NCBI GenBank assembly: GCA_030430495.1 | Contig: JAUIKM010000006.1 | Coordinates: 1-64,000 of the forward strand | Reading direction: 5' to 3' | DNA length: 64,000 nucleotides | From: a bacterium | GTDB taxonomy: Bacteria > Bacteroidota > Ignavibacteria > Kapaibacteriales > UBA7675 | Part shown: positions 1 through 64,000 of the stretch, in pieces | Numbering within the stretch: the stretch's first letter is position 1 | Layout: every line of letters begins with the position of its first letter | Translations under genes and position numbers: made by a program | Notes under the pieces: generated by a model | The model's database searches: none | What the model saw: the letters and a program-made list of their open reading frames with translations, nothing else | Told to the model about the DNA's origin: nothing

Positions 1-15
1 CTCACAGATACTATC

Positions 16-125
16 GGTCATTTTCGTGGGATTGACCGGTCATTTTCCTGAGATTACGCGGTCACGTTCCTGGGATTGACTGGTCATTTTCCTGAGATTA
101 CGCGGTCATTTTCAGTGGGATCGGG
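16..125. repeat. Five tandem 22-bp repeats, probable insertion-sequence end
   Basis: Five consecutive 22-bp units start at 16, 38, 60, 82 and 104, each opening with GGTCA(T/C)(T/G)TTC. Units 2 and 4 are identical; units 1 and 3 are close variants. The array stops inside the TIR reading frame at about 125. Closely spaced direct repeats of roughly this length at the terminus are characteristic of IS21-family elements, so I read this as one end of such an element whose body lies left of the window. The family assignment is inference. Bases 1-15 also resemble the motif coding for NGICE in the IS481 remnant near 606, so the left edge may be nested mobile DNA. Confidence 0.6.
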
Positions 126-314
126 CAAAAGACAAAGAAGGACAACACGAGAATTCTTCATTGCCTTGCGAATCTCATATCTCCAATCTTGCCCTGGCAA
201 AAGGTTCTGATCCCACCAGACATTAAAACCGGATGCGATGAGATTATTCCGTAGCGCCTCGGCTTCTTCTTTGTTTTCATCACCATATGCAAGGAAAATC
301 TGCGAGTCGGACAT
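84..314 (-). pseudogene. TIR-domain protein, 5' fragment truncated by the insertion-sequence end
   Basis: The frame starts with MSDSQIFLAYGDENKEEAEA and continues to WWDQNLLPGQDW and a strand RVVLLCLL, matching the first two-thirds of a TIR domain (box 1, then the W-D-x-L-x-PG segment). Real TIR sequence ends at about residue 64. The last dozen codons are read from the 22-bp repeats and the stop lies inside them. The region that would carry the catalytic glutamate of NAD-cleaving TIR domains is absent, so an active enzyme is not expected. The gene was probably the 5' part of a TIR effector, broken by the element to its left. It lies near a caspase/NB-ARC gene, consistent with a defence island. 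Confidence 0.7.
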
Positions 315-408
315 AGTTAACTTAAAGTTTAATAGACGAGACTTAACCTGACCGTTCTTAATATTCTTACACCGAAGTTACCGGTCGATATTGTTTGTCG
401 ATCATCTT

Positions 409-680
409 TTAATCTGCAAGGTACTTCGAATCCTGGAATGTCTGATACTGTGTTTTACTACGACAGGATTTCCCGGAATGTGTTCGTTCGTGATTATAGT
501 AATGTATTCATTCATCCAGATCCTGCTGCAACTGTTAGATTGACTCATAGACCTTCTTGCGAAACGCTGTCGCATAAAACTCTTCTTGTATTGTCCGGTA
601 AAACGTTCACAGATACCATTGGTTTGTGTGTTGTCTTTGGCGCCGCGCGAATTACTGTTAAGTTATGGAGTACTCAATGA
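409..680 (-). pseudogene. Degraded IS481-family transposase, C-terminal remnant
   Basis: Reading the minus strand, one frame gives TNGICERF (the Glu of the DDE triad) near 600-635. After a frameshift, a second frame gives FRKKVYESI, QLQQDLDE, YYNHERTHSGK and QTFQDSKYLAD, ending at TAA 409-411. This order is the typical C-terminus of IS481-type integrases (TNG-ERF, FRKK-Y, LQ-DLD-W, YN-ERTHSGK, TP-QTF-DSK-LA). At least one frameshift and two in-frame stops (after YESI, and a TGA replacing the expected Trp after DLDE) make it non-functional. The upstream part of the gene is missing. It records past transposition next to the TIR and caspase genes. Confidence 0.8.
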
Positions 681-764
681 GTTGCCCGCTTTTCAATAGG
701 GTAAGTGTTAATAAGTTGTTTAAACTCCTCTTGAAGCTAAGATGGGGAAGTTTACAACAGTTGT

Positions 765-3700
765 TTACTGAACTGACTTTTTCAATGATTTAACAATTGC
801 CCTCGCCGAAATAACACTAGGATGGGAATAAGGAAAATTTGCCTCTAGTATATGGAGAGCTTTGTTGGCTTGTTTTAGTGCCGCTTTATAATCATTTTGT
901 TCATTAAGTACAACTGCCAGGTTGTAATACCCCGTCGCAGTCCTAGGATGATCTAGACCAAAATTTGTTTCGTCAGAGGCAATCGCTTTTTCCAAGAGTT
1001 CTCTTGCTTTTGCGAAATCACCTAAGTTTCTCAGTATCATGGCAAGGTTGGAGTATCCTGCCGCGATCCTAGGATGATCAGAACCAAATTTTGCTTTATC
1101 AGAGGCAATCGCTTTTTCCAAAAGTTCTCTCGCTTTTGTGAAATCGCCTAAGTCGCTTAGAAGTTTTGCAAGATTAGAGTATCCAGTTGCGGTCCTAGGA
1201 TGGTCGGGACCGAAATTCGTTTCATCAGAGGTAATCGCTTTTTCCAAAAGTTCTCTTGCTCCTGCAAAATCGTCTAAGTCTCTTAAAATCATGGCCAGGT
1301 TGTTATACCTCGTTGCGGTCCTAGGATGGTCAGGACCGAAATTCGCTTCATCAGAGACAATCGCTTTTTCCAAAAGTTCTCTTGCTCCTGCGAAGTCGCC
1401 TAGGTCACTCAGTACCATTGCAAGATTAGAGTATCCAGTTGCGGTCCTAGGATGGTCAGGACCGAAATTCGCTTCATCAGAGACAATCGCTTTTTCCAAA
1501 AGTTCTCTTGCTCCTGCGAAGTCGCCCAGGTCACTTAGTACCATTGCAAGATTGGAGTACCCCACCACGGTACTAGGGTGATCGGGATCGAAATTGTTTT
1601 TATGGGAGGCAAGCTCCTTTTCCAAGAGTTCTTTTGCTCCCTCATAATCGCCCAAGTCTCTGAGAGTCATTGCAAGTTTGGAATACCCTGAAGCTGTAAT
1701 GGGATGTTCGCTGCCAAAGTTTACTTCATCGGAAGCAATCGCTCTTTCTAATAACTCTTTAGCGTACATGTAGTTGCCCAACAAGTGGTTTACAGAGGCA
1801 AGGCTTTTATACAAACTGGTTATCGATGAATTCTCACTTCTAGGAAACAGTCGTACAATTGCATTTCCGTAGGGCACATATTCCATTTTCGTAACTGGAT
1901 TGTCGTGTAAGTCGTCCATAACCAAGAGCGAATCAACTATTTGAATCAAGTCGATTATGTCTTCAGGTTCTATCTGCAGTTTCTTTTTTGCTACTTCGTT
2001 TACAATGCGGTGCATTTTGTAGCTGTCATTGTCACGACCAAGCCACCCTTTTCTAGCAACTTCTTCAAGCAAATCGGCAAACCCCTCAGCTCTTTTGCTT
2101 TTGCCTGATAAGAGTAAAGTTTTCAATAATTCGAATGAACAAAATTGGGCTGGCAAAGCAACAAAATGCTTCAACAGCCAAATTTCATCTTCCTCCAGAT
2201 CACTGAAGTCAAAAGTCGCCTCTAAGTACCATCCAATTCTCTCAATTTTTGATCGATTGCTGTGAGCAGTAGTCACATTCGCTCGTACATTTTGCTCAAT
2301 AGCAGTTAGCAATTCAGAACTTGTCAAGCGTTGACGTTGTGCTGTTCGCGCAAGAATTTCAACAACTAGGGTATGATATCCCACCGTTTCAACTATCTTA
2401 AGAATTTCCTCATTGTCAGTAATGCGACTGCAATAAAGCTTGAACAGCTCGACAGCACTTTTGGGATCTAGAGTATCTAGCAGTAACGTCTCCATTCCAA
2501 ATATTTCTTCGCGTGAAGTAATTATTAGATGCCAATCTGGTTGAGCTGGTAATATATCGATGTAGTTTTCAATAGCACTAGTGGCATTATCAATTACTAA
2601 GAGTTTTGGAGCAGCAGACAAAGCACGAAGCGCGCGGATTATACTATGAAAAACGGAAATGTTCTCACCTTCTAGCTCCTGCAAATTTAATGACTCCCTT
2701 AAATCAACATTCTGAGCGAAGTCATGGACTATATCTTGCTCATTTTGCGTAATCCAGGCAATATGCTCATAGTCAGCAAAATATTCGAACAAATATGCCG
2801 CTGCCAATGTGGTTTTACCTATACCACCCAACCCAACGATGGAAACGGATCTTTTACTCTCAAACAACAATTTGTGTATTTGTTGCAAATCAAGATTTCT
2901 ACCAACCAAATCAGAAGGACGTATAGAGGGAATCGGGGTCAGCTGTTTTGGTATTTTTATCGCACCGGGATAAGCATAGTTAATATTTGATCCAGTAGAA
3001 TTCCCAATAATGAGGCCAAAATTCTCGGAATTGGCTGCAACATTGGAGGTGTCGCTATTTTTCTGAAGAAGTGAAGAAAGCGCTTTAAATCTAATTCTAA
3101 CAACTGTGAAACTACTTCCTATCTCTTCAAATGTAATGCTATCCTCACCATATTTGACTACGTAGTCTCTTACGATGTCAAATCCTCGTCCAATTCCTTC
3201 AAATGTCAATTGGCTAGACAGATAATAAGAAAGCAAATCATTTTTTGGCTTGGATATCGTCGTGCTGTTGTTAAGTAGGTATTCCCAATTTAGATCTTTG
3301 GGGAAACACCCGGGATTTTTGATTTCAATGCACTCAGTTAAAATACTAACTTGTACAGGAAACCGCTCACCATAATCTCTGTGTGCAAATGCATTTGAGA
3401 TTAACTCTCTAATAACTACTAGATCATCATCTCGAAATTCAGACTTAATTCGGTTGCCTTTTGAGTCAAAATATGAAAAGTCCAGATTGTCAATAATAAG
3501 ATCCCGGAATTTGTTAATTTGATGTGATATGGGACCTCTAACTTCAGTGCTCTTTTGGAAGTCTTTTGAAGGTCCAACGACAAATTTTGACTTCAAATAG
3601 GGGTATAAAACTTCCGGGTGTTTGTGAAAACCAATAACAGCGGATTTGTGTATTTTTTTTTGCCCATATCTTACTATAGGAGAGAATAGACCCAGGACTT

Positions 3701-4655
3701 CAAGCTTTCCAAGAATGTCAAGGTCTTCCCATTCGCTTTCTATTCTTCTTTCTCGCTTTTCCTTTTCAAAAAAATCATTAACTAAGTTCATGTCTAAATC
3801 TTCAATACTAGCACTTTCGCAAGGATGCTCCCTTTCATCTGTCGTTTCATATAATACCCTCAGTTCGTCTATGTTTCTTACAAAGTGAGATTCAGGATGA
3901 TCGATGCTTGGGGTGTTGTTTTGTATTTTTCCGCTTTTGTTCTTCGCTATCCAAATACTTTGATCGGCATTAGAAACCTTATATTTTGGTGTCTGTGTAT
4001 ACGCATCAAATCTCCCCTGGGCAAAGACACTCTTTATATACTCGGAAAGATCTTTAGCATAAATGTAACCATCTTCTGTAGGTTTTCCACTTAATCCGGT
4101 TTTGAGTGCTTCATAGAATATTTTGGTGTATACACTGCCGGTACCATCTTCCATCTCATGGCTTAGTTCGACAGCTGACGATGATGACAGTATCATGTAG
4201 CCTTTTGGGAGGTCAGACACGTCTTTGTGAACAGATACATCCACTTCACCTTTTGCCAAGTTGCCACTGTAACAAGCATCTATAATTATTATGGCCTTCT
4301 TTACTTGATAGTTGTCAAACTCGTTTAGAAGATTGTCAAACGGGTAGTATGATCGGGAGTCACTATCTCCAAATTGTAGATAATATCTGTTGTTCCTTTC
4401 TATTCCGTGACCCGAGTAGTAAAATATTAGCTGGTTGGCACGATCCCAATCTTGTAGGAATTCGTCAAGTTCATTTCCGAAGGTCTGCTTGTTTTGGCAA
4501 TTCAGAATAAATTTTGACTCAGCTTGATGACATTGACCAATCTCATTGTCCAATAAAACCGAAAAAATGTTAACTACATCTCTTTCTCCGGCTCTTAAAC
4601 GGTTTGCAAAGCCATTCACTGCAAATGTAACTCTTTGCGATAATTTAATTTCCAT
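765..4655 (-). CDS. Caspase-like/HATPase/NB-ARC/TPR conflict protein (NLR-like STAND ATPase)
   Basis: A large modular protein of 1,296 aa. Residues 1-250 form a caspase-like (C14) protease with its dyad: His83 in YYSGHG and Cys128 in DACYSG. Residues 385-560 form a HATPase_c_4-like domain of the kind seen in AlbA/RecG-C-like proteins (RELISNAFAHRDY at 416-428, then IEIKNPG and GIGRG), preceded by a possible winged helix. An NB-ARC STAND ATPase follows (Walker A GLGGIGKTT at 608-616; Walker B LLVIDNA). The C-terminus has about eight 42-residue TPRs of the kinesin-light-chain type, two nearly identical. I chose ATG 4655 because it overlaps the stop of the upstream gene (ATGGAAATTAA), giving translational coupling; an in-frame start at 4736 would overlap that gene by 92 bp. 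Expected role (family inference): TPRs sense an invader, NB-ARC oligomerises, the caspase executes. Function of the HATPase domain is unknown. Confidence 0.85.
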   Translation of the reverse strand: MEIKLSQRVTFAVNGFANRLRAGERDVVNIFSVLLDNEIGQCHQAESKFILNCQNKQTFGNELDEFLQDWDRANQLIFYYSGHGIERNNRYYLQFGDSDSRSYYPFDNLLNEFDNYQVKKAIIIIDACYSGNLAKGEVDVSVHKDVSDLPKGYMILSSSSAVELSHEMEDGTGSVYTKIFYEALKTGLSGKPTEDGYIYAKDLSEYIKSVFAQGRFDAYTQTPKYKVSNADQSIWIAKNKSGKIQNNTPSIDHPESHFVRNIDELRVLYETTDEREHPCESASIEDLDMNLVNDFFEKEKRERRIESEWEDLDILGKLEVLGLFSPIVRYGQKKIHKSAVIGFHKHPEVLYPYLKSKFVVGPSKDFQKSTEVRGPISHQINKFRDLIIDNLDFSYFDSKGNRIKSEFRDDDLVVIRELISNAFAHRDYGERFPVQVSILTECIEIKNPGCFPKDLNWEYLLNNSTTISKPKNDLLSYYLSSQLTFEGIGRGFDIVRDYVVKYGEDSITFEEIGSSFTVVRIRFKALSSLLQKNSDTSNVAANSENFGLIIGNSTGSNINYAYPGAIKIPKQLTPIPSIRPSDLVGRNLDLQQIHKLLFESKRSVSIVGLGGIGKTTLAAAYLFEYFADYEHIAWITQNEQDIVHDFAQNVDLRESLNLQELEGENISVFHSIIRALRALSAAPKLLVIDNATSAIENYIDILPAQPDWHLIITSREEIFGMETLLLDTLDPKSAVELFKLYCSRITDNEEILKIVETVGYHTLVVEILARTAQRQRLTSSELLTAIEQNVRANVTTAHSNRSKIERIGWYLEATFDFSDLEEDEIWLLKHFVALPAQFCSFELLKTLLLSGKSKRAEGFADLLEEVARKGWLGRDNDSYKMHRIVNEVAKKKLQIEPEDIIDLIQIVDSLLVMDDLHDNPVTKMEYVPYGNAIVRLFPRSENSSITSLYKSLASVNHLLGNYMYAKELLERAIASDEVNFGSEHPITASGYSKLAMTLRDLGDYEGAKELLEKELASHKNNFDPDHPSTVVGYSNLAMVLSDLGDFAGARELLEKAIVSDEANFGPDHPRTATGYSNLAMVLSDLGDFAGARELLEKAIVSDEANFGPDHPRTATRYNNLAMILRDLDDFAGARELLEKAITSDETNFGPDHPRTATGYSNLAKLLSDLGDFTKARELLEKAIASDKAKFGSDHPRIAAGYSNLAMILRNLGDFAKARELLEKAIASDETNFGLDHPRTATGYYNLAVVLNEQNDYKAALKQANKALHILEANFPYSHPSVISARAIVKSLKKSVQ

Positions 4656-5031
4656 TGCTGAGCCTTGAGGATTGCAACGAGATTGGAATTTTAACGTCAG
4701 TTTTTTGCTCGATGGCAAGTCTGAGAATAGATTCAAATTCTTTCTTATCCATCCCTTCTTTCTTGTATGTAGTATTGCCTATTTTGAGGCTAATTGAATA
4801 TTTAGGATACCTTGACCTCCAATAGTCCAGTACCGCTATTAGTGAGCTTATAGCAGTTAGTCCGAGAGTAACTATTCCAATCGCGAAAGTAAGATCACCT
4901 TTTGTACCATCCTTTACTTCCATACTTGTTTGAGCCACAATTGGAGTTTCGTCATTAATCGTTTCTGCAAGTGAAACTATGGCAATAGAATCTTCTGCAG
5001 TCAGAGTATCAATAAATTCGATTGTGACCAT
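4645..5031 (-). CDS. Small single-span membrane protein, EACC1-like partner of the caspase protein
   Basis: A 128-aa protein with a short polar N-terminal half, one transmembrane segment (about residues 47-68, LTFAIGIVTLGLTAISSL then IAVLDYW), and a C-terminal half with a beta-hairpin/helix pattern (SISLKIGNTTYKK, EFESILRLAIEQ). This is the layout of the effector-associated constant component EACC1, described by comparative genomics in bacterial STAND conflict systems, usually next to a caspase or trypsin effector. The assignment rests on architecture and neighbourhood, not on a profile search. Its stop codon overlaps the start of the caspase/NB-ARC gene by 11 bp, so the two are almost certainly co-translated. 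It could anchor the complex at the inner membrane. Confidence 0.6.
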   Translation of the reverse strand: MVTIEFIDTLTAEDSIAIVSLAETINDETPIVAQTSMEVKDGTKGDLTFAIGIVTLGLTAISSLIAVLDYWRSRYPKYSISLKIGNTTYKKEGMDKKEFESILRLAIEQKTDVKIPISLQSSRLSNGN

Positions 5032-5468
5032 AGTTCATTTTCGGATTAATGCCCGGAAAAAATTCACTCTTCTACATCTACTATTTGTGCGGCTGATTAG
5101 CGGCGAGCGACAGCCTGATTCTAATCAGGTTGCCACAATTTCAAAAAACTAGTTCAAATAATCAAGGTTTGTTTTTCGAGATATTTGCGCCTTCCTTCAA
5201 CAATATTAGATGATGCAAGTTTTTAAGGTGGCATTGTGGACCTTGACATGTGCGTTTGGAGTCGCTAGAATAAATGAGTCAAAGAGTCACTGAATCTCAC
5301 CACAGTTAAGAGTAGAAAACCCAAAATTGAACGAAATCTGAACATCAAACGCAATTTGGGCGACAGAAGGCAGTGAGGTTGCTGGTTCAAGTCCGTTTAC
5401 CCTAATCAAATAGAGGCACCTGAACCGATGAATCGAGAATTTGAAGAACTAACATTTCCGCTTACCAT
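5032..5468. other. Intergenic stretch with stem-loops upstream of the EACC1-like gene
   Basis: No gene is seen here. At 5089-5104 a GCGGCTGATTAGCGGC segment resembles the GCCGATTAGCGGCG element downstream of the NB-ARC gene at 47.46 kb. A perfect inverted repeat, CCTGAT-TCTA-ATCAGG, follows near 5114-5129. The stretch GGTTCAAGTCC near 5384-5394 resembles the T-loop of a tRNA, but no cloverleaf can be built around it. The promoter of the two-gene conflict operon should lie in this region; I see no convincing consensus. Confidence 0.4.
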
Positions 5469-6674
5469 TCACTTTCTCGTTCCCCACGCCCTCAAAAACT
5501 CACTCTTCGTCACCTTCTCCGTTAGCTTGATATACTTCTTCATCGTGCGCATGTCCTTATGACCGGTGATCCGCATCAGCACTTCCGGCCGTACGCCTTT
5601 TTCCAGCGACAAAGTCACAAAGGTTCGACGCCCTGTGTGCGTCGTGATCAAATCGTATTTCGGTACAACTCTTTCGATCCGCGTAGGTCCGCGATGCTCA
5701 ACCATCAGCGTCGGCTCGTCGATTCCAGCCAATTCACACAATTGCCGGATGAGTTTGTTGGCCTGCTTGTTGACGGGAGCTGCAAAACCATTTGCGGGGC
5801 AACGCTTCAGAATCTCACGCGCCTGCGGCATCAGCGGAAGTTTGAGATTGTCGCTGGTTTTGACGGTATTGACAATCAGCATGTCGTCTTTGAGATTGAC
5901 GGGGCGTAGTTTGACGACATCACTATAACGCAGGCCAGTGTAGCACAACAGTAAGAAGATGTCGCGGATGCCGGAGAGTCGGTCATCTGTCGTAATCTCG
6001 GCTTCATGGATGAGTTCGAGTTCTTCCATTGTCAAAGCAACCTGGACAGAATCTTCCGACAGCCGTTTGAACTTCTTGAACTCCGGATTGACCTCAATTC
6101 CACGCCCGACGCACCAATTCAGAAAAGCCGTGATGGTTTTGATCTTGTTGCCGACTGTGTTGGTCTTGGCTCCGAGTCCGAGTCCGAAGGCGTAGGCAAC
6201 GAACTTATCGTAGAAGGTGCTGTCCATTGTCTCCAGGGAAAGCGTGTGTTTGGTTGTTTCCTGGAACTTCTTCAAATAGTTGACCGTGGTGCGGTAGTTC
6301 TCGATCGTGTTTGGTCGGCGTTTGGATTTGGCACTTTGAATGAACTCTTCGAAGTAGTCGAAGAACGAGCCATTTTGTGTTTGATTCCGCTGCAGTTCTT
6401 CGCGGATGAGTTGCGTTGTTGGTGTCTGATGTCGTAGACGCATCTCGCGATAGATGCGGCGGACACGATCTTCGAGTTCATCGATCCGCAGATTGATTTC
6501 GGCGCTGCCTTTCATGGTCTTTTTGACGCGTTTGCGGTTTTGATCCCAATTGCGGGCCTGGATCTTTTCGCCGGTAGAAAGGCGCAGACGTTTGTTGTCG
6601 AAAGTGGCGTCGAGCATGATGTATTGCAGGTCGTCTTCGTAGACCTTGTTGTCAAGTCTGAATCGTACGTTCAT
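5469..6674 (-). CDS. Tyrosine recombinase/integrase, Bacteroidetes mobile-element type
   Basis: A 401-aa site-specific recombinase. It has an N-terminal Arm-DNA-binding-like domain (MNVRFRLDNKVYEDDLQYIM), a SAM-like core-binding domain (about 95-200, FFDYFEEFIQSAK) and a C-terminal catalytic domain. Catalytic residues are visible: Arg in TGLRYSD, His-x-x-Arg in HTGRRTF, His in GHKDMRT and the nucleophile Tyr in MKKYIK. The frame is open further upstream to 6776, but the family begins at MNVRF, so I start at 6674. It reads toward the caspase operon and probably moved this island; the degraded insertion sequences and lower GC fit that. No attachment-site repeats could be identified by eye. Confidence 0.9.
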   Translation of the reverse strand: MNVRFRLDNKVYEDDLQYIMLDATFDNKRLRLSTGEKIQARNWDQNRKRVKKTMKGSAEINLRIDELEDRVRRIYREMRLRHQTPTTQLIREELQRNQTQNGSFFDYFEEFIQSAKSKRRPNTIENYRTTVNYLKKFQETTKHTLSLETMDSTFYDKFVAYAFGLGLGAKTNTVGNKIKTITAFLNWCVGRGIEVNPEFKKFKRLSEDSVQVALTMEELELIHEAEITTDDRLSGIRDIFLLLCYTGLRYSDVVKLRPVNLKDDMLIVNTVKTSDNLKLPLMPQAREILKRCPANGFAAPVNKQANKLIRQLCELAGIDEPTLMVEHRGPTRIERVVPKYDLITTHTGRRTFVTLSLEKGVRPEVLMRITGHKDMRTMKKYIKLTEKVTKSEFLRAWGTRK

Positions 6675-7071
6675 GATATACGCTGGTGATAAGCGTTTTT
6701 GAGACTGCCGGGAAGGATGATGACAAGATAGTACAATTCTGAACACTGACAATATTACTGACAGAAATCGAGACACAACCAGGAGTTGTTAAGTTCAGAT
6801 AAGAATGCGTGCTCCACTTGAGACTAGTATTATCAGTGCTTTGTAATCATTTGGGTTTAGGTGTGTTCGAGGGCATTCAATCCGGATAACTCCACGCAGG
6901 AGTGCGCCCAAAAATGTTCATCCCCCGCTCACAGCCCCAGATCGCTCGTTAACCAGCAGAACCTGCCCGTTCAAGAGGCGCCCTGCCGCTCGCACTCTAC
7001 GCCGGGTAAAGTATTTTCATTCTGTCGCCGCCTGCTCATCGCGCCGGCCTGAAAACGCCTGCGCCAACACC
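6675..7071. other. Non-coding stretch between integrase and RNase R gene
   Basis: No credible gene. This is the likely boundary between the island and the housekeeping region: composition shifts to GC-rich at about 6880. The promoter of the integrase should lie just right of 6674. No repeats or terminator stand out. Confidence 0.4.
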
Positions 7072-9396
7072 TCAGCGCTTCTTGCGTCCCCGGGACTTGC
7101 TCCTGCCGCGCGAACCCGAACTCCGCTTGCCGCCGCCCGCTTGTGAGCGCCCGCCGCGCCGCCGCCCGCTGTGCCCGCCGGGAGTGCGTCCTTCGCGTTT
7201 TTCCACCTGCGCCAGCAGCTTGCGCGCTTCTTCCATGTCGACCTCGCTCTCCGCGTCGTCGGGAACGCCCTTGTACGTGAAGTCGATCTCGCGCTTTTCG
7301 ACGTTGACGCGCGCTACCTGAATGCGCATGCGCGTGCCGATGCGGTAGATGCGCCCGCGGCGCTTGCCGATCAGTGAGAAGCGCCTCTCGTCAAAGAAGT
7401 AGAAGTCGTCGTCCAGATCGCGAACGCGAAGCAGCCCCTCGGCGTAGATGTCGTCGATCATCACGAACAGGCCGAAGTTCGTCACACCCGTGACCGTCCC
7501 GTCAAAGATTTCACCCAGCTTGCTCTGCGCGATCGCCACCTGCGTCAGTTTTATCGAAGCGCGTTCGGCTTCCACCGCCACCTGCTCGCGAGCGCTGCAC
7601 TGATCCGAAATCAGGTCCGTCGCCTCGTATAGATTGCCCAAACGCTCCGTGTCGGGAATGCCGTGACTGTACTCTTTTAACAGTCGGTGAACGATCAGGT
7701 CGGGATAGCGACGAATCGGCGAGGTAAAGTGGGAGTAATTGGCAAAACCAAGACCGTAGTGACCAATGTTGTAGTCGGAGTACACCGCCTTGGCCATCGA
7801 GCGCAGCATGATCTGGTTGATCGCACTGTATTCGCGGCGGTCCTTGCACGAACGGATAATTTTGTTGATGTCGCGCGACGTTAACTTCTTGTCCGGCACC
7901 TCGACGCCCAGCGTGCGCACAAGCTCCATCGCGTCCGCCATTTTGGCTTTGTCCGGCTCGTCGTGGATGCGGTAGATAAACGGCAGCAGGCGTTTTTTCT
8001 TCGCCGGACCCGGCGAGATCTGTTTAACATGCGTCGCCACCGTCTGGTTGGCCATCAGCATGCATTCTTCCACGAGGGAAGTGGCGTCCGTGCGGCTCTT
8101 GAGTTTGGCGGAGACGGGTTGTTTGTTCTCGTCCAGGCTGAACTTGATTTCGCGCGTGTCGAAATCGATGCCGCCGCGCGCGTAGCGTTTCTTGCGCAGC
8201 GTCTCGGCCAGGCCGTGGAGGCGCATGATCAACTCGTCGTACTTGTGCGTCGCCTTGCCTTCGATAATTTCCTGTACTTCCTCGTACGTGAAGCGCTTTT
8301 TACTGCGTATCACCGTCTCGCGGATCTCATAGCTGCGCACTGCGCCGCGTGCCGAAATGTCCATGAAAACCGAATAGGCCAGGCGATTGCGGTTCGGCAT
8401 CAGTGAACAGATGTTGTTCGACAAGGTCTCCGGCAGCATCGGAACCACGCCGTCCACCAGATAAACGCTGTTGCCGCGCTTGAGCGCTTCTTTGTCCAGC
8501 TGCGAGTTTTCCTTCACGTAGTGGCTCACGTCCGCGATGTGCACGCCCAGGCGCATCGTGCCGTCCTCCAGCGTTTCCAGCGAGAGCGCGTCGTCAAAGT
8601 CGCGCGCGTCCACCGGGTCAATCGTGATGATGTCCGCGTCGCGCATGTCCAGGCGGCGCTGGACCTCCGCCGGAGCGACGCGTTTGGCCACCTCCGCGGC
8701 TTCCGCCTCAATCTCCGGCTTGAAGTTCGGGTCCAGGTGGAATTCGCGCGCTATCGAAGCAAACTCCACGCCCGCGTGGCCGGCGCGTCCCAGCACTTCA
8801 ACCACTTCCGCTTCCGGACTTTTGTAGGGATCGTCCCAGCGCAGCAGACGGCCCACGATCTTGTCGCCGTCGTTGGCGCCTTTTAAATGTTTGGGATGTA
8901 TCAGGAAGTCGACGTGTACGTGTTCGTCGTCGGGAATCAAAAAGTTGAAATCGCCGTTGCAGTCCAGTTTGCCGACGTAGTTGGTGTGGCTGCGTTTGTT
9001 GACGCGGATAATCTCGCCGTTGGGTTTTTCATCGCGGTCGAAGGCCTGGAGTTTGACGCGCACTTCGTCGCCGTGCATCGCCGTCCACAGGTAGGGCCGT
9101 TTAACATGCACCTTGGGGAAGTTAACAGAATTGGTGTGGACGACGCCGCTGAAGCCGTGAATCTCAAGTCGTCCGTCAAAGGTGGTTTCAGTCTGGCCGG
9201 AGAGGCCGTAGCGACGGCGCGTGGAGCGGTATATCTCACCTTCTTCCACCATCGTGTTCAGCGTCTCGCGCAGTTGTTGGTACTCTTCGCTGTCGGAGGG
9301 CAGTTGCAGAAAGCGCGCGAGCTCGTTGAGCCGCATTGTTTCCGGAAAGCGTTGTTTTAATTGGGACAGAATGTCCTCGTGCATCTTGGCGCTCAT
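7072..9396 (-). CDS. rnr: Ribonuclease R (3'-5' exoribonuclease, RNB family)
   Basis: A 774-aa processive 3'-5' exoribonuclease degrading structured RNA in the cytoplasm. Order of domains: N-terminal winged helix (about 1-65), two cold-shock/OB domains, the RNB catalytic domain with the metal-binding aspartates in IDPVDARDFDDALSLE followed by GVHIADVSHYV, an S1 domain (LGEIFDGTVTGVTNFGLFV), and a basic low-complexity tail rich in G, R, S and K (about the last 40 residues) typical of RNase R. Length and order match the family. The start at 9396 is preceded by AAAAGGA, an acceptable ribosome binding site. No paired partner is adjacent. Confidence 0.96.
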   Translation of the reverse strand: MSAKMHEDILSQLKQRFPETMRLNELARFLQLPSDSEEYQQLRETLNTMVEEGEIYRSTRRRYGLSGQTETTFDGRLEIHGFSGVVHTNSVNFPKVHVKRPYLWTAMHGDEVRVKLQAFDRDEKPNGEIIRVNKRSHTNYVGKLDCNGDFNFLIPDDEHVHVDFLIHPKHLKGANDGDKIVGRLLRWDDPYKSPEAEVVEVLGRAGHAGVEFASIAREFHLDPNFKPEIEAEAAEVAKRVAPAEVQRRLDMRDADIITIDPVDARDFDDALSLETLEDGTMRLGVHIADVSHYVKENSQLDKEALKRGNSVYLVDGVVPMLPETLSNNICSLMPNRNRLAYSVFMDISARGAVRSYEIRETVIRSKKRFTYEEVQEIIEGKATHKYDELIMRLHGLAETLRKKRYARGGIDFDTREIKFSLDENKQPVSAKLKSRTDATSLVEECMLMANQTVATHVKQISPGPAKKKRLLPFIYRIHDEPDKAKMADAMELVRTLGVEVPDKKLTSRDINKIIRSCKDRREYSAINQIMLRSMAKAVYSDYNIGHYGLGFANYSHFTSPIRRYPDLIVHRLLKEYSHGIPDTERLGNLYEATDLISDQCSAREQVAVEAERASIKLTQVAIAQSKLGEIFDGTVTGVTNFGLFVMIDDIYAEGLLRVRDLDDDFYFFDERRFSLIGKRRGRIYRIGTRMRIQVARVNVEKREIDFTYKGVPDDAESEVDMEEARKLLAQVEKREGRTPGGHSGRRRGGRSQAGGGKRSSGSRGRSKSRGRKKR

Positions 9397-9511
9397 AAGA
9401 AAGTCCTTTTAATGGGCGGGAAATGAAATCTGCGCAATGCAGGTGCATGCGCGGCTGTCGTGGTGTGGGAAGGCCGCCGAAGAGCAACGTTTGTGTCGAT
9501 TGGAACAATCA

Positions 9512-11968
9512 TCAGGAATAAACCACAACACTGTTGCTGCGTTCGGCCGCCAGATTCAGGACGCTTTCAGCTTCTTCCAGGAAGGCATCGAGATTTTCAT
9601 GGCCCGCGTATTCCACCAGGCCCACACTGACTGTAACGGAGAATTGTTGATCGTCGTCTTCCAGGATTGTGCTGGCGATCTTGTTGCGGATGCGCTCGGC
9701 CCAGAGCTCCGTGCTGCGCGAGTCCGCGTCGATGCGGCCGATGCCGATCGTTGTGTCGTTGACGCGTCCGATCACGTCGTAGGGGCGAATCTCACGGCCC
9801 AACATCGCCAGCACGTGATTCATGCACGTTTCGGCAAAGGACGTGTTCATGCGCGTGGCAAAGGTTCTGTACTGATCCATCGACAGCAGGCAGAGCGTCA
9901 GATTCAGTTTTTGATCCCGCGTGCGCACAAACTCGGAGTACATGCGATTGCGGAAAGCCGTGAAGTTGGGAATGCCCGTCGATTCGTCTATCAGCGCGTT
10001 GCTCTGCAGTTGGTTGCTCACGTTCAGCTGCTCCAGCACCGAACCGGCATATTCCGCCAGCAGTTCGACAATCTGGACGTCGCCCATCGTCAACTCGTTG
10101 CTGCGCGGCGTTTCGATGAAAATCGCGCCGAAGCAGTTCGACAGCGATTTGATCGGTACAAAAGTGTAGGTCGCACTGTCCAGCGGCGCCTCGCGCTCGC
10201 TCACGCGCACGATGTTCGGCGCGATGTCCGCGTGCATGTGCGTTTCGCCCGCCAGTATCGCCTTGCCGATAAGCGAGTGCTGCAGGTCCACCGGTTCGCC
10301 CTGCAGGTTCAGGTGCGCGCCGTTGCGGCCGCGCAGCTCGGCGATTACCCAGGAGCGGCGCTCCTGCTCGTAGATGCAGACGCCCAGAATCGAGTGCGGA
10401 ATAAGCGGCGCCAGTTTGTCCACCAGCGCAAAACAGATGTCGTGGCGCGTGTTGCGCGCGTCGTTGATCAGCTTGCGGAAACCGTCGATCGATTCCATCG
10501 TGCGCGCCGATTGCAGCAGGTCGTACTTTTCGCCGTAGCCCTGAATCAGCCCGCCGATCAGTTTGGTGAAGTGCCCCAGGAAACCCACCGTCTGCGTGTC
10601 GTAGGCGTCCTCCTCGGTCGTGTCCGCCGTCAGCACGCCCCAGACCATGCCGTTGTAGTAGACCGGCACACCCACGAAGGACCGCGTTCCGGCGGCGCTG
10701 CTGTAGTAGGGCAGCAGGTCCAGCTCGGCATTTGGATTGATTTCCGTCAGGATCTCCGGCGCGCCGTTGGCCGCTATCTGGCTGACCACGTCGCTGCCGA
10801 AGGCCAGCTTGCGTTTGTCGATCAGTGCGTCGGCCGCGTCGGAAATCTTCGTTTCGATCACAAATTCGGCTTTGTCGACGTTGACCCACAGGAACATCGT
10901 CGTGCGCGCGCTGATCACCGAACGGATCACCATCAGCACGCGTTTGATCAGGTAGTCAAATTCTTTGCGCGGTTCGTTGCGCAGGCTGTCCAGCTGTTCC
11001 TCAAAAATTTCTTCCAGCTGGATGTTGAGTTTTTTGCGTTTGTGGCCAATGCCGAACTGCTCGTGCAGCTCCGTTTCCTCGGTCGTCAGCGTGTCGATGG
11101 ACGCCTGGCGCGCGGCGGCTTCGCGATGTGCCGGCGGCGCGTTTTTGGCGACGTTGCGAGTGTCGTTTTTGCCGCTCGTCGGCTCCTGCTTTTCGTCGCT
11201 TTGCGGGGCTGCCGCGACGCTTTTTTCGGCTTTGGCGGGCTCCGGCGCCGCCTGGGTGGCGGGCGTCGTGGTTTTCTCGGGGGCGGCTTGTTGTTCGGCC
11301 GCGGGCTGACCAGCGGAATCGCTTGCTCCGCGGCGCGCGGGTTCGGATTTTGGCGGCGTAGCTTTGGGAGCTTTTTTCGCTGGTTTCTTTGTTTTCTTGT
11401 TTTCCTTTGTGTCGGCAGCGGCGGGTTTGGCCTCGGTGCTGATGATTCGGAAACCTTCTACGCTGTCGTCCAGATCGGCGTCGTCTGCGCGGTATGCCGC
11501 ACCGACGATAGACGCGGAGCGCTCCGCCGGTGGGGGAGCGGCTGTTTTGGCGCCCTGGATTTCGGCGCTGCGCTCGACCGACGCTGCCGTGGTCGGCTCG
11601 TTTTCCGCGTCGGCCGTTTGCTCGTCTTCTTCGCCCGCAACCTGTTTCGGCAGTTCGTCGCTGCCGAATGACGCGGCAAAGTCGTCAAAGATCAGGCGTT
11701 TGGTCGTCGGATCCTGTTTTACCGTCGTTTTAAACGACGTCGTGTCCGATACCGGTTTGGTGGCGCTCATGGAAATGTCCTTGGTCCGCTGCGAAAAGAG
11801 CAGGAACAGGGCCACGACGCCGAGAATGGACACGCAGGCGCCGATCAACTTGATGGCGGCCTGATCGAGGAACAGGGCAATGCCCAGGCCAAGTAGAATG
11901 GCCAGAACTGCCGGAAAATCCGTCACCGGATTAATGAGTCGCCAAAACTCGTGACTGCGGTTTGTCAT
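9512..11968 (-). CDS. Membrane protein with two GAF domains and a degenerate GGDEF domain
   Basis: An 818-aa protein. Two transmembrane segments lie at about residues 18-60 (FPAVLAILLGLGIALFL, LIGACVSILGVVALFLLF). A long disordered Ala/Pro/Lys/Glu-rich linker runs to about 290. Two GAF-like modules follow (one around FVGVPVYYNGMVWGVLTAD, one around TYTFVPIKSLSNCFGAIFIE), then a C-terminal GGDEF fold (LIDESTGIPNFTAFRNRM to ILEDDDQQFSVTVSVGLVEY). The active-site loop that should read GG(D/E)EF is GRVNDTTIGIG, so diguanylate cyclase activity is unlikely. It may act as a receptor or scaffold. It lies 115 bp from the RNase R start, same strand, and is not obviously functionally linked. Confidence 0.85.
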   Translation of the reverse strand: MTNRSHEFWRLINPVTDFPAVLAILLGLGIALFLDQAAIKLIGACVSILGVVALFLLFSQRTKDISMSATKPVSDTTSFKTTVKQDPTTKRLIFDDFAASFGSDELPKQVAGEEDEQTADAENEPTTAASVERSAEIQGAKTAAPPPAERSASIVGAAYRADDADLDDSVEGFRIISTEAKPAAADTKENKKTKKPAKKAPKATPPKSEPARRGASDSAGQPAAEQQAAPEKTTTPATQAAPEPAKAEKSVAAAPQSDEKQEPTSGKNDTRNVAKNAPPAHREAAARQASIDTLTTEETELHEQFGIGHKRKKLNIQLEEIFEEQLDSLRNEPRKEFDYLIKRVLMVIRSVISARTTMFLWVNVDKAEFVIETKISDAADALIDKRKLAFGSDVVSQIAANGAPEILTEINPNAELDLLPYYSSAAGTRSFVGVPVYYNGMVWGVLTADTTEEDAYDTQTVGFLGHFTKLIGGLIQGYGEKYDLLQSARTMESIDGFRKLINDARNTRHDICFALVDKLAPLIPHSILGVCIYEQERRSWVIAELRGRNGAHLNLQGEPVDLQHSLIGKAILAGETHMHADIAPNIVRVSEREAPLDSATYTFVPIKSLSNCFGAIFIETPRSNELTMGDVQIVELLAEYAGSVLEQLNVSNQLQSNALIDESTGIPNFTAFRNRMYSEFVRTRDQKLNLTLCLLSMDQYRTFATRMNTSFAETCMNHVLAMLGREIRPYDVIGRVNDTTIGIGRIDADSRSTELWAERIRNKIASTILEDDDQQFSVTVSVGLVEYAGHENLDAFLEEAESVLNLAAERSNSVVVYS

Positions 11969-12539
11969 GCGGGAGACTTTGAGAAAACACGCTGATTGTT
12001 AGCCGTGTGTTCGCGGGAGAGAACCGTGCTGATGACCATGATTCCGATGTGAGGCCGGCTGGTGCACCGGCGCACGACAACATCACCAAAGAGCGGGTCC
12101 CGGCTCTGCACCGCGAATCCACCTAACTCTTTTTCGATTGATGATAATGCCGCTGCCAGGTAAACGTTGCCGCCGTCGGACCATCCCCGTCACCGGGGTT
12201 TTCCGCGAATATGGCACAAAAAATACAAATTTCCGCCAACATGCTCAAATTGACGAGGCGGCGCTTCCCAGAAGATTACGAAGCGGTGATTCCCCAACGA
12301 ACCGACTGCTGATCGGTTCCGCGAGGACAGTGGACGGCTGCGCGGTGAAATTCGTGTGCTGAACTGTCGGTTCGCCGCCGCGCAACTTCGGGCCGGCTCT
12401 GATGCGAGCCGCTCCGCGCACGGCGACGAGCAAAAAATCATGCTTTATCGGGCTGCCGTGGAATCCGCTCCGGAGACTGGCAAGCCAATCGATATCCACC
12501 CGGGCGGCAAAGCCCGGCGCGGGAACGGCTCCGGCGGTT
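11969..12539. other. Non-coding stretch of about 570 bp
   Basis: Short frames occur on both strands but none has a family signature, a ribosome binding site or a conserved start. A small hairpin CCCCG-TCA-CGGGG lies near 12186-12198. I see no repeat or RNA gene. Confidence 0.3.
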
Positions 12540-13589
12540 TTACCACTGCCAGCGGCCCATGAGTTCGACTTTGTTGTCCGTGGTCAGATGTTCGGTGAAA
12601 CTCCAGGGTTTGGAGTCGACCTCGACCGTGGCCTTCAGTTTGGTGTCGATCGATCCCAGCACGCCAAGGCGGTTGAAACGCACCACGTACTCGGCCTCGG
12701 CCTCACCCGAATCGACAAAACAGAAGTCGGGGTGGCCGTACATGTACAGTTTCTGGCTGGGTGTCAGTTGCAGCTTCGGCGATTTGCCGACGATCTCGTA
12801 GATGCCCTTGTCGAATTTGTCGATGTGCAGCGTCGCCGCGCCGCTGAAGTTGATGCCGTCGTAGCGCATCGTCACCGCGCGCTGCCAGGAGGAATCGGGG
12901 TAGATGAAGGTCTCCGGCAGCAGATTGCGCTGCACGTCCAGCAGCTGCGTGATGTTTTTCTGGTCCATGCGGTCCCACCACAGGAAGTAGTCGATGGCCG
13001 GGAGGACCGTGTCGCCGCCGTCGTTCAGGTAGTTGCGCAGGAAGTCCAGCTCCTCCGATTCGTAGCCGACGACCTCGCCGTAGGGCGAATAGGTCATGTA
13101 CACCGGGCGGTTCATCAGCACCGTCGAGGCCAGCAGCTCGGGGTGATTGAGGTTGGCTTCGTCCTTCTGCGAGTCGTATTCGATGTATTCATTCTGAAAG
13201 TTGTCGAACTCAAAATACATGGAGTCGATGTTGATGTAGAAGGTTTTGCGGCCGTCTTCCGGACTGTCCGGCATGAACATCGTCAGGTAGTAGGTCATGC
13301 GGCGCGAGTACTTGAGTTTGGTTGAATCGGGGTCGTTGTATTCGCGCTGCACATTGGTCACCTCGGTGTATTTGTACACGTGGCGCACGCCGGGGTCGTG
13401 GCGCGACATCAGCGAGTATTTGACTTCGGGCGTTCCGCCGGAAGCGCCGGTGATGCGATCGGACTCTTCCTGTCCGGCCTGGGGCGTGCTCTGCGACATC
13501 AGTTGATGCGGCGTCAGGGAAATCAAAGTGAGGGCCAGGGCCGTCAGCAGGGGGCGCAGCAGGGCGCGGAGATTCTTGGGGTCGATCAT
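12540..13589 (-). CDS. Secreted protein of unknown function
   Basis: About 349 aa with an N-terminal signal peptide (NLRALLRPLLTALALTLISL then a probable cleavage after LMSQ) and a mature part rich in beta-strand patterns and aromatic residues, ending VELMGRWQW. I do not recognise the family; the mix (MTYYLTMFMP, DKFDKGIYEIVGKSPKLQL) is typical of FCB periplasmic proteins measuring no obvious catalytic motif. No Cys lipobox is present, so it is probably periplasmic or outer-membrane associated. Three in-frame starts exist (13622 GTG, 13607 and 13589 ATG); I prefer 13589 because it gives a standard signal peptide and has GGA upstream. It sits 73 bp upstream of the Nudix gene in the opposite sense of need: same strand, no shared pathway evident. 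Confidence 0.6.
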   Translation of the reverse strand: MIDPKNLRALLRPLLTALALTLISLTPHQLMSQSTPQAGQEESDRITGASGGTPEVKYSLMSRHDPGVRHVYKYTEVTNVQREYNDPDSTKLKYSRRMTYYLTMFMPDSPEDGRKTFYINIDSMYFEFDNFQNEYIEYDSQKDEANLNHPELLASTVLMNRPVYMTYSPYGEVVGYESEELDFLRNYLNDGGDTVLPAIDYFLWWDRMDQKNITQLLDVQRNLLPETFIYPDSSWQRAVTMRYDGINFSGAATLHIDKFDKGIYEIVGKSPKLQLTPSQKLYMYGHPDFCFVDSGEAEAEYVVRFNRLGVLGSIDTKLKATVEVDSKPWSFTEHLTTDNKVELMGRWQW

Positions 13590-13662
13590 ACCGGATCCAG
13601 TTGTCATATGTTGTACTTTCACGTTCGCTCAGTTTCGACTCTTGCCGCGGCTGCGTGCCGCG

Positions 13663-14196
13663 TCAGGGCGCGCATGTTTTGTAGAGGCTCCAGGCGGCGA
13701 GCGTCATGCCGTCCCACAGCTCGCCGGAGCGAATGGCTTCGTCGATGCGGGCGCCGCTCCAATGCACGATGTCGAATTCCTCCGACTCGTCGTGTTCGCG
13801 TTCCTCGGCCTGCAGTTCGCGCGCCAGGAACACGGTGCATATTTCATTTGTGACGCCGTTGTAGGGATTGAACTCTCCCAGCGTCCGCAGGTCTCCGGCG
13901 CGCAGTCCGGCTTCTTCGGCCAGTTCTCTGGCGGCATTGAGCGGACGCGAGAGCTGCGGCTCGACTCCTCCGCCGGGGAACTCGACGCTGACGCGCTGGT
14001 TCAGGTAGCGGACCTGGCGCACGAGAACGAAGAGATCGTCCGCCAACTGCGGCACGACAAAGACGGAGCCTTTTGAGTGCACGTAGTGGTACTCGCCGAC
14101 GTTGCCGTTGGGCATTCTGTATTTGTCACAGTAGTAATCCCAGTACGGGTTGGTCGAACGGACCTCGCGCGATAGCGTCTCCAGACGTTGAAACAT
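13663..14196 (-). CDS. Nudix hydrolase, ADP-ribose pyrophosphatase type
   Basis: A 177-aa Nudix protein likely hydrolysing ADP-ribose or related nucleoside diphosphates. The Nudix box is visible in EFPGGGVEPQLSRPLNAARE followed by LAEEAGL: the catalytic RE-x-x-EE-x-G helix is intact, but the box position normally occupied by the first Glu (G-x5-E) is Leu. The start at 14196 is chosen over 14256 because AGGTG lies a proper distance upstream and family members begin near this point (WDYYCDKYRMPNG). The C-terminal segment (GARIDEAIRSGELWDGMTLAAW) resembles the usual helix of this subfamily. The lost Glu may alter metal binding or substrate range. Confidence 0.85.
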   Translation of the reverse strand: MFQRLETLSREVRSTNPYWDYYCDKYRMPNGNVGEYHYVHSKGSVFVVPQLADDLFVLVRQVRYLNQRVSVEFPGGGVEPQLSRPLNAARELAEEAGLRAGDLRTLGEFNPYNGVTNEICTVFLARELQAEEREHDESEEFDIVHWSGARIDEAIRSGELWDGMTLAAWSLYKTCAP

Positions 14197-14335
14197 GTTT
14201 GGCACCTGCCCGCAAATTGCGCCGGAATTGGCGCTGTGAACACCGCATAAAGTCAAAAGTTACGCGCCCGCCCGGGCCGTCGCACAGGACAGCCTGACGT
14301 TGCAGCGCCAAAAAATGTGTTTGCGTGCAAACAGA

Positions 14336-14365
14336 ACGGGCTGCCTCCTTGCGGAAACAGCCCGT
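14336..14365 (-). terminator. Probable terminator of ndk
   Basis: An 8-bp perfect stem ACGGGCTG/CAGCCCGT lies just downstream of the ndk stop. On the minus strand it is followed by TCTGTTTGC, only moderately T-rich. Confidence 0.5.
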
Positions 14366-14403
14366 CGGTTATTCAGGCGTCAGGCGCGCACGGGGCGCGG
14401 CAC

Positions 14404-14826
14404 TCAGCGCTCGTTGGCGACCAGTTCAGCTTCGCTGAAGTAGAAGCCGACTTCAATCTTGCCGTTTTCCTCGGAGTCCGAACCGTGCACGGCGTTTTCG
14501 CCGATGCTGGAAGCGTAGAGCTTGCGGATCGTACCTTCGGCGGCTTCGGCCGGGTTGGTCGAACCGATCAGCGTGCGGAAGTCTTCCACCGCGTTGTCTT
14601 TTTCCAGAGCGATCGGCACGATCGGGCCGCTGCTCATGAAGTCCGTCAGCTCGCCGAAGAAGGGGCGTTCGCTGTGCACGGCGTAGAAAGCTTCGGCCTG
14701 CTGCTTGGAAATGCGCATGAGTTTCATGCCGAGGATGCGGAAACCGGCGGCCGTGATTTTAGCCGTGATTTCACCGATGACGTTCTTGCGAACGGCGTCG
14801 GGTTTGATAATCGCCAAAGTACGCAT
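14404..14826 (-). CDS. ndk: Nucleoside diphosphate kinase
   Basis: A 140-aa enzyme transferring the gamma-phosphate between nucleoside triphosphates and diphosphates through a phosphohistidine. It begins [20 protein letters not shown] and carries the active-site motif NAVHGSDS with the catalytic His. The family length is about 140, which fixes the start at 14826 rather than the longer frame to 14880. It lies 83 bp downstream of the sucD stop on the same strand; SucD makes NTP from substrate-level phosphorylation that Ndk can redistribute, so co-transcription is sensible. Confidence 0.97.
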
Positions 14827-14909
14827 GGTACAACCGTAAGAATGAATTGAATGATTTGTGATTGTCGTTTTGAGTTGCACCCGTGCGGGGGCGCAGTATC
14901 AGCCGCGCA

Positions 14910-15944
14910 TCAGTTCGACGAACTGCCGTTGGAACGCGGCGTGCGTTTTGTCGTGCGTTTGGCCGGCGCTTTTTTGGCGGCGGCCTTTTTTGCGGGAGCT
15001 TTTCTGGCCGGCGCATTCTTCGCTGGGGCCTTTTTGGCTGCCGGACGGCTGTCCAGCAGTTGTTTCACCGTGATGCCGATCGAAGCGGGGGAGTCCACCA
15101 CTGCGATGCCCGCGTCGCGCATCGTCGCCATTTTTTCCGTCGCGGTGCCTTTGCCGCCGGAAATGATGGCGCCGGCGTGACCCATACGGCGTCCCGGAGG
15201 CGCGGTCTGGCCGGCAATGAACCCGACGACCGGTTTTTTGACGTGCTCTTTGACGTAGGCGGCGGCTTCCTCTTCGGCCGAACCGCCGATCTCGCCGATC
15301 ATGACGATGGCGTGGGTGTCGTCGTCCTCGTTAAACAACTTGATGGCGTCGATAAAACGGGTGCCGATAATCGGGTCGCCGCCGATGCCGATGCAGGTGG
15401 ACTGGCCCAGGCCGGCATCGCTGAGTTGTTTAACAGCTTCGTAGGTAAGCGTGCCGCTGCGGGACACGAGGCCGACGTTGCCGGCATTGTGAATAAAGCC
15501 GGGCATGATGCCGATTTTGCATTCGCCGGGCGTGATGACGCCTGGGCAGTTGGGGCCCACCAGGCGCGCACCGCTGATGCGCAGCGCTTCGTACACGGGG
15601 ATCATGTCGCGCACCGGAATGCCTTCCGTGATGCAGATGATCAGTTCGATACCCGCTTCAATAGCTTCCAGGATTGCATCCGCGGCAAAGGGCGGCGGCA
15701 CAAAAATGACCGAGGCGTTCGCCTGCGTGGCTGCGACGGCATCGCGCGCCGTGTTAAACACGGGAACGGGGCGCGCGAACAGCGCTTCGCCTTTTCCGCT
15801 GTACTCCGTGCCGCCCTTGCCGGGCGTCACGCCGCCGACGACATTCGTGCCGTATTCCAGCATCTGCGACGTGTGAAATGTTCCCTCGCTGCCCGTGATG
15901 CCCTGCACCAGAAGGCGCGTATCCTTATTGACAAGCACACTCAT
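14910..15944 (-). CDS. sucD: Succinyl-CoA ligase alpha subunit with a basic histone-like C-terminal tail
   Basis: A 344-aa protein. The first roughly 290 residues are a normal SucD: CoA-binding Rossmann domain ([20 protein letters not shown]), ligase domain, and the phosphohistidine in [14 protein letters not shown]. It catalyses interconversion of succinyl-CoA and succinate with NTP formation in the TCA cycle. Unusually, after [10 protein letters not shown] the protein continues for about 45 residues of Lys/Ala/Pro repeats ([24 protein letters not shown]), like bacterial histone H1-type tails. The tail is not part of the known fold. The beta subunit gene is not adjacent. Confidence 0.95.
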
Positions 15945-16561
15945 AGGTCAACCATCATCCGAGTTTTTTGCGGCTAAAATGCCTGGTATATCTGTTGAGA
16001 ATTACGGTCGTAAAGCTTGCAAAGCGACCCGTCGGAACTGGTCCTTCGGAGTCGCGTGGAAGGGCTTGTTCGGCGCCCCCCAAGCATGGAAGATTCGCAA
16101 GTTACGAATTATTCTGCTGTTGCCGAAACGCGGCGCTGATTCCGTCGCGCGTGGCAGGAGGGAGGCGCGGTCGGTGTCGCAGTTGTCCGGCGGTTTGCCC
16201 GTTCAGCGGCGCGGAGTGACCGTTCAACGCGATTTTCCGCGACGCTTGATTTTTCAGGCATTGAAAAGCGGGGTGGGAGGCGTAAGATGCATGTGACGCG
16301 CGCAGACCGGTTGCGCGCATGGGTGAGGAGGTCACGGGTTGATGGCATGCTGAACGAGTCCGCGTGAAAGCGGGTAAGGGAAGCTATATTGGTGGGTATC
16401 GTTTTGGAGGTGGTGTGTGCCGGGGTGGGTCCTGATCACGCACAGATGCGCCCAAAATTTTCAAACCTCCCGTTCATCACCTGAATCCGCCCGGTCAGCG
16501 CTCAAAACCGTCCGTTTAACCCGAATTCTCAACGGCCCGTACTCCGCTCCGCCGAATTTTT
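15945..16561. other. Non-coding stretch of about 620 bp
   Basis: No credible gene. The sucD promoter should lie just right of 15944. The segment TGCGCCCAAAATTTTCA (16445-16461) has a close match at about 6900-6917 upstream of the RNase R gene; significance unclear. Confidence 0.3.
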
Positions 16562-17416
16562 TTACCCGGCGTTCAACAGCGCCGCCTCCGCCGTGTCAAT
16601 CGTCTGCGTAATCAGCGTCGAGATCGTCATCGGTCCCACGCCGCCCGGAACGGGCGTGTATGCGCTCGACTTCACCGCAGCATTTTCAAGGTCTATGTCG
16701 CCGACCGGACCCGGATTGTAGCCCGCGTCCACCAGAACCACGCCCGGCCTGACCCAGTCCGCCTGCACAAAACGCGGCCGTCCCACGGCGCCGACCACCA
16801 GGTCCGCCGTGCGCACTATGTCCGCCAGGTTGCGCGTGCGCGAATGGCAGGTCGTCACCGTCGCGTTGGCGTTTAACAGCATCAGCGACATCGGTTTGCC
16901 CAGAATCGGGCTGCGGCCGATCACCACCGCGTGTTTGCCTTCCAGCTCAATACCGTAGTGCCGCAGCAAGGTCATGATGCCCGCAGGTGTGGCGCTGCCG
17001 TGCGCCGGCTCCTTCATCGCCATGCGTCCGAAACCGTGCGTCGTTACGCCGTCCACGTCCTTGTCCAGGCGGATGCGATCAAAACATGCGCGCTCGTCGA
17101 TCTGCGGCGGGACCGGATGCTGCAGCAGAATGCCGTGCACGTCCGCATCCGCATTCAGACCGTCAATCACCGCAAGCAGTTCTTCCGTCGTTGTCTCGCT
17201 CGGCAGTTCAATTTTGCGCGACTCCATGCCCACGCGCCGACAGGCATTGCCCTTCATGCGCACGTAGGTGGCTGAGGCCGGGTCGTCGCCCACCAGAATT
17301 GTCGCAAGAACCGGAACGCGGCCACTGCTTTCTATCAGGCGCGCCACGCGCTCGCGATTCTTCAGTTGTCGTTCTTTTGCCAGAGTTTTACCGTCGAGGA
17401 GAATCGGTTCGGGCAT
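16562..17416 (-). CDS. folD: Bifunctional methylenetetrahydrofolate dehydrogenase/cyclohydrolase
   Basis: A 284-aa one-carbon metabolism enzyme converting 5,10-methylene-THF to 10-formyl-THF with NADP+. Signature motifs: the [14 protein letters not shown] segment with the catalytic Lys region, the substrate loop DKDVDGVT, the NADP-binding [17 protein letters not shown], and the [14 protein letters not shown] loop. The start is [14 protein letters not shown] at 17416; a longer open frame to 17485 has no family support. It stands alone between two non-coding stretches. Confidence 0.97.
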
Positions 17417-18186
17417 GCCGGAATATCCGCCTGTTTGTGGTTTGTTGCCTGCGCCGTCGCATCGAAAAATACGGCCGCAAAACATGCAATATACGCAGGG
17501 CCTCCGAGGCCGTAAAAAATCTCTGCCTTGCGCCGCATTTCAACTGAATAACTGTGGACGCCGACGGTGCTTTCAGCTCGGTGATTTGTACCGGTTTGGT
17601 GCCGGATAACTCTTTGCGCAGGCTGTCGGTACCCGGCGTTGCGAATCGACTCTTGAATTCCACGATACCAGCCCGACAGCCACGCAAACCCGTTAAGTGT
17701 CGCTGCTTGAACCGTCCGCCAGGATTCGGATCGCAACAGTCCGGATGCAATCTCCGACGGAGCTTTACAGCTGTATCAAATAACCCGCGACCAAAAGAAT
17801 CCTTTTTTTGCCGATCTGCACCGTCGTTCGGGGCAGTCTGACTAAGCTCGCTGACAAAATTCTTCCCCTGAAATAACGTGAAGCCTTCCTTTGATCTTTT
17901 GTCGTCTGTCCGATAAAATCCCGGAGCGTGTTTGACTAATTGTATCCGTGGTGAGTCCGGTCATTCGGCGTGGTTTCTGCCTTTCTGTCGCTCTGATACT
18001 GTTGTTACCGCAACAAAGGGAGTTTTGCGCCTGCTCTGAAAACTGAGTTTGTTGTCGTCAGGTGCGATGCTCCATGCGCACTTCCGCCTCAGAAAATTAT
18101 TGGCTTGTGTGCTGAAGTAGTGTAGATTGCAAGGGTTCTTCGGGAGAAGATTGCGGTTTTATCTTACACTTTGGAGTATATGGCTG
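17417..18186. other. Non-coding stretch of about 770 bp
   Basis: A divergent regulatory region between folD and the lipoprotein at 18187. Frames of 100-125 codons exist on the minus strand but lack any family signature. A short palindrome GGCCTCCGAGGCC lies near 17499-17511. Nothing else is supported. Confidence 0.3.
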
Positions 18187-18990
18187 ATGATTGCCTCCGT
18201 TCTCAAGCTGCGCACGTTTTTGCTGATTGCCTGTTGTGGCCTCCTTTTCATTGCCTGCGATGACGACGACGCCGGCACCGGGCCTTCAGGCAGTGATATG
18301 CCCGATCTGGGCGGCAATTCGCCTTTGTCCGGACTTGACCAGAATTGGTACTACGTCTGTTGGTCACTGGATGCGCGTTCGGTCATCGGTCTGCCGCCGG
18401 ACAATCTGTTTACCGCCAAAGTCCGCAACGTTCTTGGCATCACGCGCAATGTGGGCGCGGAAGCGGACGGCCTGCAAATCAACGGTCTCGACTTGAGCGT
18501 CGTCCCCTCCGGCAGCACCGAATTCACCAGTTTCGGCACCCCGATTTGGAGTGAGGGCCTGGAAGAATTTGAGGCTATGGCTGTCGGACCGAATAAGTCA
18601 CACACCTTTTCCAGCGACGGCACGGGCGACTTCCCGGAATTCTCCGTGGATGTACCCACCTTTGAAGAATTTGCCGTCCTCGAGCCGGTTGTCAGTTCCA
18701 AAGTCTCCGTCAACCAGCCGCTTACCATTCGCTGGGAAGGCTCGATAAATGGCGATAACGAGTACTACATCGTGCGCGCCTATGATCAACTTGGAACGGA
18801 CCACTACTACCTCGTTACGGACGATGTCCAGAGTTTTACCATCAGCGCTTCGGATATGTCCAAGTTTCACCGTGGTGTGGCGTTGCAGGCCCAGGTGAAC
18901 AAATACCGTTTTGTCGAACGGGTGTTTGAGGGCAAAACCTATTACTTCGGCGTGACTTCAACCAGTCAGAACGCCGTTGAATTATTCTGA
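18187..18990 (+). CDS. Lipoprotein of unknown function, paralogue 1
   Basis: About 267 aa. It has a signal sequence with lipobox (RTFLLIACCGLLFIAC, then a DDDD stretch as in exported lipoproteins). The C-terminal half (SSKVSVNQPLTIRWEG, EYYIVRAYD, EVQ-like turn, VNKYRFVE) looks like an Ig/fibronectin-type sandwich and aligns with the same part of the protein at 19134. I do not recognise the family. The start at 18187 is chosen for a normal signal peptide; the frame is open from 18127. The two genes are probably an ancient duplication; both end by different residues, VELF and EYED. Confidence 0.65.
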   Translation: MIASVLKLRTFLLIACCGLLFIACDDDDAGTGPSGSDMPDLGGNSPLSGLDQNWYYVCWSLDARSVIGLPPDNLFTAKVRNVLGITRNVGAEADGLQINGLDLSVVPSGSTEFTSFGTPIWSEGLEEFEAMAVGPNKSHTFSSDGTGDFPEFSVDVPTFEEFAVLEPVVSSKVSVNQPLTIRWEGSINGDNEYYIVRAYDQLGTDHYYLVTDDVQSFTISASDMSKFHRGVALQAQVNKYRFVERVFEGKTYYFGVTSTSQNAVELF

Positions 18991-19133
18991 CGATGCAGTT
19001 TGTGAATTGGAGGGCTGTGTGCGTGTTTAACCCTCTTCGACGGGACTCGCGCACAGCTCTTTTCAATGTGCTCCTCGATTCGGGCAGTTTTTGATCCGAT
19101 AAGTTAAATGTTAATAAAACACATGGTGCGGCT

Positions 19134-19973
19134 ATGAATGTATTACGCGACTGGCAGCTTGGTCTCCTGCGTGCGTTCTTGATTTTTCTGGCAGTGGGTT
19201 TTGTCGCTGCGTGCGACGATAATGACTCGCCGACCGGCTCCGGCGATACAGACGATACAGACGATACCGACAATCAGCCCGGCGTACTTGCCAACAGCAA
19301 CGATGTGGCCGGTTATCCTTCAATCCTGACCGATGATGTCGAGGGGATTTATATCAGCTCCGAACTGCTGACGACCTTTGGTCTGGGTGGCGATCCGACT
19401 TTTCCCGCCCGTACCGGGGCGGCCTTTCTGCGCGGCGCGGGGCGCGATCTTTCGTCCACGCTGATTAACGGATTTGAGCTCACGACCGGCTCGGTGCAGG
19501 GCTGGACGGTTGGCCTGGTCGAAGCGTCAATTCACCCGCAATCCGGGCGGTTTAAAAACGACGGCGTTCTCATGCACAATTTTTTCAGCGATGGTCGTGA
19601 CGATGCTCCGATTTTTTTCGAGGAAGTTCGCAGCATCGAACCAATCGAGTTGACTCATCCTGCCAGGGATCAGAAAATTGACAAAAACAGCAATCTGACT
19701 GTGCGTTGGTCCGACCCCGATCCAAGCGGTGAATACTACTATGGCCTCAATGTCTACGTGACCGCCGGCGGCGCGGGCTACAACGTTTTTCTGGATAAGT
19801 CGCAACTGTCGCACACGGTGCCGAAGCGCTACTTCCAGACCGTGTTAAACAACGAAAGCGGCATTCGAATTCAGATCTCCAAATTGCGCTACGTCAAGCG
19901 TGCACGCGGCGGCAGGAATCACATATTTGCCGTTAATTACGGCATTGAGCCCGTGTTTGAATACGAGGACTGA
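19134..19973 (+). CDS. Lipoprotein of unknown function, paralogue 2
   Basis: 279 aa with an N-terminal signal anchor and lipobox (FLIFLAVGFVAAC, Cys then DDNDS). A DTDDTDDTDN acidic linker follows. The C-terminal region (IDKNSNLTVRWSD, YYYGLNVYVTAGG, IQISKLRYVKRARG) parallels the paralogue at 18187 (PLTIRWEG, YYIVRAYD, VNKYRFVER). The function is unknown; it is probably a periplasmic outer-membrane-anchored protein. A bidirectional terminator follows at 20065. Confidence 0.65.
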   Translation: MNVLRDWQLGLLRAFLIFLAVGFVAACDDNDSPTGSGDTDDTDDTDNQPGVLANSNDVAGYPSILTDDVEGIYISSELLTTFGLGGDPTFPARTGAAFLRGAGRDLSSTLINGFELTTGSVQGWTVGLVEASIHPQSGRFKNDGVLMHNFFSDGRDDAPIFFEEVRSIEPIELTHPARDQKIDKNSNLTVRWSDPDPSGEYYYGLNVYVTAGGAGYNVFLDKSQLSHTVPKRYFQTVLNNESGIRIQISKLRYVKRARGGRNHIFAVNYGIEPVFEYED

Positions 19974-20064
19974 TCGCAACTCAAGTGTTTGCGGTTGATA
20001 ACACGATGGCAAACAAAAGCGGCTGTTTAAGTCGGCTGTGGTTAAAGATGTGGAAGTGGAACAC

Positions 20065-20101
20065 AAAGCCGGACGGGGAATGTCATCCTCTCCGGCTTTT
20101 T
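20065..20101. terminator. Bidirectional terminator between lipoprotein and tatB-like genes
   Basis: A 9-bp stem AAAGCCGGA (20065-20073)/TCCGGCTTT (20091-20099) is followed by TT on the plus strand and has AAA at its 5' end, so it can serve both convergent genes. Confidence 0.75.
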
Positions 20102-20132
20102 CGCTTGCCGCTTTGAGTGCGGAGTGGGGAGC

Positions 20133-20711
20133 TTAATTTTGTGCCGTATCCGGTTTGCGGCGCTCACTGATTTCCTTGTTAACCTCCGCGTCGGAAGCGT
20201 CGGGCGTCAGTGTGTTTAAGTCTTTTTCGTCGGACGGCGTCGTGCGGCGGTCCACCATCCCGTCGGCGGGCCTGGGAGGCTGAATGCCGTTCAGCGATTT
20301 GCCGGAAGTGTTTAAGTCGTCGGCCGTTGTGCTGCTGTCGGCCGTTGTGCTGCTGTCGGCCGTTGTGCTGTTGTCGGCCTCCGTCTGGTCAGTTGTCGGT
20401 AGCGCGTCGGAATCCGGTGTGTCGACCGCGTTTGCGGCGCTGCCGGTTTCAGTGCCAGCGGCGCCGGCCTGTTCAACTGCGGCCGGCGCGTCTTCTTTCC
20501 CGGCGCGGGCGCGTGACTTTTTGGGGTCCACGACTGCGTCGACTTCGGCGGAGATGCTGTGCACGTTGCGTTCGAATTCGGACTGGGCATTGCGCAGGTA
20601 CGAAACCGCCTTGCCGATACTGCGCGCCATTTCGGGTATCTTTTTGGGCCCGAACAGCACCACGATCGCCAGGATGATCAGCAAAAATTCGCCGCCGCCG
20701 ACATCAAACAC
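20133..20711 (-). CDS. TatA/TatB-like translocase protein with a long acidic tail
   Basis: 192 aa. The N-terminus has the Sec-independent (Tat) signature: one transmembrane helix (FLLIILAIVVLFGPKKIPEM) with the FGPKKIPE hinge and an amphipathic helix (ARSIGKAVSYLRNAQSEFER). The longer length and the FGPKK-P-x-M-A-R-S-I-G pattern fit TatB better than TatA. It participates in export of folded proteins with TatC, not in this window. The C-terminal 130 residues are low-complexity and acidic, including three tandem copies of STTADS. Confidence 0.85.
   Translation of the reverse strand: MFDVGGGEFLLIILAIVVLFGPKKIPEMARSIGKAVSYLRNAQSEFERNVHSISAEVDAVVDPKKSRARAGKEDAPAAVEQAGAAGTETGSAANAVDTPDSDALPTTDQTEADNSTTADSSTTADSSTTADDLNTSGKSLNGIQPPRPADGMVDRRTTPSDEKDLNTLTPDASDAEVNKEISERRKPDTAQN
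20319..20379. repeat. 18-bp tandem repeat inside the tatB-like gene
   Basis: Three 18-bp copies plus a partial one encode the STTADS hexapeptide repeat. The period is a multiple of three, so copy-number change keeps the frame. Confidence 0.85.
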
Positions 20712-20761
20712 GACACTACCTCCGTCAGAATGGAATTACTCGCAGGCTTGCGCCGCGTTCG

Positions 20762-20959
20762 TCAACTGGAAAGTTCGTTCTTGCCGTCTTTTTTGCTGTC
20801 GCTTTCGTCGATGTCTGCCGCCGCCTTTTTGAATTCCTTGATGCCGGAGCCGATGCCTTTCATAAGGTCGGGGATTTTCTTGGCGCCGAACAACACCATG
20901 ATGATCAGAAGTACGATCAGCAATTCAGACATCCCGACACCGGGAATAAATGCCAACAT
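20762..20959 (-). CDS. tatA: Sec-independent translocase TatA
   Basis: 65 aa, the usual length of a minimal TatA. A single transmembrane helix ([20 protein letters not shown]) is followed by the amphipathic helix ([19 protein letters not shown]). It forms the export pore for folded proteins. It lies 50 bp upstream of the TatB-like gene on the same strand, so the two likely form an operon; tatC is not nearby. Confidence 0.93.
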
Positions 20960-21077
20960 GTTACTGTTCCTCTTGATTGAACAATTGCAGCGCTCTAATC
21001 GCGCTCGTCAGAAATGATCGGCACAGGGCGCAGGTTACAGACCGCGTCATTACCGCTTCGCAATCCGTTAGCCGGGC

Positions 21078-21857
21078 TCACATGTCAAAGGGGCCGGGGC
21101 CCGACCCTTCCTCCATGTCTTCCAGATCGTCATCGACGTCCGTGCGCTTTAAACGTTGCACGAGGGCGCGCAACAATCCAAAAGTAATGTACACCAGCAT
21201 CAGCGGGAAGAGATACTGTCCCTTGCTGATTATCACAGCGATGAAGCCGAGAGCAAATCCGGCGAACACTAAAGGGCGTTCGCGTACCGCGCGCCGCGAG
21301 AGCCGCGGCAGGTTGTCAAACTTGATTTTGCTGACCATCAACATCGCCGTGCCGATCGACACAATGACGATGGACGGCGTCTGCCACGCGACCGGATAAA
21401 AGTCCGCCGTGTGGAAAAAGATCACGTAGGAAAAGATTGTGATCGCACCCGAAGGAATCGGCATGCCCACGAAGTAGCGCTTGTCCTGAAAACCCGAAAC
21501 GAGCACGTTGAAGCGCGCCAGTCGGTAGGTGCCGGCCAGCGCCGGCAGCGCCGCCAGGATCAGTCCCGGCGATCCCATGCCGAAAAAGTGCGCCTTGTAG
21601 AGCAGGAAAGCCGGCGCCAGACCAAAAGACACCGCGTCGCAAAGCGAGTCCAGTTCGACGCCCAGCTCGCTCGTGGCATTCGTCAGGCGGGCCACTGCGC
21701 CGTCGAGCGCATCGAAGATGCTCGCCAGAATCATGAACCACATGGCGCCGTAGAAATCGTCCTGGGCAATGCGCGTAATCGCAATGAACCCGCCGAAGAG
21801 GTTCATCAGTGTAAAAAGGTTCGGAATAATCGAACGGGTTACGCGCAGCTTGGCCAT
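21078..21857 (-). CDS. pssA: CDP-diacylglycerol-serine O-phosphatidyltransferase
   Basis: A 259-aa integral membrane enzyme making phosphatidylserine. The CDP-alcohol phosphotransferase signature D-G-x2-A-R-x8-G-x3-D-x3-D is exact (DGAVARLT, then G-VEL-D-SLC-D). Several hydrophobic helices follow. The start MAKLRVTRSIIPNLFTLMN at 21857 is preferred over the longer frame to 21923, because the family begins with this PNxxTxxN segment. Psd, the next enzyme, lies immediately upstream on the same strand, so the pair makes phosphatidylethanolamine. Confidence 0.96.
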   Translation of the reverse strand: MAKLRVTRSIIPNLFTLMNLFGGFIAITRIAQDDFYGAMWFMILASIFDALDGAVARLTNATSELGVELDSLCDAVSFGLAPAFLLYKAHFFGMGSPGLILAALPALAGTYRLARFNVLVSGFQDKRYFVGMPIPSGAITIFSYVIFFHTADFYPVAWQTPSIVIVSIGTAMLMVSKIKFDNLPRLSRRAVRERPLVFAGFALGFIAVIISKGQYLFPLMLVYITFGLLRALVQRLKRTDVDDDLEDMEEGSGPGPFDM

Positions 21858-21932
21858 AGAGTGGGAGGCGTCGGAGCCTGAAACAGAGTTTCGCCGCGCG
21901 GAAATCCCGGTCCGTGGCGGCAAAGCGTCAAG

Positions 21933-22685
21933 TTACGAATTTTGGACGTTCTTACCCGGCAGACGTCCCAGAATCGTTTGTCCCGCTTTGACGCGTCCGC
22001 CCTCGCTGACGAGAATCTCGCTGCCCTCCGGCACGATCACATCCATGCGCGAGCCGAATTTCATCATGCCGAAACGCGCGCCGATCCGGACTTCGTCGCC
22101 CGCCTTCAGGTCGCTGACGATGCGCCGCGCCAGGAAGCCGGTGATTTGTTTGAACAGAATGCGGCCGTAGCGATTCTCCAGCCCGATAATCGTCTGCTCA
22201 TTCTGCTCGGAGGCGTGGTCCTTGTAGGCCGCCATAAAACGGCCGGGCCGGTAGTCCGCAAACATGATGCGTCCGGCGGCGGGCGTGCGGTTGACGTGCA
22301 CGTCGACGGGACTTAAAAAAATGCTGATTCTGACGGCCGGCCCGCCGACGGCGCGTTCCTCGCGCTCGGGTACGATCTGCACCACTTCGCCGTCGGCCGG
22401 GGACAGCAGGACGCGTTCGTCGGATTGCGCCTCCGCGGGAATTGCACGCTCGGGATCGCGAAAGAACCAGATCGTGAATACGCTGAGCGGAAAACCCGTC
22501 AACAAACAAAAAAAAGTCAGAATTGCGGAGTCGAGCCAGAAACCAAGAACAATCAGTGCGATGCCTGCTCCGAGCATCGGAAAGAAGTTGTCGTAACCGT
22601 AGCTGCTGATCATTTGCCTGCGGAATTCCCCTGAAAATGCCGTGTTCGCGCCTTGGCGTATGTGCCGGAGATTTGTTATTTTCAC
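21933..22685 (-). CDS. psd: Phosphatidylserine decarboxylase
   Basis: About 250 aa of the short (archaeal-type) Psd family. Two membrane helices lie near the N-terminus (LGAGIALIVLGFW, LTFFCLLTGFPLSVF). The catalytic domain carries SPADGEVV, the histidine in SPVDVHVNRTP, and the self-cleaving pyruvoyl site GS in MMKFGSRMDV. It decarboxylates phosphatidylserine to phosphatidylethanolamine. Two starts are possible (22685 or 22613, MISSYGYDNFF). The gene is divergent from dnaN with only 64 bp between them if the longer start is used. Confidence 0.95.
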   Translation of the reverse strand: MKITNLRHIRQGANTAFSGEFRRQMISSYGYDNFFPMLGAGIALIVLGFWLDSAILTFFCLLTGFPLSVFTIWFFRDPERAIPAEAQSDERVLLSPADGEVVQIVPEREERAVGGPAVRISIFLSPVDVHVNRTPAAGRIMFADYRPGRFMAAYKDHASEQNEQTIIGLENRYGRILFKQITGFLARRIVSDLKAGDEVRIGARFGMMKFGSRMDVIVPEGSEILVSEGGRVKAGQTILGRLPGKNVQNS

Positions 22686-22749
22686 CGGTTTGCAAAGCTA
22701 ATCTACGCAAATTACGACTCTGAACCATTTAACCGTACACGGCAGGTCC

Positions 22750-23907
22750 ATGAAGTTTACCGTCGCGCTACCGGATTTTCAGAAGTTGGTGCAACAAGTG
22801 TTTCAGGCGGTTCCGCCGCGTTCCACGTTGCCCGTGCTCGAGAACATCCACTTTGAACTGAATGAGAACAGCCTGGAGGCGGTTGCGACCGACCAGGAAC
22901 TGACCATCATCTCCAGCATCAACGTCGAGGGCGACGGCAATGGACGCGTGCTGGCGCCTGCGCGCAAACTGAACGACATCGTCAAAGCGCTCGGCAATTC
23001 CGGTTCGCTGACGGTGGATGTCGATCCCTCGATGTTTAAGCTGACGCTTAAAACCGACCGCGGCGAATACGTTATGTTCGGCCTCGATCCGAACGAATTT
23101 CCGCCGCGTCCGGACGTCAGCGGCGGGGTGGAGGCGAGTTTTGCGCGTTCCACGATCCAGCGCATCGCCCAGAAAACGACCTTTGCGGTGTCGAAAGACG
23201 AATACCGACCGGCGCTGACCGGCATCCTGTTCAAGTTCAACGTTGACTCCTTTAATGCCGTCGGCACCGATTCCATTCGCCTGGCCTGCCTGACGCTGGA
23301 AGGTACCGAGGAGTATCCTCTGCCCGGCAAAGAGTTCGAAGCCATCATCCCGGCGCGCACCGTCGAGCTGATGAAACGCGCGGAGAGCGACACAACGCTG
23401 CGCCTGACGGCGACGCACGCCTGTTTTGAAATGAACAACACGACGGTGATCACCAGGATCATCGATGAAAAGTTTCCTCCCTACGAAGCTATTATTCCTT
23501 CCGACAACGACAAGCTGATCAAATTCCTGCCGTCCGAGGCGCTGGGATCGATCAAACGCGTCTCCCTCTTCAGCAGCGCGATTTCGCGCCAGGTGCAGTT
23601 CAAGATCAGCGGAGATACGTGGACGATTATCGGCAGCGACCACGAGTCGGGCAACCAGGCGACCGAGACCATTCCCTGCGAATACGACGGCGACGACCTG
23701 GACATCTCCTTCAACTTCCGCTTCCTGCAGGAAGTGCTCGATCACGTTGCCAACGGCAGCGATGAGCGCGCCGTTCTGGCCGTCTCGACGCCGAGCAAAG
23801 CGGTGCTCATCAAACCGCTGGTTAAAGACGGCGGCGACGGTGAAGAGGAAGTCGAGAGCAAGGAATTGCTGATGCTCGTGATGCCCTCGCGTCCGGTCAA
23901 CACCTGA
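22750..23907 (+). CDS. dnaN: DNA polymerase III beta sliding clamp
   Basis: 385 aa, three-domain clamp. It starts MKFTVALPDFQKLVQQVFQA and shows the usual blocks (TLPVLENIHFELNENSLEAV; domain 3 ending LLMLVMPSRPVNT, the normal L-M-P-x-R end). It holds the replicative polymerase on DNA. It is the first gene of a plus-strand run with recF, DUF721 and gyrB, the classical origin-proximal order, but dnaA does not precede it; psd is divergent instead. Confidence 0.97.
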   Translation: MKFTVALPDFQKLVQQVFQAVPPRSTLPVLENIHFELNENSLEAVATDQELTIISSINVEGDGNGRVLAPARKLNDIVKALGNSGSLTVDVDPSMFKLTLKTDRGEYVMFGLDPNEFPPRPDVSGGVEASFARSTIQRIAQKTTFAVSKDEYRPALTGILFKFNVDSFNAVGTDSIRLACLTLEGTEEYPLPGKEFEAIIPARTVELMKRAESDTTLRLTATHACFEMNNTTVITRIIDEKFPPYEAIIPSDNDKLIKFLPSEALGSIKRVSLFSSAISRQVQFKISGDTWTIIGSDHESGNQATETIPCEYDGDDLDISFNFRFLQEVLDHVANGSDERAVLAVSTPSKAVLIKPLVKDGGDGEEEVESKELLMLVMPSRPVNT

Positions 23908-23934
23908 GACCGGCCGCCGCCGACGGAATAGTGA

Positions 23935-25083
23935 ATGCACGTCGAAACTCTGTCGCTGATTAATCTGCGCAACCACGCCGATTCGCGCTTGCGATTCGCC
24001 GCGGGCGTCAACGTCCTCTACGGGGCCAACGGCCAGGGCAAAACCAGTGTGCTGGAGGCCCTGGCGCTCTGCGCCCTGAGCCGCAGCTTTGTGCAGTGCC
24101 CCGATGCCGCCCTGCTGCGCCGCGGCGCCGATGAAATGTCGGTCGCCGCCGAGGCGATCAGCGATCTCAACGCCCCCTGGCGCGTGCAGATCCACTATCG
24201 GCCCGGGCGGCGCAAGAAAATATCCTCCAGTACCGGCAAGAATCAGTCCCCTCGCGATATCATCGGGGAGATGCCCCTCGTGGTGCTCTCGCCGGATTTT
24301 CGCGGCGTGACCAACGGACCGCCAGCCGAGCGCCGCGCTCTGCTGGACACCGTTCTCGCTCAAAGTTCAAAGCGTTACGCGGCCGAAGCCATCAGCCTCA
24401 AACACATCCTGAAGCAGCGCAACGCTCTGCTGCACCAGGGCAAGGCGCAGGGAAGGCTGGACCGCATGTTGCTGGAACCCTGGACCGACGCTTTGATTGC
24501 CACCGGGGCCGAAATTGTTGTTCGCCGCGCCAAATTTGTCGCCCGCTTCGGCGACTATGCAAGGCGGGCCTATTCCAAAATTGCCGGCGGGGCGGAGGAC
24601 GTGGAAGTGCGCTACAGGCCGCATTCCGTGCCGTCCGAGACCTTTGACGGCGACGGACGCCTGGAGCTGACCGATGTGATGGCGGCCTATCGCGAGGCGC
24701 TGCGGCGCCGGGCGGAGGAAGAGGCGCGCCGCGGCGTGACCCTGGTCGGGCCGCAGAAAGACGAAGTGGATTTGTTTGTGGCCGGCGGATCGGCGCGCGA
24801 AGGCGCGTCACAGGGCCAGCACAAATCATTGCTGATCGGTATCAAACTGGCGGAATTCGACTTTTTGCGCGATGTGCGCGGCGAGACGCCGCTCCTGCTG
24901 CTGGACGACGTGTTCAGCGAGCTGGACCGGCAGCGCGCGGCGCGCGTGCTGGACGCCGTGCGCTCCGATGCACAGACATTTATTACAACCACGGAGGCCG
25001 GCCTGTTTGACGCCCATTTTGCCGGCGCCGGGCCGCATGCCCTCTTTGCCGTCCGCGGCGGAAAGGTGGAACAGGAAAAGTGA
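23935..25083 (+). CDS. recF: DNA replication and repair protein RecF
   Basis: 382-aa SMC-like ATPase that loads RecA at gaps. Walker A is in NVLYGANGQGKTSVLEAL, the signature motif region is SQGQHKSLLIGIKLAE, and Walker B is LLLLDDVFSELD. Length and order match the family. It lies 27 bp after dnaN; the next gene starts 7 bp after its stop, so it is in the same operon. Confidence 0.96.
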   Translation: MHVETLSLINLRNHADSRLRFAAGVNVLYGANGQGKTSVLEALALCALSRSFVQCPDAALLRRGADEMSVAAEAISDLNAPWRVQIHYRPGRRKKISSSTGKNQSPRDIIGEMPLVVLSPDFRGVTNGPPAERRALLDTVLAQSSKRYAAEAISLKHILKQRNALLHQGKAQGRLDRMLLEPWTDALIATGAEIVVRRAKFVARFGDYARRAYSKIAGGAEDVEVRYRPHSVPSETFDGDGRLELTDVMAAYREALRRRAEEEARRGVTLVGPQKDEVDLFVAGGSAREGASQGQHKSLLIGIKLAEFDFLRDVRGETPLLLLDDVFSELDRQRAARVLDAVRSDAQTFITTTEAGLFDAHFAGAGPHALFAVRGGKVEQEK

Positions 25084-25090
25084 GGAATCG

Positions 25091-25384
25091 ATGACCAACG
25101 ACGGTGAAGCACAATCACTCGGTGTGTTGCTGCGCGCGCTGATGCGCGAGCGCGGTCTTGAAGGCCGCCTGACCGCCGCCGCCATGCCCGAAATCTGGGC
25201 TGAACTGGTCGGCCCGGCGGCTGCGCGCGTCTGCCGTGTGCTCTCCTGCACGCACGGAATGCTGCGCGTCGAGGTGCGCGCAGCCGTCTGGCGCGCCGAG
25301 TTGCAACTGCGGCGCGAAGAACTGCGCCAGAAGCTCAACGAGCGCCTCGGCCGTGAATTTATCCGTGAAATAGTCTTTAAATAG
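25091..25384 (+). CDS. DUF721 (DciA-like) family protein
   Basis: 97 aa. The pattern W-x-E-L-V-G-P-A-A-A-R (IWAELVGPAAARVCRVLSCT) followed by MLRVEVRAAVWRAELQLRRE, then LNERLGREFIREIVFK, is the DUF721 signature. DciA, the characterised member, helps load the replicative helicase in bacteria lacking DnaC; that role is inferred here. The start ATG 25091 lies 7 bp after recF. The position between recF and gyrB is common for this family. Confidence 0.88.
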   Translation: MTNDGEAQSLGVLLRALMRERGLEGRLTAAAMPEIWAELVGPAAARVCRVLSCTHGMLRVEVRAAVWRAELQLRREELRQKLNERLGREFIREIVFK

Positions 25385-25438
25385 AAAAAGTGGTATTTTT
25401 CCGGTTTGTGTTTAACAGCAGCGCTTTTACCAGCCTGA

Positions 25439-27953
<2,515 letters not shown>

Positions 27954-27984
27954 GCGCCCGCTCTGTACAACGATCGGATAGTGA

Positions 27985-28362
27985 ATGCAAGAAGAACTGC
28001 AAGGATTGGATTTGGCGCTCGAATGCGCCCGTATCGCTCAGGACCAACTCGCCGACGATATCCTGATTCTGGATCTGACAGACATTGATTCCGCTTCCTT
28101 CGACTATTTTGTTCTGTGCTCCGGCAACTCGGGCGTGCACGTGCGCGCCATTGTCGACGCACTCCGCCGCCGCATCAAGGTGAACGTGGACCGTCTGCCC
28201 GTCGCCGAGGGCGCCGAAGCCGGCGTCTGGGTCATTCTCGACTTCTTTGATGTGGTCGTGCACGTAATGCAGGAAGAAACGCGGAAGTTTTACGGTCTGG
28301 AGCGCCTGTGGGGAGATGCCCGCGCCCTGCGCATTGATGACGAGGGGCAATTGGTAGCCTGA
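27985..28362 (+). CDS. rsfS: Ribosomal silencing factor RsfS
   Basis: 125 aa of the RsfS/Iojap family, which binds ribosomal protein L14 and blocks subunit joining when nutrients are short. Signature: ALECARIAQDQLADDILILD, then FDYFVLCSGNSGVHVRAIVDA, EAGVWVILDFFDVVVHVMQE, RKFYGLERLWGDA. Length matches the family. It starts 32 bp after the LytR_C gene, the last member of the origin-type operon. Confidence 0.95.
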   Translation: MQEELQGLDLALECARIAQDQLADDILILDLTDIDSASFDYFVLCSGNSGVHVRAIVDALRRRIKVNVDRLPVAEGAEAGVWVILDFFDVVVHVMQEETRKFYGLERLWGDARALRIDDEGQLVA

Positions 28363-28496
28363 CAGGCCGGAAGGGCTTGTCGGCGCACAACTATTGCCAT
28401 AAATTGATCGGCATGCCGGCAATCCGCATGCTCGTGAATAACGGCTTAATCGCTAACCAGAAATCAAACAATCTCTGATAATTTTCAGGAGGATCG

Positions 28497-30455
28497 ATGT
28501 TAACACTTACACGCAGTCAGGGCCTGGCTTTCTTTGCCGCGTTGCTGCTCGCCTTTGGCGGAATTACCGCCTGCGGCGGCGGCGGTCACGAAGAAGTCGT
28601 GACGGACGCCGGCAACCACGACGACGGAATGCTTGACGAAAGCAGTATTCCGGCTGAACTGGGCGGCAACGGATTTGAAGAAATTGCCGACTCGCTCGGT
28701 TTTGCCACAGGCGGTTACTCCGCCGAGCAGCTGGCACTCCTGACCGGCGCCAATGCCAAAAAAGGCGGTAAACTCCACAAGACCATCACGCGCTTTGTCC
28801 TGACCTTCCGGCCCTTTTTCTGCGGTCCCAATGCCAACTACAGCGAAAACAAAATGTTTTCGGACTTCTGCTACGAGGGCCTCGTTAACATCAATGCCAT
28901 TGACCTGAATCTGACTCCCTGGCTGGCGTCGCACTGGAAAATCCACGACGACTCGCTTACCTACGACTTCCGCATCAACCCCAAAGCGAAATTTTCCAAC
29001 GGCACGCCCGTGCGCGCGCGCGACATCGTCGCGACCTGGCAACTGCTCGTCGAAGACGACCTGCAGTCGCCCAGCATGAAAGTTTCCTACAGCAAATTTG
29101 AAGAGCCCGAAATCCTCAGTCCGCTGATGGTCCGGGTCAAAAGCAAAGAAAACAACTGGCGCGCCATCCTGACGCTCGGCGGCATGGCCATTATGTCCGC
29201 CGATGAGATTGGCGACCTGACGGCCACTGAGTTTGTCGATGGATTCAACAACGCGCCGCCGATTGGTTCCGGGCCCTACATCGTCAAGCCGGAGAACATC
29301 GTAAACCAGCGTTCCTATGCGCTGACGCGCCGTGAGGACTACTGGAACTGGAGCGATCCCTACTACAGCAAAACGCACAACTTTGACCGCATTGAACTCG
29401 AGGTAGTGCGCGACAATCCGACGCTGGAATTTCAGAAGTTCATCAAAGGTGAGCAGGACTATTTCTACTTCACCAGCGGCACGATTGAAGACTGGGTAAA
29501 CACGGACGAAGAGTCGTACAAAATGGGCTGGTTCAAGAAAATGCGCGTCGAAACGAGTGGCCCCTCCGGCATGTGGGGATATGTGCTCAACCTGCGCAAA
29601 CCGCCCTTTGACGACATCAATATGCGTAAGGCATTTTCCTACCTGAATCCGCGCGAACGCTATATCAAAGCCGCACTCTACAACGAGTACGAGGCGGAGG
29701 ATTCCTACTACGATCAATCGCCCTATGCCAATCCCGACAACCCATTAGTGCGCTACGACCCGTCCAAGGCGGCCGAGTTCCTGAAAGCCTCAGGCTGGAC
29801 CGAGCGCAATGGCGACGGCTTTTTGACGCGCGACGGACAGGTCCTGGAGGTTGATCTGAACATCGTTAAACCTGTCGAAAAATTCGTAACGCCTTACCAG
29901 GAGGCCCTGCGCGCCGCCGGGATCAAGCTGAATGTGAACTATATCGACGGCAACACCAACTCCAAAAACGCGCAGGAACGCATCTTTACCATGTACTGGG
30001 CCGTCATGGGGTCGACGGTGTTCCCGCATCCGCGTACATCGTTCCACGGTGAGCTGGCCGAGAAGAACAACAACAACAATTGGTGGGGATATTCTAACCC
30101 GACCGTTGACAGCCTGATTGAAGTCTATGATAAAATGTACGAACCTGCCACGCGCATCAAACTCGTGCAACAGATCGACAAACTGCTGATGGAAGACTAT
30201 CTTACCGTCATGCTGTACAACACAAAAGGTATCAAGATCGGCTACTGGGACAAGTTCGGATTCCCGCCGCACCGCTACTCGCGCTTTTGCCAGGCAGGTG
30301 ACAACCTGGACGAGGCGATTCGCTTCTGGTGGTACGACGCCGACCGCGCCAAAAAACTTGAAGAAGCCATGGCTGCCGGCACGCCGCTCGATCCGCCGTC
30401 ACAGCCCTACACCGTGTATGACTTCTGGCGCAACCAATACAAAGATCCTTCGTGA
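28497..30455 (+). CDS. Peptide/oligopeptide ABC transporter substrate-binding lipoprotein 1 (SBP family 5)
   Basis: 652 aa. It has a signal peptide with lipobox (LLLAFGGITACGGGG) and a family-5 solute-binding domain (LHKTITRFVLTFRPFFCGPN, YRFRI-like DFRINPKAKFSNGTPVRARD, SGPYIVKPENI). It binds peptides or small solutes in the periplasm and delivers them to the permeases downstream. AGGAGGATCG precedes the start. The next gene is a paralogue of almost identical length (654 aa). Confidence 0.92.
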   Translation: MLTLTRSQGLAFFAALLLAFGGITACGGGGHEEVVTDAGNHDDGMLDESSIPAELGGNGFEEIADSLGFATGGYSAEQLALLTGANAKKGGKLHKTITRFVLTFRPFFCGPNANYSENKMFSDFCYEGLVNINAIDLNLTPWLASHWKIHDDSLTYDFRINPKAKFSNGTPVRARDIVATWQLLVEDDLQSPSMKVSYSKFEEPEILSPLMVRVKSKENNWRAILTLGGMAIMSADEIGDLTATEFVDGFNNAPPIGSGPYIVKPENIVNQRSYALTRREDYWNWSDPYYSKTHNFDRIELEVVRDNPTLEFQKFIKGEQDYFYFTSGTIEDWVNTDEESYKMGWFKKMRVETSGPSGMWGYVLNLRKPPFDDINMRKAFSYLNPRERYIKAALYNEYEAEDSYYDQSPYANPDNPLVRYDPSKAAEFLKASGWTERNGDGFLTRDGQVLEVDLNIVKPVEKFVTPYQEALRAAGIKLNVNYIDGNTNSKNAQERIFTMYWAVMGSTVFPHPRTSFHGELAEKNNNNNWWGYSNPTVDSLIEVYDKMYEPATRIKLVQQIDKLLMEDYLTVMLYNTKGIKIGYWDKFGFPPHRYSRFCQAGDNLDEAIRFWWYDADRAKKLEEAMAAGTPLDPPSQPYTVYDFWRNQYKDPS

Positions 30456-30466
30456 CATATCCAATC

Positions 30467-30497
30467 CGCCGCGCCGACATCAACTGTCGGCGCGGCG
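30467..30497. promoter_or_regulatory. 13-bp perfect hairpin between the two binding-protein genes
   Basis: A perfect 13-bp stem (CGCCGCGCCGACA/TGTCGGCGCGGCG, loop TCAAC) lies 12 bp after the stop of the first gene. No T-run follows, so it is more likely a processing or stability hairpin, or a partial attenuator, than a full terminator. Confidence 0.6.
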
Positions 30498-30541
30498 CTG
30501 ATAGTTAAACCTTTTCAACCTATCACAACGGTAGCAGAGAA

Positions 30542-32506
30542 ATGACATCTCGTTCCTCCACTTTGCAGATTCTGCTTCTTGCGCTGGTTTTCAGTCTTGC
30601 GGCCTGCGGCGAAAAAACAGCAAATGACGGTCACGACAATGAAGACGCAATGCTGGACGACTCCGGACTGACCGGCGACATAGGCGGTCTCACCGCCGAG
30701 CAGGGCGGTCAGGGTTTTGAAGCCATTGCCGCCGACATGGGATTTGAAACAGTCGAACCCACCCCCGAAGTCCTTAAGTATCTCGGCAGCCCCCAGGCCG
30801 AAACCGGAGGTCAGTTCCGCTACATTATTACGCGCTTTCCGCTGACGTTCAGGCCGCTCGGCTACGGCGAAAACGCGCAGTACACGGAAAACAAATTTGT
30901 GTCCGAACTGTGCTACGAACCGCTCCTGCGCATCAATCACGTGACGCTGGAGTTTCTGCCGGCTCTGGCCACGCACTGGAAAATTTCCGAAGACAAGCTG
31001 ACGTATACCTTCCGGCTGGACCCGCGCGCGCGCTTCTGGGATGGTCGCCCCGTGACCGCCGAGGATGTGATCGCCACCTGGGAATTGCTGGTGGATGAAG
31101 ATATTAAACAGCCTGCCATTCGACTGGTGATGAACGAATTTGAGCGTCCCGTCGCAGAGAGCCCGCTCCTCGTGACGGTTAAAGCCAAAGAGCCCAAATG
31201 GGCGAACTTCATCAATTTTGCGAACAGCATGCCGATCGTATCGGCCGCCGCGATTGCGCCGCTCACCGGTTCCGAATTCCTCGACAAGTTTAACTACGAA
31301 CTGATCCCCGGAACGGGCGAGTACGTCATCAATCCCGAAGATATTAACAAGGGAACGAGCTATATCTTTACCCGGCGCGACGACTACTGGGCCAAAGACG
31401 ATCCCTTCCGCCGTTACCAGGGTAACTTTGATCGCATTCGCCTTGACGTTGTGGTCGACAATGAGGGGCTGGAATACGAGCGCTTCAAGAAGGATGAACA
31501 GGACCTGTTCTACTTCACCAGCAGCTCGATGGAAAACTGGATGAACGACAACAACTACGACGCAATGGCCAATGCCTGGGTCGTCAAAAAGCGCGTTCAC
31601 ACGGACGGTCCCGGCGGTTCCTGGGGTATTTCCTTTAACATGCGCAAGCCGCCTTTTGACGACATCCGCATGCGCCAGGTCTTTACCTACATGCTGAACC
31701 GTCAGGAGTTTATTAACAAACGCCTGTACGACGAGTACGTGCCGCTCGACTCCTATTTCGAGGGGTCGATCTACAAAAATCCCGACAATCCGGTCATTCG
31801 ATTTGATCCCGACAAAGTAACCGCCCTGCTGCGCGAAATGGGTTATGCCAAACGCAACCAGGAAGGCTACGTGGTTAACAGCAAAGGACAGACGATCGAG
31901 CTCACGCTTAACATTGTTAAAGCGGCTGAGATGTTCGTGGTGCCTTTTCAGGAAGACTTGCGCACCGTCGGCATCAAGTTGAACATTGAATACGGCGACC
32001 AGAACGCCCAGTTCAAGAACGCAATGGAGCGCAACTTCAGCATGTTCTGGAATAATCTTTCGGGTGTTGTGTTCCCCGATCCACGCACGAGCCTGCTGTC
32101 CGAATTGGCCGACGCCAACAACAACTGGAACGTGGAAGGTGTCAGCGACCCGCGTATCGATGAACTGATTGCCGAGTACGACACGACCTTTGCAATACAG
32201 CGCCGCATTGAGATTATTCGCGAGCTGGACAAGATGCAGATGGAGATGTACAAGAAGATCCTTTTGTACAAACCCAAAGGCATCAAGGTAGCGCACTGGG
32301 ATCGCTTCGGAATGCCCGCTTATGTGTATGAGCGCATCACGCAGCCGGGCGATCACTACGTTGCGATTTTCCTCTATTGGTGGCTCGACAAGGATAAAGA
32401 TCGCCGTTTGTCCGCCGCCAGAGCCGAAGGCAAAGCGCTCGGCTCGTATCAGGGTGTTGAAGACATTAATTACTGGGCCGACTTCGGTGACGTCAGTACC
32501 CAATAG
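30542..32506 (+). CDS. Peptide/oligopeptide ABC transporter substrate-binding lipoprotein 2 (SBP family 5)
   Basis: 654 aa. The signal peptide ends in lipobox (LVFSLAACGEK). The solute-binding domain is similar in every landmark to that of the first protein (FRYIITRFPLTFRPLGYGEN, FRLDPRARFWDGRPVTAED, RMRQVFTYMLNRQEF), so the two arose by duplication. The two proteins probably widen the substrate range of one transporter. oppB follows after 154 bp. Confidence 0.92.
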   Translation: MTSRSSTLQILLLALVFSLAACGEKTANDGHDNEDAMLDDSGLTGDIGGLTAEQGGQGFEAIAADMGFETVEPTPEVLKYLGSPQAETGGQFRYIITRFPLTFRPLGYGENAQYTENKFVSELCYEPLLRINHVTLEFLPALATHWKISEDKLTYTFRLDPRARFWDGRPVTAEDVIATWELLVDEDIKQPAIRLVMNEFERPVAESPLLVTVKAKEPKWANFINFANSMPIVSAAAIAPLTGSEFLDKFNYELIPGTGEYVINPEDINKGTSYIFTRRDDYWAKDDPFRRYQGNFDRIRLDVVVDNEGLEYERFKKDEQDLFYFTSSSMENWMNDNNYDAMANAWVVKKRVHTDGPGGSWGISFNMRKPPFDDIRMRQVFTYMLNRQEFINKRLYDEYVPLDSYFEGSIYKNPDNPVIRFDPDKVTALLREMGYAKRNQEGYVVNSKGQTIELTLNIVKAAEMFVVPFQEDLRTVGIKLNIEYGDQNAQFKNAMERNFSMFWNNLSGVVFPDPRTSLLSELADANNNWNVEGVSDPRIDELIAEYDTTFAIQRRIEIIRELDKMQMEMYKKILLYKPKGIKVAHWDRFGMPAYVYERITQPGDHYVAIFLYWWLDKDKDRRLSAARAEGKALGSYQGVEDINYWADFGDVSTQ

Positions 32507-32660
32507 GGCCTTCGGCAGGAGCGGTTCCCGTCGACTGCGCGTTTGTTCGGCGCAGCAAGGGAAGCGCGGGCGTATTATTTTTGCAATTTCCAGCCTAATA
32601 TCTAACTTGCGCCCGCCGCAACGAGCGTGCGGGGCTTGTTTTGAACTTACGTAACCGATT

Positions 32661-33899
32661 ATGACCGAATATTTTATTCGACGGCTCCTGCTGGCCGTTC
32701 CCACTTTCTTTATCAGCACGTTAATTGTGTTCGGCATTGTGCAGGGAGCGCCGGGCGGACCGTTGGAGCAACAGCTTCAACAGTTGAAAAATCAGACTGC
32801 TGAACAGGGTGGCGGCAACAGTATTGGTCAGACCGAGATCCCGCCAAGCGAGGTCGCCAAACTCGAGCGATACTACCACTTCCACGAACCCTTCTTTGTT
32901 CGCTACCTCATCTGGCTGGGGCTGTGGCAACGCAACGAACTCGATTTCAGCGTCACGATTGGCGAAGCGCGTAAGATTGGCGGCGGTAAACGCGCCGTTG
33001 TTGAACAGCCTTCGCCCGGTCAGTTCCGCGTCCTGGACGCGAACGACCGGACAAAAGAACTCGACGGCTGGGAAGTGGAAATGATGGAGATTGAAGGTGA
33101 AGCGCCGCAGCCGCGCCTCGTCAAAAAGGCCTATGCCGGCATCCTGACCTTTTACTTCGGCGAGTCGTTTCAATACAACGAACCCGTCGGTGACCTGATC
33201 GCGGATCGTTTTCCGGTGTCGTTCCAGTTTGGTCTGATCGGTTTTATCCTGGCTTATACTGTTTGTATTTACATGGGAATCCTGAAAGCGCTCAACCACG
33301 GCGGCGCTTTTGACTTTGGTACCAGCGTCATTGTGTTTGTCGGTTATTCGATTCCGGGCTGGGCGCTCGGCGCGGTGATGCTCGTGCTCTTCGGCGGCGG
33401 TTCTTTTCTCGATATCTTTCCGCTCGGGAACTTCCAGTCGGAGAATTACCTGGAACTGTCGTTCTTCGACAAGTTTCTGGATCGCGCTTATCACTTTATT
33501 CTGCCGACGATTGCATACACGATTGCCCAGTTTGCCACGCTCACGATGCTCACGAAGAACTCTCTGCTCGAAAACTTGAGCAAGGACTACGTGCGCACGG
33601 CATTTGCCAAGGGCCTTCGTGAAAAACGCGTCGTATGGGTGCACGCGCTGCGCAACAGCCTGATTCCCATCGCCTCGCGCATCGGCGGCGTTATCGGATT
33701 ATTTGTAGCCAGTTCGTACCTGATTGAACTGGTGTTTAACATCGATGGACTCGGCAAGTTGTCCTTCCAGGCCATTCTGGCACGCGATTACAACATTGTA
33801 TTCGCCTTTGCGGTCATCAGCGTCATTCTCTTGATTCTGGGGCAGATGTTGTCCGACCTGGCGCTGTCGTTTGTCAACCCGCGAATTCGGTTCAAGTAG
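32661..33899 (+). CDS. oppB: ABC transporter permease, Opp/Dpp B type
   Basis: 412 aa, an inner-membrane permease of the peptide importer. It begins MTEYFIRRLLLAVPTFFIST and carries the EAA cytoplasmic loop (SKDYVRTAFAKGLREKRVVW then HALRNSLIP). Typical OppB proteins are about 310 aa; the extra 100 residues lie between membrane segments 1 and 2 (about residues 35-175), a soluble insertion on the outer face, as seen in YejB-type relatives. It pairs with the C-type permease 15 bp later. Confidence 0.93.
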   Translation: MTEYFIRRLLLAVPTFFISTLIVFGIVQGAPGGPLEQQLQQLKNQTAEQGGGNSIGQTEIPPSEVAKLERYYHFHEPFFVRYLIWLGLWQRNELDFSVTIGEARKIGGGKRAVVEQPSPGQFRVLDANDRTKELDGWEVEMMEIEGEAPQPRLVKKAYAGILTFYFGESFQYNEPVGDLIADRFPVSFQFGLIGFILAYTVCIYMGILKALNHGGAFDFGTSVIVFVGYSIPGWALGAVMLVLFGGGSFLDIFPLGNFQSENYLELSFFDKFLDRAYHFILPTIAYTIAQFATLTMLTKNSLLENLSKDYVRTAFAKGLREKRVVWVHALRNSLIPIASRIGGVIGLFVASSYLIELVFNIDGLGKLSFQAILARDYNIVFAFAVISVILLILGQMLSDLALSFVNPRIRFK

Positions 33900-33914
33900 G
33901 AATTGCAGTCGAGC

Positions 33915-35069
33915 ATGAAAGAAAGCAAAACCCAAAAGCCCGATACATCAGCCGCTAAAACGAACTCAAAAAACGCCGGCGCGAAACCGGTCAGCGTGAT
34001 GCAGCGCCGCTGGCGCAAGTTCAAAAGCATCAAACGCGGCTACTACTCGTTCTGGATCATGATCGTAATGTACGCTCTGTCCTTCCTGTTGCCCGTGCTG
34101 GTCAACAACAAGGCGCTGATGGTGCATTACGAAGGTGAAACCTATTTTCCCGCATTGCGCGATCTCATCGGCCTTTCGTCCTATTACAGCGGCGAACAGT
34201 TTGGCCAGACCAGCGCCGTGCAGGGCAACGAAGCCAACTACCGCGATCTGCGGGATCAATTTGAGGCGGAGGACAGCGGCAACTGGGTTGTTATGCCCCT
34301 CTATCCCTTCGGGCCGATCGAAAACCTCAGCATCGAGGAAAACCAGGTCTTTGCCGCGCCGTTTGAATCCAAAAACGACTCCCGTCCGCGTTTGCTCGGA
34401 ACGGACGACGTCGGCCGCGATGTGTTCTCGCGCATGGCCTATGGATTCAACGTCTCAATCTCCTTTGCTCTGATCGTCGCCATTGTTGCTTATCTGATCG
34501 GCGTGCCCTTCGGCGCGCTGTCCGGCTATTTTGGCGGCTGGATCGACATTCTGTTGCAGCGCGTGGTTGAAATCTGGCTGGCGCTGCCTTTCCTCTTTCT
34601 CATCATTATTGTCGTCGCGCTTCTGGGGCCAAGTTTTACGCTCCTCGTTTCCTTGCTGGCCGCTTTTGGTTGGCTTTCGGTTTCGATCCTGATGCGCGCC
34701 GAATTCTATCGCGAAAAATCGATGGACTACGTGGCCGCCGCCGTTTCTATCGGCGTGCCGACCCACAAAATCCTGCTGAAACACATCCTGCCGAACGCGC
34801 TGGTGCCGATTATCACGTATTTCCCCTTTGCAATCGTGGCGGGAATCACGCAGCTCGTCAGTCTTGACTTCCTCGGTTTTGGACTGCCGCCTCCGGCGCC
34901 GAGCTGGGGACAGATGGTCGGCGTTGGCTTGAAGTATATCACAACCGGGTACTGGTGGCTGGTGCTTGCACCGCTGACGGCCATGTTTATGACCCTGTTG
35001 CTGACGGTATTTATCGGAGAAGGCGTCCGCGAAGCCTACGATCCGAAAACATTCTCGCGTCTGCGCTAG
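33915..35069 (+). CDS. oppC: ABC transporter permease, Opp/Dpp C type
   Basis: 384 aa. It has a basic N-terminal tail, a membrane helix (SFWIMIVMYALSFLLPVLV), a soluble insertion of about 110 residues (LRDLIGLSSYYSGEQ, NWVVMPLYPFGP), then the permease domain with DDVGRDVFSRMAYG and EAA-type loop (MDYVAAAVSIGVPTHKILLK). The C-terminus VREAYDPKTFSRLR is the usual OppC end. Like oppB it is longer than classical members because of the insertion. The ATG at 33915 is preferred to the upstream TTG at 33903. Confidence 0.93.
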   Translation: MKESKTQKPDTSAAKTNSKNAGAKPVSVMQRRWRKFKSIKRGYYSFWIMIVMYALSFLLPVLVNNKALMVHYEGETYFPALRDLIGLSSYYSGEQFGQTSAVQGNEANYRDLRDQFEAEDSGNWVVMPLYPFGPIENLSIEENQVFAAPFESKNDSRPRLLGTDDVGRDVFSRMAYGFNVSISFALIVAIVAYLIGVPFGALSGYFGGWIDILLQRVVEIWLALPFLFLIIIVVALLGPSFTLLVSLLAAFGWLSVSILMRAEFYREKSMDYVAAAVSIGVPTHKILLKHILPNALVPIITYFPFAIVAGITQLVSLDFLGFGLPPPAPSWGQMVGVGLKYITTGYWWLVLAPLTAMFMTLLLTVFIGEGVREAYDPKTFSRLR

Positions 35070-35143
35070 TCGATCGGTTATCCGGGTCGGACATCCGGCG
35101 AAGACAACTCCCGCGGCGCAACGCACATCGGCATCAACAACGA

Positions 35144-36207
<1,064 letters not shown>

Positions 36208-36211
<4 letters not shown>

Positions 36212-37224
36212 GCGACAATAAACGACAGCCCCTGCTCGAAGTCCGCAACCTGAAAGTGCATTTCCCGATTTTCGGCGGCATCATGCAGCGCCGCGTCGGC
36301 GACGTCAAAGCCGTCGACGGCGTCAGTTTTACGCTGTACAGAGGCGAAACGCTGGGACTGGTGGGCGAGTCCGGCTGCGGTAAGACCACCGTGGGCCGCG
36401 CCATCATCAATATTTTGCGTCACGTCTCCCCCGACGTGACGGTCGAAGGTGAAATCCTTTATCATTTCAAGGGGAAAACGGTCGACCTGGCGCACATGAG
36501 CAAGTCCGAAATGTTGCCCTACCGCAGCCAGGTGCAGATGATCTTCCAGGATCCCTATTCCTCGCTCAACTCGCGTCTGACCGTGCGTCAGATCGTTGCC
36601 GAGCCGATGGAATTGCACATGCCGAACCTCAAGCGCAACGAAGTCGATGAGCGCGTTGAAGATTTGCTCGACAAGGTCGGCCTGCAGCCCGAGTACGCCA
36701 TGCGGTTTCCGCACGAGTTTTCGGGCGGTCAGCGTCAGCGCATCGGCATTGCGCGCGCCCTGTCCACGAATCCGGACATCATCATCTGCGATGAGCCCGT
36801 TTCCGCGCTGGACGTGTCGGTGCAGGCTCAGGTCATCAACCTGATGGAAGACCTGCAGAAAGAATTTGACCTCTCATACCTGTTTATTGCGCACGACCTT
36901 TCCGTCGTGGAGCACATCAGCGATCGGATTGCGGTGATGTATCTCGGCAATGTCGCTGAGATCGGCACAGCCGACGACGTGTACTTCAAGCCGAAGCACC
37001 CATACAGCAAGGCGCTGCTCTCCGCCGTGCCCGTCGCCGATCCGAATCGTCGCGATCGCAAACGGCAGGTGCTCGAAGGCGACATTCCAACGCCGCTGGC
37101 CAAACCCTCCGGCTGCGGCTTCCGCACGCGCTGCCCGATTGCGCGGCAGGAATGCGCTGAAAATGTGCCCGAACTGATCGACAAGGGCGGCGAGCAAATG
37201 GTGGCCTGTCCCTATGTGGAATGA
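36208..37224 (+). CDS. oppF: Oligopeptide ABC transporter ATP-binding protein, F subunit
   Basis: 338 aa, the second ATPase of the importer. Walker A GESGCGKTTVGRAI, Q-loop FQDPYSSLNSR, signature FSGGQRQRIGIA, Walker B IIICDEPVSALD, H-loop AHDLSVVEH, and the Cys-rich end (SGCGFRTRCPIARQEC). GGAGGG precedes the start. Last gene of the six-gene operon 28497-37224, followed by a strong terminator. Confidence 0.95.
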
Positions 37225-37260
37225 CGACGCGCCCGGATTGCGGCGTTTTGTTGAAAATAG

Positions 37261-37297
37261 AAAGAGCTTCCGGAGTAATCCGGAAGCTCTTTTTTTT
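37261..37297 (+). terminator. Strong intrinsic terminator of the peptide-transporter operon
   Basis: A 12-bp stem AGAGCTTCCGGA/TCCGGAAGCTCT with loop GTAA is flanked by A-rich sequence and followed by a run of eight T. It can also work for the convergent minus-strand gene. Confidence 0.92.
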
Positions 37298-37445
37298 ATA
37301 TGCGTGTTTCCATTGCCTTCAGGCGGGGGGGACCTGTGATGCGCAGTGTCCGGGCGTCCTTCCGTCGTCAAGTTTGGCCGGCCGCGGCCTGGCTGCTTCC
37401 GCCGTTCGCTGTTTCAGGCATCTGAAAGCGGCTGTGCATTCAGGT

Positions 37446-37880
37446 TCATTGTTCGCTGCTGCCGCGCTTCTCGCGCTTGCCTCGCCGCTCTTTGCGCTCA
37501 CCGCGATTTTCACGGCGTTTTTCGGCTATTTCTTCAAGCTTGCTCAGCTGTTCGGCGTTGAGCACCGCTTTGATCTGTTCGCGGCTGTCTTCGCGGATGG
37601 CCCGCATGGCCTCGCGTTTGGCCTGGCGGTCGCCGTCCTGGTCGCGCAGGGCTTCGGCCTGTGTTTGGGCGTTTTCCAGGATTACGCGTATCTGGTTCGC
37701 CTGGTCGCCGGAGAGCTCCAGGTGCTCGGTCATTTTTTCGATGCGTTGGTCCACATTGCCGCCGCGCTCGCCGTCGTGTTTATGGCCGCCGCCGCGGGCC
37801 TGGACGGCGGGCGCAAAGACGAGGGCAAATAACAAACTGCCGAGGATCAGGGCTGCGTTGCGCAATTTCAGCGTTTTCAT
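37446..37880 (-). CDS. Small secreted Spy/LTxxQ-like protein 1
   Basis: 144 aa. A signal peptide (LILGSLLFALVFAPAVQARG) is followed by a helical protein with two LTxxQ-type sites (LELSGDQANQIRVILEN and LNAEQLSKLEEIAEK), the layout of periplasmic Spy/CpxP chaperone-like proteins. The charged Arg/Glu/Lys/Gly-rich tail is unusual. Three genes with this pattern stand in a row (37446, 37962, 38525). The function in this genus is unknown; envelope stress chaperone is inference. Confidence 0.6.
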   Translation of the reverse strand: MKTLKLRNAALILGSLLFALVFAPAVQARGGGHKHDGERGGNVDQRIEKMTEHLELSGDQANQIRVILENAQTQAEALRDQDGDRQAKREAMRAIREDSREQIKAVLNAEQLSKLEEIAEKRRENRGERKERRGKREKRGSSEQ

Positions 37881-37961
37881 GACATTCTCTCCCGAGTGAT
37901 GTGTTCAATGCGCGAACTGTCGTCCGTTTAGCCGCTTAGAGAGACGCCCGCCGCAAATGGT

Positions 37962-38387
37962 TTAAATCAGGGAGCCGAAGGGAAATTTATTGTGGAATTT
38001 CTCGCTGATCACAAGGTACTGGACATATTGCTGCGGCTGCAGCGCGTCGCGCAACTCCGTGTCGAACTTCGTGCGGCGCTTCGCCGCGAACTTTTTCTTC
38101 CAGGCCTCCTGAGATCCGAGCGCGTTGAACTCCTCATAGGACTCGTAACAGTTGGCCGCCACGATGTCCTCAATGCCCGGCAGTTGGGCGTCCGTTAATT
38201 TTAGCTTGCGCTGCAGGAAGTCGACGCGTTCAGCGATCAGCTGTTTGAAATTGATGCTGTCTTTGGACGGAGTCAACTGCGGAAGGTTTTGCTCCTGTTT
38301 CTGCGAGCCGGCGGAGACGGCGGGACAAACAAGAAAATTCATGCAAGCCGGGATCAGAAGAAAGAGGAAATAGTGGAAACGTCGCAT
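37962..38387 (-). CDS. Small secreted LTxxQ-like protein 2
   Basis: 141 aa. Signal peptide (FHYFLFLLIPACMNFLVCPA, with cleavage near AVSAGS). The mature helical region shows LKLTDAQLPGIEDIVAANCY and LQPQQYVQYLVISEKFHNKF, again the spaced L-T/P-x-x-Q sites. Same cluster as the genes on either side. It carries a Cys in the middle of the helix that neither neighbour has. Confidence 0.55.
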   Translation of the reverse strand: MRRFHYFLFLLIPACMNFLVCPAVSAGSQKQEQNLPQLTPSKDSINFKQLIAERVDFLQRKLKLTDAQLPGIEDIVAANCYESYEEFNALGSQEAWKKKFAAKRRTKFDTELRDALQPQQYVQYLVISEKFHNKFPFGSLI

Positions 38388-38456
38388 TAAACAAACCTGT
38401 TGCGGCTCCCGTGTTAAAGGAGCTGGTTAAACAAAGAGTTAAACGGAAGCTGATAC

Positions 38457-38488
38457 AAAAAGGGCGCACCACAAATTGCGATGCGCCC
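38457..38488 (-). terminator. Terminator downstream of LTxxQ-like gene 3
   Basis: The stem GGGCGCA/TGCGCCC (38462-38468/38482-38488), read on the minus strand, is followed by a run of five T (38457-38461). Confidence 0.75.
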
Positions 38489-38524
38489 GTGTTTCTGTTG
38501 TTGTACCACGTCTGAACGGGCGTT

Positions 38525-39040
38525 TTATTTGCCGTTGCCGCGTGTGCCGCGTTTCTGCTGGTCTTTTGCGTCTTTGGCGCGGTCGGCGTTTTTGCGTTGA
38601 CCCTTTTTGTTCATGTCGGCAAAGGTGGCGGCCTGCTCGTCCGTCAGGACGGCCGTCACGGCTGCGTCGAACTGCAGGTCGGCTTCGAGTTTAATCTCGC
38701 GATACTCGTCGCGTTTGGCGCGTTTGTCGCGTGCGTCCAGCATGGTTTGTTCGCGGACTTCAATCAGTGTGCGGACGGTGTCCTGCTGTTGTTCGGTCAG
38801 CGTCAATTTTTCCGTCAGCACTTTGAGGATTTTATTGACTTTTTTATCCAGCTGTGCTTCAGTGAATTTTTCGGGTTTAACCTTTTTGACGTTTTTGGGG
38901 TTTTTGGCCTGAAGGTCGATCTTCTCGCCCTGCACGGGGATTTTCTCGCCTTGCGCCTGGGCCATGAGCGGTGAGTGGGACAGGCTGCACACAAATCCAA
39001 GGGCGACGCAGATGGTCGCGACTTTAGCAATAAACCTCAT
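38525..39040 (-). CDS. Small secreted Spy/LTxxQ-like protein 3
   Basis: 171 aa with a signal peptide (FIAKVATICVALGFVCSLSH). Sites LTLTEQQQDTVRTLIEVREQ and LTDEQAATFADMNKKGQ match the Spy/CpxP pattern. The mature N-terminus is lysine-rich (NPKNVKKVKPEKFTE) and the C-terminus ends KDQQKRGTRGNGK. The ATG at 39040 is used; the frame is open farther but no credible start lies upstream. Its own terminator at 38457 shows it is a separate transcription unit from the two genes downstream. Confidence 0.6.
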   Translation of the reverse strand: MRFIAKVATICVALGFVCSLSHSPLMAQAQGEKIPVQGEKIDLQAKNPKNVKKVKPEKFTEAQLDKKVNKILKVLTEKLTLTEQQQDTVRTLIEVREQTMLDARDKRAKRDEYREIKLEADLQFDAAVTAVLTDEQAATFADMNKKGQRKNADRAKDAKDQQKRGTRGNGK

Positions 39041-39225
39041 AGCAGTACTCCATGGAGCATTATGATGCTGAGCCGCAGCGCGCGATTTTGCTGGCGCGTC
39101 CGGCAAAACACAAATTTGCGAAAAATTGGAGTGCGAACGCAAAAATTTTTGCAGTCCAGGGACGTGTAAAGCGGTCAAATCTCGACGTGCCGTCGGGACC
39201 AACACAAAAACGAAAGGACAGGGCA

Positions 39226-39612
39226 ATGGTCAAGATCAACGGACAGGCTATCGACCCGGAACAATTGCCGTTCAAGAAAGTGCAGCGCACCTCCCTGGAG
39301 CTGGCGGCCACAAAAATGCCGTATACGTTTGAGGTCGAAACGCTGGAGGGCATCATGCGCGGTCACGCGGGCGACTATCTGGTGCGCGGCCTCAGCGGCG
39401 AGTATTATCCCATTAAAGCCGAGCTGTTTGAACGCACCTACGAGGGCCTGGAGGGCGAGGGCGATCAGGCGTCCGCTCCGCAGCCGGAGATGACGCACAG
39501 CCTGGCGGACGGCGCGCTGCACATTGAAGTTGTTAACGCCGACGCCGCGACGCAGGGACGCATTCTCGCCGCGGTTCAACAGGCGCTGCAGACCGCCGAA
39601 CAACAGGCCTGA
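39226..39612 (+). CDS. PGDYG-like domain protein
   Basis: 128 aa, cytoplasmic by composition. The block GIMRGHAGDYLVRGLSGEYYPI followed by KAELFERTYE is the PGDYG-family pattern (P/A-G-D-Y-L-V, then Y-P-I-K-x-x-x-F-x-x-T-Y); the family has no established function and the assignment is from memory of the motif. AAAGGACAGGGCA precedes the ATG at 39226. A bidirectional terminator follows at 39798. Confidence 0.6.
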   Translation: MVKINGQAIDPEQLPFKKVQRTSLELAATKMPYTFEVETLEGIMRGHAGDYLVRGLSGEYYPIKAELFERTYEGLEGEGDQASAPQPEMTHSLADGALHIEVVNADAATQGRILAAVQQALQTAEQQA

Positions 39613-39797
39613 CCCGACCTGATTGCAGCGCCGTCACTGCTTTCCGGCTTGCTTTTTGAGGAAGCCGCTTTTGTTTGCCGGCGAGTGAGAATCCCGGATG
39701 TTAACAGTGGTTAACAGTCGATGCGTCGGCAGTGATCGGCCGGTTAAACAATCACCGGTGTTCAGTATTGAAGCGCCGCCGCCGGGTCAAAAACAAC

Positions 39798-39830
39798 AAG
39801 GCCGCATGGTTTAACAACCATGCGGCCTTT
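39798..39830. terminator. Bidirectional terminator between PGDYG-like and metalloprotease genes
   Basis: A perfect 14-bp stem AAGGCCGCATGGTT/AACCATGCGGCCTT with loop TAAC. Minus-strand reading continues into TTGTTGTTTTT; plus-strand reading into TTTG. Confidence 0.85.
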
Positions 39831-39856
39831 GTACTTAAACAGAGTCTCGTCGGCGT

Positions 39857-42553
39857 TTAGTTGCGCTGCATCTGCGCGTCCAGCGCCGCTTCGATGCGCG
39901 CCAGCGATTCCTGCAGGTGCGCCTGCGTGTAGGTGTCGCCCGCGCCGGTGGCGGCCAGGGCCGCTTCGATGCGCGTCTGTAAATTGGTCAGGCTGAAGCG
40001 CGTCAGCGTCAGGGCGTCGTTCGGCATTGCCGGCGGCGCCGCCGTCAACCAGCTCGTCAGCAGCAGCAGGTGCATGCGTTGCAGCTCGCGACGGAACGCG
40101 TCAATCGGCGCGCCCGTGTTTAACTCGGCCCACACCGCGTCGTCGATGCTCTGGTACATCTCCGCCAGCGTGAACGGTTTTTGTCCCGTCGGGAAACGCA
40201 GCTCGTTGTCGAGGATGCGGTTCATGCGCGGCACGCTGTAGAGCGAGAGCATCGCCTGGGCCTGCGCGGCCTGCACGACGCTGCGGATCGGGTAGTCCAG
40301 ACGCGTCATCGTCCAGGTGCTGCCGAAGAAATCGGGCAGGCGCTCCGGCGCCAGTTTGTTCACCAGATCGGGCGGGAAGTTAAACACGCCCGGCGCCAGC
40401 ACGTTGTCCAGGATCGTGTTAAGCGCTTCGCGTTGTTTGTCCGCCGGAATAATCTCAAAGGGTTTGCGGTCGCCCGGGTCGCCGACGTGGTCGCGTACGT
40501 GGCGGATGCCGCCGACGAATTTGGCCATCGACGGCGGACCGAAGAAGTACGGTCCCCAGCCTGTGCCGAAAGCGCGGCGCATGCGCTGGTAGCGCTCGCC
40601 TTCCACTTCGAATTCGGCCGGAATCTCCGCCCACAGTTCCTGCGACATCAAAAAGCGCTGTTTAAAGTAGGCGATCGGATCGTCGCCCAGGTCCCAGACA
40701 TTGCTGTAGGGGTCGATGGCGCGCGCCGCCGTAAAATACGTGTCTTCATCCGTGGCGTACTGCAGGCCCTCGTCGGCCACGCGCTCAATGATCGAATCCA
40801 GCATTTGTTTTTCGCTGAACTTCGCATCCGGCGGCACTTCGCTGTAGGCGTATTCCACGACCCAGTAGTCGTAGGGTCCGAGCGTGGTCTGCAGGTATTT
40901 GCCCTGCGGTTGGCCTTTGGGCGAGAGGTTAACCGGCGAGTATTCCATCACAGAGCCGGTCATGCCGGTCGAGTCCGTCAGCGAGGCGTTGTGCAGTTCG
41001 CCCAGCGAGTGGATTGTACTGCCTTTGAAGTTGTGCCGGAAGCCGAGGGTGTGGCCTACTTCGTGCGACACGAGGGCGATGATGTACTGGCGCACAAATT
41101 CGCGCAGCTCGCTTTTGTCGATCATCTCACCGCGCGCCTGTAGCATTGTCATGCCGAAGTTGGACTCGCGCGCCAGGCCGTGGGCGTGGCGGCAGGTGTG
41201 ATCGTGGCGGTGCCAGGGGATCATCGCCAGGATTGAGTCGATCCGCGTCTGTTTGTCGTCCAGTTCGGTGAAGGAGGGCGTCCAGGACATCGGGTCGACC
41301 TGGTACTCGAAGTTGTTGAACATCGAGCGCAGCCAGTCGGCCTGCACGCGCACGTCGGCGTCGTAGATTTCGCCGGTAAAGGGATTGGCGCGGGAGGGGC
41401 CCACGGCCGTTCCGCCGCCCGGGTGCATCACCCAGCGGATGGTGTTGTAGCGCACGTCGGCCGGATCCCAGTCGGCGTCGTCCGGCATTTGTTTAACCTC
41501 GATGGCGTCGCGGTAGCCGATGCGTTCAAAGGCTTTGTTCCACAGCAGCACGCCGTCGCGCACGTCGTCGCGGAATTCCACCGGGATTGTATTTTCCAGC
41601 CAGAAAACGATTGGTTTTTTGGGCTTGGAAATCGCCAGTGCGGGCTCGGATTTTTCCAGATGCCAGCGGTTGATGTAGTAGACGTAGGGCGTCTCCCGCA
41701 TGATTGAGCTGTAGTCCTGGAAGAAGGTCACGAAGTGACCAATGCGGTCGTCCGCCAGGCGCGGCTCAAAGTCGCTCTCGGGCAGCGTGCTCAGGCTGTA
41801 GTGATATTTCAGGAACATGCTGCGCGGATCGGGCAGCGTGTAGTGAATATTCGGGCGCGTGGTTTCGTAGTGCAGCGTCACGCCGATTTCCGTGTTTTCC
41901 GGAAAACTCTTGATCGAGGAAAAGTAGGAGTTGCCGGTGTCAAAGCGGAAGCGCGAGCCGATCTGCTCGGTGATGTACTGAATCCAGCCCACGTCCTGAA
42001 TGAAATACTTGGACATGTCCACCAGCAGGGCGCCGTCGTCGGTCCGCGGCAGCGAGAGAATCTTCGAGCTCGCCACGAGCGAATTCGGCATGTGCGCTTC
42101 GACGGCGCGCGCAAAGGCGGCGTCCTTGTCGGCGCGGAACCAGACGTTTTTGTTAATCATCTGCAGGTCTTCACCGATGCGTTTGAACTCAAAAACGTAC
42201 TCGCCTTGCATGGCGCTGCCGTCCAGCACAAAGGCGTCGCCGGACTGGCGTGTGATGTTGCACAGGAACATCTTGTCGAGTTGGTCGGGGCGCACGGCCA
42301 GCAGGTACTTGCCTTCTTTTTCATTGAAGTACACATCAAAGAGGCCTTCGACCTTTTCGAAGTCTTCAACCACGTCGCTGAAATCCTTGCCTTTGGGCTT
42401 TTTGGATTTGGAGCTTGCGTCCGGGCCCTGGGGCGTCGGCGCGGGCGTGGGGCTGGGAGAGGGGCTGGGCGGCGCGGCGGCGCAGCTCTGGACATTAACC
42501 ACTATCAGTAGTGACAGCAGCAGGTGCATCCCGATGCGAATGACGTTTGGCAC
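39857..42553 (-). CDS. Large zinc-dependent metalloprotease lipoprotein
   Basis: 898 aa. The signal peptide ends in a lipobox-like LLIVVNVQSC (Cys24 or so), followed by a Pro/Ser-rich linker. The catalytic motif is VSHEVGHTLGFRHNF, an extended HExxHxxGxxH metzincin-type zinc site. The body matches the family of FCB zinc metalloproteases (DUF5117/DUF4953-type; KEGKYLLAVRPDQLDKMFLC, VVEYAYSEVPPDAKFSEKQM). It probably degrades extracellular or periplasmic protein; substrate unknown. Not in an obvious operon. Confidence 0.88.
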   Translation of the reverse strand: MPNVIRIGMHLLLSLLIVVNVQSCAAAPPSPSPSPTPAPTPQGPDASSKSKKPKGKDFSDVVEDFEKVEGLFDVYFNEKEGKYLLAVRPDQLDKMFLCNITRQSGDAFVLDGSAMQGEYVFEFKRIGEDLQMINKNVWFRADKDAAFARAVEAHMPNSLVASSKILSLPRTDDGALLVDMSKYFIQDVGWIQYITEQIGSRFRFDTGNSYFSSIKSFPENTEIGVTLHYETTRPNIHYTLPDPRSMFLKYHYSLSTLPESDFEPRLADDRIGHFVTFFQDYSSIMRETPYVYYINRWHLEKSEPALAISKPKKPIVFWLENTIPVEFRDDVRDGVLLWNKAFERIGYRDAIEVKQMPDDADWDPADVRYNTIRWVMHPGGGTAVGPSRANPFTGEIYDADVRVQADWLRSMFNNFEYQVDPMSWTPSFTELDDKQTRIDSILAMIPWHRHDHTCRHAHGLARESNFGMTMLQARGEMIDKSELREFVRQYIIALVSHEVGHTLGFRHNFKGSTIHSLGELHNASLTDSTGMTGSVMEYSPVNLSPKGQPQGKYLQTTLGPYDYWVVEYAYSEVPPDAKFSEKQMLDSIIERVADEGLQYATDEDTYFTAARAIDPYSNVWDLGDDPIAYFKQRFLMSQELWAEIPAEFEVEGERYQRMRRAFGTGWGPYFFGPPSMAKFVGGIRHVRDHVGDPGDRKPFEIIPADKQREALNTILDNVLAPGVFNFPPDLVNKLAPERLPDFFGSTWTMTRLDYPIRSVVQAAQAQAMLSLYSVPRMNRILDNELRFPTGQKPFTLAEMYQSIDDAVWAELNTGAPIDAFRRELQRMHLLLLTSWLTAAPPAMPNDALTLTRFSLTNLQTRIEAALAATGAGDTYTQAHLQESLARIEAALDAQMQRN

Positions 42554-44528
42554 TGGAATCCTCCGCTAGATTAAGTATTGCGTGTGTCGTTTGTTTGCAC
42601 AAAATGGGCGTCGCGGTGGACGCGGCTCGCGGCACAACAGCTTCGACAAAAAGAATATTCGATTGGATCTTGCAGCCGCAGCAGTGCTGGGGGCTGAGCG
42701 CTACCCGGAAGTCTTGGCCTGCCGCAAGCCGATAAAATACGGATTTTTTGGCAGCCCCGACGTTGGATTTGCGTGCGGATGCAAAAGCGGTGCGGGTTGA
42801 ATATTCTGGAACGGCGTCCGCACTGCCTGTCTTTGCCCGACTCTTGTTTGTCATCGGGATTGGGGTTCGGGTCTGTCCGGCCGGGCGTTGCTCCGCGCGT
42901 GCATGTTGAAGTGTTTGCCGACCGAACGACTTCCTGGCAGCCGCCGATAATTACCTGACATTCTTGTTTGTCACTGCGTTTTCAGGTTTTGTGTTGCGCG
43001 GTTTGGCGTCGCTTCGCGCTTGAATGTTGCTGTGTTTGCGGCTGAACGACTTGCGGATGACCGTTGACATCTGCTCGATTTTGGATTGTCGCGGCGTTGG
43101 AAGGATTTGAGCAGCGGGGATTGGCGTTGTTTGGCGCGTGCATGTTGAAGTGTTTGCCGACCGAATGACTTCCTGGCCGCCGCCGATAATTACATGATAT
43201 TCTTGTTTGTCACTGCGTTTGCAGGTTTTGTGTTGCGGAGGTTTGGCGTCGCTCCGCGCATGCATGTTGCTGTGTTTGCGGCTGAACGACTTGCGGATGA
43301 CCGTTGACATCTGCTCGATTTTGGATTGTCGCGGCGTTGGAAGGATTTGAGCAGCGGGGATTGGCGTTGTTTGGCGCGTGCATGTTGCTGTGTTTTGGGT
43401 CAGCCGGATTTCCTGAGAGCCGCTGATAATTACCTGACATTCTTGTTTGTCACTGCGCTTGCAGGTTTTGAGCTGCGGAGGTTTGGCGTCGCTTCGCGCT
43501 TGAATGTTGAAGTGTTTTCGGTCAGCTGGATTTCCTGAGAGCCGCTGATAATTACCTGACATTCTTGTTTGTCACTGCGTTTGCAGGTTTTGTGTTGCGG
43601 AGGTTTGGCGTCGCTTCGCGCTTGAATGTTGCTGTGTTTGCGGCTGAACGACTTGCTGGCCGCCGCCGATTTTTACATGACATTCTTGTTTGTCACTGCG
43701 TTTGCAGGTTTTGAGCAGCGGGGTTTGGCGTTGCTTGGCGCGTGCATGTTGTTGTGTTTGCGGCTGAACGACTTGCGGATGACCGTTGACATCTGCTCGA
43801 TTTTGGATTGTCGCGGCGTTGGAATGATTTGAGCAGCGGGGATTGGCGTTGTTTGGCGCGTGCATGTTGCTGTGTTTTCGGTCAGCTGGATTTCCTGAGA
43901 GCCGCCGATAATTACCTGACATTCTTGTTTGTCACTGCGATTGCAGGATTTGAGCAGCGGGGTTTGGCGTTGTTTCGCGCTTGAATGTTGCTGTGGTTGC
44001 GGTCAGCTGGATTTCCACTCAACGCAGTAAAACTGAAATCTCGCCCGCTTGTCCGCGCAGCTTGCCCGTTGACGTTTTTGCGCTTGTGTCGGCGGCGCGG
44101 AGGTGGCATGTTGCACGGGTCGAATCAACCGGAAGGTTCGGCCGCGCCGCGCCTGTGACGTCCCGCTGGAGGGACGGGTATGTGTGAAAAAATTAACCGC
44201 GAATTTTGCGGCCGGGAGGGCTGTGTTCGTTGGTGATGGAGATGAAGAAAAATTGGACGGGTGACGGCGGGGGAGGGGGCCCCATTTTGGGGCCAAATCC
44301 GGCGGCGCGCCAGGTTTGAAGTCTTCGAACTTCAGTTCTCAGTCTTTCAGTTTAACGCGGCGGACGCCGGAATGAGCGAAGCTGACGACGTCAACCCGCG
44401 TTCAGAATGAGTCGCAGTGCCGGATAGCACGCGCCTTCAACCCTGCGCTTTCATCGATGACCAGATCGATTCTAAGTCAATCGTCAAATTGCCTTGAAAT
44501 CGCTTGCCGGTGTTTTAGCGGCATTTGT
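42554..44528. other. Two-kilobase non-coding region dominated by a mosaic repeat array
   Basis: No credible gene. Apparent frames on the minus strand through the array have no family signature and exist because the repeats have periods near a multiple of three. Outside the array, hairpins GTCCCGCTGGAGGGAC (about 44159) and GGCCCC-ATTTT-GGGGCC (about 44277) are present. The promoter of the next gene starts at about 44529. Confidence 0.6.
42820..44010. repeat. Mosaic array of about nine 120-bp repeats of two types
   Basis: Units of about 118-122 bp all end in (C/T)GCATGTTG or TTGAATGTTG. Type B contains ACATTCTTGTTTGTCACTGC; type A contains GACCGTTGACATCTGCTCGA and GATTGTCGCGGCGTTGG. Order from left: B, A, B, A, B, B, B, A, B, with partial units at both ends. 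The three type A units differ by only a few bases over 120 bp. Units share boundaries, as if shuffled by recombination. The array lies between the metalloprotease promoter and the first of two NB-ARC genes. It is not CRISPR: no constant repeat with unique spacers. Confidence 0.85.
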
Positions 44529-44540
44529 TATATTCGGGCA
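44500..44540 (+). promoter_or_regulatory. Putative promoter of the NB-ARC gene at 44591
   Basis: GTTATATTCGG with TATATT at 44529-44534 lies 57 bp before the chosen ATG. The same sequence, with a matching upstream ATTTTG context and AATCGTC(A/G)AATTG at greater distance, stands before the paralogue at 47651. Conservation between the two upstream regions supports a real promoter. Confidence 0.6.
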
Positions 44541-44590
44541 ATCCACAAGATTGCATGGATTCATCGACAACTAAACACCGGAACAACAAG

Positions 44591-47346
44591 ATGGATATAG
44601 GCGCATTGGTCCAGCAGGGCATTGAACTTCTCAAAACAACCGGCCTGATGTTCAAAGACACCGCGGCGGCGGTCGCTCCGCTGATTGGCCCGGGCAAAGC
44701 ACTGTGGAATTGGGCCAGGAGCAAGTTTGCCACGAATAAACCGGCCCTCGAGAAACTTGAGCAGGTCGAGCAGGATCCTGAAAACGAGAGATTGCTCGGC
44801 AAGCTGGAAACTGAGCTGGAACATCACCTGGCCGATGATCCGGCTGCCCAAAGCGAACTAGCCGACCTGATTGCCGACCTGACCGAAGCGATGAAAAACG
44901 CACCTGCGGCAACACACAACTACATGCAGAACAACTCCAGCACCTACGGTCCGATTATCCAGAATTTCAGCGGCGGGACGTTTCACTACAACGTCGATAC
45001 AAAAAAAAAGCCCCCAAAAAACTGACGTCCTTTCCAACAGTTCATCCTGACGATCTGATTGGCCGTGCAGACGAACTGGCCGAGCTTACTTCACTGCTGG
45101 CCGCGAGAAGCGATAGTGTTCTGGTTAACGGCATGGGCGGCATCGGCAAGACCTCGCTGGCAGCGGCTTATGTTGCGCAGGAGTATGATAACTATCAACA
45201 CATTGCCTGGATCAGCAACAACTCCGCCGACATTGCCGACGACTTTGTGCAGAACCGCGATCTGCTGCAAAGTCTTGACCTCACTTCTTTAACCGGCGAC
45301 CGCGAAGTCATTTTTCACGCAATGCTGCACAAACTGCGCTCGATCGACGAACGGCCCAAACTCTTTGTAATTGACAATGCCGATGCTGAAATAGAGCGAC
45401 GCCTGCCGCAATTGCCCTCACAACCCAACTGGCACGTATTGATCACCTCGCGCGAGGAAATAGCCGGTACACATTCAATGCCGCTGGGATTTTTACAGGC
45501 CGAAGATGCGGTGAGGTTGTTTAAAAAACACTGCACGCGAATTAGCTCGGATAATGAGATAACGGCCATCGTTGAAACCGTCGACTACCACACCCTCACA
45601 ATTGAAATTCTGGCGCGCACGGCGCAATTGCAGCGCACGAATCTGAATGACTTGTTAAATGTAATCCGGAACGACGCCCGCGCCAATGTCAAGACGGCGC
45701 ACAGCAATCAGGCGAAGATTGAGCGGGTGCGGTCTTATCTGGAAACAATCTTTGACTTCAGCGGATTAAACGATAATGAACAGTGGTTGTTAAAACAGTT
45801 CGTGGCGCTGCCGCCTGAATTTCAATCTTACGAGTTGCTTGTTGAACTGATTGAACCCGAACAGTCCGATCGCGCCGAGATTTTTTCTGAACTGCTTGAC
45901 AATTTGGCGGGCAAGGGTTGGCTACTGAGCGACCCGAAAAATGACAGTTATAAGATGCATCGGGTTGTGCAGGAGGTCTTTGGCGCAAAGATGAATATAC
46001 AAGCTTCTGATATAAAGCCACTAATTGTTAAAGTAGGAAAGTTGTTGCAGGTTGATCAATCGCTAGACAATCCGGTCGACAAATTTGTTTGGATTCCATA
46101 TGGAGAGGCAGTTACCGCGCTGGTTGGGCAATTTGAAGGTCATAGGATGCAATTCTTGCTGCATAATCTGGGTGTAGTTTTAAAAAGTAAGGGAGAGTAT
46201 CACCGAGCCAGACAACTACTTGAGCGCGCCCGGACATCATTTGAGGAACAGTATGGGGTGGATAACATACAAACGACTACCTGCTGTTCAAACCTGGGGT
46301 TGGTGTTAAAAGACTTGGGCAAATACCAGGAAGCCAAAGTTCTTTTTGAGCATGCACTTGAGACTGACAAGGAGGTTTTAGGCGAGGAACACCAAATTGT
46401 GGGTATTCGCTACACTAATTTGGGACTTGTACTTAAGGACTTTGGAGATTACAAAGGCGCAAGAGTATTACTGGAGCGAGCGCTGGCCATCAACAAGGAA
46501 AAATTCGGCGAGAATCATCATTTGACAGCATCAAGTTATTCTAACCTGGGATTAACCTTGCAATTTCTGGGGGACTATGATGAAGCCAAAGTTCTTCTTG
46601 AACGCGCAGTGGTTTCAAACGTTAAGAACTTTGGATTGCGTCACCCGACGACTACTTCGAGTTATTCCAATTTAGCGTTAGTCTTGCAAGAGTTGGGTGA
46701 TTATGAAAAAGCCATGTTACTGCTCGAGTTCGTTCTAACTCAAGACTCGAAGACTTTTGGCGTGAATCATCCCATAACAGCTATCAGGTATTCAAATCTT
46801 GGAGAATTGCTTCGCAATGTGGGTGATCTGGATAGAGCAAGAAACTTGCTTGAAATTGCACTGGCTTCAACGGAGAACACGCTAGGTGCTGAACATTCAA
46901 CGATGGCCATCAGATACACCAACTTGGGATTGGTGCTTCAAGACCTAGGCGACTACAGTAAGGCGAAAGAATTCCTTGAACTGGCGGTATCAATAAACGA
47001 ACAACTGAATGGCAAAGAACATCCAGACACTGCAACCGCATATTCCAATCTGGGCTGGCTATTGCAAGAATTGGGCGACATCAATGGTGCCAAAGAAAAT
47101 ATCGAGCAAGCTGTAAAGCTCAGTAAAATGTCTTTAGGGAAAGATCATCCGAAGACTGCTGCAAAATTTCTCGGTCTGGCCCGGGTGTTGCTGGATTTCG
47201 GAGAGCTGAAGAGATCTTTGACCTTGGCTTCTCAAGCTTTGAAAGTCTTTGAAAACACGTTACCGAAAGAGCATCCAAACCTGAAGTATGCAAAAGAGGG
47301 AGTCGAACATCTTGAATCTCTGCTGAACGCCCAAACCCAAGAGTGA
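44591..47346 (+). CDS. NB-ARC/TPR conflict protein in two frames, joined by a -1 shift (NLR2)
   Basis: One gene, open as frame 1 from 44591 to a stop at 45023-45025 and continuing in the -1 frame from 45010 to 47346; together about 918 aa. The N-terminal helical domain (MDIGALVQQGIELLKTTGLM) and linker NNSSTYGPIIQNFSGGTF match the paralogue at 47651. The junction is an A AAA AAG heptamer (45004-45010); slipping -1 there gives KK then APKKLTSFPTVHPDDLIG, as in the intact paralogue (PPKKLTSFPTVHPDDLIG). NB-ARC follows (GMGGIGKTS; Walker B LFVIDNADA), then about nine TPRs. Start by homology to the paralogue. Alternatives are homopolymer mutation or sequencing error. The TPR part is AT-richer than the N-terminal part. 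Confidence 0.8.
45001..45021 (+). promoter_or_regulatory. A9-G-C5-A6 homopolymer tract with A AAA AAG slippery heptamer
   Basis: A9 (45001-45009), G, C5, A6. In frame 0 the codons AAA AAG occupy 45005-45010, giving the heptamer A AAA AAG in phase, the same sequence as the E. coli dnaX frameshift site. A -1 slip rejoins the long downstream frame exactly at a conserved sequence, and no nearby codon supplies a natural alternative start for that frame before the Walker A motif. Confidence 0.75.
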
Positions 47347-47418
47347 TTCAGTCCTTTCAAACTATTCTGCCTCAATTCCTTGGGTATGAATACCCGATAT
47401 TCTCATGTCCAAAGCCTG

Positions 47419-47472
47419 AAAACTAGTTGCCTAGGTAACTAGTTTTGCGTTTGCCGCTCAGCCGATTAGCGG
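47419..47472. terminator. Twin stem-loop element after NLR2
   Basis: A 12-bp palindromic stem (AAAACTAGTT and AACTAGTTTT, loop CTAG with one G-U pair) is followed by a second hairpin GCCGCT/AGCGGC. The arrangement is repeated after the paralogue at 50182, with compensatory changes in the second stem. It probably ends transcription, and may also be a recombination border. Confidence 0.7.
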
Positions 47473-47549
47473 CGGGTTGGCGGCTAAACACGAACGCCTG
47501 TTTCTTGACGGGACAGGCATCGAATATGCAATCGTCGAATTGAATTTCA

Positions 47550-47605
47550 ATCCCTTGCTCAACCATTTTGCAGCATTGGCGCGGATTTTGCTATATTCGG
47601 CTCAT
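47550..47605 (+). promoter_or_regulatory. Putative promoter of the NB-ARC gene at 47651
   Basis: GCTATATTCGG with TATATT at 47592-47597 lies 54 bp before the ATG, the same distance as in the paralogue (57 bp). The preceding ATTTTG and the more distant AATCGTCGAATTG are also shared. Confidence 0.6.
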
Positions 47606-47650
47606 AGGAATAATCGGACACTTCCTTCAGAACCGAATCACCGATGAGTT

Positions 47651-50059
47651 ATGATTGAGCCTGCCAAACTTTTGGACGACGCCGTTAAATTGATCAGTAT
47701 TGCCGCTGCTATTCTGAAGGACAACGCCGCGGCTGTATCACCGCTCAGGGAACCCGCTCAATCCCTCTGGAGCTGGCTTGAAGATCGGTTGTCCGGTGAC
47801 GATGCGGCGCTGGAGCTGCTGCGACAGATCAGACAGGCGCCCGCGAACCCCGAATTAGGGAAGCGCTTAAAGCAGGCCCTGGCACAACATCTTGCCGAAG
47901 ATCATGACAGCCGGGTCCAGCTTGTTAAACAGCTTGGTTATCTTGTTTATCTCACACAGCACGCTTCAGCCGCAACGCACAATCATATGGAGAACAACTC
48001 CAGTATTTATGGTCCGATCATTCAGAATCTCAACGGCGGCACGTTTAACTACTACGTCAACGCAGTTAAACATACGCCGCCCAAAAAACTGACGTCATTT
48101 CCCACGGTTCATCCTGACGACCTGATTGGCCGCACAAAAGACCTGGCCGAACTCACTGCGCTGCTGGCCCGGAACGGAAAAGTGGTCCTGGTTAACGGCA
48201 TGGGCGGCATCGGCAAGACCTCGCTGGCGGCGGCTTATATTGCGCAGGAGTATGACAACTATCAACACATTGCCTGGATTGCGCAAAGCGGCAAAGAATT
48301 CACAAAGGATAAACAAGACGACAAATCCGGCGATGTAGTTGATGCCTTTGTGCAGGATCGCGACTTAATACACAGCCTTGGCTTGCAGGAAATGAGCGGG
48401 AAACGCGAGGAAATCTTTCGCGCGATTCTGCGCGCTCTGCGCTCGATTAACGAACGGCCCAAGCTGCTGGTGATCGACAATGCCGACGCAAGTATTCAAT
48501 CTTACCTGAACGACTTGCCCGCGCCGCCCAACTGGCATGTGTTGTTAACTTCGCGCGAGGAGATCGATGGACCGAAATCTTTTCAACTGGGCTTTCTGGA
48601 AGATGTTGACGCCGTCAAGTTGTTTAAAATACACTGCTCGAGAATCAGCGATGACAAGAAAATCAAGACAATTGTTGAAACAGTCGATTACCACACTCTG
48701 ACCATTGAAATCCTGGCGCGTACGGCACAACGGCATCGAACCACATTTCCAGATCTGTTAAACGCCATAAAGAACAATGTGCGCGCCAATGTTCCCACGA
48801 AGCACAGTGATCTGGCAAGAATTGAACGGGTGCGAACTTATCTGGAGACCATCTTTGATTTCAGTCAATTGGATGAAAACGAGCGCTGGCTGTTAAAACA
48901 GTTCGTGGCTCTTCCGCCCGAGTTTCAATCTTATGAGTTGCTTGTTGAACTGATTGAACCTGAAGAGTCTGACCGCGGTCAGACCTTTTCTGAACTGCTG
49001 GAAAGTCTGGCCGATAAAGGTTGGTTGCTGCGTGATACGGAACGAGAAAAGTACAAAATGCACCGGGTGGTGCGCGAGGCGATCCAGGACAAACTGGAAA
49101 TTGCCCCGCTTGACATTGAGTCGCTGTTAACAAATGTGACGCGCAGACTTTCGGTGGACCAAACAAAGGACAATCCGGTCGATAAGTTTGTTTGGATCCC
49201 TTACGGAGAGGCAGTTGAAACATTGGTCGGGCAGTTTGAAGTTCCAATGGTAAGTCATCTGCAAAACAATCTGGGTTGGGTATTGCAGGATTTTGGAGCA
49301 TATTCCAAAGCAAAGGACTTGCTCGAACGCGCGCTGGCGTCGGATGAGAAAAATTTAGGTGCGGATCATCCGACAACGGCGACCAGTTGTTCGAATCTGG
49401 CTTTGGTGCTGCAAGATTTGGGCGACTACGAGAGTGCGAAGTCCCTGCTAGAACGCTCGCTGGCAACAAACGAAAAGAACCTTGGTGCTGATCATCCAAC
49501 GACGGCAGCCAGTTTTTCCAACTTGGCAGGTGTATTGCAATCTTTGGGCGATTACGCCGGCGCGAAGACCTTGCTCGAACGCGCGCTGGCGTCGGATGAG
49601 AAAAATTTAGGTGCGGATCATCCGACAACGGCGAGCAGTTGTTCGAATCTGGCTTTGGTGCTGCAAGATTTGGGCGAATACGAGAGTGCGAAGTCCTTGC
49701 TTGAACGCGCGCTGGCATCGTCTGAGCAGAATTTGGGTGCTGATCATCCGACGACGGCTGTCAGGTGTTCGAATCTGGCTTCGTTGCTGTTTGTTTTGAG
49801 CGAGTACGACCGAAGCAGGGAATTGACGGAGCGTACGCTGGAGATAGAAGAAAGAGCGTTTGGTACAGACCATCCTTCCACGGCATTAACATTTTCCAAC
49901 CTGGCTGTAGACCTTGAAAAACTCGGTGAGTTCAAAAAAGCCCTGTCTCTGGCCTCCAAAGCGCTGAGTGTATTCGAAAACAAGCTGCCCGCCGGCCACC
50001 CGCACATTGAAATGGCAAAACGACAAATCTCAGATCTGCAAGCCCAAAACCACAAGTAA
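47651..50059 (+). CDS. NB-ARC/TPR conflict protein, intact paralogue (NLR3)
   Basis: 802 aa in one frame. N-terminal helical domain (about 1-105, KLISIAAAILKDNAAAVSPL), linker NNSSIYGPIIQNLNGGTFNY, NB-ARC with Walker A GMGGIGKTS at 183-191 and Walker B LLVIDNADA, a winged-helix region (DFSQLDENERWLLKQFVALP), then about seven TPRs ending in MAKRQISDLQAQN. The TPRs are of the NLGADHPTTA kind and two 126-bp units are almost identical at the DNA level. It is a STAND ATPase, probably an anti-phage sensor; no effector enzyme is fused, so the N-terminal domain may recruit one. It has a 13-residue insertion after the Walker A region that NLR2 lacks. Confidence 0.88.
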   Translation: MIEPAKLLDDAVKLISIAAAILKDNAAAVSPLREPAQSLWSWLEDRLSGDDAALELLRQIRQAPANPELGKRLKQALAQHLAEDHDSRVQLVKQLGYLVYLTQHASAATHNHMENNSSIYGPIIQNLNGGTFNYYVNAVKHTPPKKLTSFPTVHPDDLIGRTKDLAELTALLARNGKVVLVNGMGGIGKTSLAAAYIAQEYDNYQHIAWIAQSGKEFTKDKQDDKSGDVVDAFVQDRDLIHSLGLQEMSGKREEIFRAILRALRSINERPKLLVIDNADASIQSYLNDLPAPPNWHVLLTSREEIDGPKSFQLGFLEDVDAVKLFKIHCSRISDDKKIKTIVETVDYHTLTIEILARTAQRHRTTFPDLLNAIKNNVRANVPTKHSDLARIERVRTYLETIFDFSQLDENERWLLKQFVALPPEFQSYELLVELIEPEESDRGQTFSELLESLADKGWLLRDTEREKYKMHRVVREAIQDKLEIAPLDIESLLTNVTRRLSVDQTKDNPVDKFVWIPYGEAVETLVGQFEVPMVSHLQNNLGWVLQDFGAYSKAKDLLERALASDEKNLGADHPTTATSCSNLALVLQDLGDYESAKSLLERSLATNEKNLGADHPTTAASFSNLAGVLQSLGDYAGAKTLLERALASDEKNLGADHPTTASSCSNLALVLQDLGEYESAKSLLERALASSEQNLGADHPTTAVRCSNLASLLFVLSEYDRSRELTERTLEIEERAFGTDHPSTALTFSNLAVDLEKLGEFKKALSLASKALSVFENKLPAGHPHIEMAKRQISDLQAQNHK

Positions 50060-50181
50060 TTCAGCCCCAAACCAGCCCCGGGTCTCAACGCAAAACCACA
50101 AAACCTCCAAACCGCCGGCCTCCGAGTCTCTGTTCCAGGATTTTGAGTCTGTCGTCTCGTTCAGGTGTATTTGGAGATTGA

Positions 50182-50233
50182 AAACTAGTTGCTTAGGCAA
50201 CTAGTTTGGCGTTTGTCACTCGCCGTTTGGCGA
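50182..50233. terminator. Twin stem-loop element after NLR3
   Basis: A perfect 11-bp stem AAACTAGTTGC/GCAACTAGTTT (loop TTAG) followed by a second hairpin TCGCC-GTTT-GGCGA. It corresponds to the element after NLR2; the second stem differs in sequence but keeps pairing. Confidence 0.7.
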
Positions 50234-50319
50234 CGGGTTTGCGGCTTGAAACTCAAGGACGCGGCTTGAAACTCGACGCTTTGGCTGAAAAATCGTGGAA
50301 TTCCGGCCCGGTTGTTGCG

Positions 50320-50605
50320 CTCGACGCTCCGCACAACTCCAAACCCGTCACATGCCGACTTGAGACTCCGCTCGAAACTCGAAACAACTCCAAACCCGTT
50401 ACATGCCGACTCGAGACTCCGCTCGAAACTCGAAACAACTCCAAACCCGTTACATGCCGACTTGAGACTCCGCTCGACGCTCCGCACAACTGAAAACCCG
50501 TCACATGCCGACTTGAGACTCCGCTCGACGCTCCGCACAACTGAAAACCCGTCACATGCCGACTTGAGACTCCGCTCGACGCTCCGCACAACTCCAAACC
50601 CGCCG
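50320..50605. repeat. 51-bp tandem repeat array, about 5.6 copies
   Basis: Units start at 50320, 50371, 50422, 50473, 50524 and 50575 (partial). Each contains CAACT(C/G)(C/A)AAACCCGT(C/T)ACATG and GA(C/G)ACTCCGCTCGA. Copies 2 and 3 share AAACTCGAAA in place of GACGCTCCGC. The 51-bp period is 17 codons, so frames stay open on both strands without implying a gene. The region has no other feature up to the start of the Clp-like gene at 50882. Confidence 0.9.
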
Positions 50606-50881
50606 CTCTGAACCCTGCCGCCGACTCCGGCGCTCGTGCCTTGCGGCTGCACGACTAACAAGAGCAAAAAGCAAGCCGGAAGTCTGCGACGGCGAAGCGC
50701 TCCGCAGCAGAAAATCCGCCCCCCCGGACGCGAAAAGCTCGCACCGGCGCGACCGGCAGGAAGCGCGCAGCCAACCGCCACGCGCCCGCCCGAAATGCGC
50801 TTGGGCCAAATGCCGCGAAATGCGTAGCTTGCGGCGCACGGGCTAGTTTATAAACCCTTCCTCCGAACGATAAAAAGCAGC

Positions 50882-53800
50882 ATGGATTTCAGCAGTATTT
50901 TTGCGTTTGTTCTGAGTACGGCCCTGTTGAGCGGGCTCCTCTATCTCCTGTATCGCCGCGGTATGTTAAAAATATCCGTCGGCGCGCTCGACGATACAAT
51001 CAAACCCGCCGCGCCGCCCGACGTGTATACACACGCCGCCAACTTAAACAACTTCTGGAGCCAACAGCCGCCGCTGGCCGATCTGCGCCGCAACGCCGAC
51101 TACAAAGCCGGCGTTGAACTGCTGTTAAAACAACAGCGCAACCCCGAAGAACTGGGCGAATACCTGGAAGGCGATAACGCCATCGCCGCGTGCATGGCCG
51201 CCGATGCGCTGCTGCAACTTAAACACAACCACGCCATCGCGTCGCTGTTAATGGTCCTGCGGGAATGGGATGCAGCCGTCCTGCGCGTCCTGCTGGACGT
51301 CATCGACAAACTGGCGGAAAAACAGGCCGTGGCATGGCGCGTGCTGGTGGCGATGACCGAATGCGACTACGGCGACAAAGAAGTTCGCCTGCTGCGCGCT
51401 TTTTTGTTAACGCGCAAGGCCAAAGGCGACAGCCTCTCCACCGACGACGTAGTGGACGGCATGGATTTTTCCACGCGCGCCTCGGTGATGATGCTGCTGC
51501 GCCAACTGGAGATCGAAGAACTCGAGCCGCTCGCGGATGCACTTACTCCGCCGCCGCAACCCAATACCGACCTCGATGAACTGGAAGAATTTGCCACGGT
51601 GCGCCGCCCGACGGACGCCGTGGAAGATGTTAACAGACATCTGATTGAACACCGCGCGCTCACGCAAACCGCGCAGAAAATTGAACAGGGTTTCAGCGCC
51701 GATGCGTCGCGCTCCGCCGTCGTGGTGGGTGAACCTGGCGTGGGTAAAAGTTCGCTCGTGGCGATTATCGAACGCCGTTTGTTAAGTAAAGGCTGGACCG
51801 TCGTGCGCGCCTCCGCGGCGCATATCATGTCCGGCCAGAAGTACATCGGCGAGCTGGAGCAGCGCACGCTGCAACTGGTTGAGTCGCTGTGTGAAGCCGA
51901 AAACGTGCTGTGGATCATCGACAATATCCACGAGCTCTCGCTGGCGGGTAAACATCAGTTTTCCTCCTTTTCGATTCTCGACACGATCCTGCCCTACGTC
52001 GAACGCGGCGAACTTAACGTGCTGGGCGAGACGTCTTCGCGCGCCTGGGAACGCCTCGTGACCTCGCGTCCGCTGGTGCGCAGCGCCTTCGACGTGCACC
52101 GCGTGGAAGCGACGAACGAAAGCCAGACGCTCGATATTGTTAAAACCTGGGTGCGCGCTTATTCGCGCGGACGGCGCGACGCATTGTTAAGCGATAAAAC
52201 GATTGCCGAGGCGATGGAACTGTCGAATCAGTTCCTCAACCGCGACGCCGCGCCCGGCAATATCCTGCGTTTTCTGGACGTGACGCGCAGCGCCGTGGAA
52301 GCCGCCACGCCGGGTAAACAACGCGCCATAAACGCAGAAGATCTGATCGGCACGCTGTCCCAGGTGACCGGCCTGCCGCGCACAATCCTGGATGACCGCG
52401 CCGAACTCAACCTGGACGAACTGCGCGCCTTTTTTAACGAGCGCGTCTTCGGGCAGGAAGAAGCCGTCGACTGCCTGGTGGATCGCGTGGCGATGATCAA
52501 AGCCGGTTTAACCGATCCGACGCGGCCGCTCGGCGTCTTTCTCTTTGTCGGTCCGACGGGGACGGGCAAGACCGAGATCGCCAAGTCGCTGGCGCAATTC
52601 CTGTTTGGATCCGCCGAGCGCATGATCCGCCTGGACATGAGCGAGTTCGGCACACCCGAGTCGCTCGGCCGCCTGATGGGCGACAGCCGCGAGATAAGCG
52701 AAAACGTGTCGCTGACGCACGAAATCCGACAGCAGCCATTCAGTGTTGTGTTACTGGACGAATTTGAAAAAGCCGCGCCGGCGGTGTGGGACCTCTTTCT
52801 GCAGGTGTTCGATGACGGGCGTTTAACCGACCGCGGCGGCAGCACGGCGGACTTCCGCCACAGCATTATTATCATGACGTCCAATCTGGGCGCGGCCGGA
52901 GCGCGCGCGCGCATCGGTTTTGACCAGACGGCGGAAGACTTTGAGGCGGGGCGCGTGGAAGACGTCGTCGGACAGGTGTTCCGGCGCGAGTTTGTCAACC
53001 GCATCGACCGCGTGGTGGTGTTTCATCCGCTTAAACGCGAGATCATGCGCGACCTGCTGCACAAGGAACTGCACGCCGTGCTCAAACGCCGCGGCCTGCG
53101 TTCGCGCACCTGGGCGGTGGAGTGGGACGAATCCGCGATTAACTTTTTGCTGGAGCGCGGCTATACGGCCGACCTGGGCGCGCGTCCGCTTAAACGCGCC
53201 ATTGAGCGTTATCTGCTCTCGCCCTTGGCCAAAACGATCGTGGCGAACCAGTTCCCGGACGGCGATCAGTTTCTGCACGTGCGCGCCGCCAAAAACGACA
53301 AGTCGCTCGAAGTTGAATTCATCGACCCGGATCAGGACGCCGGCTCGCGCCAGGGCGAACTGTTCCCGTCATTTGAAGATCGCGCCGCGGACGACGGCAC
53401 CGAGCCGCGTACGCGCGACATGGTGATGGACGCACGCGGCACCGTCGCCGAAGTGGCGCACCTCTCCCTGAAAGTCTCCGAGCTCGACAGCCGCATCACG
53501 GCCCCCGAGTGGGAAGAAGCCAAGGAACGCGCACTGGCCGACGCCTCTTCGCCGGAGTTCTGGGAGTCCGAAGAGCGCTTTGAGGTGCTCGCCCGCGCCG
53601 AGTACATGGACCGCGTGGAAGAGGCGATGCGCACCGCGCGCCGTCTGCTGGAAAAACTGGCCGAAGAAGTCGAGGAGGGCAGCTACCCGCCGCGCCTGGT
53701 GCAGCGGCTGGCGCAGCAGGTCTACCTGCTCGGTCTGGCGCTCGACTGCCTGGAATGCGGCGAAGAACAGGACGCCTTTGTGCAGGTCGAAGCCGTGCGC

Positions 53801-54277
53801 GAGGGCGCCAAGCGCGCCGACGCCAACAATGAATTCGCCATGCGCATCGCCAAGATGTACTGGAATTGGGCAAAAAAACGCAATATGCGCATCGACGTGC
53901 TGGAGGAAGTCGGCGGCGAGGGCCGCGAGCCTTTCCGGCTGCTGATGGCCGTCTCCGGCTTCGGTGCGCTGCACATCCTGCGCCTGGAGCGCGGCCTGCA
54001 CGCCTTTGAACTGAACGGCGAAAAACGCAACGCCGAGCGTTCGATGGTGCGCGTGCGCGTCATGCCGCAGCCACTCGTGCAGAACGCACCCGATTACGAC
54101 GCACTGGCCGCCGCGCGCGCCGCGCTGGAGCAGGAAGACGACAAGGCCGCCAAAATTATCCGGCGCTACCAGAAAGAACCCACGCCGCTTGTGCGCGACG
54201 TGGAACGCAAGTGGCGCTCCGGCCGCCTGGACCGCGTGCTGGACGGCGAGTTCGACGTGATCGGCGCCGGGTCCTGA
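50882..54277 (+). CDS. Membrane-anchored Clp/Hsp100-type AAA+ ATPase fused to an RF2-like PCRF region
   Basis: 1,131 aa. An N-terminal membrane anchor (IFAFVLSTALLSGLLYLLY, residues 5-24) and a helical repeat-like region precede two AAA+ domains. D1: Walker A GEPGVGKSS 283-291, pore loop KYIGE at 320, Walker B WIIDNIHEL with Asn348 instead of the catalytic Glu. D2: Walker A GPTGTGKTE at 557, Walker B LLDEFEKA at 626-627 intact, no aromatic GYVG pore loop, and an IGF tripeptide (678-680) where ClpA keeps its ClpP-docking IGL. Residues 855-1075 resemble release factor 2 domain 1 plus PCRF (SSPEFWESEERFEVLA; MYWNWAKKRNMRIDVLEEVG; HILRLERGLHAFEL), without the GGQ catalytic domain. Probable unfoldase at the membrane or ribosome; function unknown. 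A clpP gene is not adjacent. Confidence 0.85.
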   Translation: MDFSSIFAFVLSTALLSGLLYLLYRRGMLKISVGALDDTIKPAAPPDVYTHAANLNNFWSQQPPLADLRRNADYKAGVELLLKQQRNPEELGEYLEGDNAIAACMAADALLQLKHNHAIASLLMVLREWDAAVLRVLLDVIDKLAEKQAVAWRVLVAMTECDYGDKEVRLLRAFLLTRKAKGDSLSTDDVVDGMDFSTRASVMMLLRQLEIEELEPLADALTPPPQPNTDLDELEEFATVRRPTDAVEDVNRHLIEHRALTQTAQKIEQGFSADASRSAVVVGEPGVGKSSLVAIIERRLLSKGWTVVRASAAHIMSGQKYIGELEQRTLQLVESLCEAENVLWIIDNIHELSLAGKHQFSSFSILDTILPYVERGELNVLGETSSRAWERLVTSRPLVRSAFDVHRVEATNESQTLDIVKTWVRAYSRGRRDALLSDKTIAEAMELSNQFLNRDAAPGNILRFLDVTRSAVEAATPGKQRAINAEDLIGTLSQVTGLPRTILDDRAELNLDELRAFFNERVFGQEEAVDCLVDRVAMIKAGLTDPTRPLGVFLFVGPTGTGKTEIAKSLAQFLFGSAERMIRLDMSEFGTPESLGRLMGDSREISENVSLTHEIRQQPFSVVLLDEFEKAAPAVWDLFLQVFDDGRLTDRGGSTADFRHSIIIMTSNLGAAGARARIGFDQTAEDFEAGRVEDVVGQVFRREFVNRIDRVVVFHPLKREIMRDLLHKELHAVLKRRGLRSRTWAVEWDESAINFLLERGYTADLGARPLKRAIERYLLSPLAKTIVANQFPDGDQFLHVRAAKNDKSLEVEFIDPDQDAGSRQGELFPSFEDRAADDGTEPRTRDMVMDARGTVAEVAHLSLKVSELDSRITAPEWEEAKERALADASSPEFWESEERFEVLARAEYMDRVEEAMRTARRLLEKLAEEVEEGSYPPRLVQRLAQQVYLLGLALDCLECGEEQDAFVQVEAVREGAKRADANNEFAMRIAKMYWNWAKKRNMRIDVLEEVGGEGREPFRLLMAVSGFGALHILRLERGLHAFELNGEKRNAERSMVRVRVMPQPLVQNAPDYDALAAARAALEQEDDKAAKIIRRYQKEPTPLVRDVERKWRSGRLDRVLDGEFDVIGAGS

Positions 54278-54367
54278 CCTCCGACGCGAAGACAACAGCA
54301 GAATTCATCGCGGGGCGGCGCAGCCGCTCACAATGGCCATCCTTGAGTACCAAACGGGGCTCGATCA

Positions 54368-55696
<1,329 letters not shown>

Positions 55697-56211
55697 TCGG
55701 TTCCTCACGGGCTTCTGACCGGGAGGTTTGAGGCTGTGAGCGGGCGGCCGCAGACAAAATTACGTAAAACTACGTATGAGCTGTGCGCCCTCACAGCTCA
55801 AAAATCTATCGTGCCAAACTTTGTGACTGGTTGAAAACTCTCGCGAACGGCGCGTTTTCCCGGTTAAACGTTTTGAGCCGCCGGACCTGCGTCCGGCGGC
55901 TCTGTTGTTTGCAGCAAACAGGCCGGCCCCGCGCTTCCACCGCAAAGCGGCGCAAGCGCAGGGCCCCGTCACTTTGGCCGCAACAACTCTTCGGCGCGCC
56001 GCGGGCCAAACAAGAAGGATTGAAAGAGCGCCCGCAGGGCAAGCGATTCAGCGAAGTGAAAAAAAGTTGGGAGCAGGTGAAACAAGCCGAAACGCTTCCA
56101 GTCAATGGGGGTAACGCGGGAGCTTGAACCCGGCCGATGCGAAATCAAAACGCACAAAAACACACGCAAAATTTCATACAGAGATATTCCACTAAATCAA
56201 AGGACCACGCG
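55697..56211. other. Non-coding stretch with a terminator and dispersed-repeat-like sequence
   Basis: The 3' half (about 55970-56060) contains CAAACAAGAAGGATTGAAAG and GCCCGCAGGGCAAGCGA, related to sequence at 50655, 62291 and 63731. No gene with a family signature. The start of the next gene is set at its signal peptide. Confidence 0.4.
55875..55911 (+). terminator. Probable terminator downstream of the UMF1 gene
   Basis: A 12-bp stem GAGCCGCCGGAC/GTCCGGCGGCTC with loop CTGC, followed by TGTTGTTTG. It lies 180 bp after the stop, so it may serve as a late terminator. Confidence 0.65.
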
Positions 56212-58776
56212 ATGCGCAGAATACTTACCAGTCTGATTGTGTTTGCCGCAGTCACAGTGCAGCTGGCGGCAGGTGATTTTTCCGTCGAGGAGTACAAAAA
56301 CTTCCTCGAAAATAATCGCGATATGACGACGGCCGACCTGCTGGACATGTACCCGGCCGGTGTGTTTGAAGCGTTTGCCGATCTGAAATTTGCCGATGCG
56401 GAGTTTTCCGACGAAGTCGACGAGCACTTCCAGTTAACGGACTATGAGAAGTCGCTGATCGATCGGCATGGTTTTGCCGTGACCGAGCGCGTAAGCTCCC
56501 ACCGTTTTGCCTATGCCTTCCTGGACGTGTACAAGTCCCACCTGCCGGTCTACGTGTCGAGCGACGCCATCCTGCACGCGCTGCACATGTCCTACGACGC
56601 CATCCTGATCGACTTTGAAGAGCAGATAATTATTCCCGAGTTAAAAGAGTTCTTAACCAAAACGCTGGCCATGCGCGAAGTGCTGGAACAACGCTACGGC
56701 AGCGACGCCGGCATGCAGGCCAGTCTGCGCGACTACGACGTGCACCTGACGGTCACGGCAAGACTGCTCGGCGCTTCAACCCAGCCCTACTACGCGGAAA
56801 ACCAGGCGGTAATCGACGACCTGCTGGAGCTGGTGGAAGGCCGGACCGCAACGAATTATCCGCTGTACACGAGCGGCACGGGACGCAAAATGGACTTCAG
56901 CCAGTTCACGCCGCGCGGGCACTACACGCAGAGTGAAGAACTCACCAAATATTTCCAGGCGATGATGTGGCTGGGCCGCACGGAACTCTACATCAAAGCG
57001 CCGGAAGAGTCGGGCCAGAAGCCGCTGCCGGCCGACATTCAGCGCCAGGCGATCACCTCGTTGTTAATCGCCCAGGCCGCCGCCGAGAGCGGAGCAATTG
57101 ACAACCACGACAAGATTAACAATATCCTGGAAGCGTTTATCGGCGAGCAGGACAACGTAGCGCTGCGCAACCTGCTGGAAGTTAAAACGGAACTTAACAT
57201 TCAGGACGTCGCCGAGCTGACGGATGAAAATACCTTTGCGCAATACCAGCAGACAATGGTTAACAAAACCTATGCGCCGCAGCGCATTATGTCGCAGATC
57301 CTGATGTCGGACCCGATGGATCCGAATCAGATCCAACCGGCGGTGGCTTTTCTGGTGATGGGCCAGCGTTTTATCGTCGATTCTTATGTGTTCAGCAACG
57401 TCGTCTACGACCGCGTGGAATTTGAGAATGAAAAAGTGCGTCGCATGCTGCCGAACCACCAGGATGTTCTGTTCGCGCTGGGCAACAACGCTTCGGTGCA
57501 GCTGCTGGAGAACGAACTGGACAGGTTCAACTACGGCAGCAACCTGGCCGGCCTGCGCTACATGATTGACCAATACGACGAAAACTTCTGGGACGCTTCG
57601 ATCTACACGAACTGGCTGAACTCGATCCGCTCGTTGAATCCGCCGACCGGCGAGGAGCGCGCCGCGCTGCCGCAGTTCATGCAGACGGGCGCCTGGTGGC
57701 AGAAAACGATGAATACGCAGCTGGCTTCCTGGTCGCAACTGCGTCACGACAACCTGCTGTACGCCAAACAGTCGTACAGCGGCGGCATCGGCTGCCAGTT
57801 CCCCGAAAGTTATGTGGAGCCGGTTCCGGCCACATACGATGCCATCGCAGGCCTGGCGCGCCGCGCCTACGCCGCGGTTGAAGGCGTCGAATTCGCCGAC
57901 GAGCAGACGAAGACTTCGATGCTGAGCTACTTCACGACGCTGGAAGGCCACATGGGCACTCTGAGCGCGATTGCGCAGAACCAGCTGGCGCAGGTGGAAC
58001 TGACCGACGACCAGAAAACTTTCCTGCGCACGATGATCTTCGACATTCCGCAGGGCTGCGACGTGAACTTCGGCGGCTGGTACACGAGCCTCTACTACAC
58101 GGGCAACGACGGCATGAAAACGACCGACATGGTGGTCGCCGACGTGCACACGGCGCCGACGGACGAGGCGGGCAATACGGTCGGCTGGGTCATGCACGTG
58201 GGCACGGGCAAAGTCAACATGGCTTTTATCCTGGTCGAAAACTGCCTCGGCACGCCGACGGTCTACTGCGGTCCGGTGATGAGTTATCACGAGATGGTGA
58301 GCCTCAACTTCAAACGCCACACGGATTCCGAGTGGGCGGCGATGCAAAAGGGCGCGGAGCCGCCGGCGCGTCCGGACTTCGTCAACCTCTACCTGGCCGA
58401 TGAAAACGGCGAAGCCAAGGGAGACATCGGCCAGACGCTGCATATGTCGGTCACGGACGTGGAAGACAACCCGGCCAATCCGGCCAACGGCGGCGTTGTA
58501 ACAGCTCCGAGCTATCCGAATCCCTTTGCGGCGAGCACGCTGTTGCAGTTCACGGTTCCGACGAATCTGGCGTACGAGCAGACGACGGTCAACATCTACG
58601 ACCTTTCGGGCCGCCTGGTGCGCAGGCTGTTCAGCGATCACCTGCCGGCGGGCGCGATGCAACTGCGCTGGGACGGCACGGACGAGAGCGGCAAGCAGCT
58701 GTCCAACGGCGTGTACGTTTACGAAGTCCAGATCGGCGACCAGCGCGGCGGCGGCCGGCTGACGATTGCGCGCTGA
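56212..58776 (+). CDS. Secreted DUF3160 protein with a FlgD-type C-terminal sorting domain
   Basis: 854 aa. Signal peptide (MRRILTSLIVFAAVTVQLAA), then a DUF3160 body (VSSHRFAYAFLDVYKSHLPV, YVSSDAILHALHMSYD, NPVIDSYV-like blocks, DVNFGGWYTSLYY). The last 90 residues form a FlgD-Ig-like domain (YPNPFAASTLLQFTVP, VNIYDLSGRLVRRLFS, LSNGVYVYEVQ) common as a C-terminal sorting module in FCB secreted proteins. The start ATG 56212 follows from the signal peptide; the frame opens at 56137. The function of DUF3160 is unknown. Confidence 0.85.
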   Translation: MRRILTSLIVFAAVTVQLAAGDFSVEEYKNFLENNRDMTTADLLDMYPAGVFEAFADLKFADAEFSDEVDEHFQLTDYEKSLIDRHGFAVTERVSSHRFAYAFLDVYKSHLPVYVSSDAILHALHMSYDAILIDFEEQIIIPELKEFLTKTLAMREVLEQRYGSDAGMQASLRDYDVHLTVTARLLGASTQPYYAENQAVIDDLLELVEGRTATNYPLYTSGTGRKMDFSQFTPRGHYTQSEELTKYFQAMMWLGRTELYIKAPEESGQKPLPADIQRQAITSLLIAQAAAESGAIDNHDKINNILEAFIGEQDNVALRNLLEVKTELNIQDVAELTDENTFAQYQQTMVNKTYAPQRIMSQILMSDPMDPNQIQPAVAFLVMGQRFIVDSYVFSNVVYDRVEFENEKVRRMLPNHQDVLFALGNNASVQLLENELDRFNYGSNLAGLRYMIDQYDENFWDASIYTNWLNSIRSLNPPTGEERAALPQFMQTGAWWQKTMNTQLASWSQLRHDNLLYAKQSYSGGIGCQFPESYVEPVPATYDAIAGLARRAYAAVEGVEFADEQTKTSMLSYFTTLEGHMGTLSAIAQNQLAQVELTDDQKTFLRTMIFDIPQGCDVNFGGWYTSLYYTGNDGMKTTDMVVADVHTAPTDEAGNTVGWVMHVGTGKVNMAFILVENCLGTPTVYCGPVMSYHEMVSLNFKRHTDSEWAAMQKGAEPPARPDFVNLYLADENGEAKGDIGQTLHMSVTDVEDNPANPANGGVVTAPSYPNPFAASTLLQFTVPTNLAYEQTTVNIYDLSGRLVRRLFSDHLPAGAMQLRWDGTDESGKQLSNGVYVYEVQIGDQRGGGRLTIAR

Positions 58777-58825
58777 TAAGGCGAGACTGACGGACAGAAA
58801 AAATTGACGTGTGTTTGGCGTCAAT

Positions 58826-58860
58826 AAAGGGCGTTCTCCAATGGAGGCGCCCTTTCTTTG
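58826..58860 (+). terminator. Terminator of the DUF3160 gene
   Basis: Stem AAAGGGCG/CGCCCTTT (58826-58833/58848-58855), with TTCTTTG after it. Confidence 0.75.
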
Positions 58861-59140
58861 TTTATTGAAAGAGCTGCGGGCTGGGGGCACAGAACTCCTG
58901 CGTGGTTCCACGCAGTCGCGTGCCGCACATCCACATCACCCGTTTGCCCATCCCGCTCCTTCCTGCTAACTTTCCGCTTTGTGTTGTCGGACGGGAACAC
59001 GTGCGCCCGCGGGCCGGTTTATTGTCATCGTCCTGTGAGGACGCCGTTCTTTGCGAAGCGCTGTTCGCCGGCAGCGCTTCGGCGACAAAACGCCGGCGGA
59101 CGGTATACACAAACATTCAGTTTTCGCATTTCCAGCAATC

Positions 59141-61951
59141 ATGATGAAGTATTCCATGAAGAAATTTGGTTTCGCCGTTGCCGCGGCGCTTGTAGTCGGC
59201 GGCCTGTGGCTGCCTGGTTCCAGGGTGTTGGACTCCGGGAACGACGGTCCTGTTTCGAGCTTCGAAGTGGAGCGGGAAGAGCCGAAACGCTACGAAAATC
59301 CCGCGGAACGCCTGCAACTGGAGCTGGAAAAACGCGGCTTGCTGGGCGAGCACAACATTCCGACCGATATTCACGCGCGCTCGATGCGCTTCGCCAAATC
59401 GCTGGCTTCGGACAAGGACCTGCAGTGGGCGGCGATGGCCAAGGGCGAGACGGACAAAATCAACTTCCTCAGTGCCGAGTGGCGCCGTCGCGGTCCATTT
59501 AACATCGGCGGCCGCACGCGTGCGCTGGCAATTGACGTCGCCGACGAAAAACGACTGCTCGCCGGAGGTGTTTCCGGCGGTCTGTGGTTGAGCGAAGACG
59601 AAGGCGCAAGCTGGTCCAAACGCACCGACCCGATCGATCTGCAGAGCATTACCTGCATTGCGCAGGACAAACGCGAAGGCCGCACAAATACCTGGTACTA
59701 CGGCACCGGCGAATTTCTCGGCAACAGCGCCGACGGACAGGGCGCGCCTTTTACCGGTCGCGGTTTGTTTAAGTCCGACGACGGCGGCCGCAGCTGGCGT
59801 CAGCTCGAGTCGACCGTCGGCGGCCGCGTGGTGCTGCGCGACAACGTCTTTGACTACATTTTTAACGTGCAGGTCGACTACACGCGTCCGGACGAGGACA
59901 TTGTATACGTGGCCGGTTATCGCGGCATCATGCGCTCGGACGACGGCGGCGAGTCCTGGGAACTGGTTCTGGGAGACTTAAACAGCGGCGGCGTGTACAC
60001 GGACGTCTATCTCAATGAATTCGGCGACGTGTATGCCGTGCTGTCAAGCGGCACGGGCGGCGGCGTCTGGCGCTCGTCCAACGGCATCGACTGGACGAAC
60101 GTCACTCCCTCGATCTGGCCGGCGCAGGCGCAGCGTGCCGTAATCGGCCCTTCGCCATTTCCCGATGAAATGTACTTTTTTGTGCGCGCCTTCGGCAGCG
60201 GCGTCAACGGGCACACATTGTACAAATTTGCCGACCGCACCGGGTCGAGCGGCCAGAACGTCTGGGACGACTTAACAGAAAATCTGCCTGCCACGGGCGA
60301 CTTCGGGACGATCAACGCCCAGGGCGGTTACAACATGGTAATTACGGTGCACCCGGAGGACGACTTTGTCATTTACCTGGGCGGCCGCAATCTCTGGCGT
60401 TCCGACGATGGTTTTACGAGCAGCCACAACACGACCTGGATCGGCGGCTACAATCCGCAGCCGTCGGAAGACGACTTTCGCTATCCGAATCACCATCCCG
60501 ATCAGCATGCCGTGGTGTTTTATCCGTCCAATCCGCAGCGCATGCTTTCGGGTAACGACGGCGGCGTCTATCGCACGGAAGACAATCTGGCCGACGAGGT
60601 CGTCTGGGACGACTTAAACAACGGCTATTTCACGACGCAGTTTTATTCGATCGCTATTGATCCCGTCACGGCCGGCGATCCGTACATTCTGGGCGGCGCG
60701 CAGGACAACGGCTCGCTGCTGGGCAGCACGGACAATGCCGGCGACGCCTGGGCGGAAGTTCTGGGCGGCGACGGGTCCTTTTGTGCGGTGGCCGGCGGTC
60801 GCCAGTTCTACTACGTCTCCTCACAGAACGGCGAGTTGCACTACCTCAAACTGCGCGAAGACGGAACACGCGTGCAACGCACGAAAATCAATCCGCCGAA
60901 CGTGGCCGACAACGACTACGTGTTTATCAACCCTTTTGCGATCGATCCCAACCGCCCGCGCATTTTGTATCTGGTAACCAAGTGGGCGCTCTATCGCAAT
61001 AACCCGACGGATAAACCGGAAGGCGTGCTGTTGGATTGGAGTCGACTTAACAATTCGGGCGGCAACGACGGGCGCATCACGGCCGTGGCTGTGTCCACCG
61101 AGCCCGCCAACCGCGTGTATTTCGGCACAAACCGCGACGAGATTTTTCGCATCGACAATGCCGACACCGGCGATCCCGAAGTTGTCGACCTGTCCGCGGG
61201 CATCGGAGAGCTTGAACGCGACGGATATGTTAACTGCATCGCCGTCGATCCGAGCAATGCCGACAATGCCATTGCGGTCATGTCCAACTACCGCATCCAG
61301 AGCGTGTTTTACACGGATAACGGCGGCGCAACCTGGACGCCCGTCAGCGGCAACCTGGAGGAAAACGGCGACACGCAGGGCGACGGGCCTTCGGTTTCCT
61401 GGGCAACGATTCTGCCTACGCCGCACGGCACGGCCTATTTTGTCGGCACGAGCGTTGGACTTTTTGCCACGGTGGCAATGGAAGGCGCGCAGACCAACTG
61501 GGTCCTGCAGGGCGGCGATCTCATCGGCAATGTGGTTGTCGACATGGTCGTATCGCGCCCCTCGGACGGCCTGGTTGCTATCGCCACGCACGGCAACGGC
61601 ATGTACTCCGCCCAAATTGGTCCCGACTTTTTCGACGAGGCCACGTCGGTGGACGGAGTGCCGGCACTTAAACAGATGGAGTCGATTCACGTTAGTCCTT
61701 CGCCGCTGCAAAACACCGGGCGCTTCAGCTTTACGCTGAATGAAACTTCGCCCTGCACGCTGGAAATCGTCGATCGGGGCGGTCGCACGGTGCGCCGTTT
61801 GTTTAATGAAACGACCCTGGCGGCCGGGCCGCATAACTTTGATTTTGACGGACGCGGCGGCAACGGTGCACAACTGGCCGAGGGCGTTTACTATCTGCGA
61901 TTAACGGCCGGGAATCGGCGTCTGTTCGGCAAACTGGCGGTTGTTCGCTGA
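59141..61951 (+). CDS. Secreted VPS10/sortilin-like beta-propeller protein with C-terminal sorting domain
   Basis: 936 aa. Signal peptide (KKFGFAVAAALVVGGLW). The body holds repeated Asp-box/BNR motifs (SEDEGASW, SDDGGRSW, SDDGGESW, TDNGGATW), the mark of sialidase/VPS10-type beta-propellers. The last 85 residues are a FlgD-like sorting domain (VSPSPLQNTGRFSFTLNETS, VDRGGRTVRRLF, LAEGVYYLRLTAG). It is probably an extracellular or surface-attached glycan- or protein-binding enzyme; hydrolase activity is not shown. The adjacent DUF3160 gene carries the same sorting module. Confidence 0.85.
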   Translation: MMKYSMKKFGFAVAAALVVGGLWLPGSRVLDSGNDGPVSSFEVEREEPKRYENPAERLQLELEKRGLLGEHNIPTDIHARSMRFAKSLASDKDLQWAAMAKGETDKINFLSAEWRRRGPFNIGGRTRALAIDVADEKRLLAGGVSGGLWLSEDEGASWSKRTDPIDLQSITCIAQDKREGRTNTWYYGTGEFLGNSADGQGAPFTGRGLFKSDDGGRSWRQLESTVGGRVVLRDNVFDYIFNVQVDYTRPDEDIVYVAGYRGIMRSDDGGESWELVLGDLNSGGVYTDVYLNEFGDVYAVLSSGTGGGVWRSSNGIDWTNVTPSIWPAQAQRAVIGPSPFPDEMYFFVRAFGSGVNGHTLYKFADRTGSSGQNVWDDLTENLPATGDFGTINAQGGYNMVITVHPEDDFVIYLGGRNLWRSDDGFTSSHNTTWIGGYNPQPSEDDFRYPNHHPDQHAVVFYPSNPQRMLSGNDGGVYRTEDNLADEVVWDDLNNGYFTTQFYSIAIDPVTAGDPYILGGAQDNGSLLGSTDNAGDAWAEVLGGDGSFCAVAGGRQFYYVSSQNGELHYLKLREDGTRVQRTKINPPNVADNDYVFINPFAIDPNRPRILYLVTKWALYRNNPTDKPEGVLLDWSRLNNSGGNDGRITAVAVSTEPANRVYFGTNRDEIFRIDNADTGDPEVVDLSAGIGELERDGYVNCIAVDPSNADNAIAVMSNYRIQSVFYTDNGGATWTPVSGNLEENGDTQGDGPSVSWATILPTPHGTAYFVGTSVGLFATVAMEGAQTNWVLQGGDLIGNVVVDMVVSRPSDGLVAIATHGNGMYSAQIGPDFFDEATSVDGVPALKQMESIHVSPSPLQNTGRFSFTLNETSPCTLEIVDRGGRTVRRLFNETTLAAGPHNFDFDGRGGNGAQLAEGVYYLRLTAGNRRLFGKLAVVR

Positions 61952-61980
61952 CACAGGGGTTCTTCGTTTAACACTTTCAG

Positions 61981-62016
61981 GCCGGCGCCTCGGTACATCG
62001 AGGCGTCGGCTTTTTT
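61981..62016 (+). terminator. Strong terminator after the propeller gene
   Basis: Stem GCCGGCGCCTCG/CGAGGCGTCGGC (one G-T pair) followed by six T. Confidence 0.88.
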
Positions 62017-63145
62017 GTTGAATACAACGACGTTCGGGCTGCGATACGTTCGCCGTCACTACAGCGACTTAAACCAGCTTTGTGGAGCGTGTTGCTGAGC
62101 GGCTTGAGGCTTTTACTGTTTTTCTCGGCGTTTGCGGCTTGAGCGCTTGCCGGCGTAGCCGGCGCTTTTCTGACATTTTTGTTAATCACCGGGTGTTCAG
62201 CGACAGACCCGCGGGTGTCAAGTTTTCCTGTTTGGAGTCTTCGAGAACAACAACTCCAGGCCGGTCCGGCACTGGCGGGTTTGCGGCTGCGAGATTAACA
62301 GGAGCGGATTGAAGCGCCCACCGCAGGTGAGGCGTCGGCGCGCCCCCGCGTCAGTTTGACATCCGGAAATTGTCTGCCGCCGCTTGCAACAGAAGCCGAG
62401 GTATATGATCGTTGAGCGGGTAAAAACCACTTGTGCTGTTATTGCAATTACACGCCGGACTGCCGCCGGACTTCAACTATGAGTTACTGTGTGTTCCGCA
62501 CAAGGATTGCCGAATGTTCAGTGTCGCGTGCGTCTGCGAGTGTCGCGTGCGTCTGCGAGTGTCGCGTGCGTTCGCGAGTGTCGCGTGCGTCTGCAAGATA
62601 CGACGGTGTGCGCGCTTTTTCGGCGGCCGGGTGCGCAGACATCGTGCTTTCACGACGACTGAACAATGAACAACGAGAGTCGGCGATTGCCCTGAACACC
62701 GGCCCGCGAACGCGAAGATTGGCCTGATTGGTGGAACGTCCGCTCCGGTGGCCGATCGGCCGCTTCAACAGCTCCGGATTTCCGGTTGCGCATCCGCTTG
62801 ACGGCGTACATGACACAAAAAGCACAAATCTGCATACGCCTGGAGGTGTACGCCGCCCGTTGGCGGAATTCCGTTTGCAGGGTGTAAAAGTATGATGCAG
62901 ATTGCGGGAGTTAACGTTTTGGTATGCATGCTGAAATTCAATTGTTCATGTTGTTATTGAACCGTCGCGGCGTGAACGCGGCGGCAGGAGGAGCTGTGTT
63001 AATGGTGCAGGTTCCGTCTCGGTGGTGGCGGCGGGCGAGAGGGCCCAGGATCTTCGCCGCAAGGCCTGCCCAATTTAAAACTTTGATGTATATTGCCGCA
63101 GCTCAAATCGCAAGTACTATTAACAAAAATCAACAGATACCAACC
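62017..63145. other. Non-coding stretch of about 1.1 kb with repeat debris
   Basis: Nothing codes convincingly. The segment 62124-62183 (TTTGCGGCTTGAGCGCTTGCC, then CTGACATTTTTGTTAATCAC) aligns with type B units of the array at 43 kb. The segment 62281-62300 (TTGCGGCTGCGAGATTAACA) matches 50641-50660. A 19-bp tandem repeat lies at 62522. Confidence 0.45.
62522..62597. repeat. 19-bp tandem repeat, four copies
   Basis: TGTCGCGTGCGTCTGCGAG at 62522, 62541, 62560 and 62579; copies 3 and 4 have one or two changes. The period is not a multiple of three, so no protein repeat is implied. Confidence 0.9.
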
Positions 63146-63532
63146 ATGAGTCAGCAAAGTACTTTTACCATTCAGTCCTGGAACGAAGAAACTTTTATTG
63201 AAAACGGCGAGAACAAAATGGTCGTCGCCAAAGTTGAGCAGAAGTACAGCGGTAACATTCAGGGAAGCAGCCGGTTGGAATACGTTATGTATTACATGGG
63301 CGCCGTGCGCGCGACTTTTGTGGGTCTTGAAGTCATCGAAGGAACAGTCGACGGAAAAAGCGGCTCTTTTGTCATCCGCCATGTCGGCGAGTTTAAAGAC
63401 GGAGCGGCGAACAGCCAATGGCAAGTCGTCGAGCAGTCCGGCACCGGCGAGCTCAGCGCCATCAGCGGCGGCGGGTCGTTCAGCGCCAAAGGCCGCGAAG
63501 TCGTCACCGAGCACAATCTCGAACTTGTTTGA
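63146..63532 (+). CDS. DUF3224 family protein
   Basis: 128 aa. The pattern FTIQSWNEETFIENGENKMV, YSGNIQGSSRLEYVMYYMG, FVGLEVIEGTVDGKSGSF, ESGTGEL-type turn (QSGTGELSAISGGGSF) and C-terminal beta-strand match DUF3224, small barrel proteins of unknown function. The start at 63146 is fixed by family length; the frame opens upstream but the added residues are Trp/Arg-rich and unlike the family. No operon partner. Confidence 0.85.
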   Translation: MSQQSTFTIQSWNEETFIENGENKMVVAKVEQKYSGNIQGSSRLEYVMYYMGAVRATFVGLEVIEGTVDGKSGSFVIRHVGEFKDGAANSQWQVVEQSGTGELSAISGGGSFSAKGREVVTEHNLELV

Positions 63533-63837
63533 GCGACAATGTGTAAGCATTGAGTGAAGCCGGCCGCCTTCCGGCGGGGCGGTTCGCCGGGGAGTTTCCA
63601 GGGCGCCTGGCTGTTCACCGCGGTTGTGTGTTGATATCTCAATGTCTTTGTACTTCGGCGTACGCGCGAATATATCCGCGTTAACAAGCGGAGACATGTT
63701 TGGCGCATGAGCAATGTCGCCCGCTGACAAACAAGAGAAAGAAGCAAGCTGCCGAACGCAGTGAGGAAGCGAAGCGCTCTGGTCAGGGAGTCGTAAAATG
63801 TTGCGTCGTGCCGGACAGATGAGCGACTGTTAAACAA
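63533..63837. other. Non-coding stretch with dispersed repeat copy
   Basis: About 63728-63781 (GACAAACAAGAGAAAGAAGC, then GAAGCGAAGCGCTCT) resembles 50655-50705. No gene is seen. Confidence 0.4.
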
Positions 63838-64000
63838 CTAAATTGTTTGCAGCAGTTTTTCGAGCGCTTCGCGGTCGCCTTTGATGGCCAGGCCGGAAGA
63901 CATGCGGTCGAGCGGGTGTTTGCCGTAGAGGAGTTTGCGCAGCGCCGCCAGGTTGCCGCCTATCTGCAAGTCCGCGTGAAGCGCCGCACCGCGCTGAATG
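63838..64000 (-). CDS. C-terminal end of an SCP2-like-domain protein (partial)
   Basis: The last 53 residues (ALHADLQIGGNLAALRKLLY, GKHPLDRMSSGLAIKGDREA, LEKLLQTI) end in a TAG at 63838-63840; the gene continues past the right edge. The arrangement, a small helix-strand module ending G-D-x-x-A-L-x-x-L, is that of SCP2-like lipid-binding domains at the C-terminus of alkyl sulfatase-type and related proteins. Too little is present for a firm name. Confidence 0.5.
   Translation of the reverse strand, partial: IQRGAALHADLQIGGNLAALRKLLYGKHPLDRMSSGLAIKGDREALEKLLQTI

What the first reader, a model, noticed from the sequence alone, without database searches (positions are those of the whole stretch)
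44591..47346. NB-ARC/TPR gene split exactly at an in-phase A AAA AAG slippery heptamer
Frame 0 ends 13 bases after the heptamer at 45004-45010. A -1 slip on AAA AAG moves into a 2.3-kb frame and restores the sequence KKLTSFPTVHPDDLIG found in the intact paralogue at 47651. The short product would be a free N-terminal adaptor domain (about 144 aa); the shifted product the full NLR. That would set a ratio of adaptor to sensor from one gene. Alternatively the A9 tract is a phase-variable switch, or transcriptional slippage occurs, or the assembly lost or gained one base.
Basis: partly seen in the sequence, partly recalled or inferred. Interest (0 to 1): 0.82.

Follow-up and report, generated by a model that had tools for sequence, protein, structure and literature searches.

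The report
Frame-broken bacterial NLR-like gene at A9
A bacterial immune-receptor-like gene has its reading frame broken by one base at a run of nine As; the break is real in this assembly, but it most likely reflects a recent one-base loss (or assembly slip) in a hypermutable spot rather than a built-in switch, although the A-run itself could let a fraction of full-length protein be made.

Summary
ATG 44591 opens a 144-codon frame that stops at 45023-45025. A_AAA_AAG lies at 45004-45010, and the -1 frame continues for 779 codons into NB-ARC/TPR that aligns with the intact paralogue at 47651. The frame break at a homopolymer is not coincidence, but the in-phase heptamer is not evidence: every A9 run contains one in any frame. 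Against programming: no SD-like element, no RNA fold above chance, no relative with a frame break at this site, and the paralogue alignment puts the missing base in the neighbouring C5 run rather than in A9. In 457 kb (322 genes) this is the clearest break between abutting coding frames, so the assembly is not generally poor. Both halves carry purifying selection (dN/dS about 0.2), so the break is recent or bypassed. Relatives do separate the N-terminal domain from NB-ARC/TPR, but as stop-start coupled ORFs with their own start; the window gene has no usable start and is the fused type. Best reading: a fused STAND gene with a recent one-base deficit in an A9-C5-A6 linker (real allele or assembly slip), possibly leaky through A9 slippage. 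Programmed recoding or phase variation remains possible; reads and mRNA tract lengths would decide.

The parts
44591..45025 (+). Frame-0 ORF: 144-aa product, helical bundle (residues 3-126) plus the linker motif NNSSTYGPIIQNFSGGTFHYN and tail VDTKKKPPKN
   Evidence: AlphaFold2 mean pLDDT 84.7, helices 3-126
45001..45009 (+). A9 homopolymer run
45004..45010 (+). In-phase A_AAA_AAG heptamer (automatic in an A9 run followed by G in this phase)
45011..45021 (+). C5 and A6 runs; alternative places for the missing base, C5 favoured by alignment with the paralogue
45023..45025 (+). TGA stop of frame 0; overlaps CTG 45022 of the -1 frame
45010..47346 (+). -1 frame: NB-ARC (about 45103-45627) and TPR array (to about 47266); no ATG/GTG/TTG before 45133
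47651..50059 (+). Intact paralogue: same N-terminal domain, NB-ARC and TPR in one frame (802 aa); no A9 run in the linker
765..4736 (-). Third paralogue: caspase domain + HATPase_c_4 module + NB-ARC + TPR in one frame (1323 aa)

Best explanation
This is a fused-type bacterial NLR-like (STAND) gene: small alpha-helical N-terminal domain, an asparagine/glycine-rich linker, NB-ARC NTPase, TPR array. Its frame is broken by a recent net one-base deficit in a homopolymer-rich linker (A9-C5-A6). The deficit is either a real indel in this strain or an assembly slip. Shown: the break, its place, the intact paralogue, constraint on both halves, and the lack of stimulators. Inferred: that the loss is recent, and that in the cell the A9 run may leak, mainly by RNA polymerase slippage and to a small extent by ribosome slippage, so that mostly the 144-aa domain and some full-length receptor are made. 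I think any such leak is unselected rather than a programmed ratio device.
For: Break and coding switch. Paralogue alignment continuous across the break with a net 4-nt length difference, single-base gap placed in C5. dN/dS about 0.17-0.21 (NG86) with dS above 1.2 for the N part, NB-ARC and TPR part, and no other stop or frameshift downstream, so the break is young or bypassed. No SD-like element, hairpin energy no better than at random coding sites (-21.2 versus median -22.9 kcal/mol), folding z near 0; no Rfam match. No homologue with a frame break here: all are fused or stop/start-coupled. Singletons of this kind are mostly indels or sequencing errors (PMC3711429). Leak precedent: A9 cassette of magnesium chelatase 40% in E. 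coli (PMC3711429); A11 in tssM 20-25% by RNA polymerase slippage (PMC4256274); Thermus dnaX A9 50% (PMC1088944).
Against: In the 457 kb sampled it is the clearest abutting frame break, so general assembly error is not visible. Other A9 runs of the genome pass through long open frames. The break falls at a domain boundary where relatives naturally separate the two parts, as a functional split would.
Confidence: 0.6

Rival explanations
1. Functional recoding: RNA polymerase slippage on A9 (with minor -1 ribosomal slippage on A_AAA_AAG) makes both a free 144-aa N-terminal domain and the full receptor, and the ratio matters.
For: A9 with A_AAA_AAG is a known slippery run; only tRNA-Lys(UUU) was found; reported efficiencies on A9-A11 are 20-50%; relatives express an N-terminal domain as a separate protein; tssM is a precedent in which both forms are needed.
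Against: No conservation, no stimulators, no close homologue; split relatives use coupled starts instead; other A9 runs lie in intact genes of this genome.
Confidence: 0.17
2. Phase variation: the homopolymer length varies in the population and turns the receptor on and off.
For: Poly-A runs lie preferentially near gene 5' ends and one such run varied about 1000-fold more often than the average point mutation rate (PMC2831843); the run lies in the 5' fifth of the gene; the rest of the gene is intact and constrained.
Against: One genome only, no length variants seen; A9 is short for a contingency locus; the lost base may not be in the A-run.
Confidence: 0.12
3. Translational coupling: the downstream frame re-initiates at CTG 45022, which overlaps the TGA, giving two proteins as in the split relatives.
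For: Split relatives join as ATGA, GTGA or TAGATG at the same junction; CTGA has the same geometry.
Against: CTG is a poor start, there is no SD-like sequence, and the window's downstream part lacks the second linker motif that the split homologues carry after their start.
Confidence: 0.05

Closest known systems
Bacterial STAND/NLR-like receptors with N-terminal effector or effector-associated domains (PMC8195603, PMC7159879)
   Same: Small helical N-terminal domain, central STAND NTPase (NB-ARC), C-terminal TPRs; a caspase-fused paralogue in the same window
   Different: The N-terminal domain matches no Pfam family above cut-off, and no named EAD was tested with its own profile
tssM1 of Citrobacter rodentium (PMC4256274)
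   Same: Premature stop just after a poly-A run in the sense strand; longer product needs a changed number of A in the mRNA; no SD or structure
   Different: A11 not A9; there shown experimentally with a requirement for both forms; nothing of that kind is shown here
E. coli dnaX-type -1 programmed frameshift on A_AAA_AAG
   Same: Same heptamer, in phase
   Different: dnaX has an upstream SD-like element and a downstream hairpin (own knowledge; the hairpin also in a title cited); neither is found here, and the direction is reversed (here the shift makes the long product)
   Same: Free N-terminal protein of 120-145 aa followed at once by NB-ARC/TPR
   Different: The downstream ORF has its own ATG and, in Bernardetia and the DUF4062-like sets, its own copy of the linker motif; the window gene has neither

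Membership tests
NB-ARC/TPR STAND (NLR-like) protein | NB-ARC NTPase with P-loop | tested here: met
   PF00931 29.8 bits against cut-off 23.5; GMGGIGKTS P-loop; profile matches plant Roq1 NB-ARC
NB-ARC/TPR STAND (NLR-like) protein | C-terminal TPR array | tested here: met
   TPR_10 248 bits, TPR_12 233 bits
NB-ARC/TPR STAND (NLR-like) protein | Anti-phage or immune function | not testable with these tools
   no assay; PADLOC matches are to TPR models only
Effector-associated domain (EAD) adaptor | Small non-catalytic alpha-helical domain at the N-terminus of a STAND protein | tested here: met
   helical bundle model, pLDDT 84.7
Effector-associated domain (EAD) adaptor | Sequence or fold match to a named EAD or Death-like domain | tested here: inconclusive
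   no Pfam family above cut-off; only middling helical-bundle matches, best Z 5.6; EAD1-EAD12 profiles not available as such
Effector-associated domain (EAD) adaptor | Second copy of the same domain fused to an effector in the genome | tested here: not met
   own-genome profile search finds the domain only in the split gene and its NB-ARC paralogue, to the limits of a two-sequence profile
Programmed -1 ribosomal frameshift | In-phase X_XXY_YYZ slippery heptamer | tested here: met
   A_AAA_AAG 45004-45010, but automatic for an A9 run
Programmed -1 ribosomal frameshift | Stimulatory SD-like element or RNA structure | tested here: not met
   none upstream; hairpin and z-score at chance
Programmed -1 ribosomal frameshift | Conservation of the frame break in homologues | tested here: not met
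   all distant homologues fused or stop/start-coupled; no close homologue was found to test
Programmed transcriptional realignment | Homopolymer of 8-9 or more A/T at the break | tested here: met
   A9
Programmed transcriptional realignment | mRNA of mixed tract length and two protein products | not testable with these tools
   needs RNA and protein data
Phase-variable gene | Tract-length variants within the population | not testable with these tools
   no reads; no second strain in the collections searched

The most novel reading that the evidence does not exclude
A-run slippage sets the ratio of free N-terminal module to complete receptor across this small NLR-like family. In the split gene, slippage joins the N-terminal domain to the sensor; in the caspase paralogue, which carries the only other A/T run of nine in the 199-kb contig between its caspase domain and the rest (window 3653-3661, minus strand), slippage would release a 380-397-aa caspase fragment. 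Relatives reach the same separation by coupled ORFs.
Probability: 0.08. Interest if true: 0.75.

Novelty: new member of a known kind. Interest (0 to 1): 0.27.

Why it matters
If recoding were real it would be a bacterial NLR-like receptor whose adaptor-to-sensor ratio is set by slippage, a cheap tunable immune set point; one literature search found no earlier case, which is thin evidence of absence. As it stands it is a useful caution: an in-phase slippery heptamer in an A9 run is guaranteed, so it cannot by itself argue for programming. The side result, that relatives repeatedly encode the N-terminal module and NB-ARC/TPR as coupled ORFs at the same junction, says that the two parts can work as separate polypeptides.

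Tried and rejected
Close homologues to test conservation: none in 40 relatives by DNA, 149 relatives by N-terminal profile, the species genome collection or viral contigs; later profiles gave distant relatives only. RNA families: none. PADLOC, NCBIfam and PHROGs: no named system for the split gene. Fold comparison of the N-terminal domain: only generic helical bundles (PDK N-terminal domain, invertase inhibitor; Z 5.6 or less), not interpreted. A first tRNA-Lys pattern search was too loose and was replaced by a BLAST search, which found tRNA-Lys(UUU) and no tRNA-Lys(CUU). The similarity of the G017 N-domain to the window's is weak (27% over 83 aa, E 0.061 for one comparison), so common ancestry of those two domains is suggestive only.

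Full report
What is there. Frame 0 from ATG 44591 gives a 144-aa product ending VDTKKKPPKN. The -1 frame continues to 47346 with NB-ARC and TPR and aligns along its length with the intact paralogue at 47651-50059. The downstream frame has no ATG, GTG or TTG before 45133, which lies in the P-loop, so without a frame change the receptor part has no normal start. A third paralogue, 765-4736 on the minus strand, is fused to a caspase domain and is in one frame.

Is it more than chance. A scan of coding potential over 457 kb of the same assembly (322 coding segments) finds this as the clearest case of two abutting coding frames without a start; the other flags were short upstream extensions, contig-edge segments or possible non-standard starts, two of which were looked at only briefly. 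The contig of 199 kb has only two A/T runs of nine, so the coincidence of break and homopolymer is meaningful. It does not tell indel from recoding, because homopolymers are hot spots for both. The in-phase heptamer adds nothing: I enumerated the three phases, and every A9 run carries an in-phase A_AAA_AAA or A_AAA_AAG.

Where is the missing base. The linker of the window gene is 4 nt shorter than that of the paralogue. A global alignment places a 3-nt gap before the A-run and a 1-nt gap in the C5 run; that solution also keeps the two prolines of the paralogue. The A9 run is therefore not the only, or even the preferred, site of the indel.

Age. Between the two paralogues dN/dS is about 0.2 for the N-terminal part, NB-ARC and TPR part, with dS above 1.2 (NG86). 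With such divergence a long-dead gene would have collected more stops; none is present. So the break is recent or bypassed. This is an inference, not a dated event.

Signals for programmed ribosomal frameshifting. None beyond the heptamer: no SD-like sequence in the 25 nt upstream, downstream hairpins no better than at random coding sites, folding z-scores from -0.5 to 0.4. The reported rate of A_AAA_AAG without stimulators in E. coli is about 0.3% (PMC4066793). A9 and A11 runs, however, give 20-50% in several bacterial systems, by RNA polymerase slippage where this was examined (PMC4256274; PMC1088944), and a magnesium chelatase A9 cassette gave 40% (PMC3711429); other work finds E. coli RNA polymerase slippage on poly-A weak (PMC6260861). 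So leaky full-length expression is plausible, of unknown size.

Relatives. No close homologue was found. Distant relatives fall into two types. Fused to some N-terminal domain: the paralogue, the caspase paralogue, L024, L026 (TIR-like N-terminus, my reading), L027, L030, L031, L098, L101 and Haliscomenobacter. L023 and L025 start just before the linker with no related upstream ORF identified. An Acaryochloris plasmid has a 145-aa ORF 12 nt before an NB-ARC/TPR ORF. In Bernardetia and f33 the first protein ends and the second starts with a copy of the linker motif. The window gene has one copy and no downstream start, so it is the fused type with a broken frame, not a member of the split type.

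N-terminal domain. The 144-aa product is predicted as a confident helical bundle followed by a low-confidence tail. No family or fold identifies it. 'Adaptor' fits its position and the EAD principle (PMC7159879, PMC8195603), but no second, effector-bearing copy was found in the genome.

Verdict. Real frame break, fused STAND gene, most likely a recent one-base loss or assembly slip in an A9-C5-A6 linker with possible leak; programmed recoding about 0.17, phase variation about 0.12. These are judgements, not computed probabilities.

Noticed in passing
window 3653-3661 (-): The only other A/T run of nine in the 199-kb contig lies on the sense strand of the caspase paralogue, between caspase domain and HATPase_c_4 module; a slip there would end the protein at 380-397 aa.
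   Followed up: partly
window 50882-54277 (+): ClpA/ClpB-like AAA+ protein with a C-terminal release-factor-like PCRF region (Pfam PCRF E 1.2e-6; prfB model E 1.8e-9), an unusual combination.
   Followed up: no
window 42884-44016: Tandem array of about 120-bp units with a 482-bp higher-order unit directly upstream of the split gene.
   Followed up: no
window 50318-50602: 51-bp tandem repeat, 5.6 copies, 92% matches, directly downstream of the intact paralogue.
   Followed up: no
window 5469-6776 (-): Tyrosine integrase with Arm-DNA-bind_5 domain beside the caspase paralogue, which has a low coding score for its length under the contig's codon usage; possible mobile island.
   Followed up: no
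L033-L040, L044: In several of these, a DUF4062/NPHP3-like effector ORF overlaps or abuts an NB-ARC ORF, both carrying a similar asparagine-rich linker motif at the junction; DUF4062 has been described as a TIR-like NADase (PMC13174449).
   Followed up: partly
L085:700-800: In-frame TAA next to an A-run in an otherwise coding frame near a contig edge of the same genome.
   Followed up: no

Follow-up and report, generated by a model that had tools for sequence, protein, structure and literature searches.

What kind of protein is encoded by a gene in which a Clp-type ATPase runs on into a sequence resembling the peptide release factor RF2, and does such a fusion connect protein degradation with translation? 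The question is raised by a locus in the 64,000-nucleotide stretch of DNA analysed here (the window), which comes from a bacterium of the order Kapaibacteriales. The assembly comprises 80 contigs and 5.6 Mb, and the gene sits on contig C73:

50882–54277, + strand: whole gene, a membrane-anchored two-ring Clp ATPase with an RF2-derived tail (ATG start, 1131 amino acids)

Its DNA is single-copy in the genome; beyond it, only part of a Clp gene on contig C71 matched, over a short stretch. A preliminary description of this gene listed a membrane helix, two AAA+ modules (D1 and D2), an IGF tripeptide, a region like RF2 domain 1 and PCRF, and the lack of a GGQ motif, and all of these elements are present. 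To them can be added an RF2 domain 4, the loss of the RF2 elements SPF, HTS and Trp319, and the loss of the D2 pore-1 loop motif GYVG.

Pfam assigns AAA to residues 280-378 of the protein, AAA_2 to 548-710, ClpB_D2-small to 717-796 and PCRF to 897-1040. The second AAA+ module matches PF07724 (1.1e-43) and PF10431 (5.9e-15), and tandem AAA+ modules with AAA_2 and ClpB_D2-small were found in 6 of 6 family members scanned. The PCRF match (PF03462, E 1.2e-6) is modest for a single sequence, at 28.9 bits against a curated cut-off of 24, as might be expected if the resemblance arose by chance or the gene were a misassembled Clp-prfB chimera. That reading is refuted by independent homologues and has almost no probability left: the fusion is uninterrupted in ten genomes, PCRF is matched in all six members scanned, and ordinary, separate RF1 (prfA) and RF2 (prfB) genes exist in all four carrier genomes checked.

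The family consists of ten distinct full-length proteins, the window's included, which have an identical architecture and come from two bacterial groups. A scan of GTDB contigs recovered the fusion in two Pelagibius metagenome-assembled genomes, and whole-genome searches added G002 from the family to which the window belongs, G277 from a different family of that phylum and five Pseudomonadota (G670, G723, G725, G887 and G1114); G751 is the same record as the Pelagibius locus L004 and was counted once among the ten. Carriers are rare: sampling found 2 among 296 genomes of the window's phylum and, on the Pelagibius side, 4 among 61 genomes of its order and 2 among 385 of its class. In a tree of D2 sequences, nine family members form one clade with 100/100 support, separated by 2.13 changes per site from ClpA, ClpB and ClpC, and the tails retain 35-56% identity among distant bacteria. 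Genome G1272 holds a 136-residue open reading frame (L151, 7184-7591, - strand) in which a D1 fragment is joined directly to an RF2-type tail; it looks like a copy of the gene that has decayed or undergone internal deletion.

The N-terminal part of the protein contains two features:

50894–50950, + strand: N-terminal membrane helix, residues 5-23 (hydropathy; a helix is predicted in every homologue)
51014–51646, + strand: N-domain, residues 45-255, all helical and acidic (secondary structure; weak HEAT/alphaRep-like similarity)

The hydrophobic segment at residues 5-23 (mean Kyte-Doolittle value 2.09) is followed by YRRGMLK, and basic residues follow the helix in most family members, so the positive-inside rule suggests that the AAA+ rings are cytoplasmic. 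The anchor proposed in the preliminary description is thus predicted across the whole family. No Clp N-domain was matched among the Pfam families listed, and residues 45-255 look HEAT-like instead; the helicity of this domain was read as secondary structure alone from a full-length AlphaFold model with a pLDDT of 46.6.

The two rings that follow have the features below:

51653–52381, + strand: D1 AAA+ module, residues 258-500 (alignment; against ClpA/ClpB/ClpC, Walker A is retained and Walker B, sensor 1 and Arg fingers differ)
51839–51853, + strand: D1 pore-1 loop KYIGE with Tyr321 (alignment; [KSIV]Y[IV]G[EQ] throughout the family)
51911–51934, + strand: degenerate D1 Walker B, WIIDNIHE (alignment)
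52394–53326, + strand: D2 AAA+ module with D2-small domain, residues 505-815 (Pfam and alignment)
52679–52711, + strand: site of the missing D2 pore-1 loop, where approximately DSREISENVSL replaces the stretch bearing GYVG (alignment)
52913–52921, + strand: IGF tripeptide, residues 678-680, at the position of the ClpP-docking loop (alignment)

D1 has a Walker A of GEPGVGKS, and alignment with E. coli ClpA and ClpB bears out both the pore tyrosine, Tyr321, and the substitution of Asn for the Walker B Glu that had been noticed earlier: the window protein reads IIDNIHE where ClpA and ClpB have FIDEIHT or FIDELHT. Other members carry Pro, Gln or His in place of the Asp, so that the canonical D1 Walker B is altered in 10 of 10 members, and the Arg-finger region is altered in the six that were aligned first. 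Judged against E. coli ClpA and ClpB and the genome's own ClpC, sensor 1 and the Arg-finger pair are likewise non-canonical. The catalytically competent D1 that marks class I Hsp100/Clp proteins, with its Walker B Asp-Glu and Arg fingers, is absent, and D1 is probably catalytically dead.

D2 keeps Walker A, Walker B, sensor 1, the Arg finger and sensor 2, and its Walker motifs (GPTGTGKT and LLDEFE) are intact, as first described. What it lacks is GYVG, which is absent in all ten members with a gap of 3-4 residues, and is present in E. coli ClpA and ClpB and in 19 of 19 Clp proteins compared from the window's order, its own ClpC included. In ClpA the GYVG loop and its tyrosine contact substrate, and D2 is the principal motor with D1 as an auxiliary (PMC9663308). 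The missing D2 pore loop therefore argues against standard ClpA-like threading, and a simple form of it is further disfavoured by a D1 without canonical Walker B and Arg-finger residues. Since D2 would be expected to hydrolyse ATP without a gripping loop and D1 has a gripping tyrosine but probably no catalysis, a coupled action in which D2 drives the D1 pore loops is possible.

The suggestion that this motor engages ClpP gains from the alignment of IGF 678-680 with the IGL of E. coli ClpA, at a place where ClpB has no such motif. IGF-type loops dock in hydrophobic sites of ClpP (PMC9035409). The tripeptide is [ILP]GF throughout the family, being IGF or LGF in 8 of 10 members and PGF in 2, and G679-F680 is invariant while neighbouring loop positions vary. 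From these alignments, docking to ClpP is plausible, and ClpP genes were present in 8 of 8 carrier genomes searched. The alternative is a remodelling ATPase that works without ClpP, as ClpB or ClpV does, on membrane-bound clients, the GF tripeptide having another role; the loss of the D2 GYVG, the changed catalytic residues of D1, the PGF of two members and the lack of linkage to clpP are all consistent with it. It does not explain why G679-F680 is invariant exactly at the docking position of ClpA and ClpC, from which it is absent in ClpB, or why IGF or LGF is found in eight members. Such non-threading remodelling is unlikely, and still a serious rival.

Two full-length ClpP proteins are encoded by each of the first five carrier genomes; in a sample of 39 other genomes from the order, 8 have two. 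The second ClpP was rejected as a dedicated partner on the grounds that the carriers G723 and G725 have one ClpP only. In G000 (L053, contig C59), G002 (L055) and G670 (L054), the second ClpP is divergent and has an SGDT[IV]HD motif.

The C-terminal part of the protein, residues 815-1131, is the RF2-like tail, and no peptidase family was found among the Pfam and NCBIfam matches listed for the protein. The tail is composed as follows:

53444–53755, + strand: RF2 domain 1-like region, residues 855-958 (NCBIfam, profile-profile comparison, Foldseek, profile against PDB)
53759–54079, + strand: core of RF2 domain 2 (PCRF, codon recognition), residues 960-1066, with SPF and HTS lost (Pfam, Foldseek, profile against PDB)
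54080–54133, + strand: short connector replacing the GGQ domain 3 (GVH-to-IRSYV spacing)
54134–54265, + strand: RF2 domain 4-like tail, residues 1085-1128, RRY...PTPLVRD...WRSGRLDRVLDGEFD (profile ranking, alignment)

Several lines of comparison agree with Pfam on the likeness to RF2 domain 1 and PCRF. The NCBIfam prfB model matches residues 861-1040 (E 1.8e-9) with 37 bits, far under the cut-off of 370 for a true RF2. A family profile built from six tails gave 41 matches at E<=0.01 against all PDB sequences, all of them RF1 or RF2 and the best at 7e-14, and profile-profile comparison returned RF2 with a probability of 97.5% (E 5.6e-12) and RF1 with 90% (1.4e-6). In a structure model of the tail, which was built from three sequences and has a pLDDT of 68 with low confidence in its last ~60 residues, 24 of 24 Foldseek matches to PDB entries at E<=1e-3 were RF1/RF2-type release factors, so the PCRF likeness extends to structure; RF2 ranked highest among these matches, and the alignment of the model to unbound E. 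coli RF2 (1gqe) spans 221 residues with a Z score of 12.9. NCBIfam equivalog scores for the Clp part are also under curated cut-offs (336 bits against 1232 for ClpB, 316 against 993 for ClpA). The protein is neither ClpA, ClpB nor RF2, the defining features of each having been found wanting when tested.

RF2 domain 4 corresponds to the last ~45 residues of the protein and is the most conserved part of the RF2-derived tail. When 1157 open reading frames were ranked with a profile of these last residues, three RF2s came first after the family members (E 0.0012, 0.014 and 0.11), and the profile aligned to the RF2 C-terminus along IRSYV...DHRT...VMDGELD. Between the GVH/GLH motif and the IRSYV element, RF2 has 126-133 residues, compared with 44-57 in the Clp-RF2 family, a range that leaves out the value of 250 for G887, which came from a false GLH match. 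The GGQ motif is absent, as had been noted, and about 70-80 residues are missing from the RF2 body. Because domain 4 is also present, the alignments indicate that the inserted GGQ domain has been excised from the codon-recognition superdomain.

Core residues that do not vary among the RF2s compared have been kept (W47, M151-Y152, W155, G185, A188, G197, H199, R324, Y326, D335 and G351), and SPF, the HTS stretch, the tip of the GGTEA helix and the switch loop with Trp319 have been lost in all members aligned. Since SPF, HTS, Trp319 and the GGQ domain are gone, the tail is not expected to read stop codons as RF2 does or to release peptides, and the earlier idea that ribosomes are recognised is not supported insofar as it relied on RF2's codon chemistry. 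In RF2, Trp319 stacks on A1492 and is the contact of ArfA, and domain 1 binds the L11 stalk (PMC5378476). Because the residues with which RF2 contacts ribosome and codon have been lost, homology by itself does not imply that the tail docks on the ribosome.

The tail may have no present connection with the ribosome and may serve as a generic protein- or RNA-binding domain, an adaptor or regulator of a membrane Clp protease. This is quite possible, if short of probable, given that all the codon-reading residues are lost with the fold core kept and that the most conserved stretch is specific to the family (R1095, P1100, P1102, W1111, R1112, G1114 and R1115). A precedent exists in PrfB3 of plant plastids, an RF2 relative without SPF and GGQ that has taken on a new role and binds the petB 3' UTR (PMC5897788); PrfB3 differs in being a free-standing RNA-stabilising protein for which no AAA+ motor or membrane anchor is known. 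Against a generic function stands the retention of domain 1 together with the domain 2/4 core, which is expected if the RF2-shaped body is itself used.

The genomic surroundings of the gene were also compared. No conserved neighbour was found among carriers, none pointed to translation or proteolysis, and there was no linkage to clpP. An Atg22-like MFS gene lies near the gene in the two carriers that belong to the same family and an HtrA-like gene in another carrier. In Pelagibius (L003, 6072-7759; L004, 6139-7757) fdhD- and mobA-like genes precede the gene, all in one orientation; from their sequences we take them to be formate dehydrogenase and molybdenum cofactor genes, and the other carriers are without such a context. 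Within this family of genomes (G000 contig C71, L043 and L031; G002 contig C36), prfB and clpC are near one another and point in divergent directions, an intriguing arrangement beside a Clp-RF2 fusion, but one whose orientation does not favour simple fusion. Within the window, a 51-bp tandem repeat (5.6 copies, 92% matches, 50318-50602) lies about 280 bp upstream of the gene. Farther upstream are tandem STAND paralogues (NB-ARC and TPR), the first of which is split into two frames (44525-45025 and 45133-47346, + strand) at an A9 run near 45000-45008, owing to a frameshift mutation, an assembly error or a slippage site; the second copy (47651-50059) is intact.

A mobile or phage origin of the gene was considered and rejected, a plasmid search having given no match and a phage search one weak match. 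A known anti-phage defence system was likewise rejected, PADLOC matches being at the generic AAA+ level only.

Comparison with known systems helps to place the protein. It shares with ClpA and ClpC two AAA+ rings, a D2 motor with D2-small, a ClpP tripeptide loop and the D1 pore tyrosine, and with ClpA the lack of an M-domain; unlike them, it has a membrane anchor, degenerate D1 catalysis, an RF2-derived tail and no D2 GYVG, and it forms a separate clade with a branch of 2.13. The tail has domain 1, the domain 2 core and domain 4 in the order of RF2 (prfB), but is without the GGQ domain 3, SPF, HTS, Trp319 and GGTEA and is fused behind an AAA+ motor. Like FtsH and other membrane-anchored AAA+ proteases, the protein has an N-terminal anchor (here predicted from hydropathy) followed by a motor that would face the cytoplasm; in contrast to FtsH, its tandem rings are of the Clp type and no built-in peptidase is seen, so ClpP would be needed. 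RF-H, encoded in an operon and an unusual bacterial class-I release factor paralogue, resembles the tail in its altered recognition and differs in being described as a release factor (PMC1586002). RF-H is not known to be fused to a Clp ATPase or to lack a GGQ domain.

Sequence and structure comparison establish the domain identities, the features kept and lost, and the common descent and conservation of the fusion. The best single account of them, which we hold tentatively, is a membrane-tethered, probably ClpP-linked two-ring ATPase whose RF2-derived head docks the motor to a translation-related partner; the hexamer, the docking to ClpP, the tail as docking head and the ribosome as partner are the parts that we infer. 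The protein would be a hexameric Clp/Hsp100 ATPase of its own clade, in which D1 would form a non-hydrolysing ring that keeps its pore tyrosine, and D2 an ATPase motor without the GYVG gripping loop whose [IL]GF tripeptide would dock ClpP. The C-terminal head, an RF2 scaffold of domain 1 and domains 2-4, would serve as a docking module that holds the motor near the membrane on the ribosome, perhaps via the L11 stalk, or on a factor that normally meets RF2, and ATP hydrolysis by D2 would then remodel the held client or hand it to ClpP. Against this docking account count the PGF of two members, the lack of a neighbour related to translation or proteolysis and a second ClpP that does not track the gene. 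A more specific proposal, a membrane-bound ribosome quality-control protease whose dead RF2 head docks on stalled, membrane-engaged ribosomes at the A site or L11 stalk and delivers to ClpP either the nascent chain or a factor bound there, without tmRNA tagging, is improbable. The preliminary interpretation is supported as to the membrane anchor, the predicted cytoplasmic rings, the conserved tripeptide of ClpP-docking type and a real RF2-derived module, and is not supported as to RF2 codon chemistry and simple ClpA-like threading.

No paper on a Clp-RF2 fusion was found in the open-access literature searched, and a review of release-factor evolution never mentions Clp or PCRF (PMC6514570). 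What is new, as far as checked, is the way in which known parts are combined, an RF2 body of whose domains only the GGQ domain is missing, and a divided motor. The fusion offers a clear evolutionary case in which the inserted GGQ domain was excised and the codon-recognition superdomain was left as a putative docking module on an ATPase. With a gripping tyrosine in a probably dead D1 and hydrolysis left to a D2 that lacks its loop, the rings divide the labour in a way that lends itself to testing how far two-ring motors depend on D2 pore loops. Proteolysis of stalled nascent chains in bacteria works via tags added to the chain, such as SsrA and Ala tails. A Clp motor whose own head is shaped like a release factor suggests that translation is directly and physically coupled to a membrane-tethered protease, and in these bacteria the Clp-RF2 protein may connect the machinery of translation with protein degradation and with the membrane.
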